Source: an uncultured Acidobacteriaceae bacterium
GTDB taxonomy: Bacteria > Acidobacteriota > Terriglobia > Terriglobales > Acidobacteriaceae
Assembly (NCBI GenBank): GCA_903849645.1
Contig: CAINJJ010000009.1
Span: 62,001 to 126,000, forward strand
Length of the DNA stretch: 64,000 bases
Direction of reading: 5' to 3'
Below the pieces are notes generated by a model. It saw only the letters and a program-made list of their open reading frames with translations. It did not search any database and had not been told where the DNA came from. Below, one piece after another: positions 1 to 64,000 of this stretch (positions are counted from its first letter, which is position 1; the number at the start of each line of letters is the position of its first letter). Made by a program: the position numbers and the translations under genes.

Positions 1-1
1 C

Positions 2-1912
2 GCGGTCACACCGCCGGTCCGGCCCTGGAATCCCATCCACCTCGACTGGAAGATCGAGTACATTCCCTCCGCCAACGGCATCAACGACTGGACGCTGGGG
101 GAGATTGATTACCATACCGACCCCGCCATCGCCCCCGCGGCGCCCGTCCCCGGCTCCCTCGACGCCAACGGCCAGCCCATCCCCGACCCGCCGGGAGCCG
201 TGGTGCTCTCCGGCCGTTGCCACCTCACTGGCGGAGCCGCCTCCACCGCCGCCGCCAGCCTGCGCCAGGCCATCACCCAGGCCCAGGCCGCCGGAGGCGC
301 CGGCAACCTGACCCCCAACACCCACTCCAGCTTCCACTCCAAGTACGCCCGGGACCACATCTCCCGCTACGCCAGCATGGCCAAGGATATCCAGGCCAGC
401 ATCACCGCCGCGGCCAACTCCACCGGCGACATTCCCGCCATCGACCGCACCACGCTTCAGGACATCCTCGACACCCTCGACAGCATGGATGTGCTGGCCG
501 GCTCCACGGACAACTTCACCCTCCAGTTGCGCGGCAATTACCCCCCCGACGGCAAATCCGCGCCCGCCGACAACTCCGTTCCCTCGCTCTTCATCCCCCT
601 CCGCGCCGGCTTCATGCGCATCCTTCGCCTGCGCCTGGTGGACAGCTACGGGCAGTTCCTCGACCTCACCGGCTCCAGCGACACCGCCGTCCTCAACTCC
701 GCCGCGCTGATCGAGTCCGAGCCGCTCCAGACGCCGGGACGCCCCGAACTGCTGGCCCTTCCCCCCCGCTTCACCTCGCCCTCGCGCCTCTGGTTCCAGT
801 TCCAGGCCGCCGACGGCAGCAAGGTGGACGCCACTCCGGACCTCTCTCCCGTCTGCGGCTACCTGATGCCCAACCACCTCGACGGCGACCTGGAGTTCTT
901 TGACGTGGACGGCAGCAACCTCGGCTTCGTCCGTCCCGACTCCCAGGCCGGCATCATCTGGGAGGATGCTCCCGGCGTGCCCTCCACCGTTGGGCAGTCG
1001 CCCGCACGCGCCATCCCCAACAAGTTCTCCGCAGGCATTGCCCAGGGCCTGCTGCAGTGGGGCCTGGCCGATGCCAACAACACCGGGCTCCCCGAAGACG
1101 CGCTCAGCGCCATCCTGCGCATCATCGACTCCACGCTGTGGGCCGTCGACCCCTTCAGCAGCGCCTCCGATGAGCACCTCGCTCTGCTCGTCGGCCACCC
1201 CATCGCCATTCTGCGCGCCCGCGTGCGTCTGGAGGTCAACGAACCCATCGACCTTCCCTCCATCAACACCCGGTCCGTCTCGCTCCGCCTTGGCGCGGTT
1301 CCCCAGTGGCAGGACGGGCTGCTCGGCTACTTCGTCAACGACGACTACACCCGCCTCTACTGCGCCGACCAGGTCATCGCCGGGTTTGCCCGCGAGGTGG
1401 GCCCCGGTCGCGGCTTCCTGCAGCAGGCCAACCTGGTGGACGACTACTACCAGACCTTCTCCAACGACATCGGCGACACCGTGACCGAAGGCACAAGCCC
1501 GGTCAACCATCCCTATGTGGACACCTCGGGCGTCATCACCATCCAGCCCAACATGGACTTCAATCTCACCCTGCTCGTGGAGCCGCACAGCGTGGTCCAC
1601 GCCACCACCGGCATCCTGCCCCGCAAGGACATCGGCATGAGGCGCGAGTGGGTGGCCCCGGCCCTGGCCAAGCTCTCGCCCACCTTCCGGTTCGGGCCGG
1701 TGCTGGTCGATCCCAAAACCCTGCGCATGCCGGTGCCCAATGAGATTCACGGCTCATGGAGCTGGGATCACCGCACCGACATCACCACCTGGGCGGAGGA
1801 CCCCATCATCAACGCAACCCAGGACTCCCACCTGCGCCCCGACCCGGCCGCCGGAACCGAGGGATGGCTGCGCATGGAGCCGCCGCCCCCCGCGGGCAAC
1901 TCGAAATCATGA
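2..1912 (+). CDS. Large protein of unknown function, 5'-truncated by window edge
   Basis: The reading frame is open from base 2 to the TGA at 1910-1912, giving at least 636 codons; the true start lies upstream of the window. An internal GTG at 200 could be mistaken for the start, but the frame before it is fully coding-like (Trp/Asp/Tyr-rich, no stops). I recognise no domain. The protein looks mixed alpha/beta, with many Pro-Asn-Asp turns, a few Trp-rich segments near the C terminus and no transmembrane segment in the visible part. It lies 62 bp upstream of the propeller gene on the same strand, so the two are probably co-transcribed. Its function is unknown; because the neighbour also lacks an export signal, both may be cytoplasmic or use a non-Sec route (inference). 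Confidence 0.7.
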   Translation, partial: AVTPPVRPWNPIHLDWKIEYIPSANGINDWTLGEIDYHTDPAIAPAAPVPGSLDANGQPIPDPPGAVVLSGRCHLTGGAASTAAASLRQAITQAQAAGGAGNLTPNTHSSFHSKYARDHISRYASMAKDIQASITAAANSTGDIPAIDRTTLQDILDTLDSMDVLAGSTDNFTLQLRGNYPPDGKSAPADNSVPSLFIPLRAGFMRILRLRLVDSYGQFLDLTGSSDTAVLNSAALIESEPLQTPGRPELLALPPRFTSPSRLWFQFQAADGSKVDATPDLSPVCGYLMPNHLDGDLEFFDVDGSNLGFVRPDSQAGIIWEDAPGVPSTVGQSPARAIPNKFSAGIAQGLLQWGLADANNTGLPEDALSAILRIIDSTLWAVDPFSSASDEHLALLVGHPIAILRARVRLEVNEPIDLPSINTRSVSLRLGAVPQWQDGLLGYFVNDDYTRLYCADQVIAGFAREVGPGRGFLQQANLVDDYYQTFSNDIGDTVTEGTSPVNHPYVDTSGVITIQPNMDFNLTLLVEPHSVVHATTGILPRKDIGMRREWVAPALAKLSPTFRFGPVLVDPKTLRMPVPNEIHGSWSWDHRTDITTWAEDPIINATQDSHLRPDPAAGTEGWLRMEPPPPAGNSKS

Positions 1913-1974
1913 TCACCAGGTCCTGAGCTGAACCAGTATTGAACCGTGCACCACCCCCAAGCAGGAGAGCCAAC

Positions 1975-4900
1975 ATGGCGGATGCCAAGAAGACCATCAA
2001 CCCTGTCGACGTCGGAGAAAGCGGCCCTGCCTTCCTGCTCGACCATGCGGACCCCACCGGCACGCCACGCCCCGATGTCTGGCGGCAGGCGGTGGCCGAT
2101 TTCTATCAGCTCGACCTCGACGCCGCCGTCCTCTGGAGCCAGATTGGCCCCGCCCCCCTCATCGTCAACGGCGACGTCAACTACATGGGCCTCGGCCCCG
2201 ACTCCGGCGAAGTCACCGACATCCTCATCAACCCCTCCGGCGCAAGCGACCAGATCATCTACATCACCACCGACGACGGCGGCATCTGGAAGACCCCAGA
2301 CGGCGGCGCCACCTGGGCGCCCCTCACCGACCAGATGTTCTCCATCTCCATGGGCGCAATCGCCATGGATCCGGCCAACCCCCTCATCCTCTACGGCGGC
2401 AGCGGCAACCTCTTTGACGGCGGCTCGGCCTTCACCAAGGGCGCGGGCATTTACCGCTCCGCCGACGGCGGCCAGACCTGGAGCATCGTCGACGGCGGCT
2501 ACTTCGGCACCCTGTTTGCCAACGTAGGCATCAGCAAAATCGTCTGCCCCGCTGCCGGCTGCCTGCTCGTCGCCACCAATCAGGGCCTCTACCGCTCCGT
2601 GGACGAGGGCCGCAACTTCGGCTCCAACACACCCGGCTTCGACAACCGTCAGCCCATCGTCGCGGGCAAAATCTGCTGCCTCTTTCTCGACTCCGCGACA
2701 CCCGCAAGCACCGTCTACTGTGGCGTCGCCGGCAACTCCACCACGGGCACGCCTGGCCTGTTCAAGTCCGTGAACATGGGAATCACCTTCCCCACCAACC
2801 TCTTTGCCAACCCCGGCGCGCCCGCGATGCCTTACGGTTCGTTCGTGGTGGCCCAGTCGCAGTTCGCCGGCGCAACGGCCAACAATGCGGTCTTCTACGC
2901 CAGCGTGCAAAACACCGTGCCCGGCTCGCCCAGCACCTACGTCGGGCTCTTCCGCTCCCAGGACTCCGGCGCCACCTGGACCATTCTCAACAGCCTCAGC
3001 GGAGTGGCCGCGGGCGACGGCTTCAGCCAGACCAACTATGACCTCACCGTGGGCGTTGACCCGCTGGACCCCACCCGCGTCTATGCCGGATTCCAGCAGT
3101 TGTGGCTCTCCGTGGACAGCGGGGCCAACTTCCAGACGCCCGCCGTCAGCGCATCCAAGGTCCACTGGGACAACCACGCCATCGTTTTCAGCCCCGCAAG
3201 CCATCGCGCCGCGGCGGCGCCCACCCGCTTCTACACCGGAACCGACGGCGGCATCGCCACCAGCGCCGACGGCGGCGCCACCTTCACGCGCATCAACAAC
3301 GGCATCGCCACCAACCTCTTCCGCGGAATTGACATCGGCAAGGGAGCCGCCAACAACGGCTACACCTACGGCGGATGCCAGGACACCGGAACCTCGGGCC
3401 ATCGCCCCGCCGACCCCTCCACCAGCCGCCCGGCAGACAACCCCGGCGAGTGGCACGCGGGCATTAACGGCGACGGATGGCTGGTGGCCGTCGATCCCAC
3501 CGACCCGCGCATCGTCTACGGCTTTGACGACCAGTTTTTCATCAAGACCACCGACGCCGGCGCCACCTGGGACGCCACCTACAAGACGCCGCGCACCGTC
3601 GGAAAAGGTCTTACCAATCCCAGCCCAAGCTATGCCCGGGCCGTCGCCGTGGAGCAGACCGGCGCCGTGCCCGCCTCGCGCATCGTCTACGCCAGCGAGG
3701 GCTCGGTCCTCTTCAAGAGCACCGATGCCGGGGTCAACTTCACCGCCACCCCGTTCGCTCCCGCGCAGTTCATCACCTGCATCCTCACCGCACCGGGCAA
3801 CGCCACCGGGGTCTGGGCGGGCTCCTTTGACGGCGCGGTCCATTACTCCGCCGATGCCGGCGCCACCTGGGACGCCGCTCCGTGGGTCACCACCCCCGGC
3901 GGCGCGGGCATTCCCATGGGCCCGGTCAACGCCATCGCCGTGGACCCCACCAACCTGCAGCGCATCGCCGTGGCCTATGGCGGCGTTTCGCAGATTCACT
4001 CCAAGTTCCGCACCCGCCACCTCTTTCTCACTACCGACGGCGGCGTCACATGGGCCGACGTCAGCGGCACAGACGGCAGCGGTCCGGTCGGCAACCTCCC
4101 CGACCTGCCCCTGCGCTCCGTTGTCTTCGATGTAAGCGCCACCCCGCCGGCCATTGTGGTGGCCGGAGACGCCGGAGTGCAGCGCACCACCAACGCCGCC
4201 ATCACCGGCACCGGCGCGGACGCCGTCGGCGCCGCCGTCTGGAAGATCTACGGCGCGGGACTGCCCATGGTCTGCTGCAACTCGCTGGCCGTGGACAACC
4301 TCATCTCCCCGCCCGTGCTGCGCGTGGGCACCTATGGCCGTAGTTGCTTTGAGGTCACCCGCCCCACCGGCCCCGTATTTGCCTCCGACTCAAACCTCGC
4401 CTTCGGCACCGTAGCCGTGGGCCAGTCCGTCACGCTGCCCTTCTACGTCTACAACTGCGGCAACGCAACGCTCGACATCGCCTCCGTCAACATCCTCGGC
4501 ACGGCGCCGTTCACCGTCGGCGCCACGCCCGCCATGCCGGTCCACCTTGCGCCCGGCGCTACCCAGGCCTTCCAGGTAACCTTTGCGCCCACCAGCCCCG
4601 ACGATGCCTTCGTTCGGCTCGAAATCACCAGCAACGACGCCACGCCCACGCGCCTCATCCCCGCCAGCGGAACCGGCGTCAACACATTGCTCCGCCCGCG
4701 CCTGGGAACCAACCCCATCAAGTCCGTCGGCTTCCCGGTCGTGGTCTGCACCACCACCGCGACCATTCCCCTGCAGTTGTTCAATGTGGGCACCGCGCCG
4801 CTCACCATCACCGCTATCAGCCAGACAGACGGCAGCACCGACTTCACCATCACCCCCGCGCCGACCTACCCCCTGGTCATTCCGCCCGGCGGAGAGTCCG

Positions 4901-5076
4901 ACGTCACTGTCCAGTTCGCGCCCACCACAAACGGTCCGCTGGCCGCCACCTTCTCCATCGCCAGCGACGACGCCCAGTCGCCCCTCGTCTTCACCATGAC
5001 GGGCACCGGCGACCGCACGTCAGCCCGCTATGTGCGCGCCTTCGTTCTGTCCTTGGGATTGGGGCGGGTCCTCTAG
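1975..5076 (+). CDS. Asp-box (BNR) beta-propeller protein with C-terminal HYDIN-like domains, no signal peptide
   Basis: 1033 aa. The start ATG at 1975 has AGGAG at 1963-1967; a TTG at 1939 is open but has no ribosome site. Repeated Asp-box motifs of the type S/T-x-D-G/A-G-x-T-W recur at least eight times over roughly residues 100-720, as in sialidase/VPS10-type propellers and photosystem-assembly-like propellers. From about residue 795 two Ig-like HYDIN/choice-of-anchor-D domains follow, each opening with a Phe-Gly-Thr-Val-type strand and ending near Gly-Thr-Gly. The N terminus is hydrophilic (MADAKKTINP) with no Sec or Tat signal, although such domains are usually extracellular. No sialidase catalytic residues could be assigned, so a binding or scaffold role is as likely as an enzyme. 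Confidence 0.8.
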   Translation: MADAKKTINPVDVGESGPAFLLDHADPTGTPRPDVWRQAVADFYQLDLDAAVLWSQIGPAPLIVNGDVNYMGLGPDSGEVTDILINPSGASDQIIYITTDDGGIWKTPDGGATWAPLTDQMFSISMGAIAMDPANPLILYGGSGNLFDGGSAFTKGAGIYRSADGGQTWSIVDGGYFGTLFANVGISKIVCPAAGCLLVATNQGLYRSVDEGRNFGSNTPGFDNRQPIVAGKICCLFLDSATPASTVYCGVAGNSTTGTPGLFKSVNMGITFPTNLFANPGAPAMPYGSFVVAQSQFAGATANNAVFYASVQNTVPGSPSTYVGLFRSQDSGATWTILNSLSGVAAGDGFSQTNYDLTVGVDPLDPTRVYAGFQQLWLSVDSGANFQTPAVSASKVHWDNHAIVFSPASHRAAAAPTRFYTGTDGGIATSADGGATFTRINNGIATNLFRGIDIGKGAANNGYTYGGCQDTGTSGHRPADPSTSRPADNPGEWHAGINGDGWLVAVDPTDPRIVYGFDDQFFIKTTDAGATWDATYKTPRTVGKGLTNPSPSYARAVAVEQTGAVPASRIVYASEGSVLFKSTDAGVNFTATPFAPAQFITCILTAPGNATGVWAGSFDGAVHYSADAGATWDAAPWVTTPGGAGIPMGPVNAIAVDPTNLQRIAVAYGGVSQIHSKFRTRHLFLTTDGGVTWADVSGTDGSGPVGNLPDLPLRSVVFDVSATPPAIVVAGDAGVQRTTNAAITGTGADAVGAAVWKIYGAGLPMVCCNSLAVDNLISPPVLRVGTYGRSCFEVTRPTGPVFASDSNLAFGTVAVGQSVTLPFYVYNCGNATLDIASVNILGTAPFTVGATPAMPVHLAPGATQAFQVTFAPTSPDDAFVRLEITSNDATPTRLIPASGTGVNTLLRPRLGTNPIKSVGFPVVVCTTTATIPLQLFNVGTAPLTITAISQTDGSTDFTITPAPTYPLVIPPGGESDVTVQFAPTTNGPLAATFSIASDDAQSPLVFTMTGTGDRTSARYVRAFVLSLGLGRVL

Positions 5077-5091
5077 CCCCTGAAGCAACTC

Positions 5092-8000
5092 TCAAAAGCT
5101 GATCCGCACGCCGACCTGCGCCGCGAACGGAATCCCCACCGTCGTTCCCGGCCCAAAGAAGTCCCCCAGCGCCCCGCCCGCCACGCGCAACTGCCGCAGG
5201 CTCCGGATGGGCTCGGTCGCGCTGCAGTCGGCGTTGGCGCAGAGGTCGGTCACATTGCCCGCCGCCACCTCCTCCTGTGGAACAGGCAGCGCCGCCACGT
5301 CGGTCACAAAGTTCGCCCCCGGATTGTTCCGGTTCAGCAGGTTGAAAAACTCCACAAAGGGCCGCACCGAGCAGCGCTCCTTCAGGGCAAACGGCCGGCT
5401 CAGGCTCAAATCCACCTGCACATAGGGTGTGCCGTAAAACGTGTCGAGCCCCACCTGCCTGCCGTTGATCACCGCCCGGTTGTTGGTGCTGTCTCCCGCG
5501 CCCGACACCGGCACGCTCGTCGTCAGCGTATAAGGCCGCGCGCTCTCGGCCTGCGAAAGCGTCGTCGCCTCCACCCCGCCCGGCAAGTGAACCGTCCCCG
5601 CCACCACCCACCGGCTCCGTACATCCTCGCCCGACCGTCCGTAGTCCCCGGCGCCGAAGGGATGCAGCGGGTTGCACACCCCGTTCACATAGTCGAAGAG
5701 CTCCCCCAGCACGCAGCCCCACGTCCTGGCGCTCCCCACCGTGTAATGACTCACCAGGTCAAAGCGTCGCGCCACACTCCCATGAATCTCGAACTCCACC
5801 GCCGTGTAACTCGACCGGTTGTCTGACCGGAAGACCGTGAAATCCGGCACCGCAGCCCGCTGGCTCGCCACATCCGCCGCAAACAGCGGAGAGCTCACCG
5901 TGAACCCAGCCTGATACTGGTAGCGCCGGTAGCCGTGATTGCCCTGCTCGTGCACCAGGTCCGCGCTCACCGTCCAGCCGGCATGCGGGGCAAACTCCAC
6001 TCCCCCCGTGGCGTGAATCGCGTATGGCGTCTTGTAGTTCGCGTCGATGATCGAAGCGCTTCCCGCAATGTCGCCGATGCCGCCCGCCGTTGCTGCCCCC
6101 GGTACGCATCCCGCATCGCCCGGCTTAGCGCAGCCGGCTGTCAGCGGCGCGTTCACCGCCTGCAGCGCCGTTACCCAGCCGCTCTGCGCCAGGTCGTTGT
6201 AATAGAGCCCGAAGCCGCCGCGCAGCACAACCTTTCCCGAGCGCCCCAGCGCGTAGACAACGCCCACCCGCGGCGCAAACTGCCTGCGATCATCGCGCGG
6301 TGCCCCGCTCACCAGCGGAATCTTCAGCGCCGCCATCGTCAGCAGTCCCGCGTTCTCCCCTTGGTCTCGCCCAGAGCCCAGGAACAGCCCATAGGTCGTA
6401 TCCCAGCGCAGCCCAAGGTTCAACGTAACTCCGCGCGCCAGCTGCCACTCGTCCTTGGCATAGACTCCAAGACGATCTACATTCTGCGAGAAGCTTCCAT
6501 CGCCTGCCGGCGTGGTCACGCTCCCCGCCGCATAGTCCTCCGCAAACTGGGCCGGGCTGCCCAGGTAACTCGCAGGGTCCTGCGGAAACGACACCAGCGT
6601 CTCCTGCGTCGCAGCCAGCGCGCCGCCCAGCACCGGCTCGTGAATCGCGCTCACGCCAACGGTCGTCGCGTGACGTCCTGAAGAACGCAACAGGTCATAG
6701 CGCAGCTGATACTTCTGCTGATTGCGCAGCGTCGGAAACGCAGTAATGGGCGTGACAAACTGGTTGTCGCCAAAGGTCTCCAGCCCCGAGGTCGTCGCCG
6801 TCGTCACGGTAAAAGGAAACGCCAGCGCAAAGCCCAGATTCACGTTGCGCGCCTCCGTCAGGTGCAGCCCGCCCGCGCCCAGCGCCAGAGTTCCCAGCCA
6901 CTTCGCGTTGAAGATGAAGTCGTTCCCCGCCGCAGCGTTCAGATAGTTGTTGTGCGCCGTCGCGCCTGTCGAGGGCAGCGCCGCCTGCTCCACCAGCGCG
7001 TTGTGGGTCAGATAGCTGTCCGCTGCGCCCCGCGCAAACCAGTGGGATCGGTCCGATTGCGTCCAGTCCAGACGCGCGAGGCCCATCCAGTCGCTGAAGG
7101 GAACTGCAACGTTGGCAGGCACGGCGATCGAAGATACGCCCGGAATCAACCCTTGTCTCGCCAGTTCACTCAGCGCAGCAAACTGCCTCATGCTGGCCGC
7201 GCTATAGGCAACGCTCGCCTCTTCGCGCACCGCCTCCAGCGAGGCAAACGCAAACAGCCGGTCGTTGACCAGCGGCCCGCCCGCCGTGGCCGCGTAGTTC
7301 TGCCGCGAAAACGGCTGCTTCGGATTGGGCGATGGATTGTCCACCGGCGAGCGCGCGTTGAGCGCCGCATCCCGCTCATAGAAGGCCAGCCCCTCGTGCC
7401 AGTCGCGGCTCCCGCGGCGCGTCAGCAACTCAACCGAGGCGCCCGTCGTGCGCGCGCTCTCCGCATCCTGTTGGGCGGCCTTCACTGAGAATTCCTGAAT
7501 CGAGTCCGGCGAAAAATTCTGCAGGAACCCGCCAATCCAGTCGTCTGAGTTATCCATGCCATCCACGGAGGTCTCAAGGTTGAGCCCCGAGCTTCCGCCT
7601 GAAGCGACTGCCGTGATTCTCGCCTTGGTTGGGTCGGACGGCTCCACCGGCTCTGTGCCCGGCGCAAGATAGGCCAGGTTGGCAAAACTCCGCGCCGCCA
7701 GCGGAAGACTCTCAATGTCCTGCCGCGAGAGCACCGCCCGATGCGTCGCGCTCGCCAACTCCACCGGCTGCTCCGCGATCGTCGATCCCTGCGCCTGTAC
7801 CGCAACCTGTTGCGCTTGCACCGCGGGCACAAGCCTCACCGTCAACTCGCGCAGCACGTCCATGGCCACAGAAACATCCGCCGCCGCCGGCGCGAACCCA
7901 CCCGCCTCCACGCGCACCCGATAGCGCCCCGGTGCAAGCGCATCCACGCGCCACTCGCCCCGATCATCGCAGTGCGCGCTGCGCCGGACGGGGGACGAGT

Positions 8001-8142
8001 CCAGCGAATCGACAAGGACCCCGGCCCCCGCGACACGCGCGCCGCTGCCATCCTCCACCCAGCCCCGCAGGCCACCGATGGCCGCCTGCCCTCGCAGCAG
8101 AGGCGTCATGAAAAGCAAGAGCAATGCAGCTTTGGCCCACAC
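5092..8142 (-). CDS. Oar-like TonB-dependent receptor with carboxypeptidase-regulatory N-terminal domain
   Basis: 1016 aa on the minus strand. It starts at GTG 8142, supported by GGAGAG six bases upstream; an ATG at 8109 would cut into the signal peptide. Domain order: Sec signal (residues 1-19), a carboxypeptidase-regulatory-like beta-sandwich (about 20-105), a plug domain (about 115-250) and a long 22-strand-type barrel ending in an aromatic residue (Ser-Phe), as expected for BAM insertion. Such receptors are expanded in Acidobacteriota and import large substrates, often oligosaccharides or peptides, using TonB energy; the ligand here cannot be told from sequence. It sits downstream of the STN-domain gene on the same strand (153-bp gap) and converges with the propeller gene, 15 bp away. 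Confidence 0.9.
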   Translation of the reverse strand: MWAKAALLLLFMTPLLRGQAAIGGLRGWVEDGSGARVAGAGVLVDSLDSSPVRRSAHCDDRGEWRVDALAPGRYRVRVEAGGFAPAAADVSVAMDVLRELTVRLVPAVQAQQVAVQAQGSTIAEQPVELASATHRAVLSRQDIESLPLAARSFANLAYLAPGTEPVEPSDPTKARITAVASGGSSGLNLETSVDGMDNSDDWIGGFLQNFSPDSIQEFSVKAAQQDAESARTTGASVELLTRRGSRDWHEGLAFYERDAALNARSPVDNPSPNPKQPFSRQNYAATAGGPLVNDRLFAFASLEAVREEASVAYSAASMRQFAALSELARQGLIPGVSSIAVPANVAVPFSDWMGLARLDWTQSDRSHWFARGAADSYLTHNALVEQAALPSTGATAHNNYLNAAAGNDFIFNAKWLGTLALGAGGLHLTEARNVNLGFALAFPFTVTTATTSGLETFGDNQFVTPITAFPTLRNQQKYQLRYDLLRSSGRHATTVGVSAIHEPVLGGALAATQETLVSFPQDPASYLGSPAQFAEDYAAGSVTTPAGDGSFSQNVDRLGVYAKDEWQLARGVTLNLGLRWDTTYGLFLGSGRDQGENAGLLTMAALKIPLVSGAPRDDRRQFAPRVGVVYALGRSGKVVLRGGFGLYYNDLAQSGWVTALQAVNAPLTAGCAKPGDAGCVPGAATAGGIGDIAGSASIIDANYKTPYAIHATGGVEFAPHAGWTVSADLVHEQGNHGYRRYQYQAGFTVSSPLFAADVASQRAAVPDFTVFRSDNRSSYTAVEFEIHGSVARRFDLVSHYTVGSARTWGCVLGELFDYVNGVCNPLHPFGAGDYGRSGEDVRSRWVVAGTVHLPGGVEATTLSQAESARPYTLTTSVPVSGAGDSTNNRAVINGRQVGLDTFYGTPYVQVDLSLSRPFALKERCSVRPFVEFFNLLNRNNPGANFVTDVAALPVPQEEVAAGNVTDLCANADCSATEPIRSLRQLRVAGGALGDFFGPGTTVGIPFAAQVGVRISF

Positions 8143-8295
8143 GGGAAACTCTCCAAGTCAGGGTCGGACCTTCAGCGAGTCCATGCGCGCCTTCGCGCAT
8201 AACTCCCCTTGGACCCTACTCTACATTCGCCGCGTGTGGATGAGATATGAAATACGTTGAGTAACCGGCAAGAACCAGCCGCGCCTGCGCCTCAG

Positions 8296-9189
8296 CTACG
8301 GCTTCGGCGTCGTCCCATTCAGATTCTGATTCTGGTTCTGGTTCAACTGCTTGCGCTGTTCAATCAACTGCTGCATCTCGTTGATCAGTTGCTCGGTCGA
8401 TTTTCCCTGTGCGGGACTTGAGTTCGGGTCCCCACTGAGATTGGCCCCCGGACCCGGCTGGAAAGGCACACCCGGAACCGGCGCAATCGGCAGATCACTC
8501 GTTGGCTGTGGCGGCGGCGGGTCCGCGGGAACAACCGGCGCCTGTGCCTGCTCAACGGGCGCGCTCTCTGGAGCGGCACCGGCCGGCTCGGTCGAGTTTG
8601 TGCTGCCGGTATCCGCGGCCGTGGAGGAGTCCTCCACGGCCGCGGCCTGGCTGCCTCTTACGCCTCTGTGCGCTTCAAGCCAAACACGCCGGCCTGCCGA
8701 CATCGCCACGTTGGTTGAAGAATCGCCCGCTCCACCCTTCTTGTCCTTGTCGCGCTCCATCAGCAGCACCGTCTGCAGCTTCTCAGGGTGCGCCTCGGAG
8801 GTGCCCAGAATGTAGTCGAAATCCGTTGAAGCCAGAAACGAGGTGAGCACTTCAACCGCAGGCCCCGGACCAAAATCGCCGTACGCGCGCATCCCTGACG
8901 CTCCGTCCGGGACATCGATCTGCACGCCCACGCAGCCATGCACCGCTTCAAGAATGCTGCCAATCGTCGCGTTGTTGGCCGTGATAGAGAGCTGGTCGCC
9001 CTTGCACGTAACTTTGGGAGGCGCCGGCGGCAACTCCGCGGGCAGCTTGGGCCGCGGCGGCGCTTCCTCTGCTGCGGGCTCAGGCCCCGCGCTCACCGGG
9101 ACAGCGGGCACCTGCGCCGCAGCGCTGCAAAGGGCAAGCCCTGCGAACAGCCCAAGGGCACAAATGCCTGTCAATTTCGAACTCCCCAT
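8296..9189 (-). CDS. Periplasmic protein with secretin/TonB short N-terminal (STN)-like domain
   Basis: 297 aa. The start is ATG 9189 with GGAGG six bases upstream; longer in-frame extensions overlap the adaptor gene and are rejected. Residues 1-26 form a Sec signal peptide. A Pro-rich linker (about 30-58) leads to an STN-like domain at about 60-145: a strand, the helix around IGSILEAV, then a bipartite repeat ending in a short hydrophobic strand, as in the N-terminal domains of TonB receptors and secretins. The rest is low-complexity, rich in Ala, Pro and Gln, ending in a Gln-Asn run. A free-standing STN domain without barrel or secretin is common in Acidobacteriota, but its role is unknown. 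It follows the CusB-like gene by 140 bp and precedes the TonB receptor. Confidence 0.75.
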   Translation of the reverse strand: MGSSKLTGICALGLFAGLALCSAAAQVPAVPVSAGPEPAAEEAPPRPKLPAELPPAPPKVTCKGDQLSITANNATIGSILEAVHGCVGVQIDVPDGASGMRAYGDFGPGPAVEVLTSFLASTDFDYILGTSEAHPEKLQTVLLMERDKDKKGGAGDSSTNVAMSAGRRVWLEAHRGVRGSQAAAVEDSSTAADTGSTNSTEPAGAAPESAPVEQAQAPVVPADPPPPQPTSDLPIAPVPGVPFQPGPGANLSGDPNSSPAQGKSTEQLINEMQQLIEQRKQLNQNQNQNLNGTTPKP

Positions 9190-9329
9190 CTGGCGCCTCC
9201 ACGATGCGCAATGCGGTGCGCGCGACGTTCGCTCCTGGAACACTCTTTGAATCTTCGTCTGCTCGACTCTGAATCCCCGACCGGCTTTCATGCCTGACGA
9301 CTCGCTGGCAGCAGCGGCCGTCCTCCAAA

Positions 9330-10649
9330 CTAATCCATTCCGTGTTCGCTCGACTTGCCTGCGTGCATGGGGTCGTCCGGCGGCTTCGCGCTGTTTTTTG
9401 CCATCTCCAGCCGGCTCTCGGAGTCCACCAGGAATGTGCCTGCGGCGACTACCTTCTCGCCTTCCTTCAAACCCTTCACCACCTGCACCCGGTCGCCGAG
9501 CCGCCATCCTGTCTCCACGTCGCGCGATTCAAACTTGCCCTCTGCGGCTTCCACGAACACGCGCTTTGAAAGCCCTGAATCGAGCAGCGCCTCCGCCGGC
9601 ACCGTCAGCCCCTGCGGCAGCGCTACTTGAATCTCCACATTGACAAACATCTCCGGCCGCAGCGCGAACTTCGGATTGTCCGCTTCCAGCCGCAGCTTCA
9701 GCGTGCGCGTCACCGGATCCACCTCCGGCAGCACATTGCTCACCCGCGCGGTAAACGCTTCTCCGGTATCGGAGAGCGTAACCTTGGCCATCGTTCCCGG
9801 CCGTATCGCGCTCGCATCCTTGCCAAAGACCTGCGCCTCAATCCACACATGGCTCAAGTCCGCCACGCTGTAAAACTCGCTTTGCCTGTCAAATCGCATG
9901 CCCGCCGAAACGCTTCGGCTCAGTATGAATCCATCTGTCGGTGAAACCACATACACATCCTCGGGAATCTTGCGTGTCTCGCGCAGTTCTTCGATCTGCA
10001 CTTCGCTCATTCCCAGGTTGCGCAAGCGATCCGCGCGCGCCGAGGCGCTCGTCGCATTCAGGCTCTGCGGAGCCGGGTCCTTGGCGCCTCCAGTGGCCGC
10101 GCGGTCTCCGGCGCCGGGACTCACCCCGCGCTCGTTGGCTGACAGGTAGCCGCCCACCACGGCCAGAAACTCCGGCGAATAGATCACCGCCAGGTGCTGG
10201 TTCTTCTTGACGAAGTTGCCGACCGCGTCGTCCATCGTCTCTTTGACAAAGCCATCCGTCCCCATGTTCACGCGATACACGCGCGTCTGGTCCGGCGCCA
10301 CTCTGCCGAAGACGCGAATCGTCCCCTGACCCGAGTTCATCTGAACTTTTTCAAGCCGGATGCCATACAACTGCTGCGTCGCCGCGTCGATCGACCTGCC
10401 CGATGCCGGCGATTCGCTCGCAGCCGGCATCATCCTGGCCGCGTCTTCCGCATACACCGGCTCCAGGTCCATCCCGCAGTCGGGAGCGATTCCCGGCTTG
10501 TTCGAGCGGTAGGACGGGTGCATCGGGTCAACGTAATAAAGCACCACGTGCGCAGCCGCCGGAGCGCTCGCCGGACGAAGTCGACCGAAGGCAAAGCCCG
10601 CGATCACAGCCGCTATCAACGGAAGTACGTAAAGACCCTTGCGCGTCAC
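9330..10649 (-). CDS. CusB/HlyD-type RND efflux periplasmic adaptor with heavy-metal-binding N-terminal motif
   Basis: 439 aa. It starts at GTG 10649 with a GAGAGG ribosome site. An N-terminal membrane anchor or uncleaved signal (about 5-22) is followed by a short heavy-metal-binding motif (Asp-Pro-Met-His-Pro ... Pro-Asp-Cys-Gly-Met, about 40-62), then barrel-sandwich (lipoyl-like), alpha-hairpin and beta-barrel domains of the membrane fusion protein family. In the known CusABC-type systems this protein links an RND pump to an outer-membrane channel for copper or silver export. The first Cys of the metal motif is replaced by Val. No RND pump or TolC-like gene lies near it, which is unusual. 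It starts 14 bp after the end of the LolA-like gene and is very likely co-transcribed with it. Confidence 0.88.
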   Translation of the reverse strand: MTRKGLYVLPLIAAVIAGFAFGRLRPASAPAAAHVVLYYVDPMHPSYRSNKPGIAPDCGMDLEPVYAEDAARMMPAASESPASGRSIDAATQQLYGIRLEKVQMNSGQGTIRVFGRVAPDQTRVYRVNMGTDGFVKETMDDAVGNFVKKNQHLAVIYSPEFLAVVGGYLSANERGVSPGAGDRAATGGAKDPAPQSLNATSASARADRLRNLGMSEVQIEELRETRKIPEDVYVVSPTDGFILSRSVSAGMRFDRQSEFYSVADLSHVWIEAQVFGKDASAIRPGTMAKVTLSDTGEAFTARVSNVLPEVDPVTRTLKLRLEADNPKFALRPEMFVNVEIQVALPQGLTVPAEALLDSGLSKRVFVEAAEGKFESRDVETGWRLGDRVQVVKGLKEGEKVVAAGTFLVDSESRLEMAKNSAKPPDDPMHAGKSSEHGMD

Positions 10650-10663
10650 TTCAGGACCTCTCT

Positions 10664-11578
10664 CTATCGAGGTGAGAACTTTGCCAGTGTCGGTGCCGGT
10701 TTGTCGCTTGCTGCTGCATCCATCTGTGCCCTGGAGAAGAGGGCGTCACTCAGCGGAGGGTTTACTTCCACCTTGTCGAGAATGATTCTTTCCGAAATGG
10801 AAGACGACGAACTTGCCCCGCCAACCGCGGCGTCCTGCACCCGCGTCTCCAGTGTATAAGGAATCTGCAATCCGCCTGTCGAGCGATAGTCACGCAGGTA
10901 GATCTCCACCGGGCGATACTTGCCGTCAAGACGCCGCGGCACTCCATCCATCTTCGCCTCCAGAAAGGTCCCGGCGTCGATCCACACATGCGTCACCTGG
11001 CCTGACTTCGTGGTCAGGGCCAGCTTGTAGCATTCGCGGCCCTCCACCTTCTCCGTCCCGTTCAGTTCAACGGCAGTCCCCTTCGCCGCATAGTCCACTA
11101 TGGGGCCATCGATGTCCGACTGCAGCGAAGCAGTTGTCAGCTCCTCGGCCGTGTAAGGCTCCACGTCCATCCTGTTCAGAAACGGGCGGAGCTTCCAGCC
11201 ATTCGCGCCGTCATATACCTGCAATGCCTTCTGTCCTTTGAACTCGATCTCGATGCGCGATTTCCGTGGACGCTTGGCTTCCAGCACAAACGGCAACTGC
11301 ACCTGCTCCGCGGGTCGCGGCGCAGGCATCCCGGCCGCCGACTTCGGCGCTGCGGGCGTCGGAAGCGTGGGACGATTGTTGCCGCCTGCGTCCAGCTTGC
11401 CGGTCATCTTCAGCCCCTGCACACCGCGCCATGCCTGCAAGCCCCCGCGGGCCGCGACATTCCTGTCGGCAATCTCGGCAGCGGTCAGTTTCCCGGCCGG
11501 CTGCCTGCTTTCAGTGGCCGCCGCAAACGAAGTTGCGACTGCAATCACCAACCACAACGTCATCACTCTTCGAGACAT
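10664..11578 (-). CDS. LolA-like (outer-membrane lipoprotein-sorting fold) periplasmic protein
   Basis: 304 aa. The start is ATG 11578 with AGGAG about seven bases upstream; 26 further in-frame codons upstream lack a ribosome site. A Sec signal peptide spans residues 1-22 (after Ser-Arg-Arg). The remainder fits the LolA/LolB-type open beta-barrel seen in many Acidobacteriota proteins: an ADRNVAARGG-like opening helix, alternating strands carrying KxRIEIEFKGQ, and repeated paired strands ending in a V-x-x-N-P-P segment. It may bind a lipid or lipoprotein in the periplasm, but no ligand is shown. It is the first gene of the minus-strand operon with the CusB-like adaptor and faces the Crp/Fnr gene across a 660-bp gap. 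Confidence 0.75.
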   Translation of the reverse strand: MSRRVMTLWLVIAVATSFAAATESRQPAGKLTAAEIADRNVAARGGLQAWRGVQGLKMTGKLDAGGNNRPTLPTPAAPKSAAGMPAPRPAEQVQLPFVLEAKRPRKSRIEIEFKGQKALQVYDGANGWKLRPFLNRMDVEPYTAEELTTASLQSDIDGPIVDYAAKGTAVELNGTEKVEGRECYKLALTTKSGQVTHVWIDAGTFLEAKMDGVPRRLDGKYRPVEIYLRDYRSTGGLQIPYTLETRVQDAAVGGASSSSSISERIILDKVEVNPPLSDALFSRAQMDAAASDKPAPTLAKFSPR

Positions 11579-11671
11579 GTTCTTCTCCTCGTGCTTTCCA
11601 TGCGAAAGCAGGGTTCTTGTCGTGCAGAGGTTCTGCATCTGGCAAACATAGTCCAACCAGAAGAAATCCTA

Positions 11672-11687
11672 TTTGCTTAACGGCAAA
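11672..11687. promoter_or_regulatory. Candidate Crp/Fnr-family operator 1 (TTTGC-N6-GCAAA)
   Basis: A perfect 5-bp inverted repeat, TTTGCTTAACGGCAAA, 94 bp upstream of the LolA-like start codon. The arm spacing equals that of the second palindrome at 11841, and the general form (TTTG-N8-CAAA) is like the 14-16-bp dyads bound by Crp/Fnr-family dimers. The regulator assignment is inferred from the adjacent gene. Confidence 0.4.
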
Positions 11688-11840
11688 CTCGGCCCAATTG
11701 TTTGCGGCTCTGCATTGAAGCCGGCTGCCCGAAGCGCCATGCGCTCCAGGCCAAATGGACTGCCGCGCCGCGGATGCACGCATGGCGGCCCTCTCCCCCC
11801 CCTGAAATTCAGCGAATATTTCGAGTCGAGCCCATCCGTC

Positions 11841-11856
11841 TTTGCGATTTATCAAA
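11841..11856. promoter_or_regulatory. Candidate Crp/Fnr-family operator 2 (TTTG-N8-CAAA)
   Basis: TTTGCGATTTATCAAA. The inner 14 bases match eight of ten defined positions of the Fnr consensus TTGAT-N4-ATCAA. It lies about 80 bp upstream of the -35 element of the promoter that reads toward the Crp/Fnr gene. Confidence 0.4.
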
Positions 11857-11936
11857 GTGGGTCCAGGAATTCAACTATCCAATTGCTTTGTAATTCCCCT
11901 GTACCCTGGATCCATTTGAATTTCTGGCTTGCATCA

Positions 11937-11966
11937 TTGACATGCATTCGCACCACTGGTAATAAT
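11937..11966 (+). promoter_or_regulatory. Sigma-70-type promoter toward the Crp/Fnr gene
   Basis: TTGACA at 11937-11942, an 18-bp spacer and AATAAT at 11961-11966 (five of six matches). Transcription would begin near 11973, giving a leader of about 268 nt. A stem-loop (GAGCC...GGCTC, 11973-11994) lies at the very start of that leader. Confidence 0.5.
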
Positions 11967-12240
11967 CCAATCGAGCCTCCCCCCCTTGGGGCTCTCAATT
12001 TGTCAAGCAATTCAGAGGTCTGATTCTCGAGCGCTTTCCCGCTCTTTTGCGCTCGGCGCATCTGGAAAAACAGGATTCGCCTCCTGAACGAGCCCCCTCT
12101 CGCTCAGGAAGTGCATTACCACATCTGCTTCGTGCATGGATTCTGGCGCAGTTGCCGCGTGCGGCGCCAGGCTATCTCTCCATGCAGCGACGCGGGTGGT
12201 TATGTGTTTACCCGTTTTTGCCCCATGAAGGAGTGCCAAC

Positions 12241-13011
12241 TTGGTTTGGAGAGATTCTGAGACTGCGGCAGGTGCGCGTGGGCAAGGGCTGTCGAATCAT
12301 GAAGCAGAAGCGGCCAGGCTCCAGCCCGAGGACAGTTCCACGTTCGTCCACTCCTCTGCGCTGTTGAATGGGCTCTCCCCGTCGGAGCTCGCACAACTCA
12401 TGGCCGGGGCCCACGCCAGAACTTACAACCGCAATGAGACCCTCTTCATGCAGGGCCATCCAATTCGGCAGGTCGTACTGCTCCAGTCAGGCTGCGTAAA
12501 GCTCACCCAATTGAGTTCCAGTGGCAACGAAGTCATCCTGTGGCTCAACGGCAAGGGCGATGCGGTCGGCGCGCAAAGCCTCTTCTCCAACTGCAGCCAC
12601 AGTTGCTCTGCCCATGTGATTGAACAATGCAAGGCCCTGGTCTGGGACTCCGCGAAATTCGAGCGCATCCTCGCGGAGATGCCCTGCATTCGCAGGAATC
12701 TGATCCAGATTCAAATGAGCCAGTTGAATGAACTCGAACAGAGATTCCGTGAAATTGCCACGGAAAATGTCGCCCGGCGTTTGGCCTTTGCAATGGTCCG
12801 TCTCGCAAAGCAGGTCGGAAAGCAATCCCCTCAAGGCATCGAACTCTCCCTCACCCGCGAGGAGCTCGCCCAGTTGACCGGCACAACCCTGTTTACCATC
12901 AGCAGGCTGCTGTCAAAATGGACTGACCTGGGCATCGTGACCCCGCGGCGGGAGGCCGTCCTCATCAGGGATCTCAACGGCTTGAAGCTCCTGAGCGTTG
13001 AGCGGGACTGA
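12241..13011 (+). CDS. Crp/Fnr-family transcriptional regulator
   Basis: 256 aa. It starts at TTG 12241, seven bases after AAGGAG (12228-12233); no ATG in this frame fits. A cyclic-nucleotide-binding-like beta-roll spans about residues 42-140, a dimerisation helix about 150-190 and a winged helix-turn-helix about 200-245, with recognition helix around TTLFTISRLLSKW (215-227). Cysteines cluster at 118, 122, 130 and 149, not in the N-terminal Fnr arrangement, so a canonical Fnr Fe-S sensor is not supported; a redox or other signal remains possible. The cAMP-binding Arg/Ser pair is not evident. The divergent operon and two dyads upstream suggest it controls itself and the LolA/CusB genes (inference). 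Confidence 0.88.
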   Translation: MVWRDSETAAGARGQGLSNHEAEAARLQPEDSSTFVHSSALLNGLSPSELAQLMAGAHARTYNRNETLFMQGHPIRQVVLLQSGCVKLTQLSSSGNEVILWLNGKGDAVGAQSLFSNCSHSCSAHVIEQCKALVWDSAKFERILAEMPCIRRNLIQIQMSQLNELEQRFREIATENVARRLAFAMVRLAKQVGKQSPQGIELSLTREELAQLTGTTLFTISRLLSKWTDLGIVTPRREAVLIRDLNGLKLLSVERD

Positions 13012-13245
13012 TCAGCCTGCCTCAACTCAGGATTCACTACCTGCTGTCTCCCACGTATAGCCCATGCGGGTTGGCATAACTTCGCCATAACCTGGACGGC
13101 CGTGATCTCAAACCGGCATCCTGGGGCTTCACCCTCTTTTGCTCCCTTTGCTGCCGGATGCAACTCCCGCGTCCGCGCTTTGACCTTCTGCCGCCTTTCA
13201 TCACCGCAGAGGCGCGCGATCACTGCTCCCAGTCATCCCTCCCGC

Positions 13246-15069
13246 TCACGGTTTGGACGAGCGCGTCACCGCCGGCGTGGCGGCAATCGGCGGCTGTGGC
13301 TCTGCCGGCTGCGGCACGGGCTGCCCTGGGTCCGCGCCTGCCACCCCGGCCTTGTTCTCCCGAGCCCTGTAGGTCACATTGGTTCCCGTGCCAATGTCCA
13401 CCATGCGCAGGTTGTCGTCGGTCACTTCATTGAACCGGATGATGTGCGGCGTGATGGCAAACACAATCTCGTTCTGTGAGCGGTCCTTGGTCTCCTGCCC
13501 AAACAGATACTTGAGAATCGGGATCTTGGTCAGCCATGGATAGCCGCTCAGCGACTTGCTCTCCGAGTCTTCCAGAATGCCGCCGATCAGGTTTACCTCG
13601 CCGTCCATCAGCCGCGCCTCGTGCTCGATCCGGCGCTGCCCGATCGTCGGCTGGCTGATGCCGCCCAGATTCTGCACGCCCGTCACGGACGAGATCTCCA
13701 GCGACATCTTCAGCGTCACCTCATGCTCGGAGTGAACATAAGGAGTGATGTCGATGTTCACGCCCACATCCAGATACTGGAACTGCGTATTCACGCTCCC
13801 GCCCAGCCCGCTCTGAAAGGATCCCGTCGCAATCGGCACGCGGTCGCCAATCTTCAGCGTCGATTTCTCGCTGTCAATGGCACGAATCTCCGGCCGCTGA
13901 ATCACCTTGGTATTGCTGTCCGATGCCAGAGCCGCAAATGAGGCGCCAGGGATCGACACCTGCACATCGTTGGCAGTCAGGCCCGTGAACGTGTTCAGCG
14001 TGATCCCCGAGCCCGAGCCCGAGCCGGAACCCGAAGACGTCGATCCAATTGGAGACAGCGTCACCGTCGCGCTTGTCGGAGGGTTGGTGCCGATGGTGCT
14101 CAACCGGCTCCGGCTCACTTCCATCACCGTTACGTCAATCACCACCTCTGACTTGGGCTTGTCGATATCCTCAATCAGCTTCGCCGCCAGAATCATCTGG
14201 TCGGGCGTGCCCCGCACGGTCAGCGACCGCTGCTCCGGAGTCACCTGGATCCGGTTGATGTCCAGAATCCCCTTGATGGTGCCTGCCGCCTGCTGCAGCT
14301 CGGCTGGAGTGGCCGCGTTGCGCAGGTAGAAGGTGCGCATCACGTTCTGCTCCAGTTCCTTGCGCTTGCCCCCGTTGTCGCTCGTCACCATGATGGTGTT
14401 CGACGAGACCGGCCGCCAGAAGGTCTTCGACTGCATCGCCAGCATCGCCAGGGCGTCGCGCACCGTCACATCCTTCAACTCAAAGTTGATCTTCGGCGCC
14501 TTGTACTCCGGATCAATCAGCACATTAAATCCCGCCAGCTTGCCGATCGTCTTGTACACCGAGTCCACGGTCGTGGAAAGATGCAGAGAGAGCGGCGTGT
14601 TCGCGGCCAGTTCCAGCGCCGCGGGTCCGTCCGCATTCTGCGCCGCCTTTTCCAATGAGGTGCTCACCTTGGCCCTCACCGAGTTCTCCATCTCCAGCGC
14701 CTGCTTCTGAATCAGGTCTGTGGTCTTGCGAACCTCCTGCATGGCGCCAAAGTTGCTCGGGTCGATCTGCGTGGCAAGCCGGAACTCCGCCATCGCCTCC
14801 TGCAGCTTGCCGCCGTCGCGCAACACTTCGCCGGCCTTGATATGTTGCGCCGAGGCGTAGAAGCGCATCCGCAGAAAGGCCGCCATGAACTTGGGGTCCA
14901 TGGGCTTTTCGTCGTGCGCCTGCTTGTACGCTTCGAATGCGGCATCGTAGTCGTTGTTCTTCTCGGCGCGCGCGCCCGCGCTATAGGCCGTCTCGGCCCG
15001 TCTCGCGACGGCCGGAACGGCTACAGCGCCTATCAAAATCATCCAGAAAACGATCCGGAGCCGTCTCAT
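13246..15069 (-). CDS. Secretin-family outer-membrane protein with N-terminal TPR and STN domains
   Basis: 607 aa. The start is ATG 15069 with GAGG upstream; 68 in-frame codons before it look non-coding. Order: signal peptide (1-22), TPR-like helices (about 28-125), STN domain (about 165-240), secretin N-domain (about 265-340), a Gly/Ser-rich linker, then the type II/III secretin core (about 400-555) with the characteristic VNLIGGIL and PWLTKIPILKYLFG segments, and a Pro-rich tail. In known systems secretins form the outer-membrane ring of type II secretion or type IV pili. No ATPase, pseudopilin or platform gene lies within this window, so its partner machine must be elsewhere. The TPR-secretin arrangement is typical of Acidobacteriota GspD/PilQ-like proteins. 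Confidence 0.88.
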   Translation of the reverse strand: MRRLRIVFWMILIGAVAVPAVARRAETAYSAGARAEKNNDYDAAFEAYKQAHDEKPMDPKFMAAFLRMRFYASAQHIKAGEVLRDGGKLQEAMAEFRLATQIDPSNFGAMQEVRKTTDLIQKQALEMENSVRAKVSTSLEKAAQNADGPAALELAANTPLSLHLSTTVDSVYKTIGKLAGFNVLIDPEYKAPKINFELKDVTVRDALAMLAMQSKTFWRPVSSNTIMVTSDNGGKRKELEQNVMRTFYLRNAATPAELQQAAGTIKGILDINRIQVTPEQRSLTVRGTPDQMILAAKLIEDIDKPKSEVVIDVTVMEVSRSRLSTIGTNPPTSATVTLSPIGSTSSGSGSGSGSGITLNTFTGLTANDVQVSIPGASFAALASDSNTKVIQRPEIRAIDSEKSTLKIGDRVPIATGSFQSGLGGSVNTQFQYLDVGVNIDITPYVHSEHEVTLKMSLEISSVTGVQNLGGISQPTIGQRRIEHEARLMDGEVNLIGGILEDSESKSLSGYPWLTKIPILKYLFGQETKDRSQNEIVFAITPHIIRFNEVTDDNLRMVDIGTGTNVTYRARENKAGVAGADPGQPVPQPAEPQPPIAATPAVTRSSKP

Positions 15070-15471
15070 GTCGCCTCGATTGCTCAAGCGGAAATACCCA
15101 TGAACGAACGTATGCGATGGCCGCAGAAACCACTTTGCGCTAAAGCAAAGACGCTTTCTTTTACGCTCTCCCCGCCCGCCCCGGTCCCTATCCGTAGCGG
15201 CCGGTCGCCCGGGCCCAGCCAGGTTTTCCACAGCCCGCGGCATACAAACAGCAAAAAGTACCAAGACAGGCACCCTTTATCCACGCATTTTTTTGTTGCG
15301 GCGGTAGTTCCCGTCTGCTTATCCACGCATACTCTTGGCATAATCGCAGCAAGAGCGGTTCCTCAGTAACTGTTCCAAGAGCCAGGACCGGGGGGCGGCG
15401 TCAAGAACAGGCCTTCATGGATGAATTCCAGACACCTTACCCTGCCGGCCCACCCACGGGAGCACTGAAGA
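15070..15471. other. 402-bp divergent intergenic region with DnaA-box-like repeats
   Basis: This is the gap between the secretin gene (minus) and the MerR-HTH/TPR gene (plus). It contains TTTTCCACA at 15224, TTATCCACG at 15277 and 15319 (all in one orientation), a T-rich tract at 15288-15295 and a CATAAT hexamer near 15340 that could serve as a -10 element. No convincing small gene is seen. Confidence 0.5.
15277..15330 (+). repeat. Direct repeat TTATCCACGCAT, two copies 42 bp apart
   Basis: Identical 12-mers at 15277-15288 and 15319-15330. The first nine bases differ from the DnaA-box consensus TTATNCACA only at the last position. A third related box, TTTTCCACA, lies at 15224-15232. Confidence 0.55.
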
Positions 15472-16425
15472 GTGACCAGCTATAGCCGCCAGGACGTACT
15501 ACGCATCCTGCAGATCACCTCCCGCCAGCTTCAAGGCTGGGAGCGCGCTGAGATCGTTCCCCAGCAGCAGACCTACACCTTCCAGGACCTCGGACAGCTC
15601 CGCACCGTCCGCGCCCTTCGCGAAGACGACATCTCCGCGGCCTCCATCCGCCACTCCATCGTCGCCATGAAGGCCGTCGCGGGCATGACCAACCCGCTCC
15701 TCGAGGCATCGCTCGTCCGCACCGGAACCCGCCTCGCCTTCCGCCATCACGGCGCCGTCGTGGACCCCATCCGCCGCCAGTTGCTCTTTGACTTCGAGCG
15801 CATCGACCGGCCCGGAGCGGCCTCCGTCCCTGCCCCCTTGCGCCGACCCGGAACCGTTCGGCCCCCCGGCATCCCCGACCTCTTTCTGGCCGCCGTCCAG
15901 GCGGAGGAAGCCGGCGAAAAGCAGCGCGCCATCGAACTCTACGAGCAGATCATCGACCTCGACCCCGCCTACGCACCGGCCTATATCAACCTCGGCACCG
16001 TCCACTTCCATCTCCGCCAGTTTGACCGGGCCGAAACCCTCTACCGCCTGGCCACCGAAACCGACCCCGGCTACGTGCTCGCCTTCTTTGACCTCGGCAA
16101 CGTCCTTGACGAGTTGCAGCGCATGGACGAGTCCATCGTCGCCTACCGGCGCGCCATCGCCCTCGCCCCCCGCTATGCCGACGCCCACTACAACCTCGCG
16201 CTCGCCCATGAGCGCAAAGGGCAGCGCCGGCCCGCCCTTCGCCACTGGCAGGCCTATATCCGGCTGGACAAGAGCGGCCCCTGGGCCGACCATGCCCGCT
16301 CCCAGATTCACAAGCTGCTCAGCCGCGAAAAGCTCTCCATCGCCTGGCGCGCCGCCTGCTTCATCCCCCCCCGCAAAGAAAAGGCCGCGCTCGCCGTCGT
16401 TCCCAGGAGCGCACTCGTCTCCTGA
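15472..16425 (+). CDS. MerR-type HTH domain fused to TPR repeats
   Basis: 317 aa. It starts at GTG 15472 with GGGAG about ten bases upstream; an in-frame ATG at 15421 is cut off by a stop. Residues 1-70 form a MerR-like winged HTH (YSRQDVLRIL...RQLQGWE, then a Phe-x-Asp-Leu wing). From about 140 to 275 there are three to four tetratricopeptide repeats with the usual AYINLGTVHF and AHYNLALAHE signatures. No effector-binding domain or cysteine sensor is present, so the TPR part probably binds a protein partner. It is divergent from the TPR-secretin gene. A role as protein-responsive regulator is inference; the domain calls are firm. Confidence 0.82.
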   Translation: MTSYSRQDVLRILQITSRQLQGWERAEIVPQQQTYTFQDLGQLRTVRALREDDISAASIRHSIVAMKAVAGMTNPLLEASLVRTGTRLAFRHHGAVVDPIRRQLLFDFERIDRPGAASVPAPLRRPGTVRPPGIPDLFLAAVQAEEAGEKQRAIELYEQIIDLDPAYAPAYINLGTVHFHLRQFDRAETLYRLATETDPGYVLAFFDLGNVLDELQRMDESIVAYRRAIALAPRYADAHYNLALAHERKGQRRPALRHWQAYIRLDKSGPWADHARSQIHKLLSREKLSIAWRAACFIPPRKEKAALAVVPRSALVS

Positions 16426-16712
16426 CCTTCCTCTTTTCATCCTGTGCAACGCCAAACAGCAAATAATTCGCCTCCCCGCGCAACTTTCTGCGTATTCTGG
16501 AGTCTACTCAGACGAAAACAGCCGCCGTGCGCCTGTTCTGGCTCTCCCCGGCGGCAAAACGTCTCCCGCTTCTTCTTGGTATCCTGAAGTGCTTTCTGCG
16601 CTCGAATGCACCGGGCGCAGATGCTATTGCCTTGGCGGTCAATCGATCCCGAACTCCCGCTCAGGTCTCCGGATGCCCGAACTTCAAAAAACCAGAATCG
16701 ACAAGGATGGCA

Positions 16713-19547
16713 ATGAAGACGACACTTGCACTCTCACCGCTAAAGCGGCTTTGGGTTGGTGGCTGCATCGCTCTGTGCGCCATGGCCGCGGCCTCGCTCG
16801 GCGCGCAATCGGCGGCTCCCCGCATCACCGCGGAGGTCATCAGCTCCGAGCAGGCCACACTCCAGGGCACATTGCATCCCCTCGCCAGGCCTGAGTTCGA
16901 CGCAGGCCGCCTCCCCGGCGAAACCCGCCTTACCGGCATTACCCTCGTCTTCAATCGCTCCGCCGCCCAGCAGGCCGACCTTGACGCCCTCATGGCCGCG
17001 CAGCAGGACCCCGCCTCCCCCCTCTATCACCAGTGGCTCACCCCCGAGCAGTTTGGCGCGCGCTTCGGCATGGCCCAGGCCGACCTCGACAAGGTGCAGA
17101 CCTGGATCGAGCAGCAGGGCTTCGCCGTCGACTCCATCGCCCGCAGCCGCACCTTCATCCGCTTCTCCGGCAGCGTCCGCCAGGCGGAGCAGGCCTTCTC
17201 CACACAGATGCACTACTACAGCGCACAGGGCGAGCGCCACATCTCGCCTTCCACGGAGCTGTCGCTGCCCGCCGCCATCGCGCCCACTGTCGAGACCATT
17301 CGCAACATCACGGACTTCCGCCCCAAGTCGCAGGTCATCCTCGGCCGGGACCTGGCCGCCCGCCCGTCCTTCACCTCCAGCACCAGCGGCAGCGTCTACC
17401 TTGCTCCCGGCGACGTCAAGAAGGCCTATGACGCCAATCCCCTTTCCACCGCGGGCTTCACCGGCGCGGGCCAATCCATCACCATCGTCGGCCAGTCCGC
17501 CGTCGCGCTCAGCGACGTCGAGCACTTTCAGACCGCCTCCGGCCTCACCGTCAAGGACCCCACCGTCATCCTGGTTCCCGGCTCAGGCGCCTCCACCATC
17601 TACAGCGGCGATGAAACCGAGTCCGACCTCGACCTCGAATGGTCCGGCGCCATGGCCCCCGGCGCGCAAGTCAACTTCGTCTACACCGGCGACGCAAACA
17701 CCAGCAACGGCGTCTTTGACTCCATCACCTACGCCGTCGATCAGAAGATCGGCAACCTCATCAGCGTCAGCTACGGCGCCTGCGAGCTGACCCTGAACGG
17801 ATTCTCCCTCGAGACCTCGTTTCAGCAGGCGGCCACGCAGGGCCAGACCCTCCTCGTCTCCTCCGGTGACAGCGGCTCCACAGGCTGCTTCCAGGGCACC
17901 AACGTCACCAATCCCCCGCTCGCTACCCAGGAGAAGCTCGCTGTCAGCTACCCAGCCAGCAGCCCCCTGGTCACAGCCGTCGGCGGGACGGAGATTACCT
18001 TGGCCAATGATGCGGTCGGCACCTATTGGGCCGCCGCCTCCGGCGCGGATGTCCTCACCAGCGCCCTTAGTTACATTCCAGAGGTCGCCTGGAACGACGA
18101 CTCCTCCAGTTGCACCGCGGTTGACTGCCTCAGCTCCACCGGCGGCGGCCTCAGCGCCCTCTTCACCAAGCCCACCTGGCAGACCGGCGTCCCTGGCATC
18201 CCCGCCGACGGCTTCCGCGACGTGCCCGATATCTCCCTCTACTCCTCGCCCAGCCTTCCGGGCTACCTCTATTGCAGCAGCGACGCCTCGGTGGGCATCA
18301 CCGGCAGTTGCTCCAACGGCAACTTCCGCGACGCCAACAACAAGTACCTCACCGTCGCCGGCGGCACCAGCTTCGCCGCCCCCGTATTCGCCGGCATGCT
18401 GGCCGTCCTCAACCAGAAGCTCGGCTACAACACCGGACAGGGGCTCATCAACACGGAGCTCTATAAGCTGGCTTCCAACGCCGCCACCTACGCCGCCGCC
18501 TTCCACGACATCACCACCGGCGACAACACCTGCCTTGGACCCGCGACGCAGTGCACCGGCCCCATCGGCTACACCACCAACGTGGGCTATGACCTCGTCA
18601 CCGGCCTCGGCTCCATTGACCTGAACGCTCTGGCCAACGCCTGGCCGGCCAGCACGGCCACCACCATCGGCACCACCACCAGCGTCTCGGCCTCCAACAC
18701 CGCCCCCGTCATCAACACCAATGTCAGCTTCACCATCGGCGTCACCTCCAACACCGGCTCCACCGTGCCCACTGGCGCCGTGACCATCATCGTGGACGGC
18801 GGCACCCCCATCACCGGCAACGCCCTGTCCGCCAGCGGCGCTTACGTATACACCACGCAGTTCGCTGCCGCCGGCAACCACCAGGTCATCGCACAATACG
18901 TGGGCGACGCCACCCACGCCGTCTCCACCGGCGTAGCTTCGGTCAACGTCTCCACTACCAGCTCCGGCGGCGGCAGCTTCACCCTGTCTGCCTCCCCGCT
19001 CACCCTCACCCAGGGCGGCATGGGCAGTTCCTCTGTCACTGTCACGCCCTCGGGTGGCTATACCGGAACCGTCAAGTTCACCGTCTCCTCGCCCGTCTCG
19101 CTCTGCTATGCGGCCACCAACGGCGCTGTGAGCGGCGCAAACCCGGTCACAGTCACCGTCACCATTGACACCGCCCTGGCCGACTGCGGTCTCGCGGCGG
19201 TCCAGAAAGGCTCCGGCCAGGTCGGCATCATCGGCACCCATGCTGCCGCGCTGCCCGCGCCGCGTCCCTTTGCTTCCGGGCTCTCCATCCAGCAGGCGGC
19301 CTTCAGCCTTGCCGGGCTCTTCATCGCGGGACTTCTCGGCTGGCGCCGTCGCCAGTTGCGCGGCCTCTCCTGCCTCATCGCCCTGGCAGTCCTGGGCCTC
19401 ACCCTCTCGGCCTGCGGCGGCAGCAGCACCAAGACCACCGGCTCCTCCTACACACCCAAGGGGACCTACTCCGTCACCATCACCGGCGCCGACACCACCT
19501 CGGCAACCATCACCTCCACAGCCACCCTCAACCTCACCGTTCAATAG
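16713..19547 (+). CDS. Secreted S53 (kumamolisin/sedolisin) peptidase with Ig-like domain and unusual C-terminal anchor
   Basis: 944 aa. ATG 16713 with AAGGA (16703-16707) is preferred; ATG 16707 is six bases upstream in frame. Order: signal peptide (1-32), pro-kumamolisin activation domain (about 45-190), S53 catalytic domain (about 215-645), a Big-like Ig domain (about 660-750), a second beta domain, then a C-terminal anchor. Catalytic residues are intact: Glu303 and Asp307 in a Glu-x3-Asp motif, Asp386 in SSGDSG and Ser553 in GGTSFAAP. S53 enzymes are acid-acting serine-carboxyl endopeptidases. The tail has a TM helix (about 860-877), a Trp-Arg-Arg-Arg, and a second hydrophobic helix ending in a lipobox-like LSAC (Cys901), followed by a 43-residue beta segment. 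Confidence 0.92.
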   Translation: MKTTLALSPLKRLWVGGCIALCAMAAASLGAQSAAPRITAEVISSEQATLQGTLHPLARPEFDAGRLPGETRLTGITLVFNRSAAQQADLDALMAAQQDPASPLYHQWLTPEQFGARFGMAQADLDKVQTWIEQQGFAVDSIARSRTFIRFSGSVRQAEQAFSTQMHYYSAQGERHISPSTELSLPAAIAPTVETIRNITDFRPKSQVILGRDLAARPSFTSSTSGSVYLAPGDVKKAYDANPLSTAGFTGAGQSITIVGQSAVALSDVEHFQTASGLTVKDPTVILVPGSGASTIYSGDETESDLDLEWSGAMAPGAQVNFVYTGDANTSNGVFDSITYAVDQKIGNLISVSYGACELTLNGFSLETSFQQAATQGQTLLVSSGDSGSTGCFQGTNVTNPPLATQEKLAVSYPASSPLVTAVGGTEITLANDAVGTYWAAASGADVLTSALSYIPEVAWNDDSSSCTAVDCLSSTGGGLSALFTKPTWQTGVPGIPADGFRDVPDISLYSSPSLPGYLYCSSDASVGITGSCSNGNFRDANNKYLTVAGGTSFAAPVFAGMLAVLNQKLGYNTGQGLINTELYKLASNAATYAAAFHDITTGDNTCLGPATQCTGPIGYTTNVGYDLVTGLGSIDLNALANAWPASTATTIGTTTSVSASNTAPVINTNVSFTIGVTSNTGSTVPTGAVTIIVDGGTPITGNALSASGAYVYTTQFAAAGNHQVIAQYVGDATHAVSTGVASVNVSTTSSGGGSFTLSASPLTLTQGGMGSSSVTVTPSGGYTGTVKFTVSSPVSLCYAATNGAVSGANPVTVTVTIDTALADCGLAAVQKGSGQVGIIGTHAAALPAPRPFASGLSIQQAAFSLAGLFIAGLLGWRRRQLRGLSCLIALAVLGLTLSACGGSSTKTTGSSYTPKGTYSVTITGADTTSATITSTATLNLTVQ

Positions 19548-19558
19548 CCTTCCAAGGG

Positions 19559-19596
19559 AAAAGGGGCGGACGCCGGCACCGGCGTCCGCCCCTTTA
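19559..19596 (+). terminator. Strong stem-loop terminator after the S53 peptidase gene
   Basis: AAAGGGGCGGACGCCGG pairs perfectly with its complement across a 2-4 nt loop (stem arms 19560-19576 and 19579-19595) 12 bp after the stop codon. The T run is short (TTTA), but the A tract on the 5' side would allow function on both strands. Confidence 0.8.
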
Positions 19597-19654
19597 CCTT
19601 TGGCCCCCGCAACCGAGGCCGTTTGATACACTTCCTCTCCGGAGGCAGTTCCGC

Positions 19655-20818
19655 TTGGCCCATCCACAGCACGCCACCCCCCTGACCCAGCTCTCGGAAG
19701 AAGAGAGCCTGTTTTACGCCAGCGTCCGCCAGTTCGCCGAGGAGTCCATCGGCCCGCACGTCCGCGCCATGGACGACGAGCAGCAGTTAGCCCCCGGCCT
19801 CCTCGACCGCATCTTTGCCCTCGGGGTCATGGCCATCGAAATCCCCGAGGAGTTCGACGGCGCGGCAGGCAGCTTCTTTGACGCCGTGCTGGCCATCGAG
19901 GCCATCTCCACCGTGGACCCCGCCGTGGCCGTCCTCGTCGATGTCCACAACACCCTGGTGGTCAACGCCCTGCGCCGCTGGGGCACTCCGGCGCAGCAGC
20001 AGCAGTGGTTCCCCCGCCTGGCCTCGGACACCGTCGGCGCCTATGCCCTCTCTGAAGCCGGCGCAGGCTCGGACGCCTTCGCTCTCCAGACCCGGGCCAC
20101 CCCCGCCGAGGGAGGCTACCGGCTCGACGGCCGCAAGCTCTGGATCTCCAATGCCCGCGAGGCCGGCCTCTTCATCGTCTTCGCCACTCTCGACCCCGCC
20201 GCCGGCTACCGCGGCATCACCGCCTTCCTGGTGGAAAAAGGCGCCCCCGGCCTCTCCGTCGGCCGCAAGGAAGACAAGCTCGGCATCCGCGCCTCCAGCA
20301 CCTGCGAACTCATCTTGGACGGCTGCTTCGTCCCCGCCGCGAACCTGCTCGGCGAGCCCGGCAAGGGCTACAAGATCGCCATTGAAACCCTGAACGAGGG
20401 CCGCATCGGCATTGGCGCGCAGATGCTGGGCCTGGCCGAGGGCGCGTGGGGCCACGCCGCCCGCTATGCCAAACAGCGCCGCCAGTTCGGCAAGCCCATC
20501 GCCGACTTCCAGGCCGTGCAGTTCTCCCTTGCCCAGATGTCGACGGAGATTGAGGCCGCCCGCCTGATGGTCTACAACGCCGCCCGCCTCAAGGACGCCG
20601 GCCAGCCCTTCCTCACGGAAGCCGCCATGGCCAAGCTCTTCGCCTCCCAGGTGGCCGAGCGCGTCGCCAGCCAGTGCGTGGAGATCTTCGGCGGCAGCGG
20701 CTTCGTCCGCGACCAGCCCGCGGAGAAGTACTTTCGCGACTCCAAGATCGGCAAGATCTACGAGGGCACGTCCAATATGCAACTGGCGACTATCGCGAAA
20801 CAGGTGCTGGGCAAATAG
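19655..20818 (+). CDS. Acyl-CoA dehydrogenase, short/branched-chain type
   Basis: 387 aa. It starts at TTG 19655, nine bases after GGAGG (19641-19645). The three classical domains are present: N-terminal helices (about 10-125), the middle beta domain (about 130-225) with the YALSEAGAGSDA motif that contacts FAD and substrate, and the C-terminal helical bundle (about 235-387). The expected catalytic Glu lies in the IYEGTSNMQL segment, as in butyryl/2-methylbutyryl-CoA dehydrogenases. It catalyses the FAD-dependent first step of beta-oxidation or branched-chain amino-acid breakdown, passing electrons to ETF. It stands alone between a terminator and the convergent mmuM, whose stop is one base away. 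Confidence 0.93.
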   Translation: MAHPQHATPLTQLSEEESLFYASVRQFAEESIGPHVRAMDDEQQLAPGLLDRIFALGVMAIEIPEEFDGAAGSFFDAVLAIEAISTVDPAVAVLVDVHNTLVVNALRRWGTPAQQQQWFPRLASDTVGAYALSEAGAGSDAFALQTRATPAEGGYRLDGRKLWISNAREAGLFIVFATLDPAAGYRGITAFLVEKGAPGLSVGRKEDKLGIRASSTCELILDGCFVPAANLLGEPGKGYKIAIETLNEGRIGIGAQMLGLAEGAWGHAARYAKQRRQFGKPIADFQAVQFSLAQMSTEIEAARLMVYNAARLKDAGQPFLTEAAMAKLFASQVAERVASQCVEIFGGSGFVRDQPAEKYFRDSKIGKIYEGTSNMQLATIAKQVLGK

Positions 20819-20819
20819 T

Positions 20820-21758
20820 TCAGCCCCTCAGCCGCCCCGCCGCCTCCGCCACCTGCGCAATGTGCGCCGGGCGCGTCCGGCAGCAGCCGCCCACGACCTG
20901 CGCGCCGGCAGCGTACCACTCCGCCGCCATGGCCCCAAAGCTCGCCGGGTCGCCCTTGCCCGTCCACGCCCGCGCCTCGGCATCCCAGCCCTCGCCGGAG
21001 TTGGGATACACCAGGACCGGCTTGCCCGACACTCCACGCAGCGCGGCAATCAGGGCCGGCATCAGCGCCGGTTGCGTGCAGTTTACCCCGATGCCCACCA
21101 CCTGCGGGAACCCCGCGGCCACCCCGGCACACTCCGCCAGCGTCTCCCCATGCGCCACATGCTGGCCGTCGCGGCAGGTAAAGCTGATCCATGCCGCCAG
21201 CTCCGGCCAGGGCGCCAGCGCCTCGCCAATCGCCGCCGCCTCTTCCAGCGAGGGCACCGTCTCAAACGCCAGCAGGTCCGGAGACTGCGCCCCCCGTGCC
21301 CCCGCCAGCACCGCAATCCGCTGCCGGTGAAACTCCACCAGCTCCCCAAATCCGCAGTTGTAGTTGCCGTGGTACTCCGCGCCGTTGTGCAGCGCCGCGC
21401 CATACGGCCCCAGCGAGGCCGCCACCAGCACCCGCCGCGCTGGAAACTCGGCCGCAGCTGACCGCGCCAACTCCACGGCCCGCAGCAGCGCCGCGTCCGC
21501 CCGCTCCGCTCCCAGGCCGGACTCCGTATAGCCCATGCGCGAAACCTGGTAGCTGCACGTGGCGATGCACTGCGCGCCCGCCTCGATGTAGGCGCGATGC
21601 ACCGCGACCACCTTTTCCGGCTCGTCTTCCAGCACATGCGCCGACCACAGCGGCCCGTCGATGCGCGCCCCCAGGTATTCCAGCTCCGAGGCCAGCCCGC
21701 CGTCGATGACGCGAACACCGCGCAGGAGTGCCTCCCGCTCGTGACTTCTCTCTGTCAT
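20820..21758 (-). CDS. mmuM: Homocysteine S-methyltransferase
   Basis: 312 aa, ATG at 21758. A single homocysteine-binding (beta/alpha)8 domain covers the whole protein. The three zinc-ligand cysteines of the family are visible: one in GVNC (about 240) and two in GGCC (near 290). Enzymes of this kind methylate L-homocysteine with S-methylmethionine or (S,S)-AdoMet to give methionine. No S-methylmethionine permease (mmuP) is next to it. Upstream on the same strand are a 16-bp tandem repeat and the HGSNAT-like gene, 140 bp away; co-transcription is possible but the functions do not connect. Confidence 0.9.
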   Translation of the reverse strand: MTERSHEREALLRGVRVIDGGLASELEYLGARIDGPLWSAHVLEDEPEKVVAVHRAYIEAGAQCIATCSYQVSRMGYTESGLGAERADAALLRAVELARSAAAEFPARRVLVAASLGPYGAALHNGAEYHGNYNCGFGELVEFHRQRIAVLAGARGAQSPDLLAFETVPSLEEAAAIGEALAPWPELAAWISFTCRDGQHVAHGETLAECAGVAAGFPQVVGIGVNCTQPALMPALIAALRGVSGKPVLVYPNSGEGWDAEARAWTGKGDPASFGAMAAEWYAAGAQVVGGCCRTRPAHIAQVAEAAGRLRG

Positions 21759-21777
21759 GGATTGATGCTACCGCTTG

Positions 21778-21841
21778 TTCACTTCTTCACTCATTCACTT
21801 CTTCACTCATTCACTTCTTCACTGGTTAACTTCTTCACTCG
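21778..21841. repeat. Four tandem copies of a 16-bp unit
   Basis: The unit TTCACTTCTTCACTCA occurs at 21778, 21794, 21810 and 21826. The first two copies are identical; the third ends in GG and the fourth reads TTAAC... and ends in CG. It lies in the 140-bp gap between the HGSNAT-like gene and mmuM. Such short unit arrays can vary in number between strains. Confidence 0.9.
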
Positions 21842-21898
21842 TCCACTCGGACAACCACGCCCACCAATCGACCTGCTGGCCCCGGGCCTGCCCGCTCG

Positions 21899-23080
21899 CT
21901 ACACCTTGACGAAGATCTTCTTCCGGTAAAGCACCCACACCGGAATGAAGCAGTAGGCGAGAGTGAAGACCGAGAAAGCAAACGCCGCCCAGCCGGGGTC
22001 GGGGATGTGGATGAAGACGTGGTTGAAGATCCACGCCAGCGGGTCGGTGCGCTTGCCGTCCGCCACAAAGTGAATGTTGGACAGGGCGCTCGGCACCAGT
22101 TCACTGAACATGTAGGCCACAATGGCATTCGAGCCCAGCACCAGCCAGGGATAGACCAGACCCTTGCTCTGCCCCTTGCCCCAGCCAAATTTCTCAACTA
22201 CCCAATAAGCAACCGTCAGCAACGTGAGCGAATAGCCCGCCGCCACCAGCACAAACGAGCTCGTCCACATGTTCTTGTTGAGCGGGAACCAGACCGACCA
22301 CAGGTAGCCGCAGCCCAGGCACGCGACGGTTCCCGCCGCCAGGCCCAGCCCCTTGGCCGAGACGCTTCTCTGCGTCCGCAGCCACAGGGCGGCCAGCATC
22401 CCCAGCAGCGCCGTGCCGATGGCCGGCAGGTCGCTCAACAGCCCCTCGGGGTCGCGTACATTGTGCAGCCCGGGGCCCGACCAGTCGAGATACAGGTGGT
22501 TCGGCATCAGCAGCCGGTCCAGCCATGAAGTCAGGTTCAGCGTCTGGTCCATGAAGGGAAAATCGCGGCCCGGCACGCCCGCGCCCGGCACGGGAACCCA
22601 CCGCAGCAGCACGTAGTAGCCCACCAGCGCCGCCACCAGCGCAATCACCTTGGTGGATGCCCGCTTGTCCCAGAGGTAGAAAAGGCCTACTGCCAGGTAG
22701 CAGACCGCGATCCGCTGCAGCACGCCGTAGAAGCGCAGGTGGTCGAGCGCGAAGAACGGAAACCCGTTGACCACCACGCCCAGCAGGAACAGCACCACGG
22801 CTCGCTGCACCGTGTGCCAGGCCAGGGCAGAGCGCCTGGCCCCCCGCGCCAGCCGCGCCTCAAAGGCAAACACCACCGAGGCCCCCACCACAAACACAAA
22901 CGTGGGAAACACCAGGTCGGTGGGCGTGAGGCCGTTCCATGCCGCGTGATTCATGAAGCCCCACGAGCCAGGGCCGCCGTTGTTGTTCACCATGATCATG
23001 AAGGCGATGGTGATGCCGCGCACCACATCCAGCGAGAGCAGCCGCTGAATGGGGGTGGGAGCAAGAGCCGGATTCGTCAT
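21899..23080 (-). CDS. HGSNAT/NagX-like multi-pass acyltransferase family protein (DUF1624/DUF5009)
   Basis: 393 aa, ATG 23080 with GGAG about ten bases upstream. It opens with the family signature RLLSLDVVRGITIAFMIMVN and has about ten to eleven transmembrane helices. The conserved Asn-rich first helix and the loop His/Asp residues of the heparan-alpha-glucosaminide N-acetyltransferase family are present. In animals such proteins transfer acetyl from cytosolic acetyl-CoA across the membrane to sugar amines; bacterial homologues are thought to act on periplasmic amino sugars from peptidoglycan or chitin. It is divergent from the OPT transporter gene (200 bp between starts). Confidence 0.85.
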   Translation of the reverse strand: MTNPALAPTPIQRLLSLDVVRGITIAFMIMVNNNGGPGSWGFMNHAAWNGLTPTDLVFPTFVFVVGASVVFAFEARLARGARRSALAWHTVQRAVVLFLLGVVVNGFPFFALDHLRFYGVLQRIAVCYLAVGLFYLWDKRASTKVIALVAALVGYYVLLRWVPVPGAGVPGRDFPFMDQTLNLTSWLDRLLMPNHLYLDWSGPGLHNVRDPEGLLSDLPAIGTALLGMLAALWLRTQRSVSAKGLGLAAGTVACLGCGYLWSVWFPLNKNMWTSSFVLVAAGYSLTLLTVAYWVVEKFGWGKGQSKGLVYPWLVLGSNAIVAYMFSELVPSALSNIHFVADGKRTDPLAWIFNHVFIHIPDPGWAAFAFSVFTLAYCFIPVWVLYRKKIFVKV

Positions 23081-23280
23081 TGAGTTTGGATTCTCCGTAC
23101 TGGCTGTTTCGAGAGTAGGGATTTACGCTACGCGCTCAGGGTATGGTTCGCCAAGCCCCCTTGGCTTGGGCGGCGCGCCGGCCTTCCGGGTCTCCGCCTG
23201 TTCCACACCTCCCCTGCGCTGCTACACTCCCCCTTCAGGGACTTCCCGCAAATTTGAAAGCCAGCAAGTGGAGGCTATCC

Positions 23281-25467
23281 ATGCCCGAGTTTCAGCCCTT
23301 TGTCTCACCCAACGAGAACCGCCCCGAATTCACCTTCCGCGCCATCCTTCTGGGATCGCTCTTCGGCATCATCTTCGGCGGCGTCACGGTCTACGTGGGC
23401 CTGCGCGCCGGACTCACCGTCGCTGCCTCCATCCCCATCTCGGTGCTCTCCATCAGCATCCTGCGCGCCTTCGGCCGCGCCTCCATCCTTGAAAACAATA
23501 TCGTCCAGACCACCGGCAACGCAGGCCAATCCATCGCCGCCGGCGTGATCTTCACCCTGCCCGCGCTCATCTTCCTGGGCTTTGACCTCGAGTACTCCCG
23601 CATCTTCCTGCTGGCCCTGATCGGCGGCTGGCTGGGCGTGCTGTTCATGATTCCCCTGCGCCGCCAGTTGATTGTGGAGGAGCACGGCAACCTCACCTAT
23701 CCTGAAGGCACCGCCTGCGCCGACGTGCTCATGGCCGGTGAGCGAGGCGGGTCGCTGGCCGGCCGGGTCTTCTTCGGCCTGGGCCTGGGCGCGCTGTACA
23801 CCTTCTTCCAGAACGAAAATCTCTTCAAGGCCTGGCCGGGAACTCCCGAGTTCCAGCCTGACTTTGGCCCGCAGCACATCCTCAAAGGGTCTTCCATCAA
23901 GGCCGACGCCACACCGGAGTACCTCGGCGTGGGTTACATCATCGGCCCCAAGGTCGCCGGGGTCATCTTCGCCGGCGGCGTCTTCTCCTGGCTCGTTCTC
24001 ATGCCTCTGATCTACTTCTTCGGCAAGGAACTCGGCCACCCCATCTACCCCGGCACCATCCCCATTGCGGCCATGGGACCGAGCCAGCTCTGGTCCACCT
24101 ACATCCGTCCCATGGGCGCGGGCGCGGTCGCCGCCGCCGGGCTCATCACCCTCATCAAGACCCTGCCCACCATCTTCAGCGCCCTCCGTTCCGGCTTCAA
24201 AAACCTCAAGCCCGGCTCTGCCGCCGCCAAGGCCAAACCCATCCGCACCGAGAATGACCTCTCCATGGGCGTGGTCGTCGTCGGCTCCATTGTCCTGGTC
24301 GCCTTCATGTTCTTCTTCCTGGAGTTCAAGCCGGTGCCCGGAGCGCAGGTGGGCTGGCTGGCCAACCTTGCCGCGTCGCTGCTGGTAGTGGTCTTCGGCT
24401 TCCTTTTCGTCACTGTCAGCTCGCGCATTGTGGGGCTCATCGGCTCCTCGGCCAACCCCATCTCCGGCATGACCATCGCCACCCTCATGGCCACCTCCGC
24501 CATCTTCCTGGTCAAGGGCTGGACCAGCCCCGCCTTTGGCGCTCTGGCCATCACCATCGGCGGCGTGGTCTGCATCGCCGCGGCCAACGCCGGCGACACC
24601 TCGCAGGACCTCAAAACCGGCTACATCATCGGCGCCACGCCCCGCCTCCAGCAGATTGCCCTCATCATCGGAGTCGTGGTTTCCACCGTCGCCATTGGCC
24701 TTACTCTCAACCTGATGAACACCGGCCTGCAGGAGTTCCGCGAAGCCGGCCAGGCATGGGACCTCAACGCCACCCACCCCGGCGTCGCCGTGCAGACCGA
24801 TGCCCAGCGCCTGCCGGAACAGATTCGCGTGCTCGGCGCGGGCAAGACCTCCACCATCCATCACAAGGGCGAATACGTCATCCTCAACGCGCTCGGTTCG
24901 GCCGAGTTGGCAGACGGCAAGTACCTCTACTCCCCCGCCTCCCACCAGATTGAAGTCCAGTGGATTCAGGGCATCGGCAGTGAAAAGGCCGCCGCCCCCC
25001 AGGCCCGCCTGATGGCCACCGTCATCAACGGCATCCTGAGCCGCAAGCTTCCCTGGGGCCTGGTGCTGCTGGGCGTATTCCTGGTGATCGCGGTTGAGTT
25101 GCTCGGCATCCGCTCGCTCTCGTTCGCCGTGGGCGCGTATCTCTCCATCGGCACAACGCTGGCCATCTTTGTCGGCGGCATGGTGCGCTGGTTTGTGGAT
25201 TCAGCGGTCAAGAAGGCCGGCGGCGACACGGCGGACGCCGACAGCGAGATCTCTCCCGGCTCCCTCTTCGCCTCCGGACTCATCGCCGCGGGCGGCATTG
25301 TGGGTCTGGTTGGCGTGGCGCTCAAGGGCTACGAGTCCACCTTTGACAAGGGCGACCTGCTCAACTTCCCCCACACCTTCCTCGACAACAACTACGTCGC
25401 TGTCGCGGCCTTTGCGGCGCTCGCGTTTTCGCTCTACTACTTTGCCCGCAAACCGCTCAAGAAATAG
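23281..25467 (+). CDS. OPT-family oligopeptide transporter
   Basis: 728 aa. The start is ATG 23281 with GGAGG at 23270-23274; a 46-codon upstream extension lacks coding character. About 15 transmembrane helices are spread along the protein. The OPT signature occurs at the N terminus (FRAILLGSLFGIIFGG...YVGLRAGLT) and a second conserved block NPISGMTIATLM lies near residue 400. A hydrophilic insert is found at about 475-560. OPT proteins are proton-coupled importers of small peptides or metal chelates. The following GH29-like gene begins only 8 bp after its stop, suggesting one transcript. Confidence 0.93.
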   Translation: MPEFQPFVSPNENRPEFTFRAILLGSLFGIIFGGVTVYVGLRAGLTVAASIPISVLSISILRAFGRASILENNIVQTTGNAGQSIAAGVIFTLPALIFLGFDLEYSRIFLLALIGGWLGVLFMIPLRRQLIVEEHGNLTYPEGTACADVLMAGERGGSLAGRVFFGLGLGALYTFFQNENLFKAWPGTPEFQPDFGPQHILKGSSIKADATPEYLGVGYIIGPKVAGVIFAGGVFSWLVLMPLIYFFGKELGHPIYPGTIPIAAMGPSQLWSTYIRPMGAGAVAAAGLITLIKTLPTIFSALRSGFKNLKPGSAAAKAKPIRTENDLSMGVVVVGSIVLVAFMFFFLEFKPVPGAQVGWLANLAASLLVVVFGFLFVTVSSRIVGLIGSSANPISGMTIATLMATSAIFLVKGWTSPAFGALAITIGGVVCIAAANAGDTSQDLKTGYIIGATPRLQQIALIIGVVVSTVAIGLTLNLMNTGLQEFREAGQAWDLNATHPGVAVQTDAQRLPEQIRVLGAGKTSTIHHKGEYVILNALGSAELADGKYLYSPASHQIEVQWIQGIGSEKAAAPQARLMATVINGILSRKLPWGLVLLGVFLVIAVELLGIRSLSFAVGAYLSIGTTLAIFVGGMVRWFVDSAVKKAGGDTADADSEISPGSLFASGLIAAGGIVGLVGVALKGYESTFDKGDLLNFPHTFLDNNYVAVAAFAALAFSLYYFARKPLKK

Positions 25468-25475
25468 GGCCGCAG

Positions 25476-26522
25476 ATGAAACCGATCGACCGCAAGCTCA
25501 ATCGCCGCGATGTTCTGCGCGGCCTCGCCACAGGCGCACTGGTTGCCGCCGCGGGCCGCGGCGCATGGGCCGCTCCTTACCGACAGGCGGACACAAGCTG
25601 GTTCGCCAACTGCCGCTTCGGCGTCTCCACCCACTGGACCGCCCAGTCCCAGCCCGTGGGCGCCGACGACTGGCTGCCCTTCGAAGAAGCCGTGGCCCGT
25701 TTCGATGCTGTGAAGTACGTTGACAGCATTGCAGCGGCCGGCGGGCAATATGTCATCTTCACCGGCACGCACGCGCTGCAGATGCTGCCCGCGCCCTGCT
25801 CCGCCATCGATCGCATTGCGCCCGGCCGCACCACCAGTCGGGACCTCATCGGTGACCTGGCAGACGCCTGCCGAAGACGCGGGTTGCACTTCATCCTCTA
25901 CTACAACCACTCCTGCAACAGCGGCGATGACCCCGCATGGGAGCGCGCCGTCGGCTATCATGCCGCCGATAAGCCCAAGCTGGTGAGCAACCTTCTTGCC
26001 ATCCTCCGCGAACTGGGCGCACGCTACGGTTCCAGAGTCGAAGGCTGGTGGTTCGACAGTTGTTATTCGCTCGACCCTCGCGGCTTCTATAACTCCGTGA
26101 CCACCGACCTGCGCGGCTTCCAGTTTCCCTGGGACGAGTGGGTCGACGCCGCAAAGGCCGGCTACGAAGCCCGCCTCGTTACTCTGAACTCCGGCATGTT
26201 GACTCACTTTCTTTACTCCCCGCGCCAGGACTACGAAGCCGGCGAGGCCAACGACCTGGTCGGAATCCCCTCCTCGCAGTTCACGGTCGAGCATCTGCAG
26301 GGGCATCGCTGGGTCTGTCTCGACAATCCCGGCTGGGTTCACGGCAAGGTCATGACGCCTCTCGCCGCCCCCCGCTTCCGCCGCGAACTCGTGACAGACT
26401 ACGTGCGCACCTGCAACAAGAGCAGCGTCCCGGTCACCTTCAACATCGACATCGACAGAACAGGCATCCTGAGCCCCGAGTCGCTGGCCCTGCTTCACGA
26501 TGTAAGCAAGCAGCTCGGCTGA
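25476..26522 (+). CDS. Tat-exported GH29 (alpha-L-fucosidase)-like TIM-barrel protein
   Basis: 348 aa, ATG 25476. A twin-arginine signal (NRRDVLRGLATGALVAAAG, residues 9-27) marks Tat export, usual for proteins that fold or bind a cofactor before transport. The rest resembles a GH29-type (beta/alpha)8 domain: WFANCRFGVSTHW near the N terminus, a conserved tissue block ending in GLHFILYYNHS (about 138-148) and GWWFDSCYS (about 190), where the Asp sits at the place of the GH29 nucleophile. The usual C-terminal beta domain of fucosidases is absent. Activity on fucosides is therefore only a suggestion. It directly follows the OPT transporter. Confidence 0.75.
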   Translation: MKPIDRKLNRRDVLRGLATGALVAAAGRGAWAAPYRQADTSWFANCRFGVSTHWTAQSQPVGADDWLPFEEAVARFDAVKYVDSIAAAGGQYVIFTGTHALQMLPAPCSAIDRIAPGRTTSRDLIGDLADACRRRGLHFILYYNHSCNSGDDPAWERAVGYHAADKPKLVSNLLAILRELGARYGSRVEGWWFDSCYSLDPRGFYNSVTTDLRGFQFPWDEWVDAAKAGYEARLVTLNSGMLTHFLYSPRQDYEAGEANDLVGIPSSQFTVEHLQGHRWVCLDNPGWVHGKVMTPLAAPRFRRELVTDYVRTCNKSSVPVTFNIDIDRTGILSPESLALLHDVSKQLG

Positions 26523-26649
26523 TTTGCCTTCCGGCCTTGCCCACCGGGCCCGCGGCGCTTCACCCAATCGCCTGACGCGAGCGCGGGGTTCTGGCTTCGG
26601 GACGCAGGCGCAGTGCTGCCAAGTATCATTCTTCTGGAGGCACCACGCC

Positions 26650-27411
26650 ATGAATCTCACCGGCAACACCATCCTCATCACCGGCGGCGGCTCCGGCATC
26701 GGGCGCGGGCTGGCCGAGGCCTTCCACGCGCTGGGCAACCGGGTCATCATCGCCGGACGCCGCAAGCAGGCCCTCGACGAGACCACCGCCGCCAACCCCG
26801 GCATGGCGTCCATGCAGCTCGACATTGAGGACCCTTCGGCCATCCGCGCCTTTGCGGCCGTCGTCGCCGAGGAGTTTCCGACCCTCAACGTGCTCTTCAA
26901 CAACGCCGGCATCATGCGCGCGGAAAAGCTGCTCGCGCAGCAGGAAGACCTCGCCGACGCCGAGGCCATCGTGGCCACCAACCTGCTTGGCCCCATCCGC
27001 CTCACCGCGGCGCTCCTGCCCCTGCTCCAGAAGCAGCCCGCCGCCGCCATCATCAATGTCACTTCAGGGCTGGCCTTTGTGCCCCTGGTCTACACGCCCA
27101 CCTACTGCGCCACCAAGGCCGCCCTTCACTCCTATACCGAGTCGCTGCGCTACCAGCTCAAGTCCACTGCCATTGAGGTGCTCGAACTCGCGCCCCCCTA
27201 TGTCGCCACTCACCTGATGAGCGGCGCAGAAGACCCCCGCGCCATGCCGCTTGGCCTCTTCATCTCCGCCGTCATGGAGATCTTCAAAACCCAGCCCACA
27301 CCCCCTGAAATCTGCGTGGAAAACGTCAAAGGCCTGCGCTTTGCCGCGGTGAACGGCCGCTATGACGCTGTCTTCAACGGCCTGAACGCCGCCATGGCCG
27401 ACGTGCACTGA
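26650..27411 (+). CDS. Short-chain dehydrogenase/reductase (DltE-like SDR)
   Basis: 253 aa. ATG 26650 follows GGAGG (26636-26640). The Rossmann motif TGGGSGIG (about 11-18), the NNAG motif near 84 and the YCATK active site (Tyr-x3-Lys, about 152-156) with the preceding Ser are all present, so the enzyme should be an active NAD(P)-dependent oxidoreductase. The sequence is closest in feel to DltE-type SDRs, a subgroup of unproven substrate. It precedes ltaE by 31 bp on the same strand, so the two are probably co-transcribed. Confidence 0.88.
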   Translation: MNLTGNTILITGGGSGIGRGLAEAFHALGNRVIIAGRRKQALDETTAANPGMASMQLDIEDPSAIRAFAAVVAEEFPTLNVLFNNAGIMRAEKLLAQQEDLADAEAIVATNLLGPIRLTAALLPLLQKQPAAAIINVTSGLAFVPLVYTPTYCATKAALHSYTESLRYQLKSTAIEVLELAPPYVATHLMSGAEDPRAMPLGLFISAVMEIFKTQPTPPEICVENVKGLRFAAVNGRYDAVFNGLNAAMADVH

Positions 27412-27442
27412 GCTGCGCCGCCATCGGCGGGGAGATGAATCG

Positions 27443-28492
27443 ATGATCGACTTGAGCGTGGACGAACCCGCCCAGCAGTTTGCCAGCGACAACTATGCCG
27501 GCATCTGTCCCGAGGCCTGGCAGGCCATGGAACTGGCCAATCGCGGCCACGTCTCCTCCTATGGCGACGATGAGTGGACGGCGCGCGCCTCCGACTGTTT
27601 CCGCTCGCTGTTTCAAACCGGCTGCGAGGTCTTCCTCGTCTTCAACGGCACCGCGGCCAACTCGCTGGCCCTCGCCTCGCTCTGCCAGTCCTATCACTCC
27701 GTCATCTGCTGCGACTCGGCCCACGTCGAGACCGATGAGTGCGGCGCGCCCGAGTTCTTCTCCAACGGCTCCAAGCTCCTGGTCGCGCCGGGCGTCAACG
27801 GCAAACTCACCCCGGAGTCCATCCACGAGCTCGCCACCAAACGCAAGGACATCCACTACCCCAAGCCGCGCGTCGTCACCATCACCCAGCCCACCGAGAC
27901 CGGCCGCCTCTACTCCGTGGACGAGGTGCGCGCCATCTCCGCCGCCTGCAAGGCCCACGGGCTCTCCCTCCACATGGATGGGGCGCGCTTCGCCAACGCC
28001 TGCGCCGCCCTCGATTGCACCCCCGCCGAACTCACTTGGCAGAGCGGCGTCGACGTGCTCTGCTTCGGCGGCACCAAGAACGGCATGGCCGTCGGCGAGG
28101 CTGTCCTTTTCTTTGACCGCACCCTTGCCACCGACTTCGACTACCGCTGCAAGCAGGCCGGCCAACTGGCCTCCAAGATGCGCTTCCTCGCCGCGCCCTG
28201 GGTGGGAATGCTGGAGAGCGGCGCATGGCTCACCAACGCGCGCCACGCCAACCAGTGCGCGCGCTACTTCGCCGAGCGCGTAGTCGGCATCCCCAACATC
28301 CGCATGGTCTCCGGCGCTGAAGCCAACACCGTCTTCCTTGAGGCCTCTGACGAGATTCTGGAGCGCCTCCGCGCCCGCGGCTGGAAGTTCTACACCTTCA
28401 TCGGCGGCGCAGCCCGCTTCATGTTCTCCTGGGACACGGATTTGGCGCGGGTCGACGAACTCCTCCGCGACCTCCGCGCCTGCGCCGCCTGA
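27443..28492 (+). CDS. ltaE: Low-specificity L-threonine aldolase
   Basis: 349 aa, ATG 27443. It is a full-length fold-type I PLP enzyme: the SSYGDDEWT segment near residue 40, the LVFNGTAAN segment near 70, the HMDGAR aspartate that binds the PLP ring, and the Schiff-base Lys in FGGTKNG (about 215). It cleaves L-threonine or L-allo-threonine to glycine and acetaldehyde. The gene lies 31 bp behind the SDR gene and converges with pyk, separated by a terminator hairpin. Confidence 0.92.
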   Translation: MIDLSVDEPAQQFASDNYAGICPEAWQAMELANRGHVSSYGDDEWTARASDCFRSLFQTGCEVFLVFNGTAANSLALASLCQSYHSVICCDSAHVETDECGAPEFFSNGSKLLVAPGVNGKLTPESIHELATKRKDIHYPKPRVVTITQPTETGRLYSVDEVRAISAACKAHGLSLHMDGARFANACAALDCTPAELTWQSGVDVLCFGGTKNGMAVGEAVLFFDRTLATDFDYRCKQAGQLASKMRFLAAPWVGMLESGAWLTNARHANQCARYFAERVVGIPNIRMVSGAEANTVFLEASDEILERLRARGWKFYTFIGGAARFMFSWDTDLARVDELLRDLRACAA

Positions 28493-28562
28493 ACGCCTAG
28501 ACGGAGTTTGTCGGTCTCCGAAACCGGCCAGTAACGGTATTGACCGGAAGGCAGATTCCAGC

Positions 28563-28595
28563 AAAAAACGCCACCCCCCAACCGGGAGTGGCGTT
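28563..28595 (-). terminator. Rho-independent terminator of pyk
   Basis: Read on the minus strand, the stem AACGCCAC/GTGGCGTT with an inner CCC/GGG pair is followed by a run of six T. It lies about 23 bp after the pyk stop codon. Confidence 0.82.
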
Positions 28596-28617
28596 CTTTG
28601 CTGGAGCTGAAGCGAAC

Positions 28618-30204
28618 TTACTTCTTCTTTGCCGACTTGGCCGCCGGGCGGCGCTTCACCGGGGCTGCCGAAGGCTCCTCCTCGATGTCCGCGGGATTCG
28701 GGACTACCTCTTCTTCCCTGGGAGCAAAGAAGCGGACGCCTTCCTGGTGCTCGCCCATCACATGCAGGCGCAGGAAGTTGGTGGACCCGGACTTGGTGCG
28801 GGTGCCGGCCACGATGGCGATCACCTCGCGCGCGCGGACAAACCCGCCCTTCAAAAGCAGATTCTCGGCGCAATCCACCAGCGCCTCGGTCGAGTTCACC
28901 TTGGGGCAGCGGATGGGGGTGGTTCCCCACAGCAGGTTCAGCCGGTTGATGGTCACCTCCACCGGCGACAGCGCGAAGATGGGCGCCGAAGGGTGGTACT
29001 TCGAGAGCTGCCGCGCGGTCGAACCCGACTCCGTGAACAGCGCGATGCCGCGCAGGTCAAGGTCGTCGGCGGCGTGCGCCGTTGCTTCGCATATGGTTTC
29101 GGCGATGGAGAGATGGCTGCGCCGCTCGCGCGACTCCGAGTACGTCTGTTCCTTGATGTGCCGCTCGGCGTCCACCACAATGCGCGCCATCATGGCCACC
29201 GTCTCCACCGGATATTTGCCCACCGCCGACTCGCCCGAGAGCATCACGGCGTCCGTGCCGTCATACACGGCGTTCGCCACGTCCGAGACCTCTGCGCGCG
29301 TCGGCCGCGGGTTTTCGATCATCGACTCCAGCATCTGGGTTGCGGTGATGACCGGCTTGCGGAACTCGGCCGCGCGGCGGATGATGTGCTTTTGAATGGC
29401 GGGAACCTGCTCCGGCGGCACTTCCACGCCCAGGTCGCCGCGGGCCACCATGATGGCGTCGGCCACGGTCAGAATCCCGTCCAGATGTTCAATCGCCTGC
29501 GGCTTTTCCAGCTTGGCGATGATCCATGTTTCGCCGCCGTAGGCCGAAACCCGGTTACGCACAAGGCGAACATCTTCAGCGGTACGGACAAACGAAACCG
29601 CAACCGCGTCCACGCCATTCTTCAGCGCAAACTCCAGGTCCTCGGTGTCCTTTTCGGTCAGCGAGGGCACGCGCACCGGGATTCCGGGCAGGTTGATGCC
29701 CTTGTTCTCGCCCAGCATGCCGCCATTGACGATCTCGCAGATTACATCGCCGCCCTCCACATCGTGGACGCGCAGCTCGATCAGCCCATCGGAGAGCAGA
29801 ATCCGCGAACCCTGCTCCACGTTTTCAGCCAGCGTCTTGAAGGTGGTGCCCACCAGCGACGCTGTCCCCGGAACATCGCGCGGCGTGATCGTCAGCCGCC
29901 CGCCTGCCTTCAGCAGCACCGCCTGGTGATCCTTCAGCTTCGAGGTGCGAATCTTCGGCCCCTGCAGGTCGGCCAGAATACAAAGCGGCTTGCCCACTTC
30001 CCGGCTCACCTTCCGGATCATCTGAATCAGGGCCAGCTTCTCCTCGTGGGTGCCGTGGGAGAAATTGAGGCGGACCACGTCAACGCCCGCGCGCACCAGG
30101 TTCTTGAACACTGGCTCGGTATTGGATGCCGGCCCAAGCGTTGCGACGATCTTTGCGCGGCGGTTTGTTGCGGAATCAGTCAGGCTCAGTTCTGCAATTG
30201 ACAT
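28618..30204 (-). CDS. pyk: Pyruvate kinase
   Basis: 528 aa, ATG 30204. The catalytic TIM barrel carries RRAKIVATLGP near the N terminus, NFSHG, and the active-site signature around IIAKLEKP and MVARGDLGVE (about 220-260). The inserted B domain and the C-terminal allosteric domain (from about 360) are present. A charged tail of about 35 residues, rich in Glu and then Lys/Arg/Ala, extends beyond usual length. It converts phosphoenolpyruvate and ADP to pyruvate and ATP. It is a single-gene unit; YihY lies upstream on the same strand, 138 bp away. Confidence 0.96.
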   Translation of the reverse strand: MSIAELSLTDSATNRRAKIVATLGPASNTEPVFKNLVRAGVDVVRLNFSHGTHEEKLALIQMIRKVSREVGKPLCILADLQGPKIRTSKLKDHQAVLLKAGGRLTITPRDVPGTASLVGTTFKTLAENVEQGSRILLSDGLIELRVHDVEGGDVICEIVNGGMLGENKGINLPGIPVRVPSLTEKDTEDLEFALKNGVDAVAVSFVRTAEDVRLVRNRVSAYGGETWIIAKLEKPQAIEHLDGILTVADAIMVARGDLGVEVPPEQVPAIQKHIIRRAAEFRKPVITATQMLESMIENPRPTRAEVSDVANAVYDGTDAVMLSGESAVGKYPVETVAMMARIVVDAERHIKEQTYSESRERRSHLSIAETICEATAHAADDLDLRGIALFTESGSTARQLSKYHPSAPIFALSPVEVTINRLNLLWGTTPIRCPKVNSTEALVDCAENLLLKGGFVRAREVIAIVAGTRTKSGSTNFLRLHVMGEHQEGVRFFAPREEEVVPNPADIEEEPSAAPVKRRPAAKSAKKK

Positions 30205-30342
30205 GCGTTACTCCAGAATGGGTTCAGGTTGCTGAGGAAAAGTATGCGGTGTGCGGCCCGCTTCATTGTACATGGAGGGTAGGACCACACTCCCCCTTCA
30301 TCCAGCATGAGGCGGACCATGCAGACTTGTCGGTGAGATCGG

Positions 30343-31221
30343 TCACAGCCCCGGCGGATTCGACTGCTCTTCCTCGGATGCGGCGGCCTGCGCCTTCCGT
30401 TCCCGAAACAGAACACCATTCAGCTCCGCCCCCAGCAGCGCGCTGAACGAGGTCAGATACAGCCACACCAGCGTCGCAATCCCCGCCCCGAACGAGCCGT
30501 AAAACATCGAATAGTCCGCGATGCGCGTCACATACCACCCAAAAACCAGGGTCGCCGGGAACCACACAAGCGTGGCCGCGATCGCGCCGGGAGCCACCCT
30601 GCGCCAGTTTTCCTTGCCCTTGGTGCCAAAGTGATAGAGCGCTCCCAGCACAGAAATACTGGTGAGCAGCGCAATGGCCCAGCGCACCAGCCGCCAAAAC
30701 AGCAATACGACATGCCGCAACTCGTGGTTGGCGTTGTCGATCATCCAGGTTTCAATCTGGCGTCCGAAGACCAGCACCAGCGTGGCCAGGGTGAGAGGAA
30801 CCAGCACAATCGGCACCAGCAGCAGGGCCCGCAGGCGCCGCTGCCAGAAGCCCCAGTCGCCGCGCGGCAGCCGGTAGGCCCTGCGGAACCCCTCCATCAT
30901 CGACAGCATCAGCCCCAGGCCCGCAAAGACCGACAGGCTGGCCGCGGAAAAGATCAGCTGCGCGGAGTGAATGCGCCGGGTTGCCAGCGCCGCCTGCAGC
31001 AGGCTCATCGAGTCGGCCGGCATGAGTTGCTCCAGCGCCGAGCGCACCTCGCCCACCAGCGAAGGCCCCTCCGGCACCAGCGCCATCACCGTGGTGAGCA
31101 CCACCAGCGCGGGAAACAGCATCAGCATCCCCGAGTAGGCGGACGCCTTCGCCGTGTTCAGCACGTCGTGGTCGAGGGCCTGCCAAAGTGCCTGCCGAAA
31201 TTGACGAATGAACTGGGCCAT
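30343..31221 (-). CDS. YihY/BrkB-family inner-membrane protein
   Basis: 292 aa. ATG 31221 is chosen because the sequence then starts with a typical amphipathic helix; 34 codons upstream stay open and no start has a clear ribosome site. Six transmembrane helices are visible, with the conserved DVLNTAKASAYSGMLMLFPALVVL opening of the YihY/BrkB family (older name ribonuclease BN, now known to be wrong) and a C-terminal YGSFGAGIATLVWLYL block. The cytoplasmic tail is acidic. Molecular function of the family is unsettled. Confidence 0.88.
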   Translation of the reverse strand: MAQFIRQFRQALWQALDHDVLNTAKASAYSGMLMLFPALVVLTTVMALVPEGPSLVGEVRSALEQLMPADSMSLLQAALATRRIHSAQLIFSAASLSVFAGLGLMLSMMEGFRRAYRLPRGDWGFWQRRLRALLLVPIVLVPLTLATLVLVFGRQIETWMIDNANHELRHVVLLFWRLVRWAIALLTSISVLGALYHFGTKGKENWRRVAPGAIAATLVWFPATLVFGWYVTRIADYSMFYGSFGAGIATLVWLYLTSFSALLGAELNGVLFRERKAQAAASEEEQSNPPGL

Positions 31222-31391
31222 GCGCGTCACTGGCAAGAGTAGAGCATCCGCGCCCATTGCGCGAGGCGCCACTGGACATTTGCCGCGACCCGCGCCCGGC
31301 CGGTACACAACCCCATGCTGCATCCAGGCCTCTGGCGCGGCAGCCGCCGGGACTGACGTATCCGGTTCAAACGGTTTATCATGGCCACGCC

Positions 31392-33770
31392 ATGAAAACG
31401 ACCTCGCTCCGGATTCTGCTTGCAGTTGCGTCCCTCGCCAGCCTCGCCGGCCTCCATGCCGCCGCGCAACCCAGGCCCGTTCCCAACCCGCAACTTGCCG
31501 GCAAGGAGCTGAATGCGCGCGTCGACTCGCTGCTCAAGCAGATGACCCTCGACGAAAAGATCGGCCAGTTGGTGCAGTACTCGGCCGGCTACGCCACCGG
31601 GCCGGGCGCATCCAACCTCCGCTACGACGAGCTCACCGCCAAAGGCCAGGTCGGCTCCATGCTCAACATCGTCGGGGTTGAGGCCACCAACCACTACCAG
31701 CACATCGCCGTGGAAAAGACCCGGCTCCACATCCCCATCCTCTTCGGCCTTGACGTGATTCACGGCCATCGCACCACCTTCCCGGTGCCCCTGGCGCTCG
31801 CCGCCAGTTGGGACCCAACCGCCGCCGAGACCGTGGCCCACACCGGCGCCGTGGAAGCCCGGGCCGATGGCATCGCCTGGGTCTTCTCGCCCATGGTCGA
31901 CATCGCCCGCGACCCCCGCTGGGGCCGCATCATCGAGTCCAGCGGCGAGGACCCCTACCTCGGCTCCGCCATGGCCCGCGCCTGGGTCAGGGGCTACCAG
32001 CAAGGGGATCTCTCCAAGCCCGACTCGGCGGCCGTCAGCGTCAAGCACTTCGCCGCCTACGGCGGAGCCATCGCCGGCCGCGACTACAACGCCGTCGACA
32101 TGGGCGAAGGCACCTTGCGCCAGGTCTACCTCGAGCCCTACCGCGCCGCGGTCGAGGCGGGCGCCGCCACCCTCATGAGCTCCTTCAACTCCATCAACGG
32201 GGTCCCCGGCTCGGCCAATCCCTTCACCCTCACCCAGATTCTGCGCAAGGAGTGGGGCTTTGACGGCTTCGTCGTCTCCGACTGGGGCGCGGTCGCGGAA
32301 CTCATCAACCACTCCATCGGCGACGGCCCCACCGTGGCACGCAAGGCCCTCGAAGCCGGCGTCGACATGGACATGGAAGGCAACCTCTACGGAACCGTGA
32401 TCGCCTCCCAGGTCCGCGCCGGCAAGATCCCCGAGAGCGTTGTGGACGAGGCCGTCCGCCGCATCCTTCGCGTCAAGTTCGCCCTGGGGCTCTTTGACCA
32501 TCCCTACACCCAGCCCGGCCCGGCCTATGACGCCACCCCCGAGCGCCGCGCCCTCGCCCGCAAGATCGCCGGCGAGACCCTGGTCCTGCTCAAGAACGAT
32601 CCCGTCGAAGGCCTGGGCACCCTGTTGCCCCTCACCGCCAAGGCAAAGAAAGTGGCCCTCATCGGTCCGCTCGCCGACTCGCAAAAGGAAGTCCTGGGCG
32701 CTTGGACGGTGGCCGGCGACGCCAAATATGCCGTGACCCTCCGCGCCGCGCTCGCCGAGCGCCTCGGCGACCGCCTCCTCTACGCCCAGGGCTGCGACCT
32801 GCTCTCCGGCGAAGACGCCAACGTCCTCCGGCGCATCAGCTTTACCGGCCCGGTGGACTCGGCCCCCAACCTGCCGGTTCCCGACGACGCCAAAACCATC
32901 GCGGAGGCCGTCGAGACGGCAAAGCAGGCCGACGTCGCCATCCTGGCCCTCGGCGAAAGCTCAAACTGGATGGAAGGCGAAGCCTCCAGTCGCGTCAGTC
33001 TTGGCTTTACCGGCGCCCAGGAGCAACTGCTGGAGGCAGTGGCGGCCACGGGCAAGCCCATCATCCTGGTGGTGGTGGCCGGTCGTCCGTTGGAGCTCAA
33101 GTGGGCCGCCGGCCACGTCGCCGCCATCGTCGAGGCCTGGAGCCCTGGAGTCGAGGCCGGGCACGCCGTGGCCGATGTCCTGTTTGGCGACGTGAACCCC
33201 TCCGGCAAGTTGCCGGCCAGCCTGCCCCGCGCCGTTGGCCAGGAGCCGCTCTACTATGCCCAACTGCCCACCGGCCGTCCGGCCCACGGCGACCTGAGCC
33301 ATCTCCCCCGCGGCGCGGACGAGAAGTTCCTCTCCCGTTACATGGACGAGGAGAACTCGGCCCTCTTCCCCTTTGGCTGGGGCCTCAGCTACACCCGCTT
33401 CAGCTACGGCACGCCCGCCATCAGTCGCGGCGCGGTGCCCGTCCGCGAGGTCCTCGCCGCCGGGCACAAGCCAGTGGTCACCGTGGCCGTGGACGTCAAG
33501 AACACCGGCAGCGTGTCCGGAACCGAGGTGGTGCAACTCTATATCCGCAACACCGCCGCCAGCGTCGAGCAGCCGGTCCGCGAACTCAAGGGCTTTGCCC
33601 GCGTCCAGCTTGCCCCCGGCGAATCAAAGCATCTGGAGTTCCCGCTCGGCTTCGACGAGCTCAACTTCTATAACGCCGAGATCAAGCGCACCGTGGAGCC
33701 CACAACCTACAAGATCTGGGTCGGCGGCAGCTCGCTCGCCACCGCCGAGACCAGCCTTGCGATCGAGTAG
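31392..33770 (+). CDS. bglX: Periplasmic GH3 beta-glucosidase
   Basis: 792 aa. ATG 31392 begins the signal peptide (1-25); the 45-codon extension upstream is rejected. Order: GH3 N-terminal TIM barrel (about 30-360) with the nucleophile Asp297 in VVSDWG, GH3 C-terminal alpha/beta domain (about 400-640), and an Fn3-like domain (about 690-780) with the KNTG...GTEVVQLY pattern. BglX-type enzymes release glucose from beta-linked oligosaccharides in the periplasm. The acid/base is expected in the GESSNWMEGE segment. It is divergent from yihY and not in an obvious carbohydrate locus. Confidence 0.93.
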   Translation: MKTTSLRILLAVASLASLAGLHAAAQPRPVPNPQLAGKELNARVDSLLKQMTLDEKIGQLVQYSAGYATGPGASNLRYDELTAKGQVGSMLNIVGVEATNHYQHIAVEKTRLHIPILFGLDVIHGHRTTFPVPLALAASWDPTAAETVAHTGAVEARADGIAWVFSPMVDIARDPRWGRIIESSGEDPYLGSAMARAWVRGYQQGDLSKPDSAAVSVKHFAAYGGAIAGRDYNAVDMGEGTLRQVYLEPYRAAVEAGAATLMSSFNSINGVPGSANPFTLTQILRKEWGFDGFVVSDWGAVAELINHSIGDGPTVARKALEAGVDMDMEGNLYGTVIASQVRAGKIPESVVDEAVRRILRVKFALGLFDHPYTQPGPAYDATPERRALARKIAGETLVLLKNDPVEGLGTLLPLTAKAKKVALIGPLADSQKEVLGAWTVAGDAKYAVTLRAALAERLGDRLLYAQGCDLLSGEDANVLRRISFTGPVDSAPNLPVPDDAKTIAEAVETAKQADVAILALGESSNWMEGEASSRVSLGFTGAQEQLLEAVAATGKPIILVVVAGRPLELKWAAGHVAAIVEAWSPGVEAGHAVADVLFGDVNPSGKLPASLPRAVGQEPLYYAQLPTGRPAHGDLSHLPRGADEKFLSRYMDEENSALFPFGWGLSYTRFSYGTPAISRGAVPVREVLAAGHKPVVTVAVDVKNTGSVSGTEVVQLYIRNTAASVEQPVRELKGFARVQLAPGESKHLEFPLGFDELNFYNAEIKRTVEPTTYKIWVGGSSLATAETSLAIE

Positions 33771-33878
33771 GGTTGGGACTGGCAGCTCAGGCTGGACGCC
33801 TGTTGTTTGAGAAGCCGAACTGAACGGGTAAGCGCGTGGCTCCCAGCAGGTAAACTGTCTTCGAAAGGGAGACCAAAA

Positions 33879-34649
33879 ATGCAGACGCGGATTCAGGGCA
33901 CCACCATGCCTGTGCTGGATGTCCAGCTCGACCCCAACGAAAGCGTATTTTCCGAGAGCGGCGAGCTCTCCTGGATGACGGCTTCCATCCAGATGACCAC
34001 GCACACCCAGATGGGCGGCGGTGGCGGGTTGTTTGGCGTCCTCAAGCGGGTGGCCGGCGGCGGCAGCCTCTTCATGACCGAGTACCGCGCCATGCAGTAC
34101 CCCGGCGAGGTCTCCTTCGCCACCAAGGTCCCCGGCCACATCGTCCCGGTCCAGCTCGGCCAGGGCGTCGACTACATGGTCCACCGCCACGGATTCCTCT
34201 GCGCCACGCCGCAGGTCACCATCGGCGTGGGCTTTCAGCAGTCGCTCGGCGCCGGCGTCTTCGGCGGCAGCGGCTTCATGCTTCAGAAGGTCAGCGGCGT
34301 GGGCACGGCCTGGCTCGAACTCTCCGGCGAACTGGTCCAGAAGAACCTCGCTCCCGGCGAAGTCCTCCGCGTCCATCCCGGCCACGTCGGCGCCTTCCAG
34401 TCCTCGGTTGGCTTCCAGATCATGATGGTTCCCGGCATCAAGAACATGATCTTCGGCGGAGACGGCATCTTTCTCGCCGTGCTGCAGGGGCCGGGAACGG
34501 TGTGGCTCCAGACGCTGCCCATCTCCCGCCTCGCGCACCAGATCGCCGAGTACCTGCCCCGCACCGAGAACCGCTCCATGTCGGGCGGCGCGGCCGGCGG
34601 CGCGCTCCTCGGCGGCATCGTTGGCTCGATTCTGGGCGGGGACCAGTAA
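33879..34649 (+). CDS. AIM24-family protein (TIGR00266 type)
   Basis: 256 aa. ATG 33879 has an AAGGGAG site about eight bases upstream. The body is one AIM24/TIGR00266 beta-rich domain with the GELSWM and GGGGLFGVLKRVAGG segments of the family. The C terminus is Gly-rich and hydrophobic (GGAAGGALLGGIVGSILGG), which could sit in a membrane. No signal peptide is seen. The family is widespread and uncharacterised in bacteria; a link to membrane organisation has been suggested from mitochondrial Aim24. It follows bglX by 108 bp. Confidence 0.88.
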   Translation: MQTRIQGTTMPVLDVQLDPNESVFSESGELSWMTASIQMTTHTQMGGGGGLFGVLKRVAGGGSLFMTEYRAMQYPGEVSFATKVPGHIVPVQLGQGVDYMVHRHGFLCATPQVTIGVGFQQSLGAGVFGGSGFMLQKVSGVGTAWLELSGELVQKNLAPGEVLRVHPGHVGAFQSSVGFQIMMVPGIKNMIFGGDGIFLAVLQGPGTVWLQTLPISRLAHQIAEYLPRTENRSMSGGAAGGALLGGIVGSILGGDQ

Positions 34650-34740
34650 AGCGGCGATGGAGAGGCTTCGGGCAGAGAACGCTGCGGCCCGCCAGCGTAT
34701 ACTCCGGCTGTTCCTGCAACGCCATTTTGGAGTGAATTCT

Positions 34741-35499
34741 ATGCCCGATGCTTCTGATGTCCTCAGCCGGTGCGTAGGCATCGGCCGGATCGCGCTGGTT
34801 CCGGTGCTTGCCGCCGTCACCGTCTTTGCGCAGGCGCCGCCCAGCCCGTCCGCGCCGGCGCAGGGCCCGGCGGCAACCAAAATGGCCGCGCCCGCGAGCA
34901 ACGCCTCCCAGCCGGCCTGTCCGCACAGCCCCGATATGGACATTCCCCTCAATCAGACCATTCAGGCCCAGGTGACGGGAACCCTGGACTCGGGACATCT
35001 GAAGGTGGGCAAGGGTATCTGGGTCAATGTTGTAAACGGCGTGGTGTACCCCGGATGCACGCTGGAAAAAGGCGCCGCGATCTACGGCCGCATCACCGAA
35101 GCCGCTTCTGCAAAGACCTCAGATCGCTCGGTGCTCTCGATTCTGTTTGATCGCGCGGATTGCTCGGAACACGGCAAGAAGGCCCTGTCCATGCAGCTGA
35201 TTGGTTTGGTCGGTCCTCCAGAGGATTCAGAGCACGGGCATGACGCCATGCCCAGTGAAGTGTCGGGCATCGGGCGTCAGATCTCCCAGACCGTTGCCTC
35301 CACAGATGGTTTTGATGCGGACCTGAATCCCCATGGCGCCAGACGTACGCTGCGTCCCGGAGCGGTCATGCGCATGCCCAGCGTGACACTGGAGCCGGAG
35401 GGCGGGCCGGAGTGCAGCGCCCGGATCTCAAGTAAGGGCCGCAGTGTTCAACTGGGCACGGGCGCGCAACTGATCCTGATCATGCAGGGCGCAAAGTAG
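34741..35499 (+). CDS. Secreted protein of unknown function
   Basis: 252 aa, ATG 34741 with GGAG about nine bases upstream. A hydrophobic segment at about 14-29 ending VFAQA is a likely signal peptide with a longer than usual N region. The mature part begins with a Pro/Ala-rich linker and then a beta-rich domain starting around IQAQVTGTLDSGHLKVGKGIWVNV, reminiscent of other Acidobacteriota proteins with repeated short strands. Two more strand pairs follow near the C terminus (VRMP... QLGTGAQLILIM). I recognise no named family. It lies 91 bp after the AIM24 gene. Confidence 0.7.
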   Translation: MPDASDVLSRCVGIGRIALVPVLAAVTVFAQAPPSPSAPAQGPAATKMAAPASNASQPACPHSPDMDIPLNQTIQAQVTGTLDSGHLKVGKGIWVNVVNGVVYPGCTLEKGAAIYGRITEAASAKTSDRSVLSILFDRADCSEHGKKALSMQLIGLVGPPEDSEHGHDAMPSEVSGIGRQISQTVASTDGFDADLNPHGARRTLRPGAVMRMPSVTLEPEGGPECSARISSKGRSVQLGTGAQLILIMQGAK

Positions 35500-35550
35500 A
35501 GCCGGGGAGCACTCCTGGGAGGGCGGCTGGCCTTTGCTCGTGCCGTCGGG

Positions 35551-38385
35551 TCAACGCGGGGCTTGACCGGTTCCGTGAGCTGCTGGAAAGTCGCTGACGA
35601 AGGCCAAAAATCCGTCGACGGGAAGCGGGCGGCTGAAGAGGTAGCCCTGGAAGGCGTGGCAGCCCAGCCCGCGCAGCCGCTGATGCTGCTCTTCTGTTTC
35701 CACCCCCTCGGCAATCACCGCAAGTCCCATGGCCCGGCTGAGCGAGATGACGGTCTGGGCAATGGCTCCGCTGGTGGCGTCCACCAGAAGGTCGCGCACA
35801 AACGAGCGGTCAATCTTGAGCCGGTCGAAGGGCAGCCGCTTGAGGTAGGCAAGCGAAGAGTATCCGGTGCCGAAGTCGTCAAGAGAGAAGCGCAGGCCAT
35901 GAGCCTGCAATTCGGCCATGCGGGCAATGACCTCCTCGATGTCGTCGACAAGCATGCTTTCAGTGAGTTCCAGGCGAAGGCGGGCGGGGTTGGCTCCGGT
36001 GCGGCGCAGGGTTGCCAGTATGTTTTGCGCGAACTCAGGCTGACGGAACTGGCGGGCGCTGATGTTGACCGAGACAGTGAGGTTGGCCGTCTGCGGATGG
36101 GCGGCCCACGCCACGAGCTGCGCGCAGGCGGTCTCAAGCACCCAGTCGCCGAGCGGCAAAATCAGCCCTGTCTCTTCGGCCAGGGGAATGAAAGCGACCG
36201 GGTTGAGGAAGCCCTTGCGGGGATGGTTCCAGCGAAGCAGGGCCTCGGAGCCGGTGAGGCAGTCGCGCTCCACCTGGGGCTGGTAGTAGAGCAGGAACTG
36301 GTTGCCGTCGATGGCGCGGCGGAGATCGTCCTCCAGTTCGGCCCGGGCTGTGACCGCCGCCTGCAATGCCGGGGAGAAGAAGCGCAGGGCGCCGGGGCCG
36401 GCTGATTTGGCCTTGGAGAGGGCGATGTCGGCCTGCTGCAGCACCCCATCCGTGCTTTCAATCTGGTTGCCGTAGATGGCGATGCCGATGCTGGCGGTGG
36501 CGCGGCATGTATGGCCTTCGAGCGAAAAGGGCTGAGCGATGGAGTCGAGGACCTTGGCGGCGATGTTGCCTGCCTGCGCGGCTGCATCCCGTTCGCTTTC
36601 GCCCAGACCCTCCAGCAGCACGGCAAACTCGTCTCCGCCCAGGCGCGCCACGGTGTCGGTTTCGCGCACGCAACCGGGGATGCGCTGGGCCACCTCCTGC
36701 AGCAACAGATCGCCGATGGAGTGGCCCAGGGCGTCATTCAGCGTCTTGAAGTGGTCGAGGCCTACAAACAGCAGGGCCTGGTTGCGACGATGCCGGGCTG
36801 CCCCCGCCAGCGACTGCTGCAGCCGGTCCCGCAGCAGGCGCCGGTTGGGCAACCGGGTGAGCGGGTCATAGTAAGCCAGGTTCCGGATCTGGTCTTCGGC
36901 GGCCTTGGCGTCGGAGATGTCGCGCAGCACCGTCAGGACGCTGGGGACGCCTTCAATCTCAATCGTTGATGCGGAGATCAGCACCCAGACGAGTTCGCCG
37001 TTCTTCTTGCGCAACTGCGTCTTGAGATCCCGGAAGGCCGAGTCCTGGCGCAGGACCTGGGCCAGTTGCGGGCGCAGGGAGTCATCCACCCAGATGCCCA
37101 GGTCCAGAGAAGTCTTGCCGAGAACCTCTTCGCGGTCAAAGCCCAGCGCGTCGAGGAAGGACTTGTTGACCTCGATAAACTCGCCGGTGTCGAGGCGGCT
37201 GACGAAGATCATGTCGAGGCTGGTCTGGAAGGCTACGCGGTAGCGCTCTTCACTGCGGGCCAGGGCTTCGGCGGTCAGCCGCCGCTCCGTCACGTCGTGG
37301 ACGATGGAGGAGAGCATCGGCCTGCCCCCAATCTCGATCGGGGTGCTGTAAACGCCCACGTCGCGCATCGCGCCGGAAGCGAGACGATGGCGAAAGTAGA
37401 AATGGCTTGCATGCTGGCGAAGGGCCCTGGCCATCTCTTCAGCAAGCGCCGCCGGGGGCAAGGCATTGAGCTGGCTGATGGGCATGCCGATCAACTGCTC
37501 CTTGCTGTAGCCGTAAAAGGCGGAAGCGGCGCGGTTCGCGTCGGCAATCCGGCCATCGGCCGGGTCGATAAGCAGCATCACCGAGCCGTTGTTCTCAAAG
37601 AACTTGCGGAAGCGGGACTCGCTCTCGATGAAGGCGTCAATCGCTTCCCTGCGTTTGGAGATATCTTCGACAAAACCCTCGAAATGGAGCAGCGAACCGT
37701 CTGGGCCCTTGATCTGCTGGGCGTTCAGAGATGCCCAGAGGTCGGTGCCATCTTTGCGTCGCAGGCGGCATTCGAAGCCCAGGACGGAGCCCTTCTGGTC
37801 GAGCAGGCTCAGGAACTCAGTGAGTTGGCTGGGGTCGGCCCAGACTTCTTCGCCGGGGGCATTGACTGAGGAGACCAGTTCCTCGGGCGAGTCGTACCCA
37901 AGCATTTTCGCGAGCGCCTGGTTGACCACCAGCGGTTTGCCGTCGCCAGAGGTTTGAAAGATCCCTTCCAGCGCCCCGTCAAAGATCTTGCGATAGTTGT
38001 CTTCGGCTTGCTGCAGTGCGGTTTCAGTCTTCCTGCGGTGTGTGATGTCCTTTCCAAAGATGGAAATGCCCACGGCCTCTTTGTCCACCAGGATCGGCTG
38101 AAGGGAAAGCTCAAGGATGCGGCCGTCGAGAAGCGAGAATTCGGTGCGAAACGCACCCTCGGCGAAGGCGCGCGCATAGAGCGGGGGCCAGCGGGAGACC
38201 ATCACCGGAGGCAGCCAGTCCTGAGTCGACATTCCCGTCGCGGGAACCACGCCGAAGTTGCGCACGATGTGCTGCTCGAACGCGCGGTTAAACGCCATCA
38301 GACGGTAGCTGGGATCTACCGACCAGATCAGATCTTCCGTACTTTCAACCAGGGCAAGAAAATTTGCTTCGGCTTGGCTGCTCAT
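35551..38385 (-). CDS. Membrane-free PAS(x4)-GGDEF-EAL cyclic-di-GMP signalling protein
   Basis: 944 aa. ATG 38385 is preceded by GAGGGG; a 55-codon in-frame extension is rejected. Four PAS domains occupy about 5-120, 125-250, 255-375 and 380-505, followed by GGDEF (about 515-675) and EAL (about 690-935). The diguanylate-cyclase motif GGDEF and the phosphodiesterase motifs EAL (in SEALLRW), NIS, ELTES and DDFGTG are intact, so both synthesis and hydrolysis of c-di-GMP are possible. There is no transmembrane segment or receiver domain; signals would be cytoplasmic. No haem or flavin ligands could be assigned to the PAS domains. Confidence 0.93.
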   Translation of the reverse strand: MSSQAEANFLALVESTEDLIWSVDPSYRLMAFNRAFEQHIVRNFGVVPATGMSTQDWLPPVMVSRWPPLYARAFAEGAFRTEFSLLDGRILELSLQPILVDKEAVGISIFGKDITHRRKTETALQQAEDNYRKIFDGALEGIFQTSGDGKPLVVNQALAKMLGYDSPEELVSSVNAPGEEVWADPSQLTEFLSLLDQKGSVLGFECRLRRKDGTDLWASLNAQQIKGPDGSLLHFEGFVEDISKRREAIDAFIESESRFRKFFENNGSVMLLIDPADGRIADANRAASAFYGYSKEQLIGMPISQLNALPPAALAEEMARALRQHASHFYFRHRLASGAMRDVGVYSTPIEIGGRPMLSSIVHDVTERRLTAEALARSEERYRVAFQTSLDMIFVSRLDTGEFIEVNKSFLDALGFDREEVLGKTSLDLGIWVDDSLRPQLAQVLRQDSAFRDLKTQLRKKNGELVWVLISASTIEIEGVPSVLTVLRDISDAKAAEDQIRNLAYYDPLTRLPNRRLLRDRLQQSLAGAARHRRNQALLFVGLDHFKTLNDALGHSIGDLLLQEVAQRIPGCVRETDTVARLGGDEFAVLLEGLGESERDAAAQAGNIAAKVLDSIAQPFSLEGHTCRATASIGIAIYGNQIESTDGVLQQADIALSKAKSAGPGALRFFSPALQAAVTARAELEDDLRRAIDGNQFLLYYQPQVERDCLTGSEALLRWNHPRKGFLNPVAFIPLAEETGLILPLGDWVLETACAQLVAWAAHPQTANLTVSVNISARQFRQPEFAQNILATLRRTGANPARLRLELTESMLVDDIEEVIARMAELQAHGLRFSLDDFGTGYSSLAYLKRLPFDRLKIDRSFVRDLLVDATSGAIAQTVISLSRAMGLAVIAEGVETEEQHQRLRGLGCHAFQGYLFSRPLPVDGFLAFVSDFPAAHGTGQAPR

Positions 38386-38592
38386 TTCGGCCCCTCTTGA
38401 CACCAAGGATGTACCGAATATCAATAACGGAAAAAGCCGACCTGTGTCCTTTTGGGAAACAGAGGAATACGAAGCGTGCGATTGAGTCACGATGAATGGA
38501 TTGAGAGCTTCAGGATAGAAAGGGAACTTGCCCGTGTCAACAAAAGTCACAAACTGCCCGCTATCTTTGGCGGAGTGAACAAAAGGTCCAAA

Positions 38593-40296
38593 CTATTTTG
38601 ATAGATCAAGAGCGGTGTCCCCAGCCGCCTTCATCAGCCCGCAGTTTGCAAAGAAACGAATGAAACTGCCGGAGAGAGAGTTGCTTTCGCCGGCAGCCGC
38701 CTCCCTTAAGACTTCCCTTGTCGGAGTTCCAAGGTTCTCTTGCCTGCTGACGCCATGGGAGTTACCCGCCATCCTCAACTCGCCTGTCCCCTGGGCGTCC
38801 AGCACCAGGGCGGCAAGCTTGCGCGCAAGCGCCAGGTCAAAACTCTCGCTCACAAACACATGGTTGCCGCGAATCGTAATGACCACGGGGCCCTCGGTGG
38901 TGGTGTAAACCTGCTCCTCTGCGACCGGGATGGGCGCGCCGGCGGGCTGGTTGGGATTGGCCGGGGTTTCGGAGGCGTTGATGGCCTTCAGCCCCGAGTA
39001 TTTGCGGCCCAGCTCCTCCGCATAAAGGCTGGCAAAGGCGCGCGCCGAGGCCGGATTCTTCCAGGCGGAGAGGTAAAAAAGCGCAATGGAGTTGGTGGAG
39101 GCCTGCTCGGCGGCGGTCTTGGCGTTGAGCCGCTGGCCGGCCCAGTAGAGCCCGCCGTCCCAGGCCGGGGTCAGGTCGCGGGCGGCGTTGTCGCCGCCAA
39201 AAAGCCCGGCGAGGATGTGCAGGTCAAGCTGGCCCATCTGGCCGATGTCATAGGCCTTGTAGAGCTTGTCCACCAGGGGGTGGATGTCGGGCAAAAGCGG
39301 CACCGAGGGGGCGTGCCGCTTCTCATATTCGATAGGGTTGATGATCTCCCAACTGGAGGTCGGGGGCCGGTCCATGGCCCCTGCAAAAGCCGCGCCCTGG
39401 CCCTTGTCCATCCACACATCCTGCACAAAGCTCAGCCCTTCGCGGTAGGGAAAGAGCAGGGATTCTGAGAGCAGCAGGGGTGCGCGGGCCAGCACTGGCG
39501 AACTGTCTGAGCCGGTCATCTTCTGCTTGACCCAGTCCATGACCTCAGGGTCCTTCACCAGGCTCTTGCCCAGCGGCTTGAGGATGTAATCCATCATCAC
39601 CGCCGTGGCCTGGCCCTCGACGACGGCCTCACGGGCGGTGTCCATCTCGTCGCGGGCCAGGTGGTCGGTGTCTTCGCGAAGGTTCAGCGAGGGGTCGGCG
39701 GGAGTCTGGTCGTTCCACTTTTCCAGGTCTGTGTGCTGGTCCTGCAGGGCGTGTGTCAGCTCGTGCGCCAGCACCGGCTTCTGCTCGTCGATATCCACCC
39801 AGTCAAGCATGAAAACGGTCTTGGTCCTGGAGTCGTAGTAGGCCTCGATCTGTTCTTTGAGCAGTTCAAGAAGAAACGGCTTGAGGGCAAAGTCGCGGTC
39901 CAGGAGCCCGAACTTCTTCAGGACAATCTCACTGCGCTGCATCCGGCGGGCGCTCTCGTCCTCCTCAAACTTCTTCTTGAGGTACTCTTCGACCACGGGC
40001 CGTGAGGTGATCTGGCGCTTCACGTCGCTCTTCACCGGCAGGCCGGTCTCCTGCGAAGAGAACTGGATCAGTTCATCCACGAGACCGAAAAGCTGCTTGG
40101 CCTGCTCGGGGGTAATGCGGGTTTCGCCCTTGGGCTTGTCCTTGTCAGACGGGGGAGCGGCCTGCGCGGCGGGAGCGGAACTACCCTGCTCGGGCGAGCC
40201 AGCCTGTTGCGCCACGGCCATCGGCGCCAGGCACAGCAGCAGCGCCAGCGCCCATGCCTGCCGGTTCCTGCTCAACCCATCGTGCTGCTTGCTCAT
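38593..40296 (-). CDS. Secreted HExxH zinc metallopeptidase of unnamed Acidobacteriota family
   Basis: 567 aa. ATG 40296 has AAGGAG six bases upstream. A signal peptide spans 1-30, then an Ala/Pro/Lys-rich linker to about 60. The zinc motif HELTH lies at 178-182, with a Glu at 228 in EGQA that fits the third ligand of gluzincin-type enzymes. The rest is largely helical. The C-terminal part (about 440-567) has alternating short strands and could be a propeptide-like or binding domain. Substrate is unknown. The family is not one I can name; the peptidase call rests on the motif and its spacing. It stands upstream of the PAS-GGDEF-EAL gene on the same strand. Confidence 0.75.
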   Translation of the reverse strand: MSKQHDGLSRNRQAWALALLLCLAPMAVAQQAGSPEQGSSAPAAQAAPPSDKDKPKGETRITPEQAKQLFGLVDELIQFSSQETGLPVKSDVKRQITSRPVVEEYLKKKFEEDESARRMQRSEIVLKKFGLLDRDFALKPFLLELLKEQIEAYYDSRTKTVFMLDWVDIDEQKPVLAHELTHALQDQHTDLEKWNDQTPADPSLNLREDTDHLARDEMDTAREAVVEGQATAVMMDYILKPLGKSLVKDPEVMDWVKQKMTGSDSSPVLARAPLLLSESLLFPYREGLSFVQDVWMDKGQGAAFAGAMDRPPTSSWEIINPIEYEKRHAPSVPLLPDIHPLVDKLYKAYDIGQMGQLDLHILAGLFGGDNAARDLTPAWDGGLYWAGQRLNAKTAAEQASTNSIALFYLSAWKNPASARAFASLYAEELGRKYSGLKAINASETPANPNQPAGAPIPVAEEQVYTTTEGPVVITIRGNHVFVSESFDLALARKLAALVLDAQGTGELRMAGNSHGVSRQENLGTPTREVLREAAAGESNSLSGSFIRFFANCGLMKAAGDTALDLSK

Positions 40297-40442
40297 CGGC
40301 GCTCCTTGTGGTGCGAAGGGTGGTGCTGTGCAACGTGGCGGGTCAGGCGGCGGCATCCTTCCCCAAGGCTATAATCAGGATGCGGCCCGGCGCGCATTTT
40401 TGCCGGAAATCTGTGATTGAAAACGCGAGCAAGCGTCATTTT

Positions 40443-41555
40443 ATGAGTGAGACGGTCCATTCCCCGGCCAATTCGATGACCCCGCTTGCCGCTACGCTGG
40501 CCTCGCCCGAGTTGAGGGTCCTGCGCGGCGTACTGACCCCATGGGCATTGGACGCTCCGGAGACGGAAACAGCGGCGTTGATGGCTGGGGCCGCGGTTCA
40601 CGACCTGGGATGGATGCAGCGGGTGGCGGTGCGCGGCGAAGACCGCTTCCGCTGGCTCAGCGGCATGGTCACCAATACGGTCACCGACCTGCCTGCCAAC
40701 GGCGGCGCATGGAACCTGGTGCTCAACGCCCAGGGGCGCATTCAGGGCGACCTCCATGTTTGGCGCAACGGCGATGCACTGGAAATTGAGCTGGCGGCCG
40801 ACCAGGCCGAGCGGCTGCTGACCCACCTGGACCGTTTCATCATCATGGACGATGTGGAACTCGTCCCGCTGAGCGACGGGCCAGACGGGCAGACGGCTCT
40901 GGGCCTCGCCGGTCCCCTGGCTGCCGGAGTCCTGCTGCGGCTGGGACTGCCCGCGCCCGATGCGCCCATGACCAGCGCCCTGGGCAGTTGGAACGGCGCC
41001 AATCTGCGGGTCGTCCGGGGTTACGAAGCGCTGGCTCCGCACTTTGAGATTTGGACCGTGGCTTCGATCATTCCCGCTCTCTTGCAGGCGCTGGTCGAGG
41101 CCGGCGCGCAGCCCGTGGGAGCCGCCACGCTTGAAGCCTTCCGCATCGCCGAGGGCATCCCGCTCTACGGCGTGGACATCGTGGAACGCGACCTGGCGCA
41201 GGAGACCTCGCAGATGCGCGCGCTGCACTTCAGCAAGGGCTGCTATCTGGGCCAGGAGATTGTGGAGCGCATCCGCTCCCGCGGCAACGTGCACCGCCAC
41301 CTGCGCAGCCTGGAGTTGCAGGGACCGCTGCCTGCGCCGGGTGCGGAGCTGGCCTTTGACAGCCCCTCGGCAGGGCCTGGGGCGCCGGCCGGACACATCA
41401 CCAGCGCCGCCGAACTGGCTTTGCCCTCGGGTCCGCGCTGCTTTGCACTGGGCATGATTCGCGGCGAAGCTGAACTGCGCGATCAACCTCTCACCTACAC
41501 TGCCGGAACGGGAGCGGGCGCCGCCCGCATCCTTGCCGCCGCGCCGGAACTTTGA
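40443..41555 (+). CDS. ygfZ: YgfZ/GcvT-family folate-binding protein
   Basis: 370 aa. ATG 40443 is preferred over an in-frame ATG at 40476 because the longer form keeps a normal N terminus, though the ribosome site is weak. The family hallmark KGCYLGQE (Lys-Gly-Cys-Tyr-x-Gly-Gln-Glu) is present at about 267-274. YgfZ/IBA57 proteins bind tetrahydrofolate and help assemble or repair iron-sulfur clusters, including those of MiaB-like enzymes. It heads a plus-strand group: DUF1844 starts 28 bp later, followed by a phosphodiesterase-like hydrolase and ribF. It is divergent from the metallopeptidase gene (146 bp). Confidence 0.88.
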   Translation: MSETVHSPANSMTPLAATLASPELRVLRGVLTPWALDAPETETAALMAGAAVHDLGWMQRVAVRGEDRFRWLSGMVTNTVTDLPANGGAWNLVLNAQGRIQGDLHVWRNGDALEIELAADQAERLLTHLDRFIIMDDVELVPLSDGPDGQTALGLAGPLAAGVLLRLGLPAPDAPMTSALGSWNGANLRVVRGYEALAPHFEIWTVASIIPALLQALVEAGAQPVGAATLEAFRIAEGIPLYGVDIVERDLAQETSQMRALHFSKGCYLGQEIVERIRSRGNVHRHLRSLELQGPLPAPGAELAFDSPSAGPGAPAGHITSAAELALPSGPRCFALGMIRGEAELRDQPLTYTAGTGAGAARILAAAPEL

Positions 41556-41582
41556 TTTGAAAGAGACGGGAAAACTGGAATC

Positions 41583-42191
41583 ATGAGCGATACACCGAAG
41601 TTTGAAGTCATCGACCGCCGCAAGATGAAGGCGAGTGAAGAACAAGAAGCCCTGAAGACGGCCTCCGCCGAAGCAGCCGAGCCGAGCGCGGGGCCGCAGT
41701 TGGTGGTCAGCGAACCGGTCGTCAGCCACGATTCCGGCCTGGAGCCGGCTCCCGAAGATGGCTTCGATACGGACGAGCCGGAACTGCCTCCCGCGCCCAC
41801 AGCCGAGGAGAGCCGGGCGCAGAAGATCGCTTATGACGGTGCGGCAACCCGCCTCGAAGAGCTGGTCCGGGCGCAGAATCCCGCCGCCGGGGCGCAGCCG
41901 CCCATCACCTTTGAGAACCTGGTGCAGCAGTTCTACGTCTCCGCCATGATTCAGATGGGCGCGGCCACCCAGGAAGGGCAGCGCCCGCGCGTGGACATTC
42001 TCGGAGCGCGCCAGACCATCGACCTGATGGGCGTGCTGGCGGAGAAGACCCAGGGCAACCTGACCGAAGCCGAGGATCGCGTCCTCAGGACGGTCCTCTT
42101 CGAGGTGCGAATGGCCTTCCTCGAGCTGACCAACATGATCACCCTGCAGGGTGTGCCGCAGCCGCCTGTGCCGCCATTGGGAAATCGCTAG
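41583..42191 (+). CDS. DUF1844-domain protein
   Basis: 202 aa, ATG 41583. The N-terminal half (about 1-110) is acidic, Pro/Glu-rich and probably disordered. The C-terminal half is a DUF1844 domain: TFENLVQQFYVSAMIQMG, followed by the amphipathic ARQTIDLMGVLAEKTQGNLTEAED segment and a final helix, as in small soluble proteins found mostly in Acidobacteriota, Deltaproteobacteria-like lineages and Planctomycetes. Function unknown. It sits between ygfZ and the metallo-hydrolase, 5 bp from the next start. Confidence 0.88.
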   Translation: MSDTPKFEVIDRRKMKASEEQEALKTASAEAAEPSAGPQLVVSEPVVSHDSGLEPAPEDGFDTDEPELPPAPTAEESRAQKIAYDGAATRLEELVRAQNPAAGAQPPITFENLVQQFYVSAMIQMGAATQEGQRPRVDILGARQTIDLMGVLAEKTQGNLTEAEDRVLRTVLFEVRMAFLELTNMITLQGVPQPPVPPLGNR

Positions 42192-42196
42192 CACCG

Positions 42197-43015
42197 ATGA
42201 ACGGCCTGCTGACATTTCTCGGGACGGGAACCTCCATGGGGGTTCCCACGCTGGGGTGTGACTGCCCGGTCTGCACCTCGGCCGACCCGCGCGACCGGCG
42301 CCTGCGGCCCTCCGTGCTGCTGCGCTGGCACGAGCAGGGGGAGGCCGGCGGCCGCGAGCGCGTGGTGGTAATCGACACCGGGCCGGACTTTCGCGAGCAG
42401 GCGTTGCGCGCAGGGCTTAACCGCGTCGACGCGGTCTTCTATACCCACTCCCACGCCGACCACATCCTGGGCCTCGACGACCTGCGCCCTCTCAGCTTCA
42501 ACGTGGCCCGCGAGGGCGGCGACCTTCCCCTCTATGCCTCCGAGGAGACGAGGGCGGTTCTTGAACGTATCTTCGACTACACCTTTTCGCCTCACGCGAC
42601 ATACCCCAATCGCGCCAAGGTACGCATTGAGACGCTTGCCGAGCGCACCGCAGTTCATGGCGTGGAGTTTGTCCGGGTGCCGGTCCTCCACGGGACCATG
42701 CACATCGCGGGCTTTCGCTTTGGCCGGGCTGCTTACCTGACCGACGTCAGCGCCATTCCCGAAGAAAGCTTCGCGCTGCTGGAGGGCGTGGAGCACCTGG
42801 TCATCTCCGCCCTGCGCTACAAGCCGCATCCCAGCCACGCCACCCTGGCGCAGGCGCTGGGCTGGGCGGAGCGCATTGGCGCGCGCAAGACGTGGTTTAC
42901 CCACATTGCCCACGACCTTGGCCACGAACAGACCAACCGGGAGCTGCCCGAGCACTGCAAACTGGCCTATGACGGCCTCAGCCTGCCGGTCGACCTGGGG
43001 CCCCTCACGCCATGA
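42197..43015 (+). CDS. MBL-fold metallo-hydrolase, PhnP-like phosphodiesterase
   Basis: 272 aa, ATG 42197. The metallo-beta-lactamase motif THSHADH is at about 80-86 and further metal ligands are expected in LHGTMH and near PHPSHATL. A pair of Cys (CDCPVC, about 17-22) near the N terminus matches the zinc-binding insertion of PhnP-type enzymes, which open phosphoribosyl 1,2-cyclic phosphate. Here no phosphonate genes are near, so a broader cyclic-phosphodiester role is likely. Its TGA overlaps the ATG of ribF by 4 bp, indicating translational coupling. Confidence 0.87.
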   Translation: MNGLLTFLGTGTSMGVPTLGCDCPVCTSADPRDRRLRPSVLLRWHEQGEAGGRERVVVIDTGPDFREQALRAGLNRVDAVFYTHSHADHILGLDDLRPLSFNVAREGGDLPLYASEETRAVLERIFDYTFSPHATYPNRAKVRIETLAERTAVHGVEFVRVPVLHGTMHIAGFRFGRAAYLTDVSAIPEESFALLEGVEHLVISALRYKPHPSHATLAQALGWAERIGARKTWFTHIAHDLGHEQTNRELPEHCKLAYDGLSLPVDLGPLTP

Positions 43016-43980
43016 GCGAGAGTCCCGGCCCCATGATTCCTGTCTTTTGCTCCGTTGCCGAGATTCCCGCCGGCTTTGGCCCCAGCGTGGCCGCCATTGG
43101 CAACTTCGATGGCGTGCACCGCGGCCACCAGCAGATTCTGGCTGCGGTGCTGAAAGAGGCCCGGGCGCTTGGCGTCCGAGCCGTAGCCATCACGTTTGAT
43201 CCGCACCCGGAGCAGTTTCTGCGCCCCGCGGAGGCCCCCCGCCTGCTCACGCCTGTACTCGAGCGCCTGCGCCTGCTGGGCCTCACAGGCATGGACGCGG
43301 TGGTGGTTCTGCCCTTTGACGAGGCTTTGGCCACGCTGCCGGCGCGGGAGTTTGTCAGCAAGATCCTGGTGGAAGCCCTGTCCGTGCGCAGCCTCCACGA
43401 GGGGGGCAACTTCCGCTTTGGCTACCGCGCCGAGGCCGGGGTGGAGGAGTTGCGGGCCTTTGGCGCAGAGTTTGGCTTTACCGTATGCGTACACGGCTCA
43501 GTGCGGGCGCGCGGGCTTGAGGTTTCGAGTTCGGCCATCCGGGCGCTGGTGGCCGCGGGCGACGTCAAACGGGCCCGTTGGATGCTGGGCCGGCCCTTCA
43601 AGGTGCGCTCCACCCAGGCCCGCGGCCGCGGCATCGGGACCCAACTGCTGGTGCCCACGGTCAATCTCGCGGCCTATTCCGGCCTGCTGCCGGCCTTCGG
43701 GGTCTACGTGACCAGGCTGACCATTGGCGGGCGCTGCTTTCAGTCCGTGACCAATGTGGGCAACCGGCCCACCTTTGGCGAGGCGTCCTTTGCGGTCGAG
43801 TCGCACATTCTGGACTTTGAGCCGGTGGAGATGGACGAGACCACGCCCGTGGAATTGGAGTTCCTGATGCGCCTGCGCGGCGAGTTGACCTGGCCCTCGC
43901 CCGAGGCGCTCAAAGCCCAGATATTCAAGGATGTGGCGCGCGCACAGCGGTATTTCCGGCGAGCCCCTTCATTTGAATAG
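43012..43980 (+). CDS. ribF: Bifunctional riboflavin kinase / FAD synthetase
   Basis: 322 aa, ATG 43012 in the ATGA overlap with the metallo-hydrolase. The N-terminal nucleotidylyltransferase domain (about 20-170) has GNFDGVHRGHQ and the SSSAIR motif; the C-terminal flavokinase domain (about 180-310) begins at GRPF and holds PTVN, the Thr/Asn that coordinates Mg-ATP, and NVGNRPTF. It makes FMN and then FAD. A terminal position in the ygfZ-DUF1844-MBL-ribF operon fits shared cofactor metabolism. It converges with the PBP1A gene. Confidence 0.95.
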   Translation: MSESPGPMIPVFCSVAEIPAGFGPSVAAIGNFDGVHRGHQQILAAVLKEARALGVRAVAITFDPHPEQFLRPAEAPRLLTPVLERLRLLGLTGMDAVVVLPFDEALATLPAREFVSKILVEALSVRSLHEGGNFRFGYRAEAGVEELRAFGAEFGFTVCVHGSVRARGLEVSSSAIRALVAAGDVKRARWMLGRPFKVRSTQARGRGIGTQLLVPTVNLAAYSGLLPAFGVYVTRLTIGGRCFQSVTNVGNRPTFGEASFAVESHILDFEPVEMDETTPVELEFLMRLRGELTWPSPEALKAQIFKDVARAQRYFRRAPSFE

Positions 43981-44060
43981 TCCTGCCAGCAGCACAGATC
44001 ATCCTTGATGTTTTGAGAGGGCGCGGCTTAAGCCGTGCTGCAAGAGCACCGGGGCAGGCG

Positions 44061-46592
44061 CTATCGCTGGTTTGTAGCCTTTGCCGGATCGGCGTCAGGA
44101 GGCAACGCTGGCTTGACGGCGCCGCCAGGCTTGGCAGTAGCAGTCGCCGGCGGCAGCGCGGGTTTGACGGATGTTTTGGGCGCGGGAGCCACTTTGGCTG
44201 GAGCCGGCAACGGCGCGCCCACGGGCTGAGCCACGGGGGCCAGGAAGCCCTTTGCGACAGGGGGCTTGAGGACCGTTCCCGGTGTGGTTGCCTGCTGGGC
44301 GGCTATCGGCGTTTTCGCCGTCGCTGAGGGCGCGGTTCCAGGCTTGGTGGGCACGGCAGCCGCGGCCTTGAGCAACGCGCTCTCCTTCTCCTCTCCCAGA
44401 AACTTCTCGTCGTCCTTGCCCACAATGGCGGCGCGCATCCAGGTCATCCAGATAGGGAGCGCGGCCTTGGCGCCGGTCTCCTTTTCGCCCAGGGGCTGAC
44501 GGCTGTCAAAGCCCACCCACACGCCGCAGGTCACCGAGGGCGAGAAGCCGAGAAACCAGGCATCGGTGTAGTCGCTCGTGGTGCCGGTCTTGCCGCCGAC
44601 CGGGTGCTTGAGCTGCGCCGCGGCGGCTCCGGTGCCGTGTTGCGTGACGGCCTGCAGCAGCGTCATCATGGTGCGCGCCGTGGGCTGGCTGATCACTTCG
44701 TTCACTGCAGGCGTGTCTTCCCAGAGCGTGATGCCATCGGCGTTGGAGACCTTCCGAATCAGCCTCGGCTGCACGCGGAGGCCGTCGTTGGGGAAGACGG
44801 CGTAGCTGGCCACCTGCTCCTCCAGCGTGATCTCCACTGCTCCAAGCGCCACCGGCAGATAGGCCGGAATGTTGGAGGTGACTCCGAAGCGGTGAGCCAC
44901 CTCGATGACCTTGTGGATGCCCACGTGCGCGGCCAGCTTGAGCGCGGGAATGTTGCGCGACTCCGCGAAGGCGTTGATGAGCGTCATCCGGCCCTTGAAG
45001 TCGTTTTCGTAGTTGTGCGGCGTATAGCTGCCAAAGCTGACCGGACCGTCCACAATGGTGTCGTCGGGCAAGGCGCCGTCTTCCACCGCGGCGGTGTAGA
45101 CGTAGGGCTTGAAACTGGAGCCGGTCTGCCGCTCGGCCTGCGTGGCGCGGTTAAACTGCGACAGCGCGTAGTCGCGCCCGCCGACCATGGCGAGCACGTC
45201 GCCCGTGGCGTTGTCGATGGCCAACAGGGAGCCCTCCGCCCCGGAATCCTGCTCCAGGGTCGCGCGGCGGGCGCGGCCTTCCAGGGTATCGGCCAGGTGG
45301 AGGTAGACCACATCTCCGGGCTTGACCAGCGCGTCTGCGAAGCGCTGCCCCGTCCACTGCCAGTCCTCGGGCAGCAGAACCACCTCAACGGAGCCGACCC
45401 GGGCGTGTATCTCCAGGGGCAGCACGCGGGTAACGATAGCGTGCACGTAGTCGCCGGGGCCGGTCTTCATGGCCCAGTCCGGATGCCTGTACTCCTCGAT
45501 CGTCAACCCTTCCGTGATCACGTTTTCGAGCCTTCCGGGCTGTCCGGGGGCGACCCAGCCCCGGCGGCGCTCATAGGTGGCGAGCCCATCCAGCACGGCG
45601 CGATTGGCGACCCGCTGCAGGTCCATGTCCAGCGTGGTCTGGACGCGCAGCCCGGCCTCGTGGACCTCCTCGGTGCCGAAGCGCTTTTCCAATTCGCGCC
45701 GCACCTCCTCCTGAAACCACGGGGCCACGGACATCTCCGGCTGGGCAATGTGCAGGCCGAGCGGTGCGTTGCGCGCCTGTTCCGCCTGCGCGTGCGAGAT
45801 CACCCGGTCAGACTCCATCTCGGTGAGCACAAGGTTGCGCCGGTGGAGCGCCTTCTCCGGGTAGAGCAGCGGCGAGTATGCGACCGGGCCCTTGGGCAGC
45901 CCGGCCAGCAGCGCGGCCTCGGTCAGCGTCAGGTCCCTGGCGTGCTTTGAGAAGTAGAACCCCGAGGCGGCCTCAAAGCCATACATCCCGTGGCCGAGGT
46001 AAATCTGGTTGCCATAGAGGGTGAATATCTGCTGCTTGGTAAAGGCCCGCTCGATCTGGATGGAGAGGTAAGCCTCCTGAATCTTGCGGCTGGCGGTGCG
46101 GTCGGCGGAGAGAAAAAGATTGCGGGCCAGTTGCATGGTGAGCGTGGAGGCCCCCTGCGAGCGCCCATGGCTGCGCAGGTCGTGCCACAGGGCGCCCACG
46201 ATGCGCAGAAAATTGATGCCGCCATGCGACTCGAAGGTCTTGTCTTCAATCGAGAGCACCGCCTGGTGCAGAACCGGCGCAAAGTCGCCGTAGTTGACGA
46301 TGATGCGGCGCTCCAGCGCAAAGGAGCCGATGACGCGGCCCTTCTGGTCGTAGAGGTCGGTTGTGGTGGAGGGCCGATAGCGCTCAAGATCATGAATCTG
46401 CGGCAGATCGACCGAGTAGACCAGCGTCAGTCCGGCCAGCGACCCGGTGGTCACAGCCAGCACCAGCAGCGCGGCAAGTGCGAGCTTGCCGGCCAGCTTG
46501 CGCCGCCTCGGCGCGGGAACCGGCTCGGATAGGGGCCGGCGGGATCGTGCGAGGGAGCGGGATTCGGAAGGCTGGGCGGGGGGTACAGCCAA
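44061..46592 (-). CDS. mrcA: Penicillin-binding protein 1A (bifunctional transglycosylase/transpeptidase)
   Basis: 843 aa. It starts at TTG 46592. One N-terminal TM helix (about 37-60) follows a basic cytoplasmic stretch. The GT51 transglycosylase domain (about 80-250) has EDKTFESHGG, QGASTLTMQLARN and KIQEAYLSIQIE. The transpeptidase domain carries SSFK, SRN and KTGT motifs intact. The enzyme polymerises lipid II glycans and crosslinks stem peptides on the periplasmic side. The last ~110 residues form an unusual Pro/Ala/Lys-rich, low-complexity tail after the KTG domain. It is a single-gene unit between the convergent ribF and the ctpA-like gene. Confidence 0.94.
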   Translation of the reverse strand: MAVPPAQPSESRSLARSRRPLSEPVPAPRRRKLAGKLALAALLVLAVTTGSLAGLTLVYSVDLPQIHDLERYRPSTTTDLYDQKGRVIGSFALERRIIVNYGDFAPVLHQAVLSIEDKTFESHGGINFLRIVGALWHDLRSHGRSQGASTLTMQLARNLFLSADRTASRKIQEAYLSIQIERAFTKQQIFTLYGNQIYLGHGMYGFEAASGFYFSKHARDLTLTEAALLAGLPKGPVAYSPLLYPEKALHRRNLVLTEMESDRVISHAQAEQARNAPLGLHIAQPEMSVAPWFQEEVRRELEKRFGTEEVHEAGLRVQTTLDMDLQRVANRAVLDGLATYERRRGWVAPGQPGRLENVITEGLTIEEYRHPDWAMKTGPGDYVHAIVTRVLPLEIHARVGSVEVVLLPEDWQWTGQRFADALVKPGDVVYLHLADTLEGRARRATLEQDSGAEGSLLAIDNATGDVLAMVGGRDYALSQFNRATQAERQTGSSFKPYVYTAAVEDGALPDDTIVDGPVSFGSYTPHNYENDFKGRMTLINAFAESRNIPALKLAAHVGIHKVIEVAHRFGVTSNIPAYLPVALGAVEITLEEQVASYAVFPNDGLRVQPRLIRKVSNADGITLWEDTPAVNEVISQPTARTMMTLLQAVTQHGTGAAAAQLKHPVGGKTGTTSDYTDAWFLGFSPSVTCGVWVGFDSRQPLGEKETGAKAALPIWMTWMRAAIVGKDDEKFLGEEKESALLKAAAAVPTKPGTAPSATAKTPIAAQQATTPGTVLKPPVAKGFLAPVAQPVGAPLPAPAKVAPAPKTSVKPALPPATATAKPGGAVKPALPPDADPAKATNQR

Positions 46593-46725
46593 GCGATTCA
46601 GGCCTCATGGCATCGTCCCCGGTTGCCGGGGAGCAGATGCTTCAGCCCAAGGCTAGCACGGAACAATCAATATGAATGGGTCGGCGCGCACTGCCGAACC
46701 ACGCCGGGCAAGGGTCGAGAACGCG

Positions 46726-46752
46726 AAAAGGCCCGGCGTTGTGAGCCGGGCC
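46726..46752 (-). terminator. Rho-independent terminator of the S41 peptidase gene
   Basis: GGCCCGGC (46730-46737) pairs with GCCGGGCC (46745-46752) across a 7-nt loop. On the minus strand it is followed by TTTT, about 28 bp after the stop codon. Confidence 0.8.
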
Positions 46753-46780
46753 ATGAATGATTCACCGGAGTGCGCGGAAC

Positions 46781-47977
46781 TTAGCTGTTTTTGGCCTTCA
46801 AAAGATCCAAGGCCTTGTTGAGGGTCTCGTCGTTCTTCGCCGCCGGGGCCTCGTCTTCTTCATCGATTGCCGGACCCACCACCACCGTCGGCACCACGGC
46901 CTCGTCCTGAATCTTCTTGCCACCGGGTGTCTGGTACTTGGCTACGGTCAGCAGCAGCGCCGCGCCGTCGGGCAGCTCCATGGTCTTCTGCACGGAGCCC
47001 TCTCCAAAGGACCGTTCACCCACCACATCGCCGCGCTTTGCGTCCTCAATGGCGGCGGCGGTCAGCTCGGCCGGGCCATAGGTGCCGCGATTGATGAGCA
47101 CAGCCAGGGGCGCATCCGTCAGGAACTTCGTCGCATCGGCGGCAAACGTCTGGCGGGGAAACTTCTGTCCTTCCAGCGCGGCCAGCGTTCCCTGTTTGAC
47201 AAAGAAGTTGGCGAGCCGCAGTCCCTGCTCTTCATCGCCGCCGGCAGAGTCGCGCAGGTCAAGCAGCACCTTGCGGCTTTTGCCCGCAGACTTGATCTTG
47301 GCGGCAATCTCGTCCACCCGGGCCAAGGTCAGGGCGCCCGGCTTGAGATAGAGAATCGTCGAGTTCTCGTATTGCTGCTCGGCCAGGCTCGGCTGGGCGC
47401 TGATGGCGCGCGTCAGGGTCAGCTTGTCCGGGTCCGCCTTGCGCGGGCGCACCACGGAGACGGTCACGGTAGTCCCCGGCTTGCCCTCCAGCAGCAGCCG
47501 GATCACCGCCAGCGACAGCTCACGGGTAGACTGTTCGCCGATGGACTCGATTACGTCACCGTCGGAGAGGTGTTCCTTGTCGGCAGGCGACCCCGGCAGC
47601 ACGCTCACAATGGTGGCGTAGCCGAACCGCTTTGACACGGTGATCCCCACCTGCGCCACGCCGGTCGACGGGCGATCCTTGTAGATCTTGTATTCGGTCG
47701 GGGTGAGGTAGCTGGAGTCGGCGTCCAGCGACTCAAGCAGCCCATGCAGCGCTCCCGTGGTCACGTCGCCGATGTTCGGCTCGGTTACATATTCGGTCTG
47801 GACCTTGCTCAGGACCTGGCGATAGACCGACATCTGGCGATAGGCGCCATCCTCCTGGCCTGCGTGAACGCCGAAGAAGCCAAACTCACCCAGGAAGAAC
47901 CCGAGGCCGAGGGCGGCAAAGATGGCCGCGGAGAGCACAAAGACAAAGCGCTGGAAGAATCGAGACACACACACCAC
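46781..47977 (-). CDS. S41-family C-terminal processing peptidase (CtpA type)
   Basis: 398 aa from GTG 47977. The exact start is uncertain: GTG 47974 and 47968 and TTG 47980 lie in the same run, and none has a strong ribosome site. After a membrane anchor or signal (about 8-30), a PDZ domain spans about 90-175 and the S41 tail-specific protease core about 185-365. The catalytic Ser sits in the GTYGPAELTAAAI region, where PAEL replaces the more usual SASEI, and the Lys in GERSFGEGSVQ(K). The Ser of the usual S-A-S-E motif is not evident, so activity needs confirmation. A Glu/Asp-rich tail closes the protein. It probably trims periplasmic proteins. Confidence 0.82.
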   Translation of the reverse strand: MVCVSRFFQRFVFVLSAAIFAALGLGFFLGEFGFFGVHAGQEDGAYRQMSVYRQVLSKVQTEYVTEPNIGDVTTGALHGLLESLDADSSYLTPTEYKIYKDRPSTGVAQVGITVSKRFGYATIVSVLPGSPADKEHLSDGDVIESIGEQSTRELSLAVIRLLLEGKPGTTVTVSVVRPRKADPDKLTLTRAISAQPSLAEQQYENSTILYLKPGALTLARVDEIAAKIKSAGKSRKVLLDLRDSAGGDEEQGLRLANFFVKQGTLAALEGQKFPRQTFAADATKFLTDAPLAVLINRGTYGPAELTAAAIEDAKRGDVVGERSFGEGSVQKTMELPDGAALLLTVAKYQTPGGKKIQDEAVVPTVVVGPAIDEEDEAPAAKNDETLNKALDLLKAKNS

Positions 47978-48347
47978 CAAGGCGGCCCCAGGGGGAAACA
48001 GGGCCTTCACCTTATAGACGCAATCATATCCCAAGGGGTTTGCGGCGGGTTTGCAGTTAAGCAAAAGGCGGAAAAGGAGAAAGCGGGAAAAATCCAAAGG
48101 CGGTTGTCCTTTGGTAACGGGAAGGCCTTGCGGCCAAGTCTCATGGATCGTTTTGTTTGACCCTGCCGTTCGCCGGGCGGACCTTTTCCGCACCGTATCG
48201 TTCGATTGTTGACAGAATCGAAATCCCGCCAAAACACGCATCTCCCCGCATTTCGCGGTTGACAGTGATTCCGCAACTTGTGAGAATAGCGCACCGCCCT
48301 TTGAAAGCAAGCGGAATCCCTCGCCACTAGCCAAATAAGGAGTAAGC
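47978..48347. other. 370-bp divergent intergenic region
   Basis: This gap lies between the S41 (minus) and second S53 (plus) genes. It is A/T-rich compared with the flanks and contains one clear promoter toward the S53 gene (listed separately) and a second TTGACA at about 48209 without a convincing -10 element. No small gene is supported. Confidence 0.5.
48259..48287 (+). promoter_or_regulatory. Sigma-70-type promoter of the second S53 peptidase gene
   Basis: TTGACA at 48259-48264, a 17-bp spacer and GAGAAT at 48282-48287, with the TSS expected near 48294. AAGGAG at 48337-48342 lies five bases before the start codon. Confidence 0.55.
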
Positions 48348-50957
48348 ATGTCAGCAAGAACAGGTTTAGCGGGTCTCACGATGCTCGCGCTCATGATGGC
48401 CGGAGCCATGAATGCCCCGGCACAGGCGCCCTCCGTGATGACGCACCACATGCACGAAGTGACCTCAACCGGCCAGCAACTGATCGGCCGGCTTCCCGCG
48501 AACCAGACGCTGCAGCTCGACCTTGTCCTGCCGCTGCGCGACCCGGAGGGCCTGGACCAATTCCTGAGCGAAGTCTACGACCCCAACAGCGCCAACTATC
48601 GCCACTTCCTCACTGTTCCGGAGTTTACCGCGCGCTTTGGCCCCACCCAGAAAGACTACGACGCGGTGCTTCGCTTCGCCCGGGAGAATGGCCTGGCGGT
48701 CGTAGGCGGATCCCGCGACGGCATGGAAGTGCAGGTCAAGGGCTCGGTGCTGGCCATCGAATCCGCCTTCCACGTGAACATGCAGGTCTACCGGCACCCC
48801 ACGGAAAGCCGTAACTACTTTGCGCCCGACCGCGAACCCAGCACCAACCTCCCCTTCGCGCTGTGGCACATCTCGGGTCTCGAAAACTTCTCCCTCCCGC
48901 ACCCCTTGTACCAAAAGAAAGAAGATTACGCGGCAGCCCACGGAATTCGCCCGGAGGCTGTCGTCGCGCACGCCACCACCGGCTCCGGCCCCTCGGCGTC
49001 CTTCCTCGGCAGCGATATGCGGGCAGCCTACTATGGCAGCGGCTCCCTCACTGGAGCAGGACAGAACCTCGGCCTGCTGGAGTACTACGGCACTGACCTT
49101 GCCGACCTCACCACCTATTACAAGAACATCGGCCAGACCAACACCGTGCCCATCACGCTGCTGTCCACAGACGGAACCAGCACAAGCTGCCTCGCGCCCG
49201 GATGCGACGACACCGAGCAGGAACTGGACATCACCCAGGCCCTCGGCATGGCTCCCGGTCTCGCCAGCCTGACAGTGTACGTTGGCTCCTCTGACACGGC
49301 AATCATCAGCGCCATGACCACCCACAGCCCGCTGCCCACCACCATCGGCTGCTCGTGGGGATGGACGCCGATTGATCCCAGCACACTCGACCCCTACTTC
49401 AAGAAGATGGCCGCCCAGGGGCAGAACTTCTTTGCCGCCTCAGGCGACAGTTCCACCTGGTCCAGGACCGTTACAGCCTGGCCGGCGGACGATCCCTATG
49501 TAGTTTCTGTGGGCGGCACGGACCTGGTCACCGCCAGCGCCGGCGGACCCTGGCAGTCGGAGACCGCCTGGGCAAGCAGCGGTGGCGGCATCAATGTGGA
49601 CGGCATTGCCATTCCCGCCTGGCAGCAGCTCTCAGGCGTCATCACCTCCGCCAGCAAGGGATCAACCACGCTGCGCAATGGCCCGGATGTTTCGGCCAAT
49701 GCAAATTACACCTTCTACACCTGCTCCAACCAGACCACCTGCCTGGCCAACTCCTACGGCGGCACCAGCTTTGCCGCGCCCATGTGGGCCGGTTACATCG
49801 CCCTTGTGAACCAGCAACTGGCCTCCGGCGGCTCCGCGCCCATCGGATTCCTCAACCCCACCATCTACGCGCAAAACGTAACCTCCAGTTACACAACGAA
49901 CTTCCATGACATCACCAGCGGCACCTCCGGCAGCTACTCGGCTGTGACTGGCTTCGACCTGGTCACCGGCTGGGGCAGCCCCAATGCCGGACTGCTGGCC
50001 GCCCTCACGGGAGCCGGCTCCACCCCCAACTTCACTCTGGCCGCTGCGCCCACAGCCGTCTCGGTTGTGCAGGGCAGCAATGGAACTTCCACCATCACCA
50101 CGGCCGTTTCAGGCGGATTCAGCGCGGCGGTGGCCCTCTCGGCCAGCGGCCAGCCCTCGGGCGTGACCGTCAGCTTCAGTCCCACATCGATTGCCGCTCC
50201 CGGCGCCGGAACCTCGACCGTTACATTGGCCGTGGCCTCCACCACCGCGACCGGCTCCTATCCCATCACCGTGACCGGGACCGGCGGCGGCGTAACGCAG
50301 ACGGCCACCATCACCCTGACCGTGACCGCCGCGGCCTCGCCTAACTTCACCATCTCTGCCTCACCTACCGCGGTTTCCGTGGCGCCGGGAGGCAACGGAA
50401 GCTCCACCATCACCACGGGCGCACTCAGCGGATTCAACTCCGCCATTGCGCTGTCGGCGTCCGGCCAGCCCGCGGGCGTCACCGTGAGCTTCAGCCCCGC
50501 TTCCATCGCAGCGCCGGGCACCGGCTCGTCAACGGCAACCCTCGCTGTCGCCGCCGGAACCTCGGCTGGCACCTATGCCATTACCGTTACCGGCACGGGC
50601 GGCGGAGTCACGCACACCACGACGATCAACCTGACCGTCACTGGTACGACGCCGTCCTTTGCCGTGAGCGCCTCGCCCACCGCCATCACGGTGACCAGGG
50701 GCTCCTCCGGCAAGTCCACCATCACCACAACCACAGCCGGCGGCTTCAACTCGGCCATCACACTCAAGGCGAGCGGCCAGGGCTCCTCCAACACCGTCTC
50801 CTTCAGCCCGTCCTCCATCGCAGCTCCCGGTGCGGGCACTTCCACCATGACCGTAACCGTAAGCTCACGAGCAACCAGGGGAACCCGCACCATCACCATC
50901 ACCGCGACCGGCGGCGGCATCACCCACACAACCACCGTCACCCTGACCGTGCAGTAG
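48348..50957 (+). CDS. Secreted S53 (kumamolisin-type) peptidase with three tandem Ig-like repeats
   Basis: 869 aa, ATG 48348 with AAGGAG at 48337. Signal peptide (1-26), pro-kumamolisin domain (about 35-180), S53 catalytic domain (about 220-555), then three repeats of 104-105 residues starting at Phe561, Phe666 and Phe770. Catalytic residues: Glu290 and Asp294 (Glu-x3-Asp), Asp367 in ASGDS and Ser474 in GGTSFAAP. A calcium site is expected in the FHDITSG and DLVTGWGSP segments. It is a paralogue of the S53 enzyme at 16.7 kb, but lacks that protein's C-terminal hydrophobic anchor and has more Ig-like repeats. It is expected to be an extracellular protease active at low pH. Confidence 0.93.
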   Translation: MSARTGLAGLTMLALMMAGAMNAPAQAPSVMTHHMHEVTSTGQQLIGRLPANQTLQLDLVLPLRDPEGLDQFLSEVYDPNSANYRHFLTVPEFTARFGPTQKDYDAVLRFARENGLAVVGGSRDGMEVQVKGSVLAIESAFHVNMQVYRHPTESRNYFAPDREPSTNLPFALWHISGLENFSLPHPLYQKKEDYAAAHGIRPEAVVAHATTGSGPSASFLGSDMRAAYYGSGSLTGAGQNLGLLEYYGTDLADLTTYYKNIGQTNTVPITLLSTDGTSTSCLAPGCDDTEQELDITQALGMAPGLASLTVYVGSSDTAIISAMTTHSPLPTTIGCSWGWTPIDPSTLDPYFKKMAAQGQNFFAASGDSSTWSRTVTAWPADDPYVVSVGGTDLVTASAGGPWQSETAWASSGGGINVDGIAIPAWQQLSGVITSASKGSTTLRNGPDVSANANYTFYTCSNQTTCLANSYGGTSFAAPMWAGYIALVNQQLASGGSAPIGFLNPTIYAQNVTSSYTTNFHDITSGTSGSYSAVTGFDLVTGWGSPNAGLLAALTGAGSTPNFTLAAAPTAVSVVQGSNGTSTITTAVSGGFSAAVALSASGQPSGVTVSFSPTSIAAPGAGTSTVTLAVASTTATGSYPITVTGTGGGVTQTATITLTVTAAASPNFTISASPTAVSVAPGGNGSSTITTGALSGFNSAIALSASGQPAGVTVSFSPASIAAPGTGSSTATLAVAAGTSAGTYAITVTGTGGGVTHTTTINLTVTGTTPSFAVSASPTAITVTRGSSGKSTITTTTAGGFNSAITLKASGQGSSNTVSFSPSSIAAPGAGTSTMTVTVSSRATRGTRTITITATGGGITHTTTVTLTVQ
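50020..50957 (+). repeat. Three in-gene tandem repeats of about 312-315 bp encoding Ig-like domains
   Basis: Equivalent Phe codons at 50031, 50346 and 50658 mark repeat starts 315 and 312 bp apart. Each encodes an S-A-S-P-T-A-(V/I) opening, an IAAPG(A/T)G turn and a G-GG(V/I)-T(Q/H)T end. The protein similarity is much higher than expected for unrelated domains, pointing to duplication within the gene. Confidence 0.85.
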
Positions 50958-50984
50958 CCCGGCAGCAATGAAGCGGCACAACCC

Positions 50985-51018
50985 GAGGGAGCCACGGCAC
51001 TACTGCCGTGGCTCCCTC
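50985..51018 (+). terminator. Perfect 15-bp stem-loop after the second S53 gene
   Basis: Arms 50985-50999 and 51004-51018 (GAGGGAGCCACGGCA and its complement) with a CTAC loop, 27 bp after the stop codon. There is no T run (CTCATTG follows), so it may be an RNA-stabilising hairpin or a weak terminator. Confidence 0.65.
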
Positions 51019-51085
51019 TCATTGTTGACTGGAATCAGCGTGCACTCTGTCGGCCTGTAGCAGAAGACGCCTCACTTGGAAAGTC

Positions 51086-51127
51086 TGTTGGCGGGAGGCT
51101 GGATCGAACTGCCGACCTGCGAGTTAT
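51086..51127 (-). repeat. Partial tRNA-Met copy (3' part), left border of the islet
   Basis: Bases 51089-51127 match 53394-53432, the 3' part of the intact tRNA-Met, at 36 of 39 positions and in the same orientation. The match covers the acceptor 3' strand, the full T arm and the base of the anticodon arm, then stops at the anticodon. No 5' half is present, so this cannot be a working tRNA. It looks like the second copy of an attachment site. Confidence 0.85.
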
Positions 51128-51358
51128 CTAACGCGCGTCACAAATCCAATCAACTCATTGCAAGCCGGATTGGACTCCAGAAATGCAATCAATGGATGTA
51201 AGCCTGTGACATGGCGGCCGCGAGGCTGCGCATGTGATGCTGTCAGGAAGCCGATCACGCCCGCATTTCCCCCTACCCCCGAATCGTACATTTCCTTGGA
51301 CTGGAGTGTGCACCGTGTGGCCGAAATCGATCTTGCTCTCTTGACAACTGCCAAGTTG
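51128..51358. other. 231-bp left part of the islet without a supported gene
   Basis: A/T-rich sequence between the partial tRNA copy and the lipase-like gene. An 89-codon minus-strand frame (51124-51393) overlaps the 3' end of the lipase-like gene and has no protein-like features, so it is not called. Confidence 0.5.
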
Positions 51359-52903
51359 CTACAACTGGAAACCCATGCGGAGCATCGCGCCAATCATCAA
51401 TTGCGTTGTAGCGTCTGCCTCGCTCGGCTTGCGGTAGTTCAAAATGAACCCATAATCGCCCTTTGCGCCGTTCGGCCGTTCACACCGTGTGATCAGCGGG
51501 TCGAACCACTGGGATGTCTCCAGACTGGAGAGCCTAAGTTTCGCGATCTCCTCGCCCACGGCCGAATTGCATGATACCCAGCTTTCTTGTTCGGACTTTG
51601 GATGGTCAAAAGCCCACCTGAAGACAGTCGGAAACTGCCTCTTGAAAAGGGCGCGGTGATGCGCGTTGACGAAGTAATCCGAGTCCGGTACGTACTTATC
51701 AAGACACTCCCGCACACGTTGTGGGGATTGATTCATGCCGGTGAACGTTCGAGCTGAAAAGCCGCCTTGCAAAGCCTCCTTGAGGCCGTGGCTTCTCAGA
51801 GCAAAATAGTCCTGATGGTGTGACCTGATTCCGCTGTATCTGGTTAACAAATCAGGCGGACTGAGTAGCTCGGAGAATCCTCCATAGAATTCCGTGCCAT
51901 GCTTTTGCAGGAATTCAAATGCCAGGTCCCATACGACATCTGCCACGGCGCTTACTTCCTCAGGCCCCCCTTTACGAACCTGGGTACTATGATTCCCCGG
52001 GAATGGCAAGAATGCATAGTTCGTCTGTGAAGGATGCAGGACCTCCACTCTTTCTTTATCTTGCGGCGCAAAAGCCCCGCGTCGTTCATCCATGGCGAGC
52101 GTGGCAATGTAGTTCTTCACAATGCCAGGCACTTCCTTTGTATCTTTCAGCTTCAGTCCCGCGTCCCAGCCGGCCACCGGATCCACGGCAAAGATGTTGA
52201 CCCGCAAGCCCCCATTCACGCTGCCGGTCATCATGATCTCATCCAGCTTGTTTGCGATTCGAAGACAGGTGACTGCTCCGCGGCTCCAACCCATCAGATT
52301 CAGAGTGGTCAGCCTGGGGATGTGCTTGTTTGACGTGGGGTCCATGCGGTCGAAAATGACCGCGATCGCCTCGGCGATGTTGTCATCCCACCCATATCCC
52401 GTGCCAGTCCCCTTTGATACAAAGGCGGTCGGCACCTTCTTCAGCCCACCAGGCTTATAGCCGGGCGCTTGTCCCCACCCCATGCCACCTATCGCGTGTT
52501 CAGCGAACTTCCTGCGGCCTGCCGGCGTGGAGATATCAACTCCCTGCTCCCTTTGAATGGCCTGGCGGCGTGTCAAATCCTCGAACGATTCGCCTGCGCC
52601 CGGGACCCTGTAGCGCGAGTGGGTTGTGCTGGCTGCAAGGCGCTGAGCTTCAAGTTCCATGGCTCTTAATGCTTCGCCCCGGTCTGACTTCAGAATCTTG
52701 TTCTCTCTGTCACTGTATGGGTTGTAAAACCCAGGGGTAGGATTCTTCTTCCTCTCCTCATCGCTTGTGCCCCCACTGCCCGGACCATCGAGGATGTAGC
52801 AGGATGGCGACGGCGTTCTTTTGCTGAACTCGGTTACGATCTCTCCATCCGTGCGGCTCCGGTGGGAGTTGGTGCCATGGCAATAGATCGTGAAGACAGA
52901 CAT
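51359..52903 (-). CDS. Alpha/beta hydrolase resembling T6SS Tle-type phospholipase effector domain
   Basis: 514 aa. ATG 52903 is preceded by AGGAGGAGG; a 65-codon upstream extension is rejected. The N terminus (SVFTIYCHGTN) forms the first strand and oxyanion loop of an alpha/beta hydrolase, the nucleophile elbow GWSRG (Ser207) follows NLM, and an acidic residue lies in FAVDPVAG (Asp241), as in DUF2235/Tle1-like catalytic domains. A catalytic His is expected in FPGNHS. No signal peptide, PAAR, VgrG or MIX-type N-terminal domain is present. Known relatives are antibacterial lipases delivered by type VI secretion, but no T6SS gene or immunity gene adjoins it. Lower GC than neighbours and the tRNA borders suggest transfer. 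Confidence 0.7.
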   Translation of the reverse strand: MSVFTIYCHGTNSHRSRTDGEIVTEFSKRTPSPSCYILDGPGSGGTSDEERKKNPTPGFYNPYSDRENKILKSDRGEALRAMELEAQRLAASTTHSRYRVPGAGESFEDLTRRQAIQREQGVDISTPAGRRKFAEHAIGGMGWGQAPGYKPGGLKKVPTAFVSKGTGTGYGWDDNIAEAIAVIFDRMDPTSNKHIPRLTTLNLMGWSRGAVTCLRIANKLDEIMMTGSVNGGLRVNIFAVDPVAGWDAGLKLKDTKEVPGIVKNYIATLAMDERRGAFAPQDKERVEVLHPSQTNYAFLPFPGNHSTQVRKGGPEEVSAVADVVWDLAFEFLQKHGTEFYGGFSELLSPPDLLTRYSGIRSHHQDYFALRSHGLKEALQGGFSARTFTGMNQSPQRVRECLDKYVPDSDYFVNAHHRALFKRQFPTVFRWAFDHPKSEQESWVSCNSAVGEEIAKLRLSSLETSQWFDPLITRCERPNGAKGDYGFILNYRKPSEADATTQLMIGAMLRMGFQL

Positions 52904-53390
52904 ATCTCGGTCCTCCTCCTGTGTCTGATCGGATGGTCCAGTATCGGGCCCTCGGATGTTCGGTCCCATGTCAGCCCGGGAATCCGATCGCGAGTACCGC
53001 CTATGAGCGAATAGAGAAGTGCGGGGGGAACTCAGGGCGGGAGTATAGAGGGGGACTGAGCACCTTGGTGTGACAGCAGACACAGTGGCTTGTGACACCC
53101 AAGCGGACCAGCAACATCTTCACCCGAGAACAGGCCGACCATGCCCTCGCTGTTCTTCAGTCGCTCCCAGGTCTCATTAGGGTTTGGCCGCCAAGGGTTC
53201 CGGGGGCGCTTCAGCCTGCTCCTCATGCGTAGGGGCGAAAGATGTTCCACCGCGTATGCAGATGCGAGACCCAGAAGCGTCGAGGTAGGTTTCTATGGGT
53301 CAGGAACCACAATCACAGGTGCATCAAGGCTGAGCGATTGTCTGACGACAGGCACATGCCACCAGATATTCAGGTTCGAATATGGGTGGT
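52904..53390. other. 487-bp right part of the islet without a supported gene
   Basis: This stretch lies upstream of the lipase-like gene. A 72-codon minus-strand frame (53032-53250) and short plus-strand frames are open, but none has a ribosome site together with a recognisable or biased composition. I see no clear promoter hexamers. It may hold the decayed remainder of an immunity gene or of the mobile element. Confidence 0.5.
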
Positions 53391-53467
53391 TGGTGGCGGG
53401 AGGCAGGATCGAACTGCCGACCTACGGGTTATGAATCCGTCGCTCTAACCATCTGAGCTACCCCGCC
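53391..53467 (-). tRNA. tRNA-Met (CAT anticodon), elongator type
   Basis: A 77-nt cloverleaf on the minus strand, from GGCGGGG (complement of 53461-53467) to an encoded CCA (complement of 53391-53393). The D stem GCTC/GAGC, the anticodon loop TTCATAA, the T arm GGCAG-TTCGATC-CTGCC and a seven-pair acceptor stem are all present; one A-C mismatch closes the anticodon stem. The G1-C72 pair rules out the initiator form. A CAT anticodon could also be a lysidine-modified tRNA-Ile. Its 3' end borders the islet. Confidence 0.95.
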
Positions 53468-53662
53468 GGAAGGGAAACAACCAGAACCGGCCTTTGCAGC
53501 CTGATCCCGTGGGCCGGGCGGACACAAATCCACCCCAGGTCCCAGTCATGATGATACGGGCGGCTGGATTGAAGGTCAAACCGGCCGCCCTGGACTCGTC
53601 CAACACGCCCGCAGCGAGCCCTTCCCGTCCTATCGAATGCCGCCTGCGATAGACTCGGCTGC

Positions 53663-54400
53663 ATGAGTTTGAAGCGCATTGCCGGTGTCATTCCGGCGCG
53701 GCTAAGTTCCACGCGGCTGGCCCGCAAGGTGCTGCGCACCATCGCCGGGCGGCCCATGGTGGAGTGGGTCTGGCGCGCCGCCTCCGCCAGCGGCCTGATG
53801 GACCCGGTCGTGGTGGCCACCGATTCCGACGAGGTGGCGGAGCTGTGCCGCGAGCGCGCGATTCCGGTGGTCATGACCTCGCCGACGTGCCCCAGCGGGT
53901 CTGACCGTGTCCGCGAGGTGGCCCTGCAAATTGACGCCGACATCTACGTCAATATTCAAGGCGACGAGCCAACCCTCACGCCGGAGTTCTTTCCGCCGCT
54001 GCTGTCGCTTTTTGAGCGCCCCGAGGTCGAGGTGGCAACCCTCGCCGTGCGCTGCCCGCTGGAAGAGATTGCCAACTCCAACGCGGTCAAGGTGGTGACG
54101 GCGCTCGACGGCCGCGCGCTCTACTTTTCGCGGGCCACCATCCCCTACGACCGCGATGGCGATGGCTTTGCGGCCTATTGGAAGCATCTGGGCATCTACG
54201 CCTATCGCAAGGCGGCTCTGGAGCGGTTTGCCTCGCTGCCGCCCTCGCCCCTGGAGTTGATTGAACGGCTGGAGCAGTTGCGCCTGCTGGAGAACGGCAT
54301 GGGGCTCTACGTGGCCCAGGCGCCGGGTGACACCATTGGCGTGGATACGGAAGCTGATCTGGACCGTGCCGAGGCGGAACTGCGCTGGCGCAAGTCCTGA
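53663..54400 (+). CDS. kdsB: 3-deoxy-manno-octulosonate (Kdo) cytidylyltransferase
   Basis: 245 aa, ATG 53663. The N-terminal VIPARLSSTRLARKVLRTIAGRPM is the nucleotide-binding signature of KdsB, followed by ATDSDEV and NIQGDEP with the metal-binding Asp. Length is usual for the family. It activates Kdo with CTP for lipopolysaccharide inner-core synthesis in the cytoplasm, confirming an LPS-bearing, Gram-negative envelope. It is a lone gene with ada 83 bp downstream, and the tRNA-Met islet upstream on the other strand. Confidence 0.95.
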   Translation: MSLKRIAGVIPARLSSTRLARKVLRTIAGRPMVEWVWRAASASGLMDPVVVATDSDEVAELCRERAIPVVMTSPTCPSGSDRVREVALQIDADIYVNIQGDEPTLTPEFFPPLLSLFERPEVEVATLAVRCPLEEIANSNAVKVVTALDGRALYFSRATIPYDRDGDGFAAYWKHLGIYAYRKAALERFASLPPSPLELIERLEQLRLLENGMGLYVAQAPGDTIGVDTEADLDRAEAELRWRKS

Positions 54401-54483
54401 CCGGGCGTCTCGCCATGCCCATTGGCTGGAATCCGAATTGCGCGCAAGAACCGGATAGCGCGCGCCGCAGCGCATGAGCGACC

Positions 54484-55572
<1,089 letters not shown>

Positions 55573-55632
55573 CTCCGCCAGCCCCGCTTGAGGCACAGAG
55601 AAGCGCCGGCTGCCTGCGGCTATACTTCCCCC

Positions 55633-56373
55633 ATGCTTCCCATCGGCTCCCACCCGGCCTGGCACCCGGTCTTTGAGACCCTGGCCTACGCCGTGGGCTA
55701 CGCGGTCTTTCGGCGCGCGCGCCACCGCCAGGGCGACGTGGTGGCCGAGCCGCAGCGCTGGACGGTGCTGGCCGCCGCTGCCGTGGGCGCCCTGGCCGGC
55801 AGCCGCCTTCTGGGGCTGGCCGAGCAGTGGCCCACCGTCTGGGCAGCCTGGCGTGCCGGGCGCCTCTGGGCGCTGCTCTTCTCCCCCGGCGGCAAAACCA
55901 TCGTCGGCGGCCTGCTGGGCGGCTGGCTGGGTGTTGAAATCGTCAAGAAACTCTGCCGCATCCGCCGCCGCACCGGCGACCTGTTTGCCCTGCCCCTCTG
56001 CGTGGGCATCGCCATCGGCCGCATCGGCTGCCTGGTGGCGGGCCTCGCCGACGACACCTTCGGCAAGCCCACCACCCTGCCCTGGGCCGTTGACTTCGGC
56101 GACGGCATCGGACGCCATCCGGTGCAGGTCTACGAGATTCTCTTCCTCGGTCTGCTCGGAGTCCTGGTCAGCACCAAGGCAAAGCTCCCAGAGGGCGCGC
56201 GGTTCCGCATCTTCATGGCCGGTTATCTGGCCTGGCGTGTCGTCATCGACTTCCTCAAGCCGCAGCCTCTCGTCGGCGGGCTCAACCTGATTCAGTGGTT
56301 CTGCCTGGCGGGAATTCTCGTCCTCGCACTGGACTGGATGCGCGGAAGAAAGGGCGGCCATGAACATCTCTGA
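55633..56373 (+). CDS. Lgt-like (prolipoprotein diacylglyceryl transferase family) membrane protein with altered active-site motifs
   Basis: 246 aa, ATG 55633. About seven transmembrane helices follow the Lgt plan and the family block GRIGC...GLADDTFGKPTTLPW...HPVQVYE (about 129-168) is clear. Two positions differ from classical Lgt: the GRxGN Asn is Cys133, and the His of the FHGG motif is replaced by Val91 (IVGGLLGG). The C-terminal Arg in WRVVIDFLKP (Arg202) is kept. Classical Lgt moves diacylglyceryl from phosphatidylglycerol to the lipobox Cys. With these changes a different diacylglyceryl-type reaction is possible. It overlaps the next gene by 14 bp and lies in one operon with the radical SAM gene. 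Confidence 0.78.
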   Translation: MLPIGSHPAWHPVFETLAYAVGYAVFRRARHRQGDVVAEPQRWTVLAAAAVGALAGSRLLGLAEQWPTVWAAWRAGRLWALLFSPGGKTIVGGLLGGWLGVEIVKKLCRIRRRTGDLFALPLCVGIAIGRIGCLVAGLADDTFGKPTTLPWAVDFGDGIGRHPVQVYEILFLGLLGVLVSTKAKLPEGARFRIFMAGYLAWRVVIDFLKPQPLVGGLNLIQWFCLAGILVLALDWMRGRKGGHEHL

Positions 56374-56677
56374 TCTCATAAAGAATGGCATTCCCAAGAC
56401 ACTGCTGATTCTGGCGGCCATCTTTCTGGCAGCCTCGGGGCTGTGCGGGTTTCAGTGGGCCATGATGGACAAGTTCCGGAACGGCTCGGGTGTGATCCTC
56501 ATCCCGCTGGGCGTGGCGGAGCTCATCGTGATGGCTCTCTCGGCAGGCGGCATCGCGGTCCTGCTCATTCTCTGGCCCGCCTCGGTCCTGTATGCCCGCT
56601 TTGGCAAGCCGCCCGAAGAAGAGGTCCAGCGCCTGTTCGACGACACCGGCGAAACAAAGGGCGATGACCCGCGCTAG
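56360..56677 (+). CDS. Small two-TM membrane protein A
   Basis: 105 aa, ATG 56360, overlapping the Lgt-like gene by 14 bp. Two hydrophobic helices (about 14-37 and 47-76) are joined by a short loop and the C terminus is charged (PEEEVQRLFDDTGETKGDD). Its pattern, GLCGFQ after helix 1 and a second helix rich in Leu/Ile/Ala, recurs in the next gene (GMCGLN), so the two look like paralogues. No named family is recognised. Position between the Lgt-like and radical SAM genes suggests a role in the same pathway. Confidence 0.7.
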   Translation: MNISDLIKNGIPKTLLILAAIFLAASGLCGFQWAMMDKFRNGSGVILIPLGVAELIVMALSAGGIAVLLILWPASVLYARFGKPPEEEVQRLFDDTGETKGDDPR

Positions 56678-56704
56678 ACTTGTTTGCGTTGGGGTAAGGC
56701 GGCA

Positions 56705-57019
56705 ATGAGCAAACCTCTGGTGGACCGGATACCATTCGCGAAGATCGTTACCGTGCTCGCCATCGTCTTCGGCGTGGCGATCGGGATGTGCGGGCTCAAC
56801 TTGCTCATCGCCGTGCCGCTAGGGCATGTACCGCAATCCGCAAGCGCGGTGATCGTTGCACTCATGTTCATTGAGGCCGGCGGTATGCTCCTCTCCGCGC
56901 TCGGCCTTTTTGCAGTGGGCGCACTGTGGCTGATTCTCAAGATCGCCGCCGGCCTCAGCCCCGCAGACTCCGGCCCGCACGATGCTTCATCGCCTGGAGA
57001 TGAGGATTCCCATGACTGA
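56705..57019 (+). CDS. Small two-TM membrane protein B (paralogue of A)
   Basis: 104 aa. ATG 56705 has GGGGTAAGG upstream; a seven-codon extension is possible. Two TM helices (about 11-34 and 45-76) and an acidic, Ser-rich tail. The layout and the GMCGLN after helix 1 mirror protein A. Its 3' end overlaps the radical SAM start by 8 bp, which implies translational coupling. Confidence 0.68.
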   Translation: MSKPLVDRIPFAKIVTVLAIVFGVAIGMCGLNLLIAVPLGHVPQSASAVIVALMFIEAGGMLLSALGLFAVGALWLILKIAAGLSPADSGPHDASSPGDEDSHD

Positions 57020-58433
57020 CAAACTCCGCCCTTATCTCTACTACGACGTCGCCATCTCCATCTGCTCCACCTGCTACCGCCGCGTGGACGCCAAAATCGT
57101 CTTTGAAGACGGCAAGGTGTGGATGCTCAAGCGCTGCCCCGAGCACGGCCATGCCCGCGTCCTCGTCGCCGACGACGTCGACTACTACCGTCGCGCCCGC
57201 GAGGTCTTCATCAAGACCCCCGAGCAGCCCATGGTCTACAACACGCCCGTCCAATACGGATGCCCCTACGACTGCGGCCTCTGCCCCGACCACGAGCAGC
57301 ACAGTTGCCTCACTCTGGTGGAGATCTGCGACGCCTGCAACCTCACCTGCCCCATCTGTTACGCAGGGTCAGGCCAGCACCGCACGGAGTTCCGCTCTCT
57401 GGAACAAATCGAAGCCATGCTCGACTGCGTGGTGCGCAACGAGCGTGAGCCGGACGTGGTGCAGATCTCCGGCGGCGAGCCTACCTTGCATCCGGATTTC
57501 TTCCGCGTCCTCGACATGTGCAAGCAGCGGCCCATCCGCCATCTGATGGTCAACACCAACGGCATCCGCATCGCCCAGGATGAGGAGTTCTGCAAGCGCC
57601 TGGCGAGTTACATGCCGCAGTTTGAAATCTACCTTCAGTTCGACTCGCTCCAGCGCGAGCCGCTCATGCAGTTGCGCGGCGCGGACCTGCGTTCCATTCG
57701 CGAGAAGGCGCTTGAACGGCTCAACAAATACGGCATCTCCACCACGCTCGTGGTCACGGTTGAGCGCGGCGTCAACGACGGCGAACTCGGCGCAATCATC
57801 GACTTCGCCCTCACCCAGCCTGCGGTGCGCGGCGTGACCTTCCAGCCCGTGCAGCAGGCCGGCCGTATGCAGGGGTTCAGCTCCGCCGAGCATCGGCTCA
57901 CGCTCACTGAGGTGCGCCGCCGCATCCTCGCGCAGACCAGTGTCTTCAGGCCTGAAGACCTCATCCCCGTGCCCTGCCATCCTGATGCGCTGGCCATGGC
58001 CTACGCGCTCAAGCTCGGCGCCAAGACAGTTCCGCTCACCGGCATGATTCCTCCCGATGTGCTCATCAACGGCGCAAAAAACACCATCGTCTACGAGCAG
58101 GAGCCGGGGCTGCGCGACCACCTCTTCAAGCTCTTCGCCACCAACCTCTCGCCGGCCACGCAAGCCTCAACCCTGCGCGAGCTGCTCTGCTGCCTGCCCA
58201 AGGTGCTCATCCCCAAAGACCTGGGATACAAGAACCTCTTCCGCATCCTCATCGTGCAGTTCATCGACGCCGAGGCCTTTGATGTGCGCAGCGTCAAGAA
58301 GAGCTGCATCCACATCGCGCACCCCGACGGCAAACGGCTCATCCCCTTTGACACCTTCAACATGTTCTATCGCGGGGACCTGGAGACCACGCGCCTCGCC
58401 GGTCTGCGCCGCCAGGAGATGGCCGCCGTATGA
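57012..58433 (+). CDS. Cysteine-rich radical SAM protein, tetraether-synthase (Tes/MJ0619)-like family
   Basis: 473 aa. ATG 57012 has GAGG eight bases upstream. Cysteine blocks in order: C18-x2-C21 and C42 (rubredoxin-like metal site; CPEHG), C84-x3-C88-x2-C91 (auxiliary cluster, GCPYDCGLC), C109-x3-C113-x2-C116 (radical SAM cluster, CNLTCPIC), then ISGGEPTLHP and a C-terminal DGKRLIPFDTFNMFYR block. This order matches archaeal tetraether lipid synthase Tes and its bacterial relatives, which join lipid chains by C-C bond formation; this is inference from motif order. Acidobacteriota make iso-diabolic and branched membrane-spanning lipids. It ends the Lgt-like/two-TM operon. Confidence 0.78.
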   Translation: MTDKLRPYLYYDVAISICSTCYRRVDAKIVFEDGKVWMLKRCPEHGHARVLVADDVDYYRRAREVFIKTPEQPMVYNTPVQYGCPYDCGLCPDHEQHSCLTLVEICDACNLTCPICYAGSGQHRTEFRSLEQIEAMLDCVVRNEREPDVVQISGGEPTLHPDFFRVLDMCKQRPIRHLMVNTNGIRIAQDEEFCKRLASYMPQFEIYLQFDSLQREPLMQLRGADLRSIREKALERLNKYGISTTLVVTVERGVNDGELGAIIDFALTQPAVRGVTFQPVQQAGRMQGFSSAEHRLTLTEVRRRILAQTSVFRPEDLIPVPCHPDALAMAYALKLGAKTVPLTGMIPPDVLINGAKNTIVYEQEPGLRDHLFKLFATNLSPATQASTLRELLCCLPKVLIPKDLGYKNLFRILIVQFIDAEAFDVRSVKKSCIHIAHPDGKRLIPFDTFNMFYRGDLETTRLAGLRRQEMAAV

Positions 58434-58472
58434 GACTGCGCGTTTCGCGGCGGCAGGCTTCGACAGGCGAAG

Positions 58473-59549
58473 CTACTTCCCGCCCGCCGCCGCCACGCAG
58501 CGCCGCGCCCGAACCGCCCCGGCCAGCTCCTTCAACAGCGCATAGGTCTCGTTCCAGTCGATGCAGCCGTCCGTGATGCTCTGCCCATAGACCAGCGGCT
58601 TGCCCTGCGCCAGGGGCTGCGCCCCGGCCACCAGGTTGCTCTCGATCATCACGCCCATGATGCGCCGGTCCCCCGCCGCAATCTGCGCCGCCACATCGCG
58701 CCCCACCAGCGGCTGCCGCCGGTAGTCCTTGTTGGAGTTGGCGTGGCTGAAGTCGATCATGATGCGCGGCTGAATGCCCGCGGCCTCCATCTTCGCCGCA
58801 GTCTCGGCCACGCTCTCCGCGGTGTAATTCACCGTCTTGCGCCCGCCGCGCAGGATGATGTGGCAGTCCGGATTCCCCGTCGTCACAAAGATCGCCGACT
58901 GCCCATGCTTGGTGTGACCCAGGAACGTGTGCGAGTGCGCTGCCGACAAAATTGCGTCCACCGCCACCTGCACATCGCCGGAGGTGGCGTTTTTGAAGCC
59001 CACCGGGCACGAAACCCCGCTCACCAGTTGCCGGTGAACCTGGCTCTCCGTGGTACGCGCGCCAATGGCTCCCCAGCTCACCAGCCCGGCAATATACTGC
59101 GGCGAAATCATGTCCAGAAACTCGGTGCCCGCAGGCACGCCCATCTCCGCCAGGTCCAGCAGCAGGTGCCGCGCCAGGCGCAGCCCGTCGTTGATCTTGT
59201 AAGAGCCGTCCAGGTGCGGATCGTTGATCAGCCCCTTCCACCCGATGGTGGTGCGCGGCTTCTCAAAGTAAACTCGCATCACAATGCGCAGGTCCTCTGA
59301 AAACTCGGCGATGGCCGTCTTCAGCAGCGCGCCATACTCCCGCGCGGCCTTGGTGTCGTGAATCGAGCACGGGCCGGCCAGCACCAGCAGGCGCGCATCC
59401 CGCCCGTTGAGAATCTCGCCAATCTCCTTGCGCGCGTCAAAGATGGTGGACGAGGAGGCTTCGGTCGCCGGGCGCTCTTCTTCCAGGAAGACCGGGGGAA
59501 GAACCACCTTGGTCCACTGGATGTGTATATCTTCTGTGGTGTGAAACAT
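58473..59549 (-). CDS. aroG: 3-deoxy-7-phosphoheptulonate (DAHP) synthase, class I
   Basis: 358 aa, ATG 59549. LVLAGPCSIHD is the phosphoenolpyruvate-binding block, followed by MRVYFEKPRTT-GWKG, GFKNATSGD and the metal ligand IDFSHANS. Length and the N-terminal helix match AroF/G/H enzymes of the AroG type, which are feedback-regulated by aromatic amino acids; the exact isozyme letter is arbitrary. The reaction joins PEP and erythrose-4-phosphate, the first step of the shikimate pathway. It stands alone, converging with the radical SAM gene (39 bp). Confidence 0.95.
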   Translation of the reverse strand: MFHTTEDIHIQWTKVVLPPVFLEEERPATEASSSTIFDARKEIGEILNGRDARLLVLAGPCSIHDTKAAREYGALLKTAIAEFSEDLRIVMRVYFEKPRTTIGWKGLINDPHLDGSYKINDGLRLARHLLLDLAEMGVPAGTEFLDMISPQYIAGLVSWGAIGARTTESQVHRQLVSGVSCPVGFKNATSGDVQVAVDAILSAAHSHTFLGHTKHGQSAIFVTTGNPDCHIILRGGRKTVNYTAESVAETAAKMEAAGIQPRIMIDFSHANSNKDYRRQPLVGRDVAAQIAAGDRRIMGVMIESNLVAGAQPLAQGKPLVYGQSITDGCIDWNETYALLKELAGAVRARRCVAAAGGK

Positions 59550-59689
59550 GGCTCGCTTTCTGGCTCTATGGGTTGGGGTCCGAGGAGGGAAGGCCCCGGC
59601 TGGTGCGGTCGCTGCATCTTCATTGAAATTTTACAGGGACCGGCCATACCCGGTCCGCAGCGGCGCCCGCCCCCTCCCGCATCTCAATC

Positions 59690-60646
59690 TCAGTGGTACC
59701 GCTGCTCCCCCGCTTCCAGCGCCACCTTCAGCCTATTCAACTCCGGCGGCAGAGGGCAGGTGGCATAGGACGTGTAGGCGCAGGGAGGGCTCTCCAGCCG
59801 GTTGAAGTCCAGCGTCAGCACTCCCGGCTCAGCCAATCCGTGGTCGGGCACGCCGGTATGCAGAAAGCGCGCCGCCGGATAGGTGGTGGTGGCGCTCGTC
59901 TGGTCGCGCAAAATGAAGAAGAGCTCCTTCCCGCTCGGGTCTTCGACTACCGGCGCAAGATGGTAGGTAACGCCATCGATCTTGAACTCCGCCACTCCCG
60001 GCGAGGGCATGTCCAGCGTCGTCCCCAGCACCGTGGGAATGTGCTCGGTGCGCGGCGGATTGAAGGGTGTCCACTCGGCTGTCACCCGGAAGCGCGCGTC
60101 GGGCGCGTACCAGTGCAGGCCCTGGAAGCCCGTCCGCGTGGGCGAATCGGCGTCCTTGATGCGCAGCGCATAGCGGTCGCCGCGCAACAGCACCAGCAGG
60201 GTCAGGCCGTGCCAGGCGATGGTCGAGGGCTTCGCGTTGTCCGCGGAGAGCTGCCCTTCGCGCGCCGCCTGCCCGTCGATCTTCAGATCGGGTGGAAAGC
60301 CTCCATTCGGCGCCAGCAGTTGCAGGGTCGTGCCGCTCAAAGTCAGCAGGCCCATGTGCTCCGGGGCCTGCGCGTGAATCTGGATGCGGTTGTCCGCGGC
60401 CGATCCAAAGGAGTTCACGCCCGGCTTGAGCCACTCCAGGCCAATCAGGGTGAGCCAACCGTCCGGGGCGGCCAGTTCGTGCTCCCGCTGCGCGCGCCAC
60501 GCGGAGAGGTCACGTCGCCATGCGGCATCATCGGCCGCGCTGACAGGCGCGACGGCAGGGGCGGCCTGCGCGGCCGCCGGCGCCGGCCCCAGCCAGCAGG
60601 TGGCCGCGAACGCCATGGCAATCAGGCCCGCAAAAGGCTTCGTCAT
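59690..60646 (-). CDS. Exported DUF1684 protein
   Basis: 318 aa, ATG 60646. A signal peptide (1-28) precedes the DUF1684 domain, a beta-rich fold with the conserved opening WRAQRE...DGWLTLIGLEWLKPGVN and the C-terminal block TLDFNRLESPPCAYTSYATCPLPP, which is a reliable hallmark. Function is unknown; homologues are common in Bacteroidetes and Acidobacteriota. It lies upstream of aroG on the same strand, 140 bp apart, and is divergent from the next gene. Confidence 0.93.
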   Translation of the reverse strand: MTKPFAGLIAMAFAATCWLGPAPAAAQAAPAVAPVSAADDAAWRRDLSAWRAQREHELAAPDGWLTLIGLEWLKPGVNSFGSAADNRIQIHAQAPEHMGLLTLSGTTLQLLAPNGGFPPDLKIDGQAAREGQLSADNAKPSTIAWHGLTLLVLLRGDRYALRIKDADSPTRTGFQGLHWYAPDARFRVTAEWTPFNPPRTEHIPTVLGTTLDMPSPGVAEFKIDGVTYHLAPVVEDPSGKELFFILRDQTSATTTYPAARFLHTGVPDHGLAEPGVLTLDFNRLESPPCAYTSYATCPLPPELNRLKVALEAGEQRYH

Positions 60647-60744
60647 CGAGTGAGACTCCTCTCCGAAATCCGGATTACCCTATTATGCCCGTAAAGGCGG
60701 GAACCGTTAGACTTGGCGCAAGGAATCGGGAAGAGGATTGCAGC

Positions 60745-61956
60745 ATGGTTCATGCCGCGTGCAGGCCGGTCTGGGCTTGTTTGGCTTTGGCGCTCTCTCT
60801 GCCGCTCCTGGCGGCCGCGCAACAGGACCCGGCGCTGGTCAGGCGGCCAACTCCTGCGCCGTCCGCAGTCGGCGAAGACCCGCCTCCCGGCAGGGGAAGC
60901 ACCCTCCAGCGGGTCTCTGTGGCCGAGCTGGAGCAGGCGCTCAAACCTATCGCCGCCTCCCCCGATGCCGACGCCGCACACCAACTGGCCGCCCTGGTGC
61001 TCACCGAGCGGTTCAGCGCCTCCCGCCTCGCCGCGCTCAAGCCCGGCCTCCCCGGCCCAAAAGCCAGGGCCGCTCTGGTGGCTCTCGCCGATGCCTCCGC
61101 CTTTCTCAACCTGCCGCTGGCCGAGGTCCCAGCCGACCCCGCGCCGGACATCGCTGCCCAAAGGCGCATCGTCGCCCTGGCGGTGGACTACCTCGGCAAG
61201 ACCATCGCCCGCCTGCCCAACTTCTTCGCCACCCGCGTGACCTCCCGCTATGAGGACGCCCCGCAGAAATCCCTGCGCATCGGGGCCGCCGTTCCCTCCG
61301 AGCGGCCGTTCCATTCTTCCGGCGCGGCCACCGCAACCGTGCTCTATCGCGACGGCAGGGAGGTTGTCGACGCCCCTTCCGCCAGGCACAGGCAGGCTTT
61401 TGTTGAAGAGAAGGGCCTCATGACCAGGGGCACCTTCGGGCCCATCCTCTCCACCGTCATCGTGGATGCCGCCCACAGCCAAATGATCTTCAGCCATTGG
61501 GAGCCGGGAACCGCGGCCCCGCTGGCCGTCTTCCGCTTCATCGTTCCGGCAGACAAGTCGCACTATGAGGTGGCCTACCGCAGCCCCGCCTCCGTCGGCC
61601 CGGCCGGCGATATGAACCAGCACACCGGCTATCATGGCGAGGTTGCCATTGACCCTGCTTCCGGGGTCATCGTCCGTCTCGCCGTCCAGGCGGACCTCGA
61701 ACGCGGCCTGCCCATCCTCCGCGCCGACATCCTGGTCGAATACGGCCCGGTGGAGATTGGCGGCAAGACCTACACCTGCCCTGTCCGCAGCGTCTCCGTC
61801 TCCAGAGGGCGGTCGGCCATCGCCCCGGAAGGTGGCAGTCCGGCCCAGCCGGCTCTCGGCCCCGCCGTAACCCTGCTCAACGATGTCATCTTCGGTGACT
61901 ACCACCTCTTCCGTTCCGAGGTCCGCATCCTCTCAGGCGACACCCCGGCCCCGTGA
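60745..61956 (+). CDS. Secreted protein of unknown function, Acidobacteriota-type
   Basis: 403 aa. ATG 60745 has AGAGG eight bases upstream; 20 further codons upstream are rejected. Signal peptide about 1-24. An N-terminal helical part (about 55-150) carries the LPNFFATRVTSRYED motif near 155-170, which I have seen in several secreted Acidobacteriota proteins, followed by a beta-rich domain with pairs of strands (FRFIVPADKSHYEV, VAIDPASGVIVRLAV) that recalls lipoprotein-carrier or lipocalin folds. No catalytic motif is visible. It ends 181 bp before hrcA on the same strand. Confidence 0.75.
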   Translation: MVHAACRPVWACLALALSLPLLAAAQQDPALVRRPTPAPSAVGEDPPPGRGSTLQRVSVAELEQALKPIAASPDADAAHQLAALVLTERFSASRLAALKPGLPGPKARAALVALADASAFLNLPLAEVPADPAPDIAAQRRIVALAVDYLGKTIARLPNFFATRVTSRYEDAPQKSLRIGAAVPSERPFHSSGAATATVLYRDGREVVDAPSARHRQAFVEEKGLMTRGTFGPILSTVIVDAAHSQMIFSHWEPGTAAPLAVFRFIVPADKSHYEVAYRSPASVGPAGDMNQHTGYHGEVAIDPASGVIVRLAVQADLERGLPILRADILVEYGPVEIGGKTYTCPVRSVSVSRGRSAIAPEGGSPAQPALGPAVTLLNDVIFGDYHLFRSEVRILSGDTPAP

Positions 61957-61983
61957 GAGCCCGCCCCTCGCCAGCCGCCATTC

Positions 61984-62013
61984 TTGACACGGCCCTTCGC
62001 GCGTCCCTACAAT
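61984..62013 (+). promoter_or_regulatory. Sigma-70-type promoter of hrcA-grpE
   Basis: TTGACA at 61984-61989, an 18-bp spacer and TACAAT at 62008-62013 (five of six). Transcription would begin near 62020, giving a leader of about 118 nt before hrcA. No CIRCE inverted repeat (TTAGCACTC-N9-GAGTGCTAA) is present here. Confidence 0.7.
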
Positions 62014-62137
62014 CAGACAGGACAACTCCCTTTGTTTTTCCGTCCAAGTTCAAGAAAAACAAGGCGTTGGCATCGATTGACCGGCGATTGGCCCGCCCTC
62101 TCGGAGCGGCTTCCGGTCCGATATGGGAGCAGGATAG

Positions 62138-63265
62138 ATGGCTGAGGCGCGTGTCAGTCCGCGGGAGCGGCTGGTGCTGACGGCGATCATCGAACTCTAC
62201 ATCGCGACGGGTGAACCTGTGGCTTCGCAGGCAGTCGCGCGGGTCTTTGCGGATCGCGAGGGCCTCAGCTCCGCTACCATCCGCAACGTCATGGCCACGC
62301 TGGCCGACATCGGCCTGCTGGAGCAGCCCCACACCAGCGCCGGGCGCGTGCCCACCGCGTCCGCCTTCCGCTACTACGTCGAGCAGATTACCGGCGCGGG
62401 CCGCACGGCCGGGCAGGGGACAACCTCCTTCCCCCCGGGCGCAGCCGGTTTGGCCGCCCAGCCCCTGAGCGAAGCCCGGCGCGGACAGATCGAGGAGAGC
62501 TTCTCCGGCATTACCAGCACCAACGACTACCTCGAGCGCACCTCCCACGTCCTCGCCCTGATCTCCAGCGGACTTGGCGTGGCCCTGGCCAGCGCCACCG
62601 GTAGCCACGTGCTGGAGCACATTCACTTTTCGCGGCTCTCCACCGGCCGTGTGCTGGCCGTTCTTGTCACACAGGCGGGAGCCGTCCTCGACCGCGTGCT
62701 GGCTTTGGACCGCGATCTGACCCATCTGGAGCTGGAGACCGCCGCCCGCTACCTCAATGAAAACTTCCGCGGCTGGCCGGTTGACCGGATTCGCGCAGAG
62801 GTGGCGCGTCGCGTCGACCAGGAGCGCGAGGCCTATGCCCAGATGCTCGCCTCGGTCGAGGAACTCTGCCGCAAGGGCGCCCTGGCTGTTGGGGAATCCG
62901 GCCCTGCAATCTTCGTCGAGGGCATGGCCAACCTCATTGGCGCTGAAGTGGACCGCGAGCGCCTCCGCCAGATGCTGCTGGCTCTTGAAGCCAAGCAGCG
63001 CCTCGTCGAGCTGCTCACAGCCTATGTCGATGGCCGCCAGCAGGAGGTGCGCGTGGTGGTCGGTCCTGACCTTGCCGGCCAGGCCGAGGCATCGCTCGCC
63101 ATGCAGGATCTGGTGCTCATCGGCGCGCCCACCCGGTTGGGCAGCGCAAGCCTGGGCACTGTAGCCGTCATCGCGCCCACCCGCATCCAGTATCAGGAGA
63201 TGATCCAGGCAGTACGCTACATCGCCGGGCTCTCCGAACGGCTGCTGGATCTTCCCGCAGATTGA
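62138..63265 (+). CDS. hrcA: HrcA heat-inducible transcription repressor
   Basis: 375 aa, ATG 62138. N-terminal winged HTH (about 5-75) with the SSATIRNVMATLADIGLLEQPHTSAGRVPT block that is almost diagnostic for HrcA, then the dimerisation and inserted domains ending in LGTVAVIAPTRIQY. HrcA binds CIRCE and represses groESL and dnaK-type genes until heat or GroEL shortage releases it. It precedes grpE by 62 bp. A CIRCE copy is missing from its own promoter region, so autoregulation is not supported from this window. Confidence 0.96.
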   Translation: MAEARVSPRERLVLTAIIELYIATGEPVASQAVARVFADREGLSSATIRNVMATLADIGLLEQPHTSAGRVPTASAFRYYVEQITGAGRTAGQGTTSFPPGAAGLAAQPLSEARRGQIEESFSGITSTNDYLERTSHVLALISSGLGVALASATGSHVLEHIHFSRLSTGRVLAVLVTQAGAVLDRVLALDRDLTHLELETAARYLNENFRGWPVDRIRAEVARRVDQEREAYAQMLASVEELCRKGALAVGESGPAIFVEGMANLIGAEVDRERLRQMLLALEAKQRLVELLTAYVDGRQQEVRVVVGPDLAGQAEASLAMQDLVLIGAPTRLGSASLGTVAVIAPTRIQYQEMIQAVRYIAGLSERLLDLPAD

Positions 63266-63327
63266 CCCCCTCCCCAGGGCACGGCCGCAAAAGCCCGAAT
63301 CAGGCCGGGAATTTATCATGGAATCAG

Positions 63328-63948
63328 ATGCGAGAGCTTTTTCGGAGAAAACCCAAAGTCATGCCAGAGCAGGATGCAGAGTTGATGGAATTGGAATCCC
63401 CCAGGGAAGCGGCAGCCGGCGATCCGGAGCCAGCCTCCCCAGACGCCTCGGCGCCCGTTATCGAGATGCCCGCGCCCACGGTGAGCAAGGAGGACTTTGA
63501 CAAGCTGCGCGCCGAGCGCGACCAGCTCATCGACCGCCTTGCCCGCCTCCAGGCCGAGTTTGAAAACGCCCGCAAGCGCGCCGAGCGGGAGCGCCTCGAG
63601 TTTCGCGACTATGCCACGGGCTCTGTCGTCGAGCAGTTCCTCCCCGTGCTCGACAACTTCGAGCTCGCGCTCAAGTCCAACGGCACCGCCGAGCAGTTGC
63701 GTTCCGGCGTCGAGTTGATCGTCAAGCAGATGGAAGACATCCTGCGCCAGATGCAGGTGGTTGCCATTCCCGCGGTGGGAGAGCCCTTTGATCCCCGTTC
63801 GCATGAAGCCCTTGGCTCAGTGGAGCGGGCAGACCTGCCCGACCAGCATGTCGCCGAGGAGATTCGCCGCGGCTACCGCCTGCGCGAGCGGCTTCTCCGC
63901 CCGGCGCTGGTGCGCATCGTCTCCAACCCCAAACAGGTCAGTGAATAG
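63328..63948 (+). CDS. grpE: GrpE nucleotide-exchange factor
   Basis: 206 aa from ATG 63328. The start is uncertain: ATG 63361 and TTG 63262 are in frame and none has a strong ribosome site. An acidic disordered N terminus is followed by the long dimerising helix (about 60-110, DKLRAERDQLIDRLARLQAEFENARKRAERE) and the beta-wing (PFDPRSHEALG...VAEEIRRGYRLRERLLRPALVRI), which carries the GrpE signature. It releases ADP from DnaK. It follows hrcA in the usual hrcA-grpE-dnaK/dnaJ order; the partner should lie just beyond the window. Confidence 0.93.
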   Translation: MRELFRRKPKVMPEQDAELMELESPREAAAGDPEPASPDASAPVIEMPAPTVSKEDFDKLRAERDQLIDRLARLQAEFENARKRAERERLEFRDYATGSVVEQFLPVLDNFELALKSNGTAEQLRSGVELIVKQMEDILRQMQVVAIPAVGEPFDPRSHEALGSVERADLPDQHVAEEIRRGYRLRERLLRPALVRIVSNPKQVSE

Positions 63949-64000
63949 GATTCGCTCGCGCAAGCAGGCAGCGGCGCCCTCGGATAGGGGTCCAGGCGCC

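What the first reader, a model, noticed from the sequence alone, without database searches (positions are those of the whole stretch)
55633..58433. Four-gene operon: Lgt-like protein, two small two-TM proteins and a Tes-like radical SAM enzyme
The genes overlap or nearly touch (14-bp overlap, 27-bp gap, 8-bp overlap), so they are probably translated from one mRNA. The radical SAM protein has the cysteine order of archaeal tetraether lipid synthase (rubredoxin-like pair, auxiliary cluster, radical SAM cluster). Acidobacteriota are known to make membrane-spanning iso-diabolic acid and branched tetraether-type lipids. A diacylglyceryl-handling membrane protein and two small TM proteins next to such an enzyme would form a plausible lipid-joining module. 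The pathway assignment is inference; gene layout and motifs are seen.
Basis: partly seen in the sequence, partly recalled or inferred. Interest (0 to 1): 0.82.

Follow-up and report, generated by a model that had tools for sequence, protein, structure and literature searches.

The report
Lgt-like, membrane-cysteine, radical-SAM gene cassette
The four genes belong to an unnamed gene set found in many unrelated bacteria: a lipid-transfer-like membrane enzyme, a small membrane protein usually carrying a cysteine in its membrane segment, and a radical enzyme shaped like the archaeal lipid-stapling enzyme but with different metal-binding cysteines, so it probably does something other than stapling lipids.

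Summary
The layout is as described; the tetraether/iso-diabolic pathway reading is not supported.

The radical SAM protein has the GDGT-MAS (Tes) fold. In its own family two of the three C-terminal cysteines constant in Tes are absent (0 of 86 rows), the third is kept in 31 of 86, and a different cysteine quartet is invariant. It branches apart from Tes and scores below the NCBIfam Tes and TrsS cut-offs. In the host family it occurs in 4 of 36 genomes, against 36 for a Tes-clade paralogue encoded elsewhere.

What is there: among the 80 best-scoring named loci, from many phyla, an Lgt-like gene lies nearby in 72, and a small ORF with a cysteine in a hydrophobic helix in 64 by an automatic test (directly downstream 50 of 80 against 17 of 276 control genes). 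The window's TM1 and TM2 are this partner; each has Cys29. The Lgt-like proteins keep the phosphatidylglycerol-binding arginines but have no His103 equivalent.

Best guess: the Lgt-like enzyme lipidates the partner's cysteine, and the radical enzyme modifies partner or lipid. The gene association is shown; the mechanism is inferred.

The parts
55633..56373 (+). Lgt-like membrane protein (246 aa), paralogue of the genome's other PF01790 genes. Arg130 and Arg202 align with E. coli R143 and R239; Val91 with His103; Cys133 with N146
   Evidence: PF01790 84.4 bits; AlphaFold pLDDT 92.7, nearest 5azb Z 14.1, rmsd 4.2 over 233 residues; residue columns over 73 sequences; two other PF01790 genes in the genome with higher scores
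56360..56677 (+). TM1, small two-helix membrane protein (105 aa), SGLC29G
   Evidence: related to TM2 and to the ORF between the Lgt-like and radical SAM genes of relatives; no family over cut-off in Pfam or NCBIfam
56444..56446 (+). codon of TM1 Cys29
   Evidence: read; Cys context compared
56705..57019 (+). TM2, small membrane protein (104 aa), IGMC29G
   Evidence: paralogue of TM1; no family in Pfam, only a weak sub-cut-off NCBIfam match
56789..56791 (+). codon of TM2 Cys29
   Evidence: read
57012..58433 (+). radical SAM protein (473 aa), GDGT-MAS fold, separate family from Tes and TrsS
57063..57146 (+). rubredoxin-like motif C18, C21, C42, H45
   Evidence: C in 86 of 86 rows, H45 in 85 of 86
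57261..57284 (+). N-terminal auxiliary cluster cysteines C84, C88, C91 (His94 and His97 also invariant)
   Evidence: 86 of 86 rows
57336..57359 (+). radical SAM CX3CX2C, C109, C113, C116
   Evidence: 86 of 86 rows
57975..57977 (+). C322, first of the family's own C-terminal cysteines
   Evidence: 86 of 86 rows
58188..58193 (+). C393-C394
   Evidence: 86 of 86 rows; the loop is below pLDDT 50 in the model, so their position is not known
58305..58307 (+). C432, one residue after the column of Tes C455
   Evidence: 86 of 86 rows

Best explanation
The operon is one copy of a widespread three-part membrane cassette: (1) an Lgt-like paralogue, (2) one or more small membrane proteins usually with a cysteine in a transmembrane helix, (3) a radical SAM enzyme of the GDGT-MAS/TrsS superfamily with its own C-terminal cysteine set. 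Shown: the association, the folds of 1 and 3, the conserved residues. Inferred: the Lgt-like enzyme takes the diacylglyceryl group of phosphatidylglycerol in the outer half of the membrane, using the conserved arginine pair, and joins it to the membrane-embedded cysteine of the small partner, which is not a normal cleavable lipobox. Also inferred: the cytoplasmic radical SAM enzyme makes a radical (C-S or C-C) change on the same partner or its lipid. The product would be a permanently lipid-bonded small membrane protein.
For: Lgt-like gene in 72 of 80 named loci and 14 of 15 further acidobacterial loci (one of these partial, one locus shared with the first set). Small ORF with a Cys in a hydrophobic helix in 64 of 80; directly downstream in 50 of 80 against 17 of 276 other genes. 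Neighbour clustering found no other family consistently adjacent. Lgt-like: R143, R239, Y235 and G154 equivalents in 73 of 73, E202 in 71 of 73, R246 as K/R in 73 of 73, the residues that line the PG site in E. coli Lgt (passages of PMC4728403). The His103 column is V/M/L/I in 73 of 73, and that region is proposed to hold the lipobox peptide, so donor site kept and acceptor site changed. By the positive-inside rule the motif Cys lies in the outer half of its helix in 41 of 46 loci against 17 of 47 control cysteines; Lgt's active site faces the periplasm. 6 of 72 small ORFs have a canonical lipobox.
Against: No experiment; no proof that the small proteins are substrates rather than subunits. 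16 of 80 loci gave no such small ORF (some at contig ends). The automatic test accepts any Cys in a hydrophobic context and includes a few doubtful ORFs; the outer-half count used a motif filter that I chose after seeing the sequences, and the control cysteines had no such filter. Cys at the N146 column and loss of His103 are also seen in other acidobacterial PF01790 proteins, including one of this genome, and N146C homologues are thought weakly active (passages of PMC13251419). The step done by the radical SAM enzyme is unknown. Six of 80 loci with room upstream lack the Lgt-like gene, and in one of them (L103) the small protein is still there.
Confidence: 0.3

Rival explanations
1. A free membrane lipid, not a protein, is the product. 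The Lgt-like enzyme moves a diacylglyceryl group to a small acceptor or presents PG, the radical SAM enzyme changes the lipid tail or head, and the small membrane protein is a scaffold.
For: GDGT-MAS fold (Z 44.9, rmsd 2.0 over 398 residues); PG-site residues kept in the Lgt-like protein; Met439 column is Met in 64 of 86 rows.
Against: Window family, TrsS and the L044 type lack an insert of about 25 residues between the radical SAM domain and the HPHC cysteine that Tes and its bacterial relatives have. The nearly constant cysteine in an otherwise fast-changing partner is not explained.
Confidence: 0.3
2. One reading: a Tes/Mss-like module that joins fatty acid tails into iso-diabolic acid or branched tetraethers.
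For: Fold, N-terminal motifs, and an alternative Cys set that could still hold a C-terminal cluster. Acidobacteria make iso-diabolic acid (introduction passages of PMC13274423).
Against: Cys columns 431 and 447 empty in 86 of 86 rows; separate clade; 18 of 297 acidobacterial genomes and 4 of 36 of the host family, against 139 and 36 for the Tes-clade paralogue; common in Bacillota, Bacteroidota and others without another Tes-model match. Mss itself was not searched, for want of its sequence.
Confidence: 0.1
3. The small protein is a structural or redox subunit. Its cysteine, with the invariant cysteine of the Lgt-like protein, binds a metal or forms a disulfide, and the complex feeds electrons or a cofactor to the radical SAM enzyme.
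For: Invariant Cys133 in 73 of 73 Lgt-like proteins; six Paenibacillus-group loci have the partner upstream of the Lgt-like gene, and the one tested has a B-box zinc ribbon in front of the helix (L093).
Against: Cys133 is also found in ordinary acidobacterial PF01790 proteins, so it is not special to the cassette.
Confidence: 0.15
4. A cofactor or metalloenzyme maturation system, as the sister TrsS systems seem to be.
For: Window protein scores higher against TrsS (308 bits) than Tes (278); TrsS and the L044 type lie on the same side of the tree.
Against: Below the TrsS cut-off of 490. ORFs seen beside TrsS in L047, L048 and L050 (a molybdopterin-type nucleotidyltransferase, a CoA-ligase-like protein; my reading) did not appear as a conserved neighbour cluster here. 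The tree warns that long branches meet at the TrsS join.
Confidence: 0.1

Closest known systems
GDGT-MAS / tetraether synthase Tes (MJ0619, PDB 7tol, 7tom)
   Same: Fold (Z 44.9, rmsd 2.0, 398 residues); rubredoxin-like, N-terminal auxiliary and radical SAM motifs
   Different: Two of three C-terminal Tes cysteines absent in 86 of 86 rows, Tyr459 column Ile/Met/Phe/Leu, a different invariant quartet C322, C393, C394, C432; about 25-residue insert missing; below NCBIfam cut-off; a tight clade of its own
TrsS, radical SAM (seleno)protein (NF045646)
   Same: Length and full-length profile match, 308 bits; same side of the tree
   Different: Below the 490-bit cut-off; TrsS keeps the Tes-type cysteine columns (2 of 2); other neighbours
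Radical SAM plus methyltransferase pair of L044, L045 and a Mycolicibacterium plasmid
   Same: Nearest relatives in the tree (100/99), 38% identity
   Different: Keep Cys at columns 326, 431, 447; a methyltransferase follows instead of Lgt-like and small protein
Lgt, prolipoprotein diacylglyceryl transferase (PDB 5azb)
   Same: Fold (Z 14.1) and PG-site residues
   Different: His103 column hydrophobic, N146 column Cys, probable Y26 column His (alignment there uncertain); 13 of 14 host genomes have another, higher-scoring PF01790 gene. M. smegmatis MSMEG_5408 shares Y26H and N146C (passage of PMC13251419); its neighbours were not looked at
Membrane-spanning lipid synthase Mss (Sahonero-Canavesi et al. 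2022)
   Same: Radical SAM protein acting on lipid tails, as reported in passages of PMC13274423
   Different: Not compared: the paper is not held and no Mss sequence was at hand

Membership tests
Tes / GDGT-MAS | Rubredoxin-like CX2CX20CX2H, N-terminal auxiliary CX3CX2C plus His, radical SAM CX3CX2C | tested here: met
   invariant or nearly so in 86 rows
Tes / GDGT-MAS | C-terminal cluster ligand set (Met439 named in PMC9433317; the three Cys inferred by me from conservation) | tested here: not met
   Cys at column 431 in 0 of 86, 447 in 0 of 86, 326 in 31 of 86; Met at 415 in 64 of 86, Val in the window; Tes controls 12, 11 plus one gap, 12 and 12 of 12. A cluster held by the other invariant cysteines is not excluded
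Tes / GDGT-MAS | NCBIfam NF045702 score of 450 bits or more | tested here: not met
   278 bits; L073, L114, L127: 298, 271, 308. Acidobacterial L051 passes with 589, while the 711-aa Tes-clade paralogue L057 also fails with 316 but over the full profile
Tes / GDGT-MAS | Phylogenetic position with archaeal Tes | tested here: not met
   window family 100/100 clade; split from Tes, L600 and P740 99/95; 54 rows, long-branch warning for the TrsS join
Tes / GDGT-MAS | Overall fold | tested here: met
   7tom Z 44.9, next unrelated family Z 19.5
Tes / GDGT-MAS | Makes Csp3-Csp3 bond between lipid tails | not testable with these tools
   needs lipid analysis
TrsS | NCBIfam NF045646 score of 490 bits or more | tested here: not met
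   308 bits; L073, L114, L127: 338, 322, 339; control L048 604
Lgt (functional) | PF01790 fold and match | tested here: met
   84.4 bits against 24.9; 5azb Z 14.1
Lgt (functional) | Residues essential in E. coli: Y26, H103, R143, N146, G154, R239 (PMC13251419 passages) | tested here: not met
   R143, G154, R239 kept in 73 of 73; H103 0 of 73, N146 0 of 73; Y26 column His in 70 of 73, alignment uncertain
Lgt (functional) | NCBIfam equivalog cut-off (TIGR00544, 118.9 bits) | tested here: not met
   29.3 bits; L073 47, L114 33
Mss | Sequence relation to Thermotoga Mss | not tested
   no sequence at hand; paper not held

The most novel reading that the evidence does not exclude
A new post-translational lipidation system: an Lgt paralogue bonds a diacylglyceryl group to an intramembrane, uncleaved cysteine of a small membrane protein, and a GDGT-MAS-fold radical SAM enzyme then makes a C-S or C-C bond between protein and lipid tail, so that protein and lipid become one molecule within the membrane. 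It would be spread by horizontal transfer across many phyla.
Probability: 0.15. Interest if true: 0.92.

Novelty: new variant of a known kind. Interest (0 to 1): 0.7.

Why it matters
Tes homologues in bacteria are being counted as potential makers of membrane-spanning lipids, the compounds behind brGDGT palaeothermometers (passages of PMC8941075 and PMC11868695). This family lies within reach of the loose cut-offs used there (identity over 20 or 30%), but has a different cysteine set and different partners, so it can inflate such counts. The same locus points to the acidobacterial protein that does fit: a Tes-clade paralogue present in all 36 host-family genomes shown. If the lipidation idea is right, it is an unsuspected protein modification in common soil bacteria.

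Tried and rejected
Tes/iso-diabolic module: rejected on clade, cysteine columns and distribution. TrsS: rejected by cut-off.

A first claim of mine, that the whole Tes C-terminal ligand set is lost, was withdrawn: Met at column 415 is kept in 64 of 86 rows and Cys at 326 in 31 of 86; the notebook entries still carry the stronger wording. That Cys133 and the lost His103 mark the Lgt-like family was also withdrawn: another PF01790 protein of the same genome has both.

Known families for the small proteins: nothing informative over cut-off for nine proteins in Pfam except a B-box finger in L093, nothing in NCBIfam for the eight small proteins tested. Structures cannot show whether C322, C393, C394 and C432 meet: residues 372-400 are below pLDDT 50 and no coordinates were available.

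Literature: nine searches, read as listings; none of the listed titles or abstract openings describes an Lgt-like, radical SAM and small-membrane-protein set. The library holds only openly licensed PMC papers and most lists were capped, so absence from print is not shown. The key Mss paper (Sahonero-Canavesi et al. 2022) was not held and is known to me only through PMC13274423 and PMC11868695.

Two of the 86 rows are the same contigs as L039 and L042 (84 distinct).
Full report
What was checked. The upstream Ada-type and KdsB-type genes and the convergent DAHP synthase are not part of the set: they recur beside it only in some close relatives.

The radical SAM protein. By sequence its best solved relative is GDGT-MAS, E 7e-68, and an AlphaFold model built on 44 sequences (pLDDT 85.8) matches 7tom with Z 44.9, rmsd 2.0 over 398 residues, far above the next family at Z 19.5. 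The N-terminal half has every metal motif of GDGT-MAS. The C-terminal part differs. In 12 archaeal Tes, 7 acidobacterial 500-600-aa proteins, 11 acidobacterial 670-780-aa proteins, 2 TrsS and 2 methyltransferase-linked proteins, Cys stands at window columns 326, 431 and 447 (one archaeal row has a gap at 447). In the window family it stands there in 31, 0 and 0 of 86 rows (84 distinct). Met439's column is Met in 64 of 86 but Val in the window. Instead C322, C393, C394 and C432 are in 86 of 86. Outside the family C322 is seen in some groups too (P740 11 of 11), C393 and C432 in the methyltransferase-linked type, and C394 in none of the rows compared. So the Tes ligand set is not present, but another set that could hold a cluster is. 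An insert of about 25 residues of the Tes-clade proteins is also missing.

Family position. A tree of 54 rows puts the window family in one clade (100/100), with the methyltransferase-linked type next (100/99), and separates these and TrsS from Tes and the acidobacterial Tes-clade proteins (99/95). The program warns that long branches meet at the TrsS join, and the root is a midpoint. NCBIfam: window 308 bits for TrsS (cut-off 490) and 278 for Tes (450); three family members likewise below both. The controls L048 (TrsS 604) and L051 (Tes 589) pass; the 711-aa Tes-clade paralogue L057 fails the Tes cut-off too (316), though it matches the whole profile.

Distribution. In the window's genus intact copies are in 6 of 36 genomes, some of them incomplete (G000 and five of G001-G035), and G008 has a remnant in which Lgt-like codon about 109 is joined to radical SAM codon about 338. 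Of 297 acidobacterial genomes of at least 90% completeness, 18 have the protein, 4 of them among the 36 of the host family. The Tes-clade paralogue (711 aa here) is in 139 of 297. All 36 rows of the host family shown have it; the unmatched rows shown are of other families, and 138 unmatched genomes are not listed. Iso-diabolic acid is widespread in acidobacterial subdivisions 1, 3, 4 and 6 (introduction passages of PMC13274423), so the paralogue fits that lipid and the window gene does not. In 14 host genomes of named loci, 12 (all but the two acidobacteria) have one match to the Tes model at E <= 1e-25, the cassette protein itself.

The cassette. The best 80, at 58-91% identity, come from Acidobacteriota, Bacillota (mostly Paenibacillus), Bacteroidota, Planctomycetota, Myxococcota, Cyanobacteria, Omnitrophota, Elusimicrobia, Proteobacteria and one archaeal MAG, by record titles. 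An HMM of the Lgt-like family finds it in 72 of 80: 71 upstream on the same strand, L113 about 2.3 kb downstream. Of the eight without it, L069 and L085 begin at a contig end. Clustering of neighbours found no third large family, because the third partner is small and changes fast. Looking for small ORFs with at least two hydrophobic segments gave 56 of 80 against 16 of 301 control genes. Allowing one segment, asking for a Cys in it and also looking upstream and between gave 64 of 80; the downstream position alone is 50 of 80 against 17 of 276. The commonest contexts are NAAC-F, GLGIC-G or LGLC-G, and LTIC-G; 6 of 72 fit a canonical lipobox. In six Paenibacillus-group loci the partner lies upstream of the Lgt-like gene (L093, L096, L105, L108, L115, L117), in L093 with a B-box zinc finger in front of the helix. 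By the positive-inside rule the motif Cys is in the outer half of its helix in 41 of 46 loci, against 17 of 47 cysteines of other membrane proteins; the motif filter was mine and the control had none. In 15 further acidobacterial loci the Lgt-like gene is found in 14 and a small ORF in 11 (nine convincing to me); one locus repeats L071.

The Lgt-like protein. Fold of Lgt: 5azb Z 14.1, rmsd 4.2 over 233 residues, next 7.9; Foldseek E 1.8e-6, the only match under 0.001. In 73 sequences the equivalents of R143, R239, Y235 and G154 are invariant, E202 71 of 73; His103 is V, M, L or I, and N146 is Cys. In E. coli the first group lines the PG site and the HGGL region is proposed to bind the lipobox peptide, with the active site facing the periplasm (passages of PMC4728403). 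Lost His103 and N146C occur in other distant Lgt proteins (passages of PMC13251419; and L139 of this genome), so they do not mark this family alone. All 13 bacterial hosts of the 14 examined have another PF01790 gene of higher score; the archaeal MAG has only this one. The window's genome has two others.

Reading. Shown: an unnamed three-part gene set, its patchy, cross-phylum spread, its retained PG-site residues, its own radical SAM family. Inferred: lipid transfer to the partner's cysteine, then radical chemistry. A free-lipid product is about as likely. The tetraether reading is the weakest of the lipid readings.

Noticed in passing
G000:C9:374814-376946 (L057 6815-8947), outside the window: Tes-clade radical SAM paralogue of 711 aa with all Tes-type C-terminal ligand columns, in 36 of 36 host-family rows shown: the better candidate for iso-diabolic acid.
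   Followed up: partly
L046 about 6420-7130 (G008): Remnant of the operon: an internal deletion joins the start of the Lgt-like gene to the end of the radical SAM gene, so both were lost together.
   Followed up: partly
L044 301-2672, L045 337-2730, L184 5971-8339: A Tes/TrsS-like radical SAM gene directly followed by a methyltransferase gene, also on a Mycolicibacterium vanbaalenii plasmid beside CcdA and a disulfide oxidoreductase; the nearest sister of the window family.
   Followed up: partly
L093 6826-7083 and L096 6894-7163, with similar small upstream ORFs in L105, L108, L115, L117: The small partner upstream of the Lgt-like gene; in L093 with a B-box zinc finger fused in front of the Cys-bearing helix, in L096 with a similar Cys-rich front by eye.
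   Followed up: partly
L040 6075-6830 and L043 6772-7341: In two close relatives an extra gene with a lipoprotein-like signal (MGAC) lies between the small membrane proteins and the radical SAM gene.
   Followed up: no
L106: The cassette in a Thalassarchaeaceae MAG whose only PF01790 gene is the cassette's; real transfer or wrong binning.
   Followed up: no
L185 6001-7380 (Persicobacter psychrovividus plasmid pPP1): A family member at 55.8% identity on a 1.07-Mb plasmid; the record's gene table is nearly empty.
   Followed up: no
L123 6464-8004 and L131 7186-8004: In two beta-proteobacterial loci one or two extra ORFs lie between the Lgt-like and radical SAM genes, and a small Cys-bearing membrane ORF lies upstream.
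   Followed up: no
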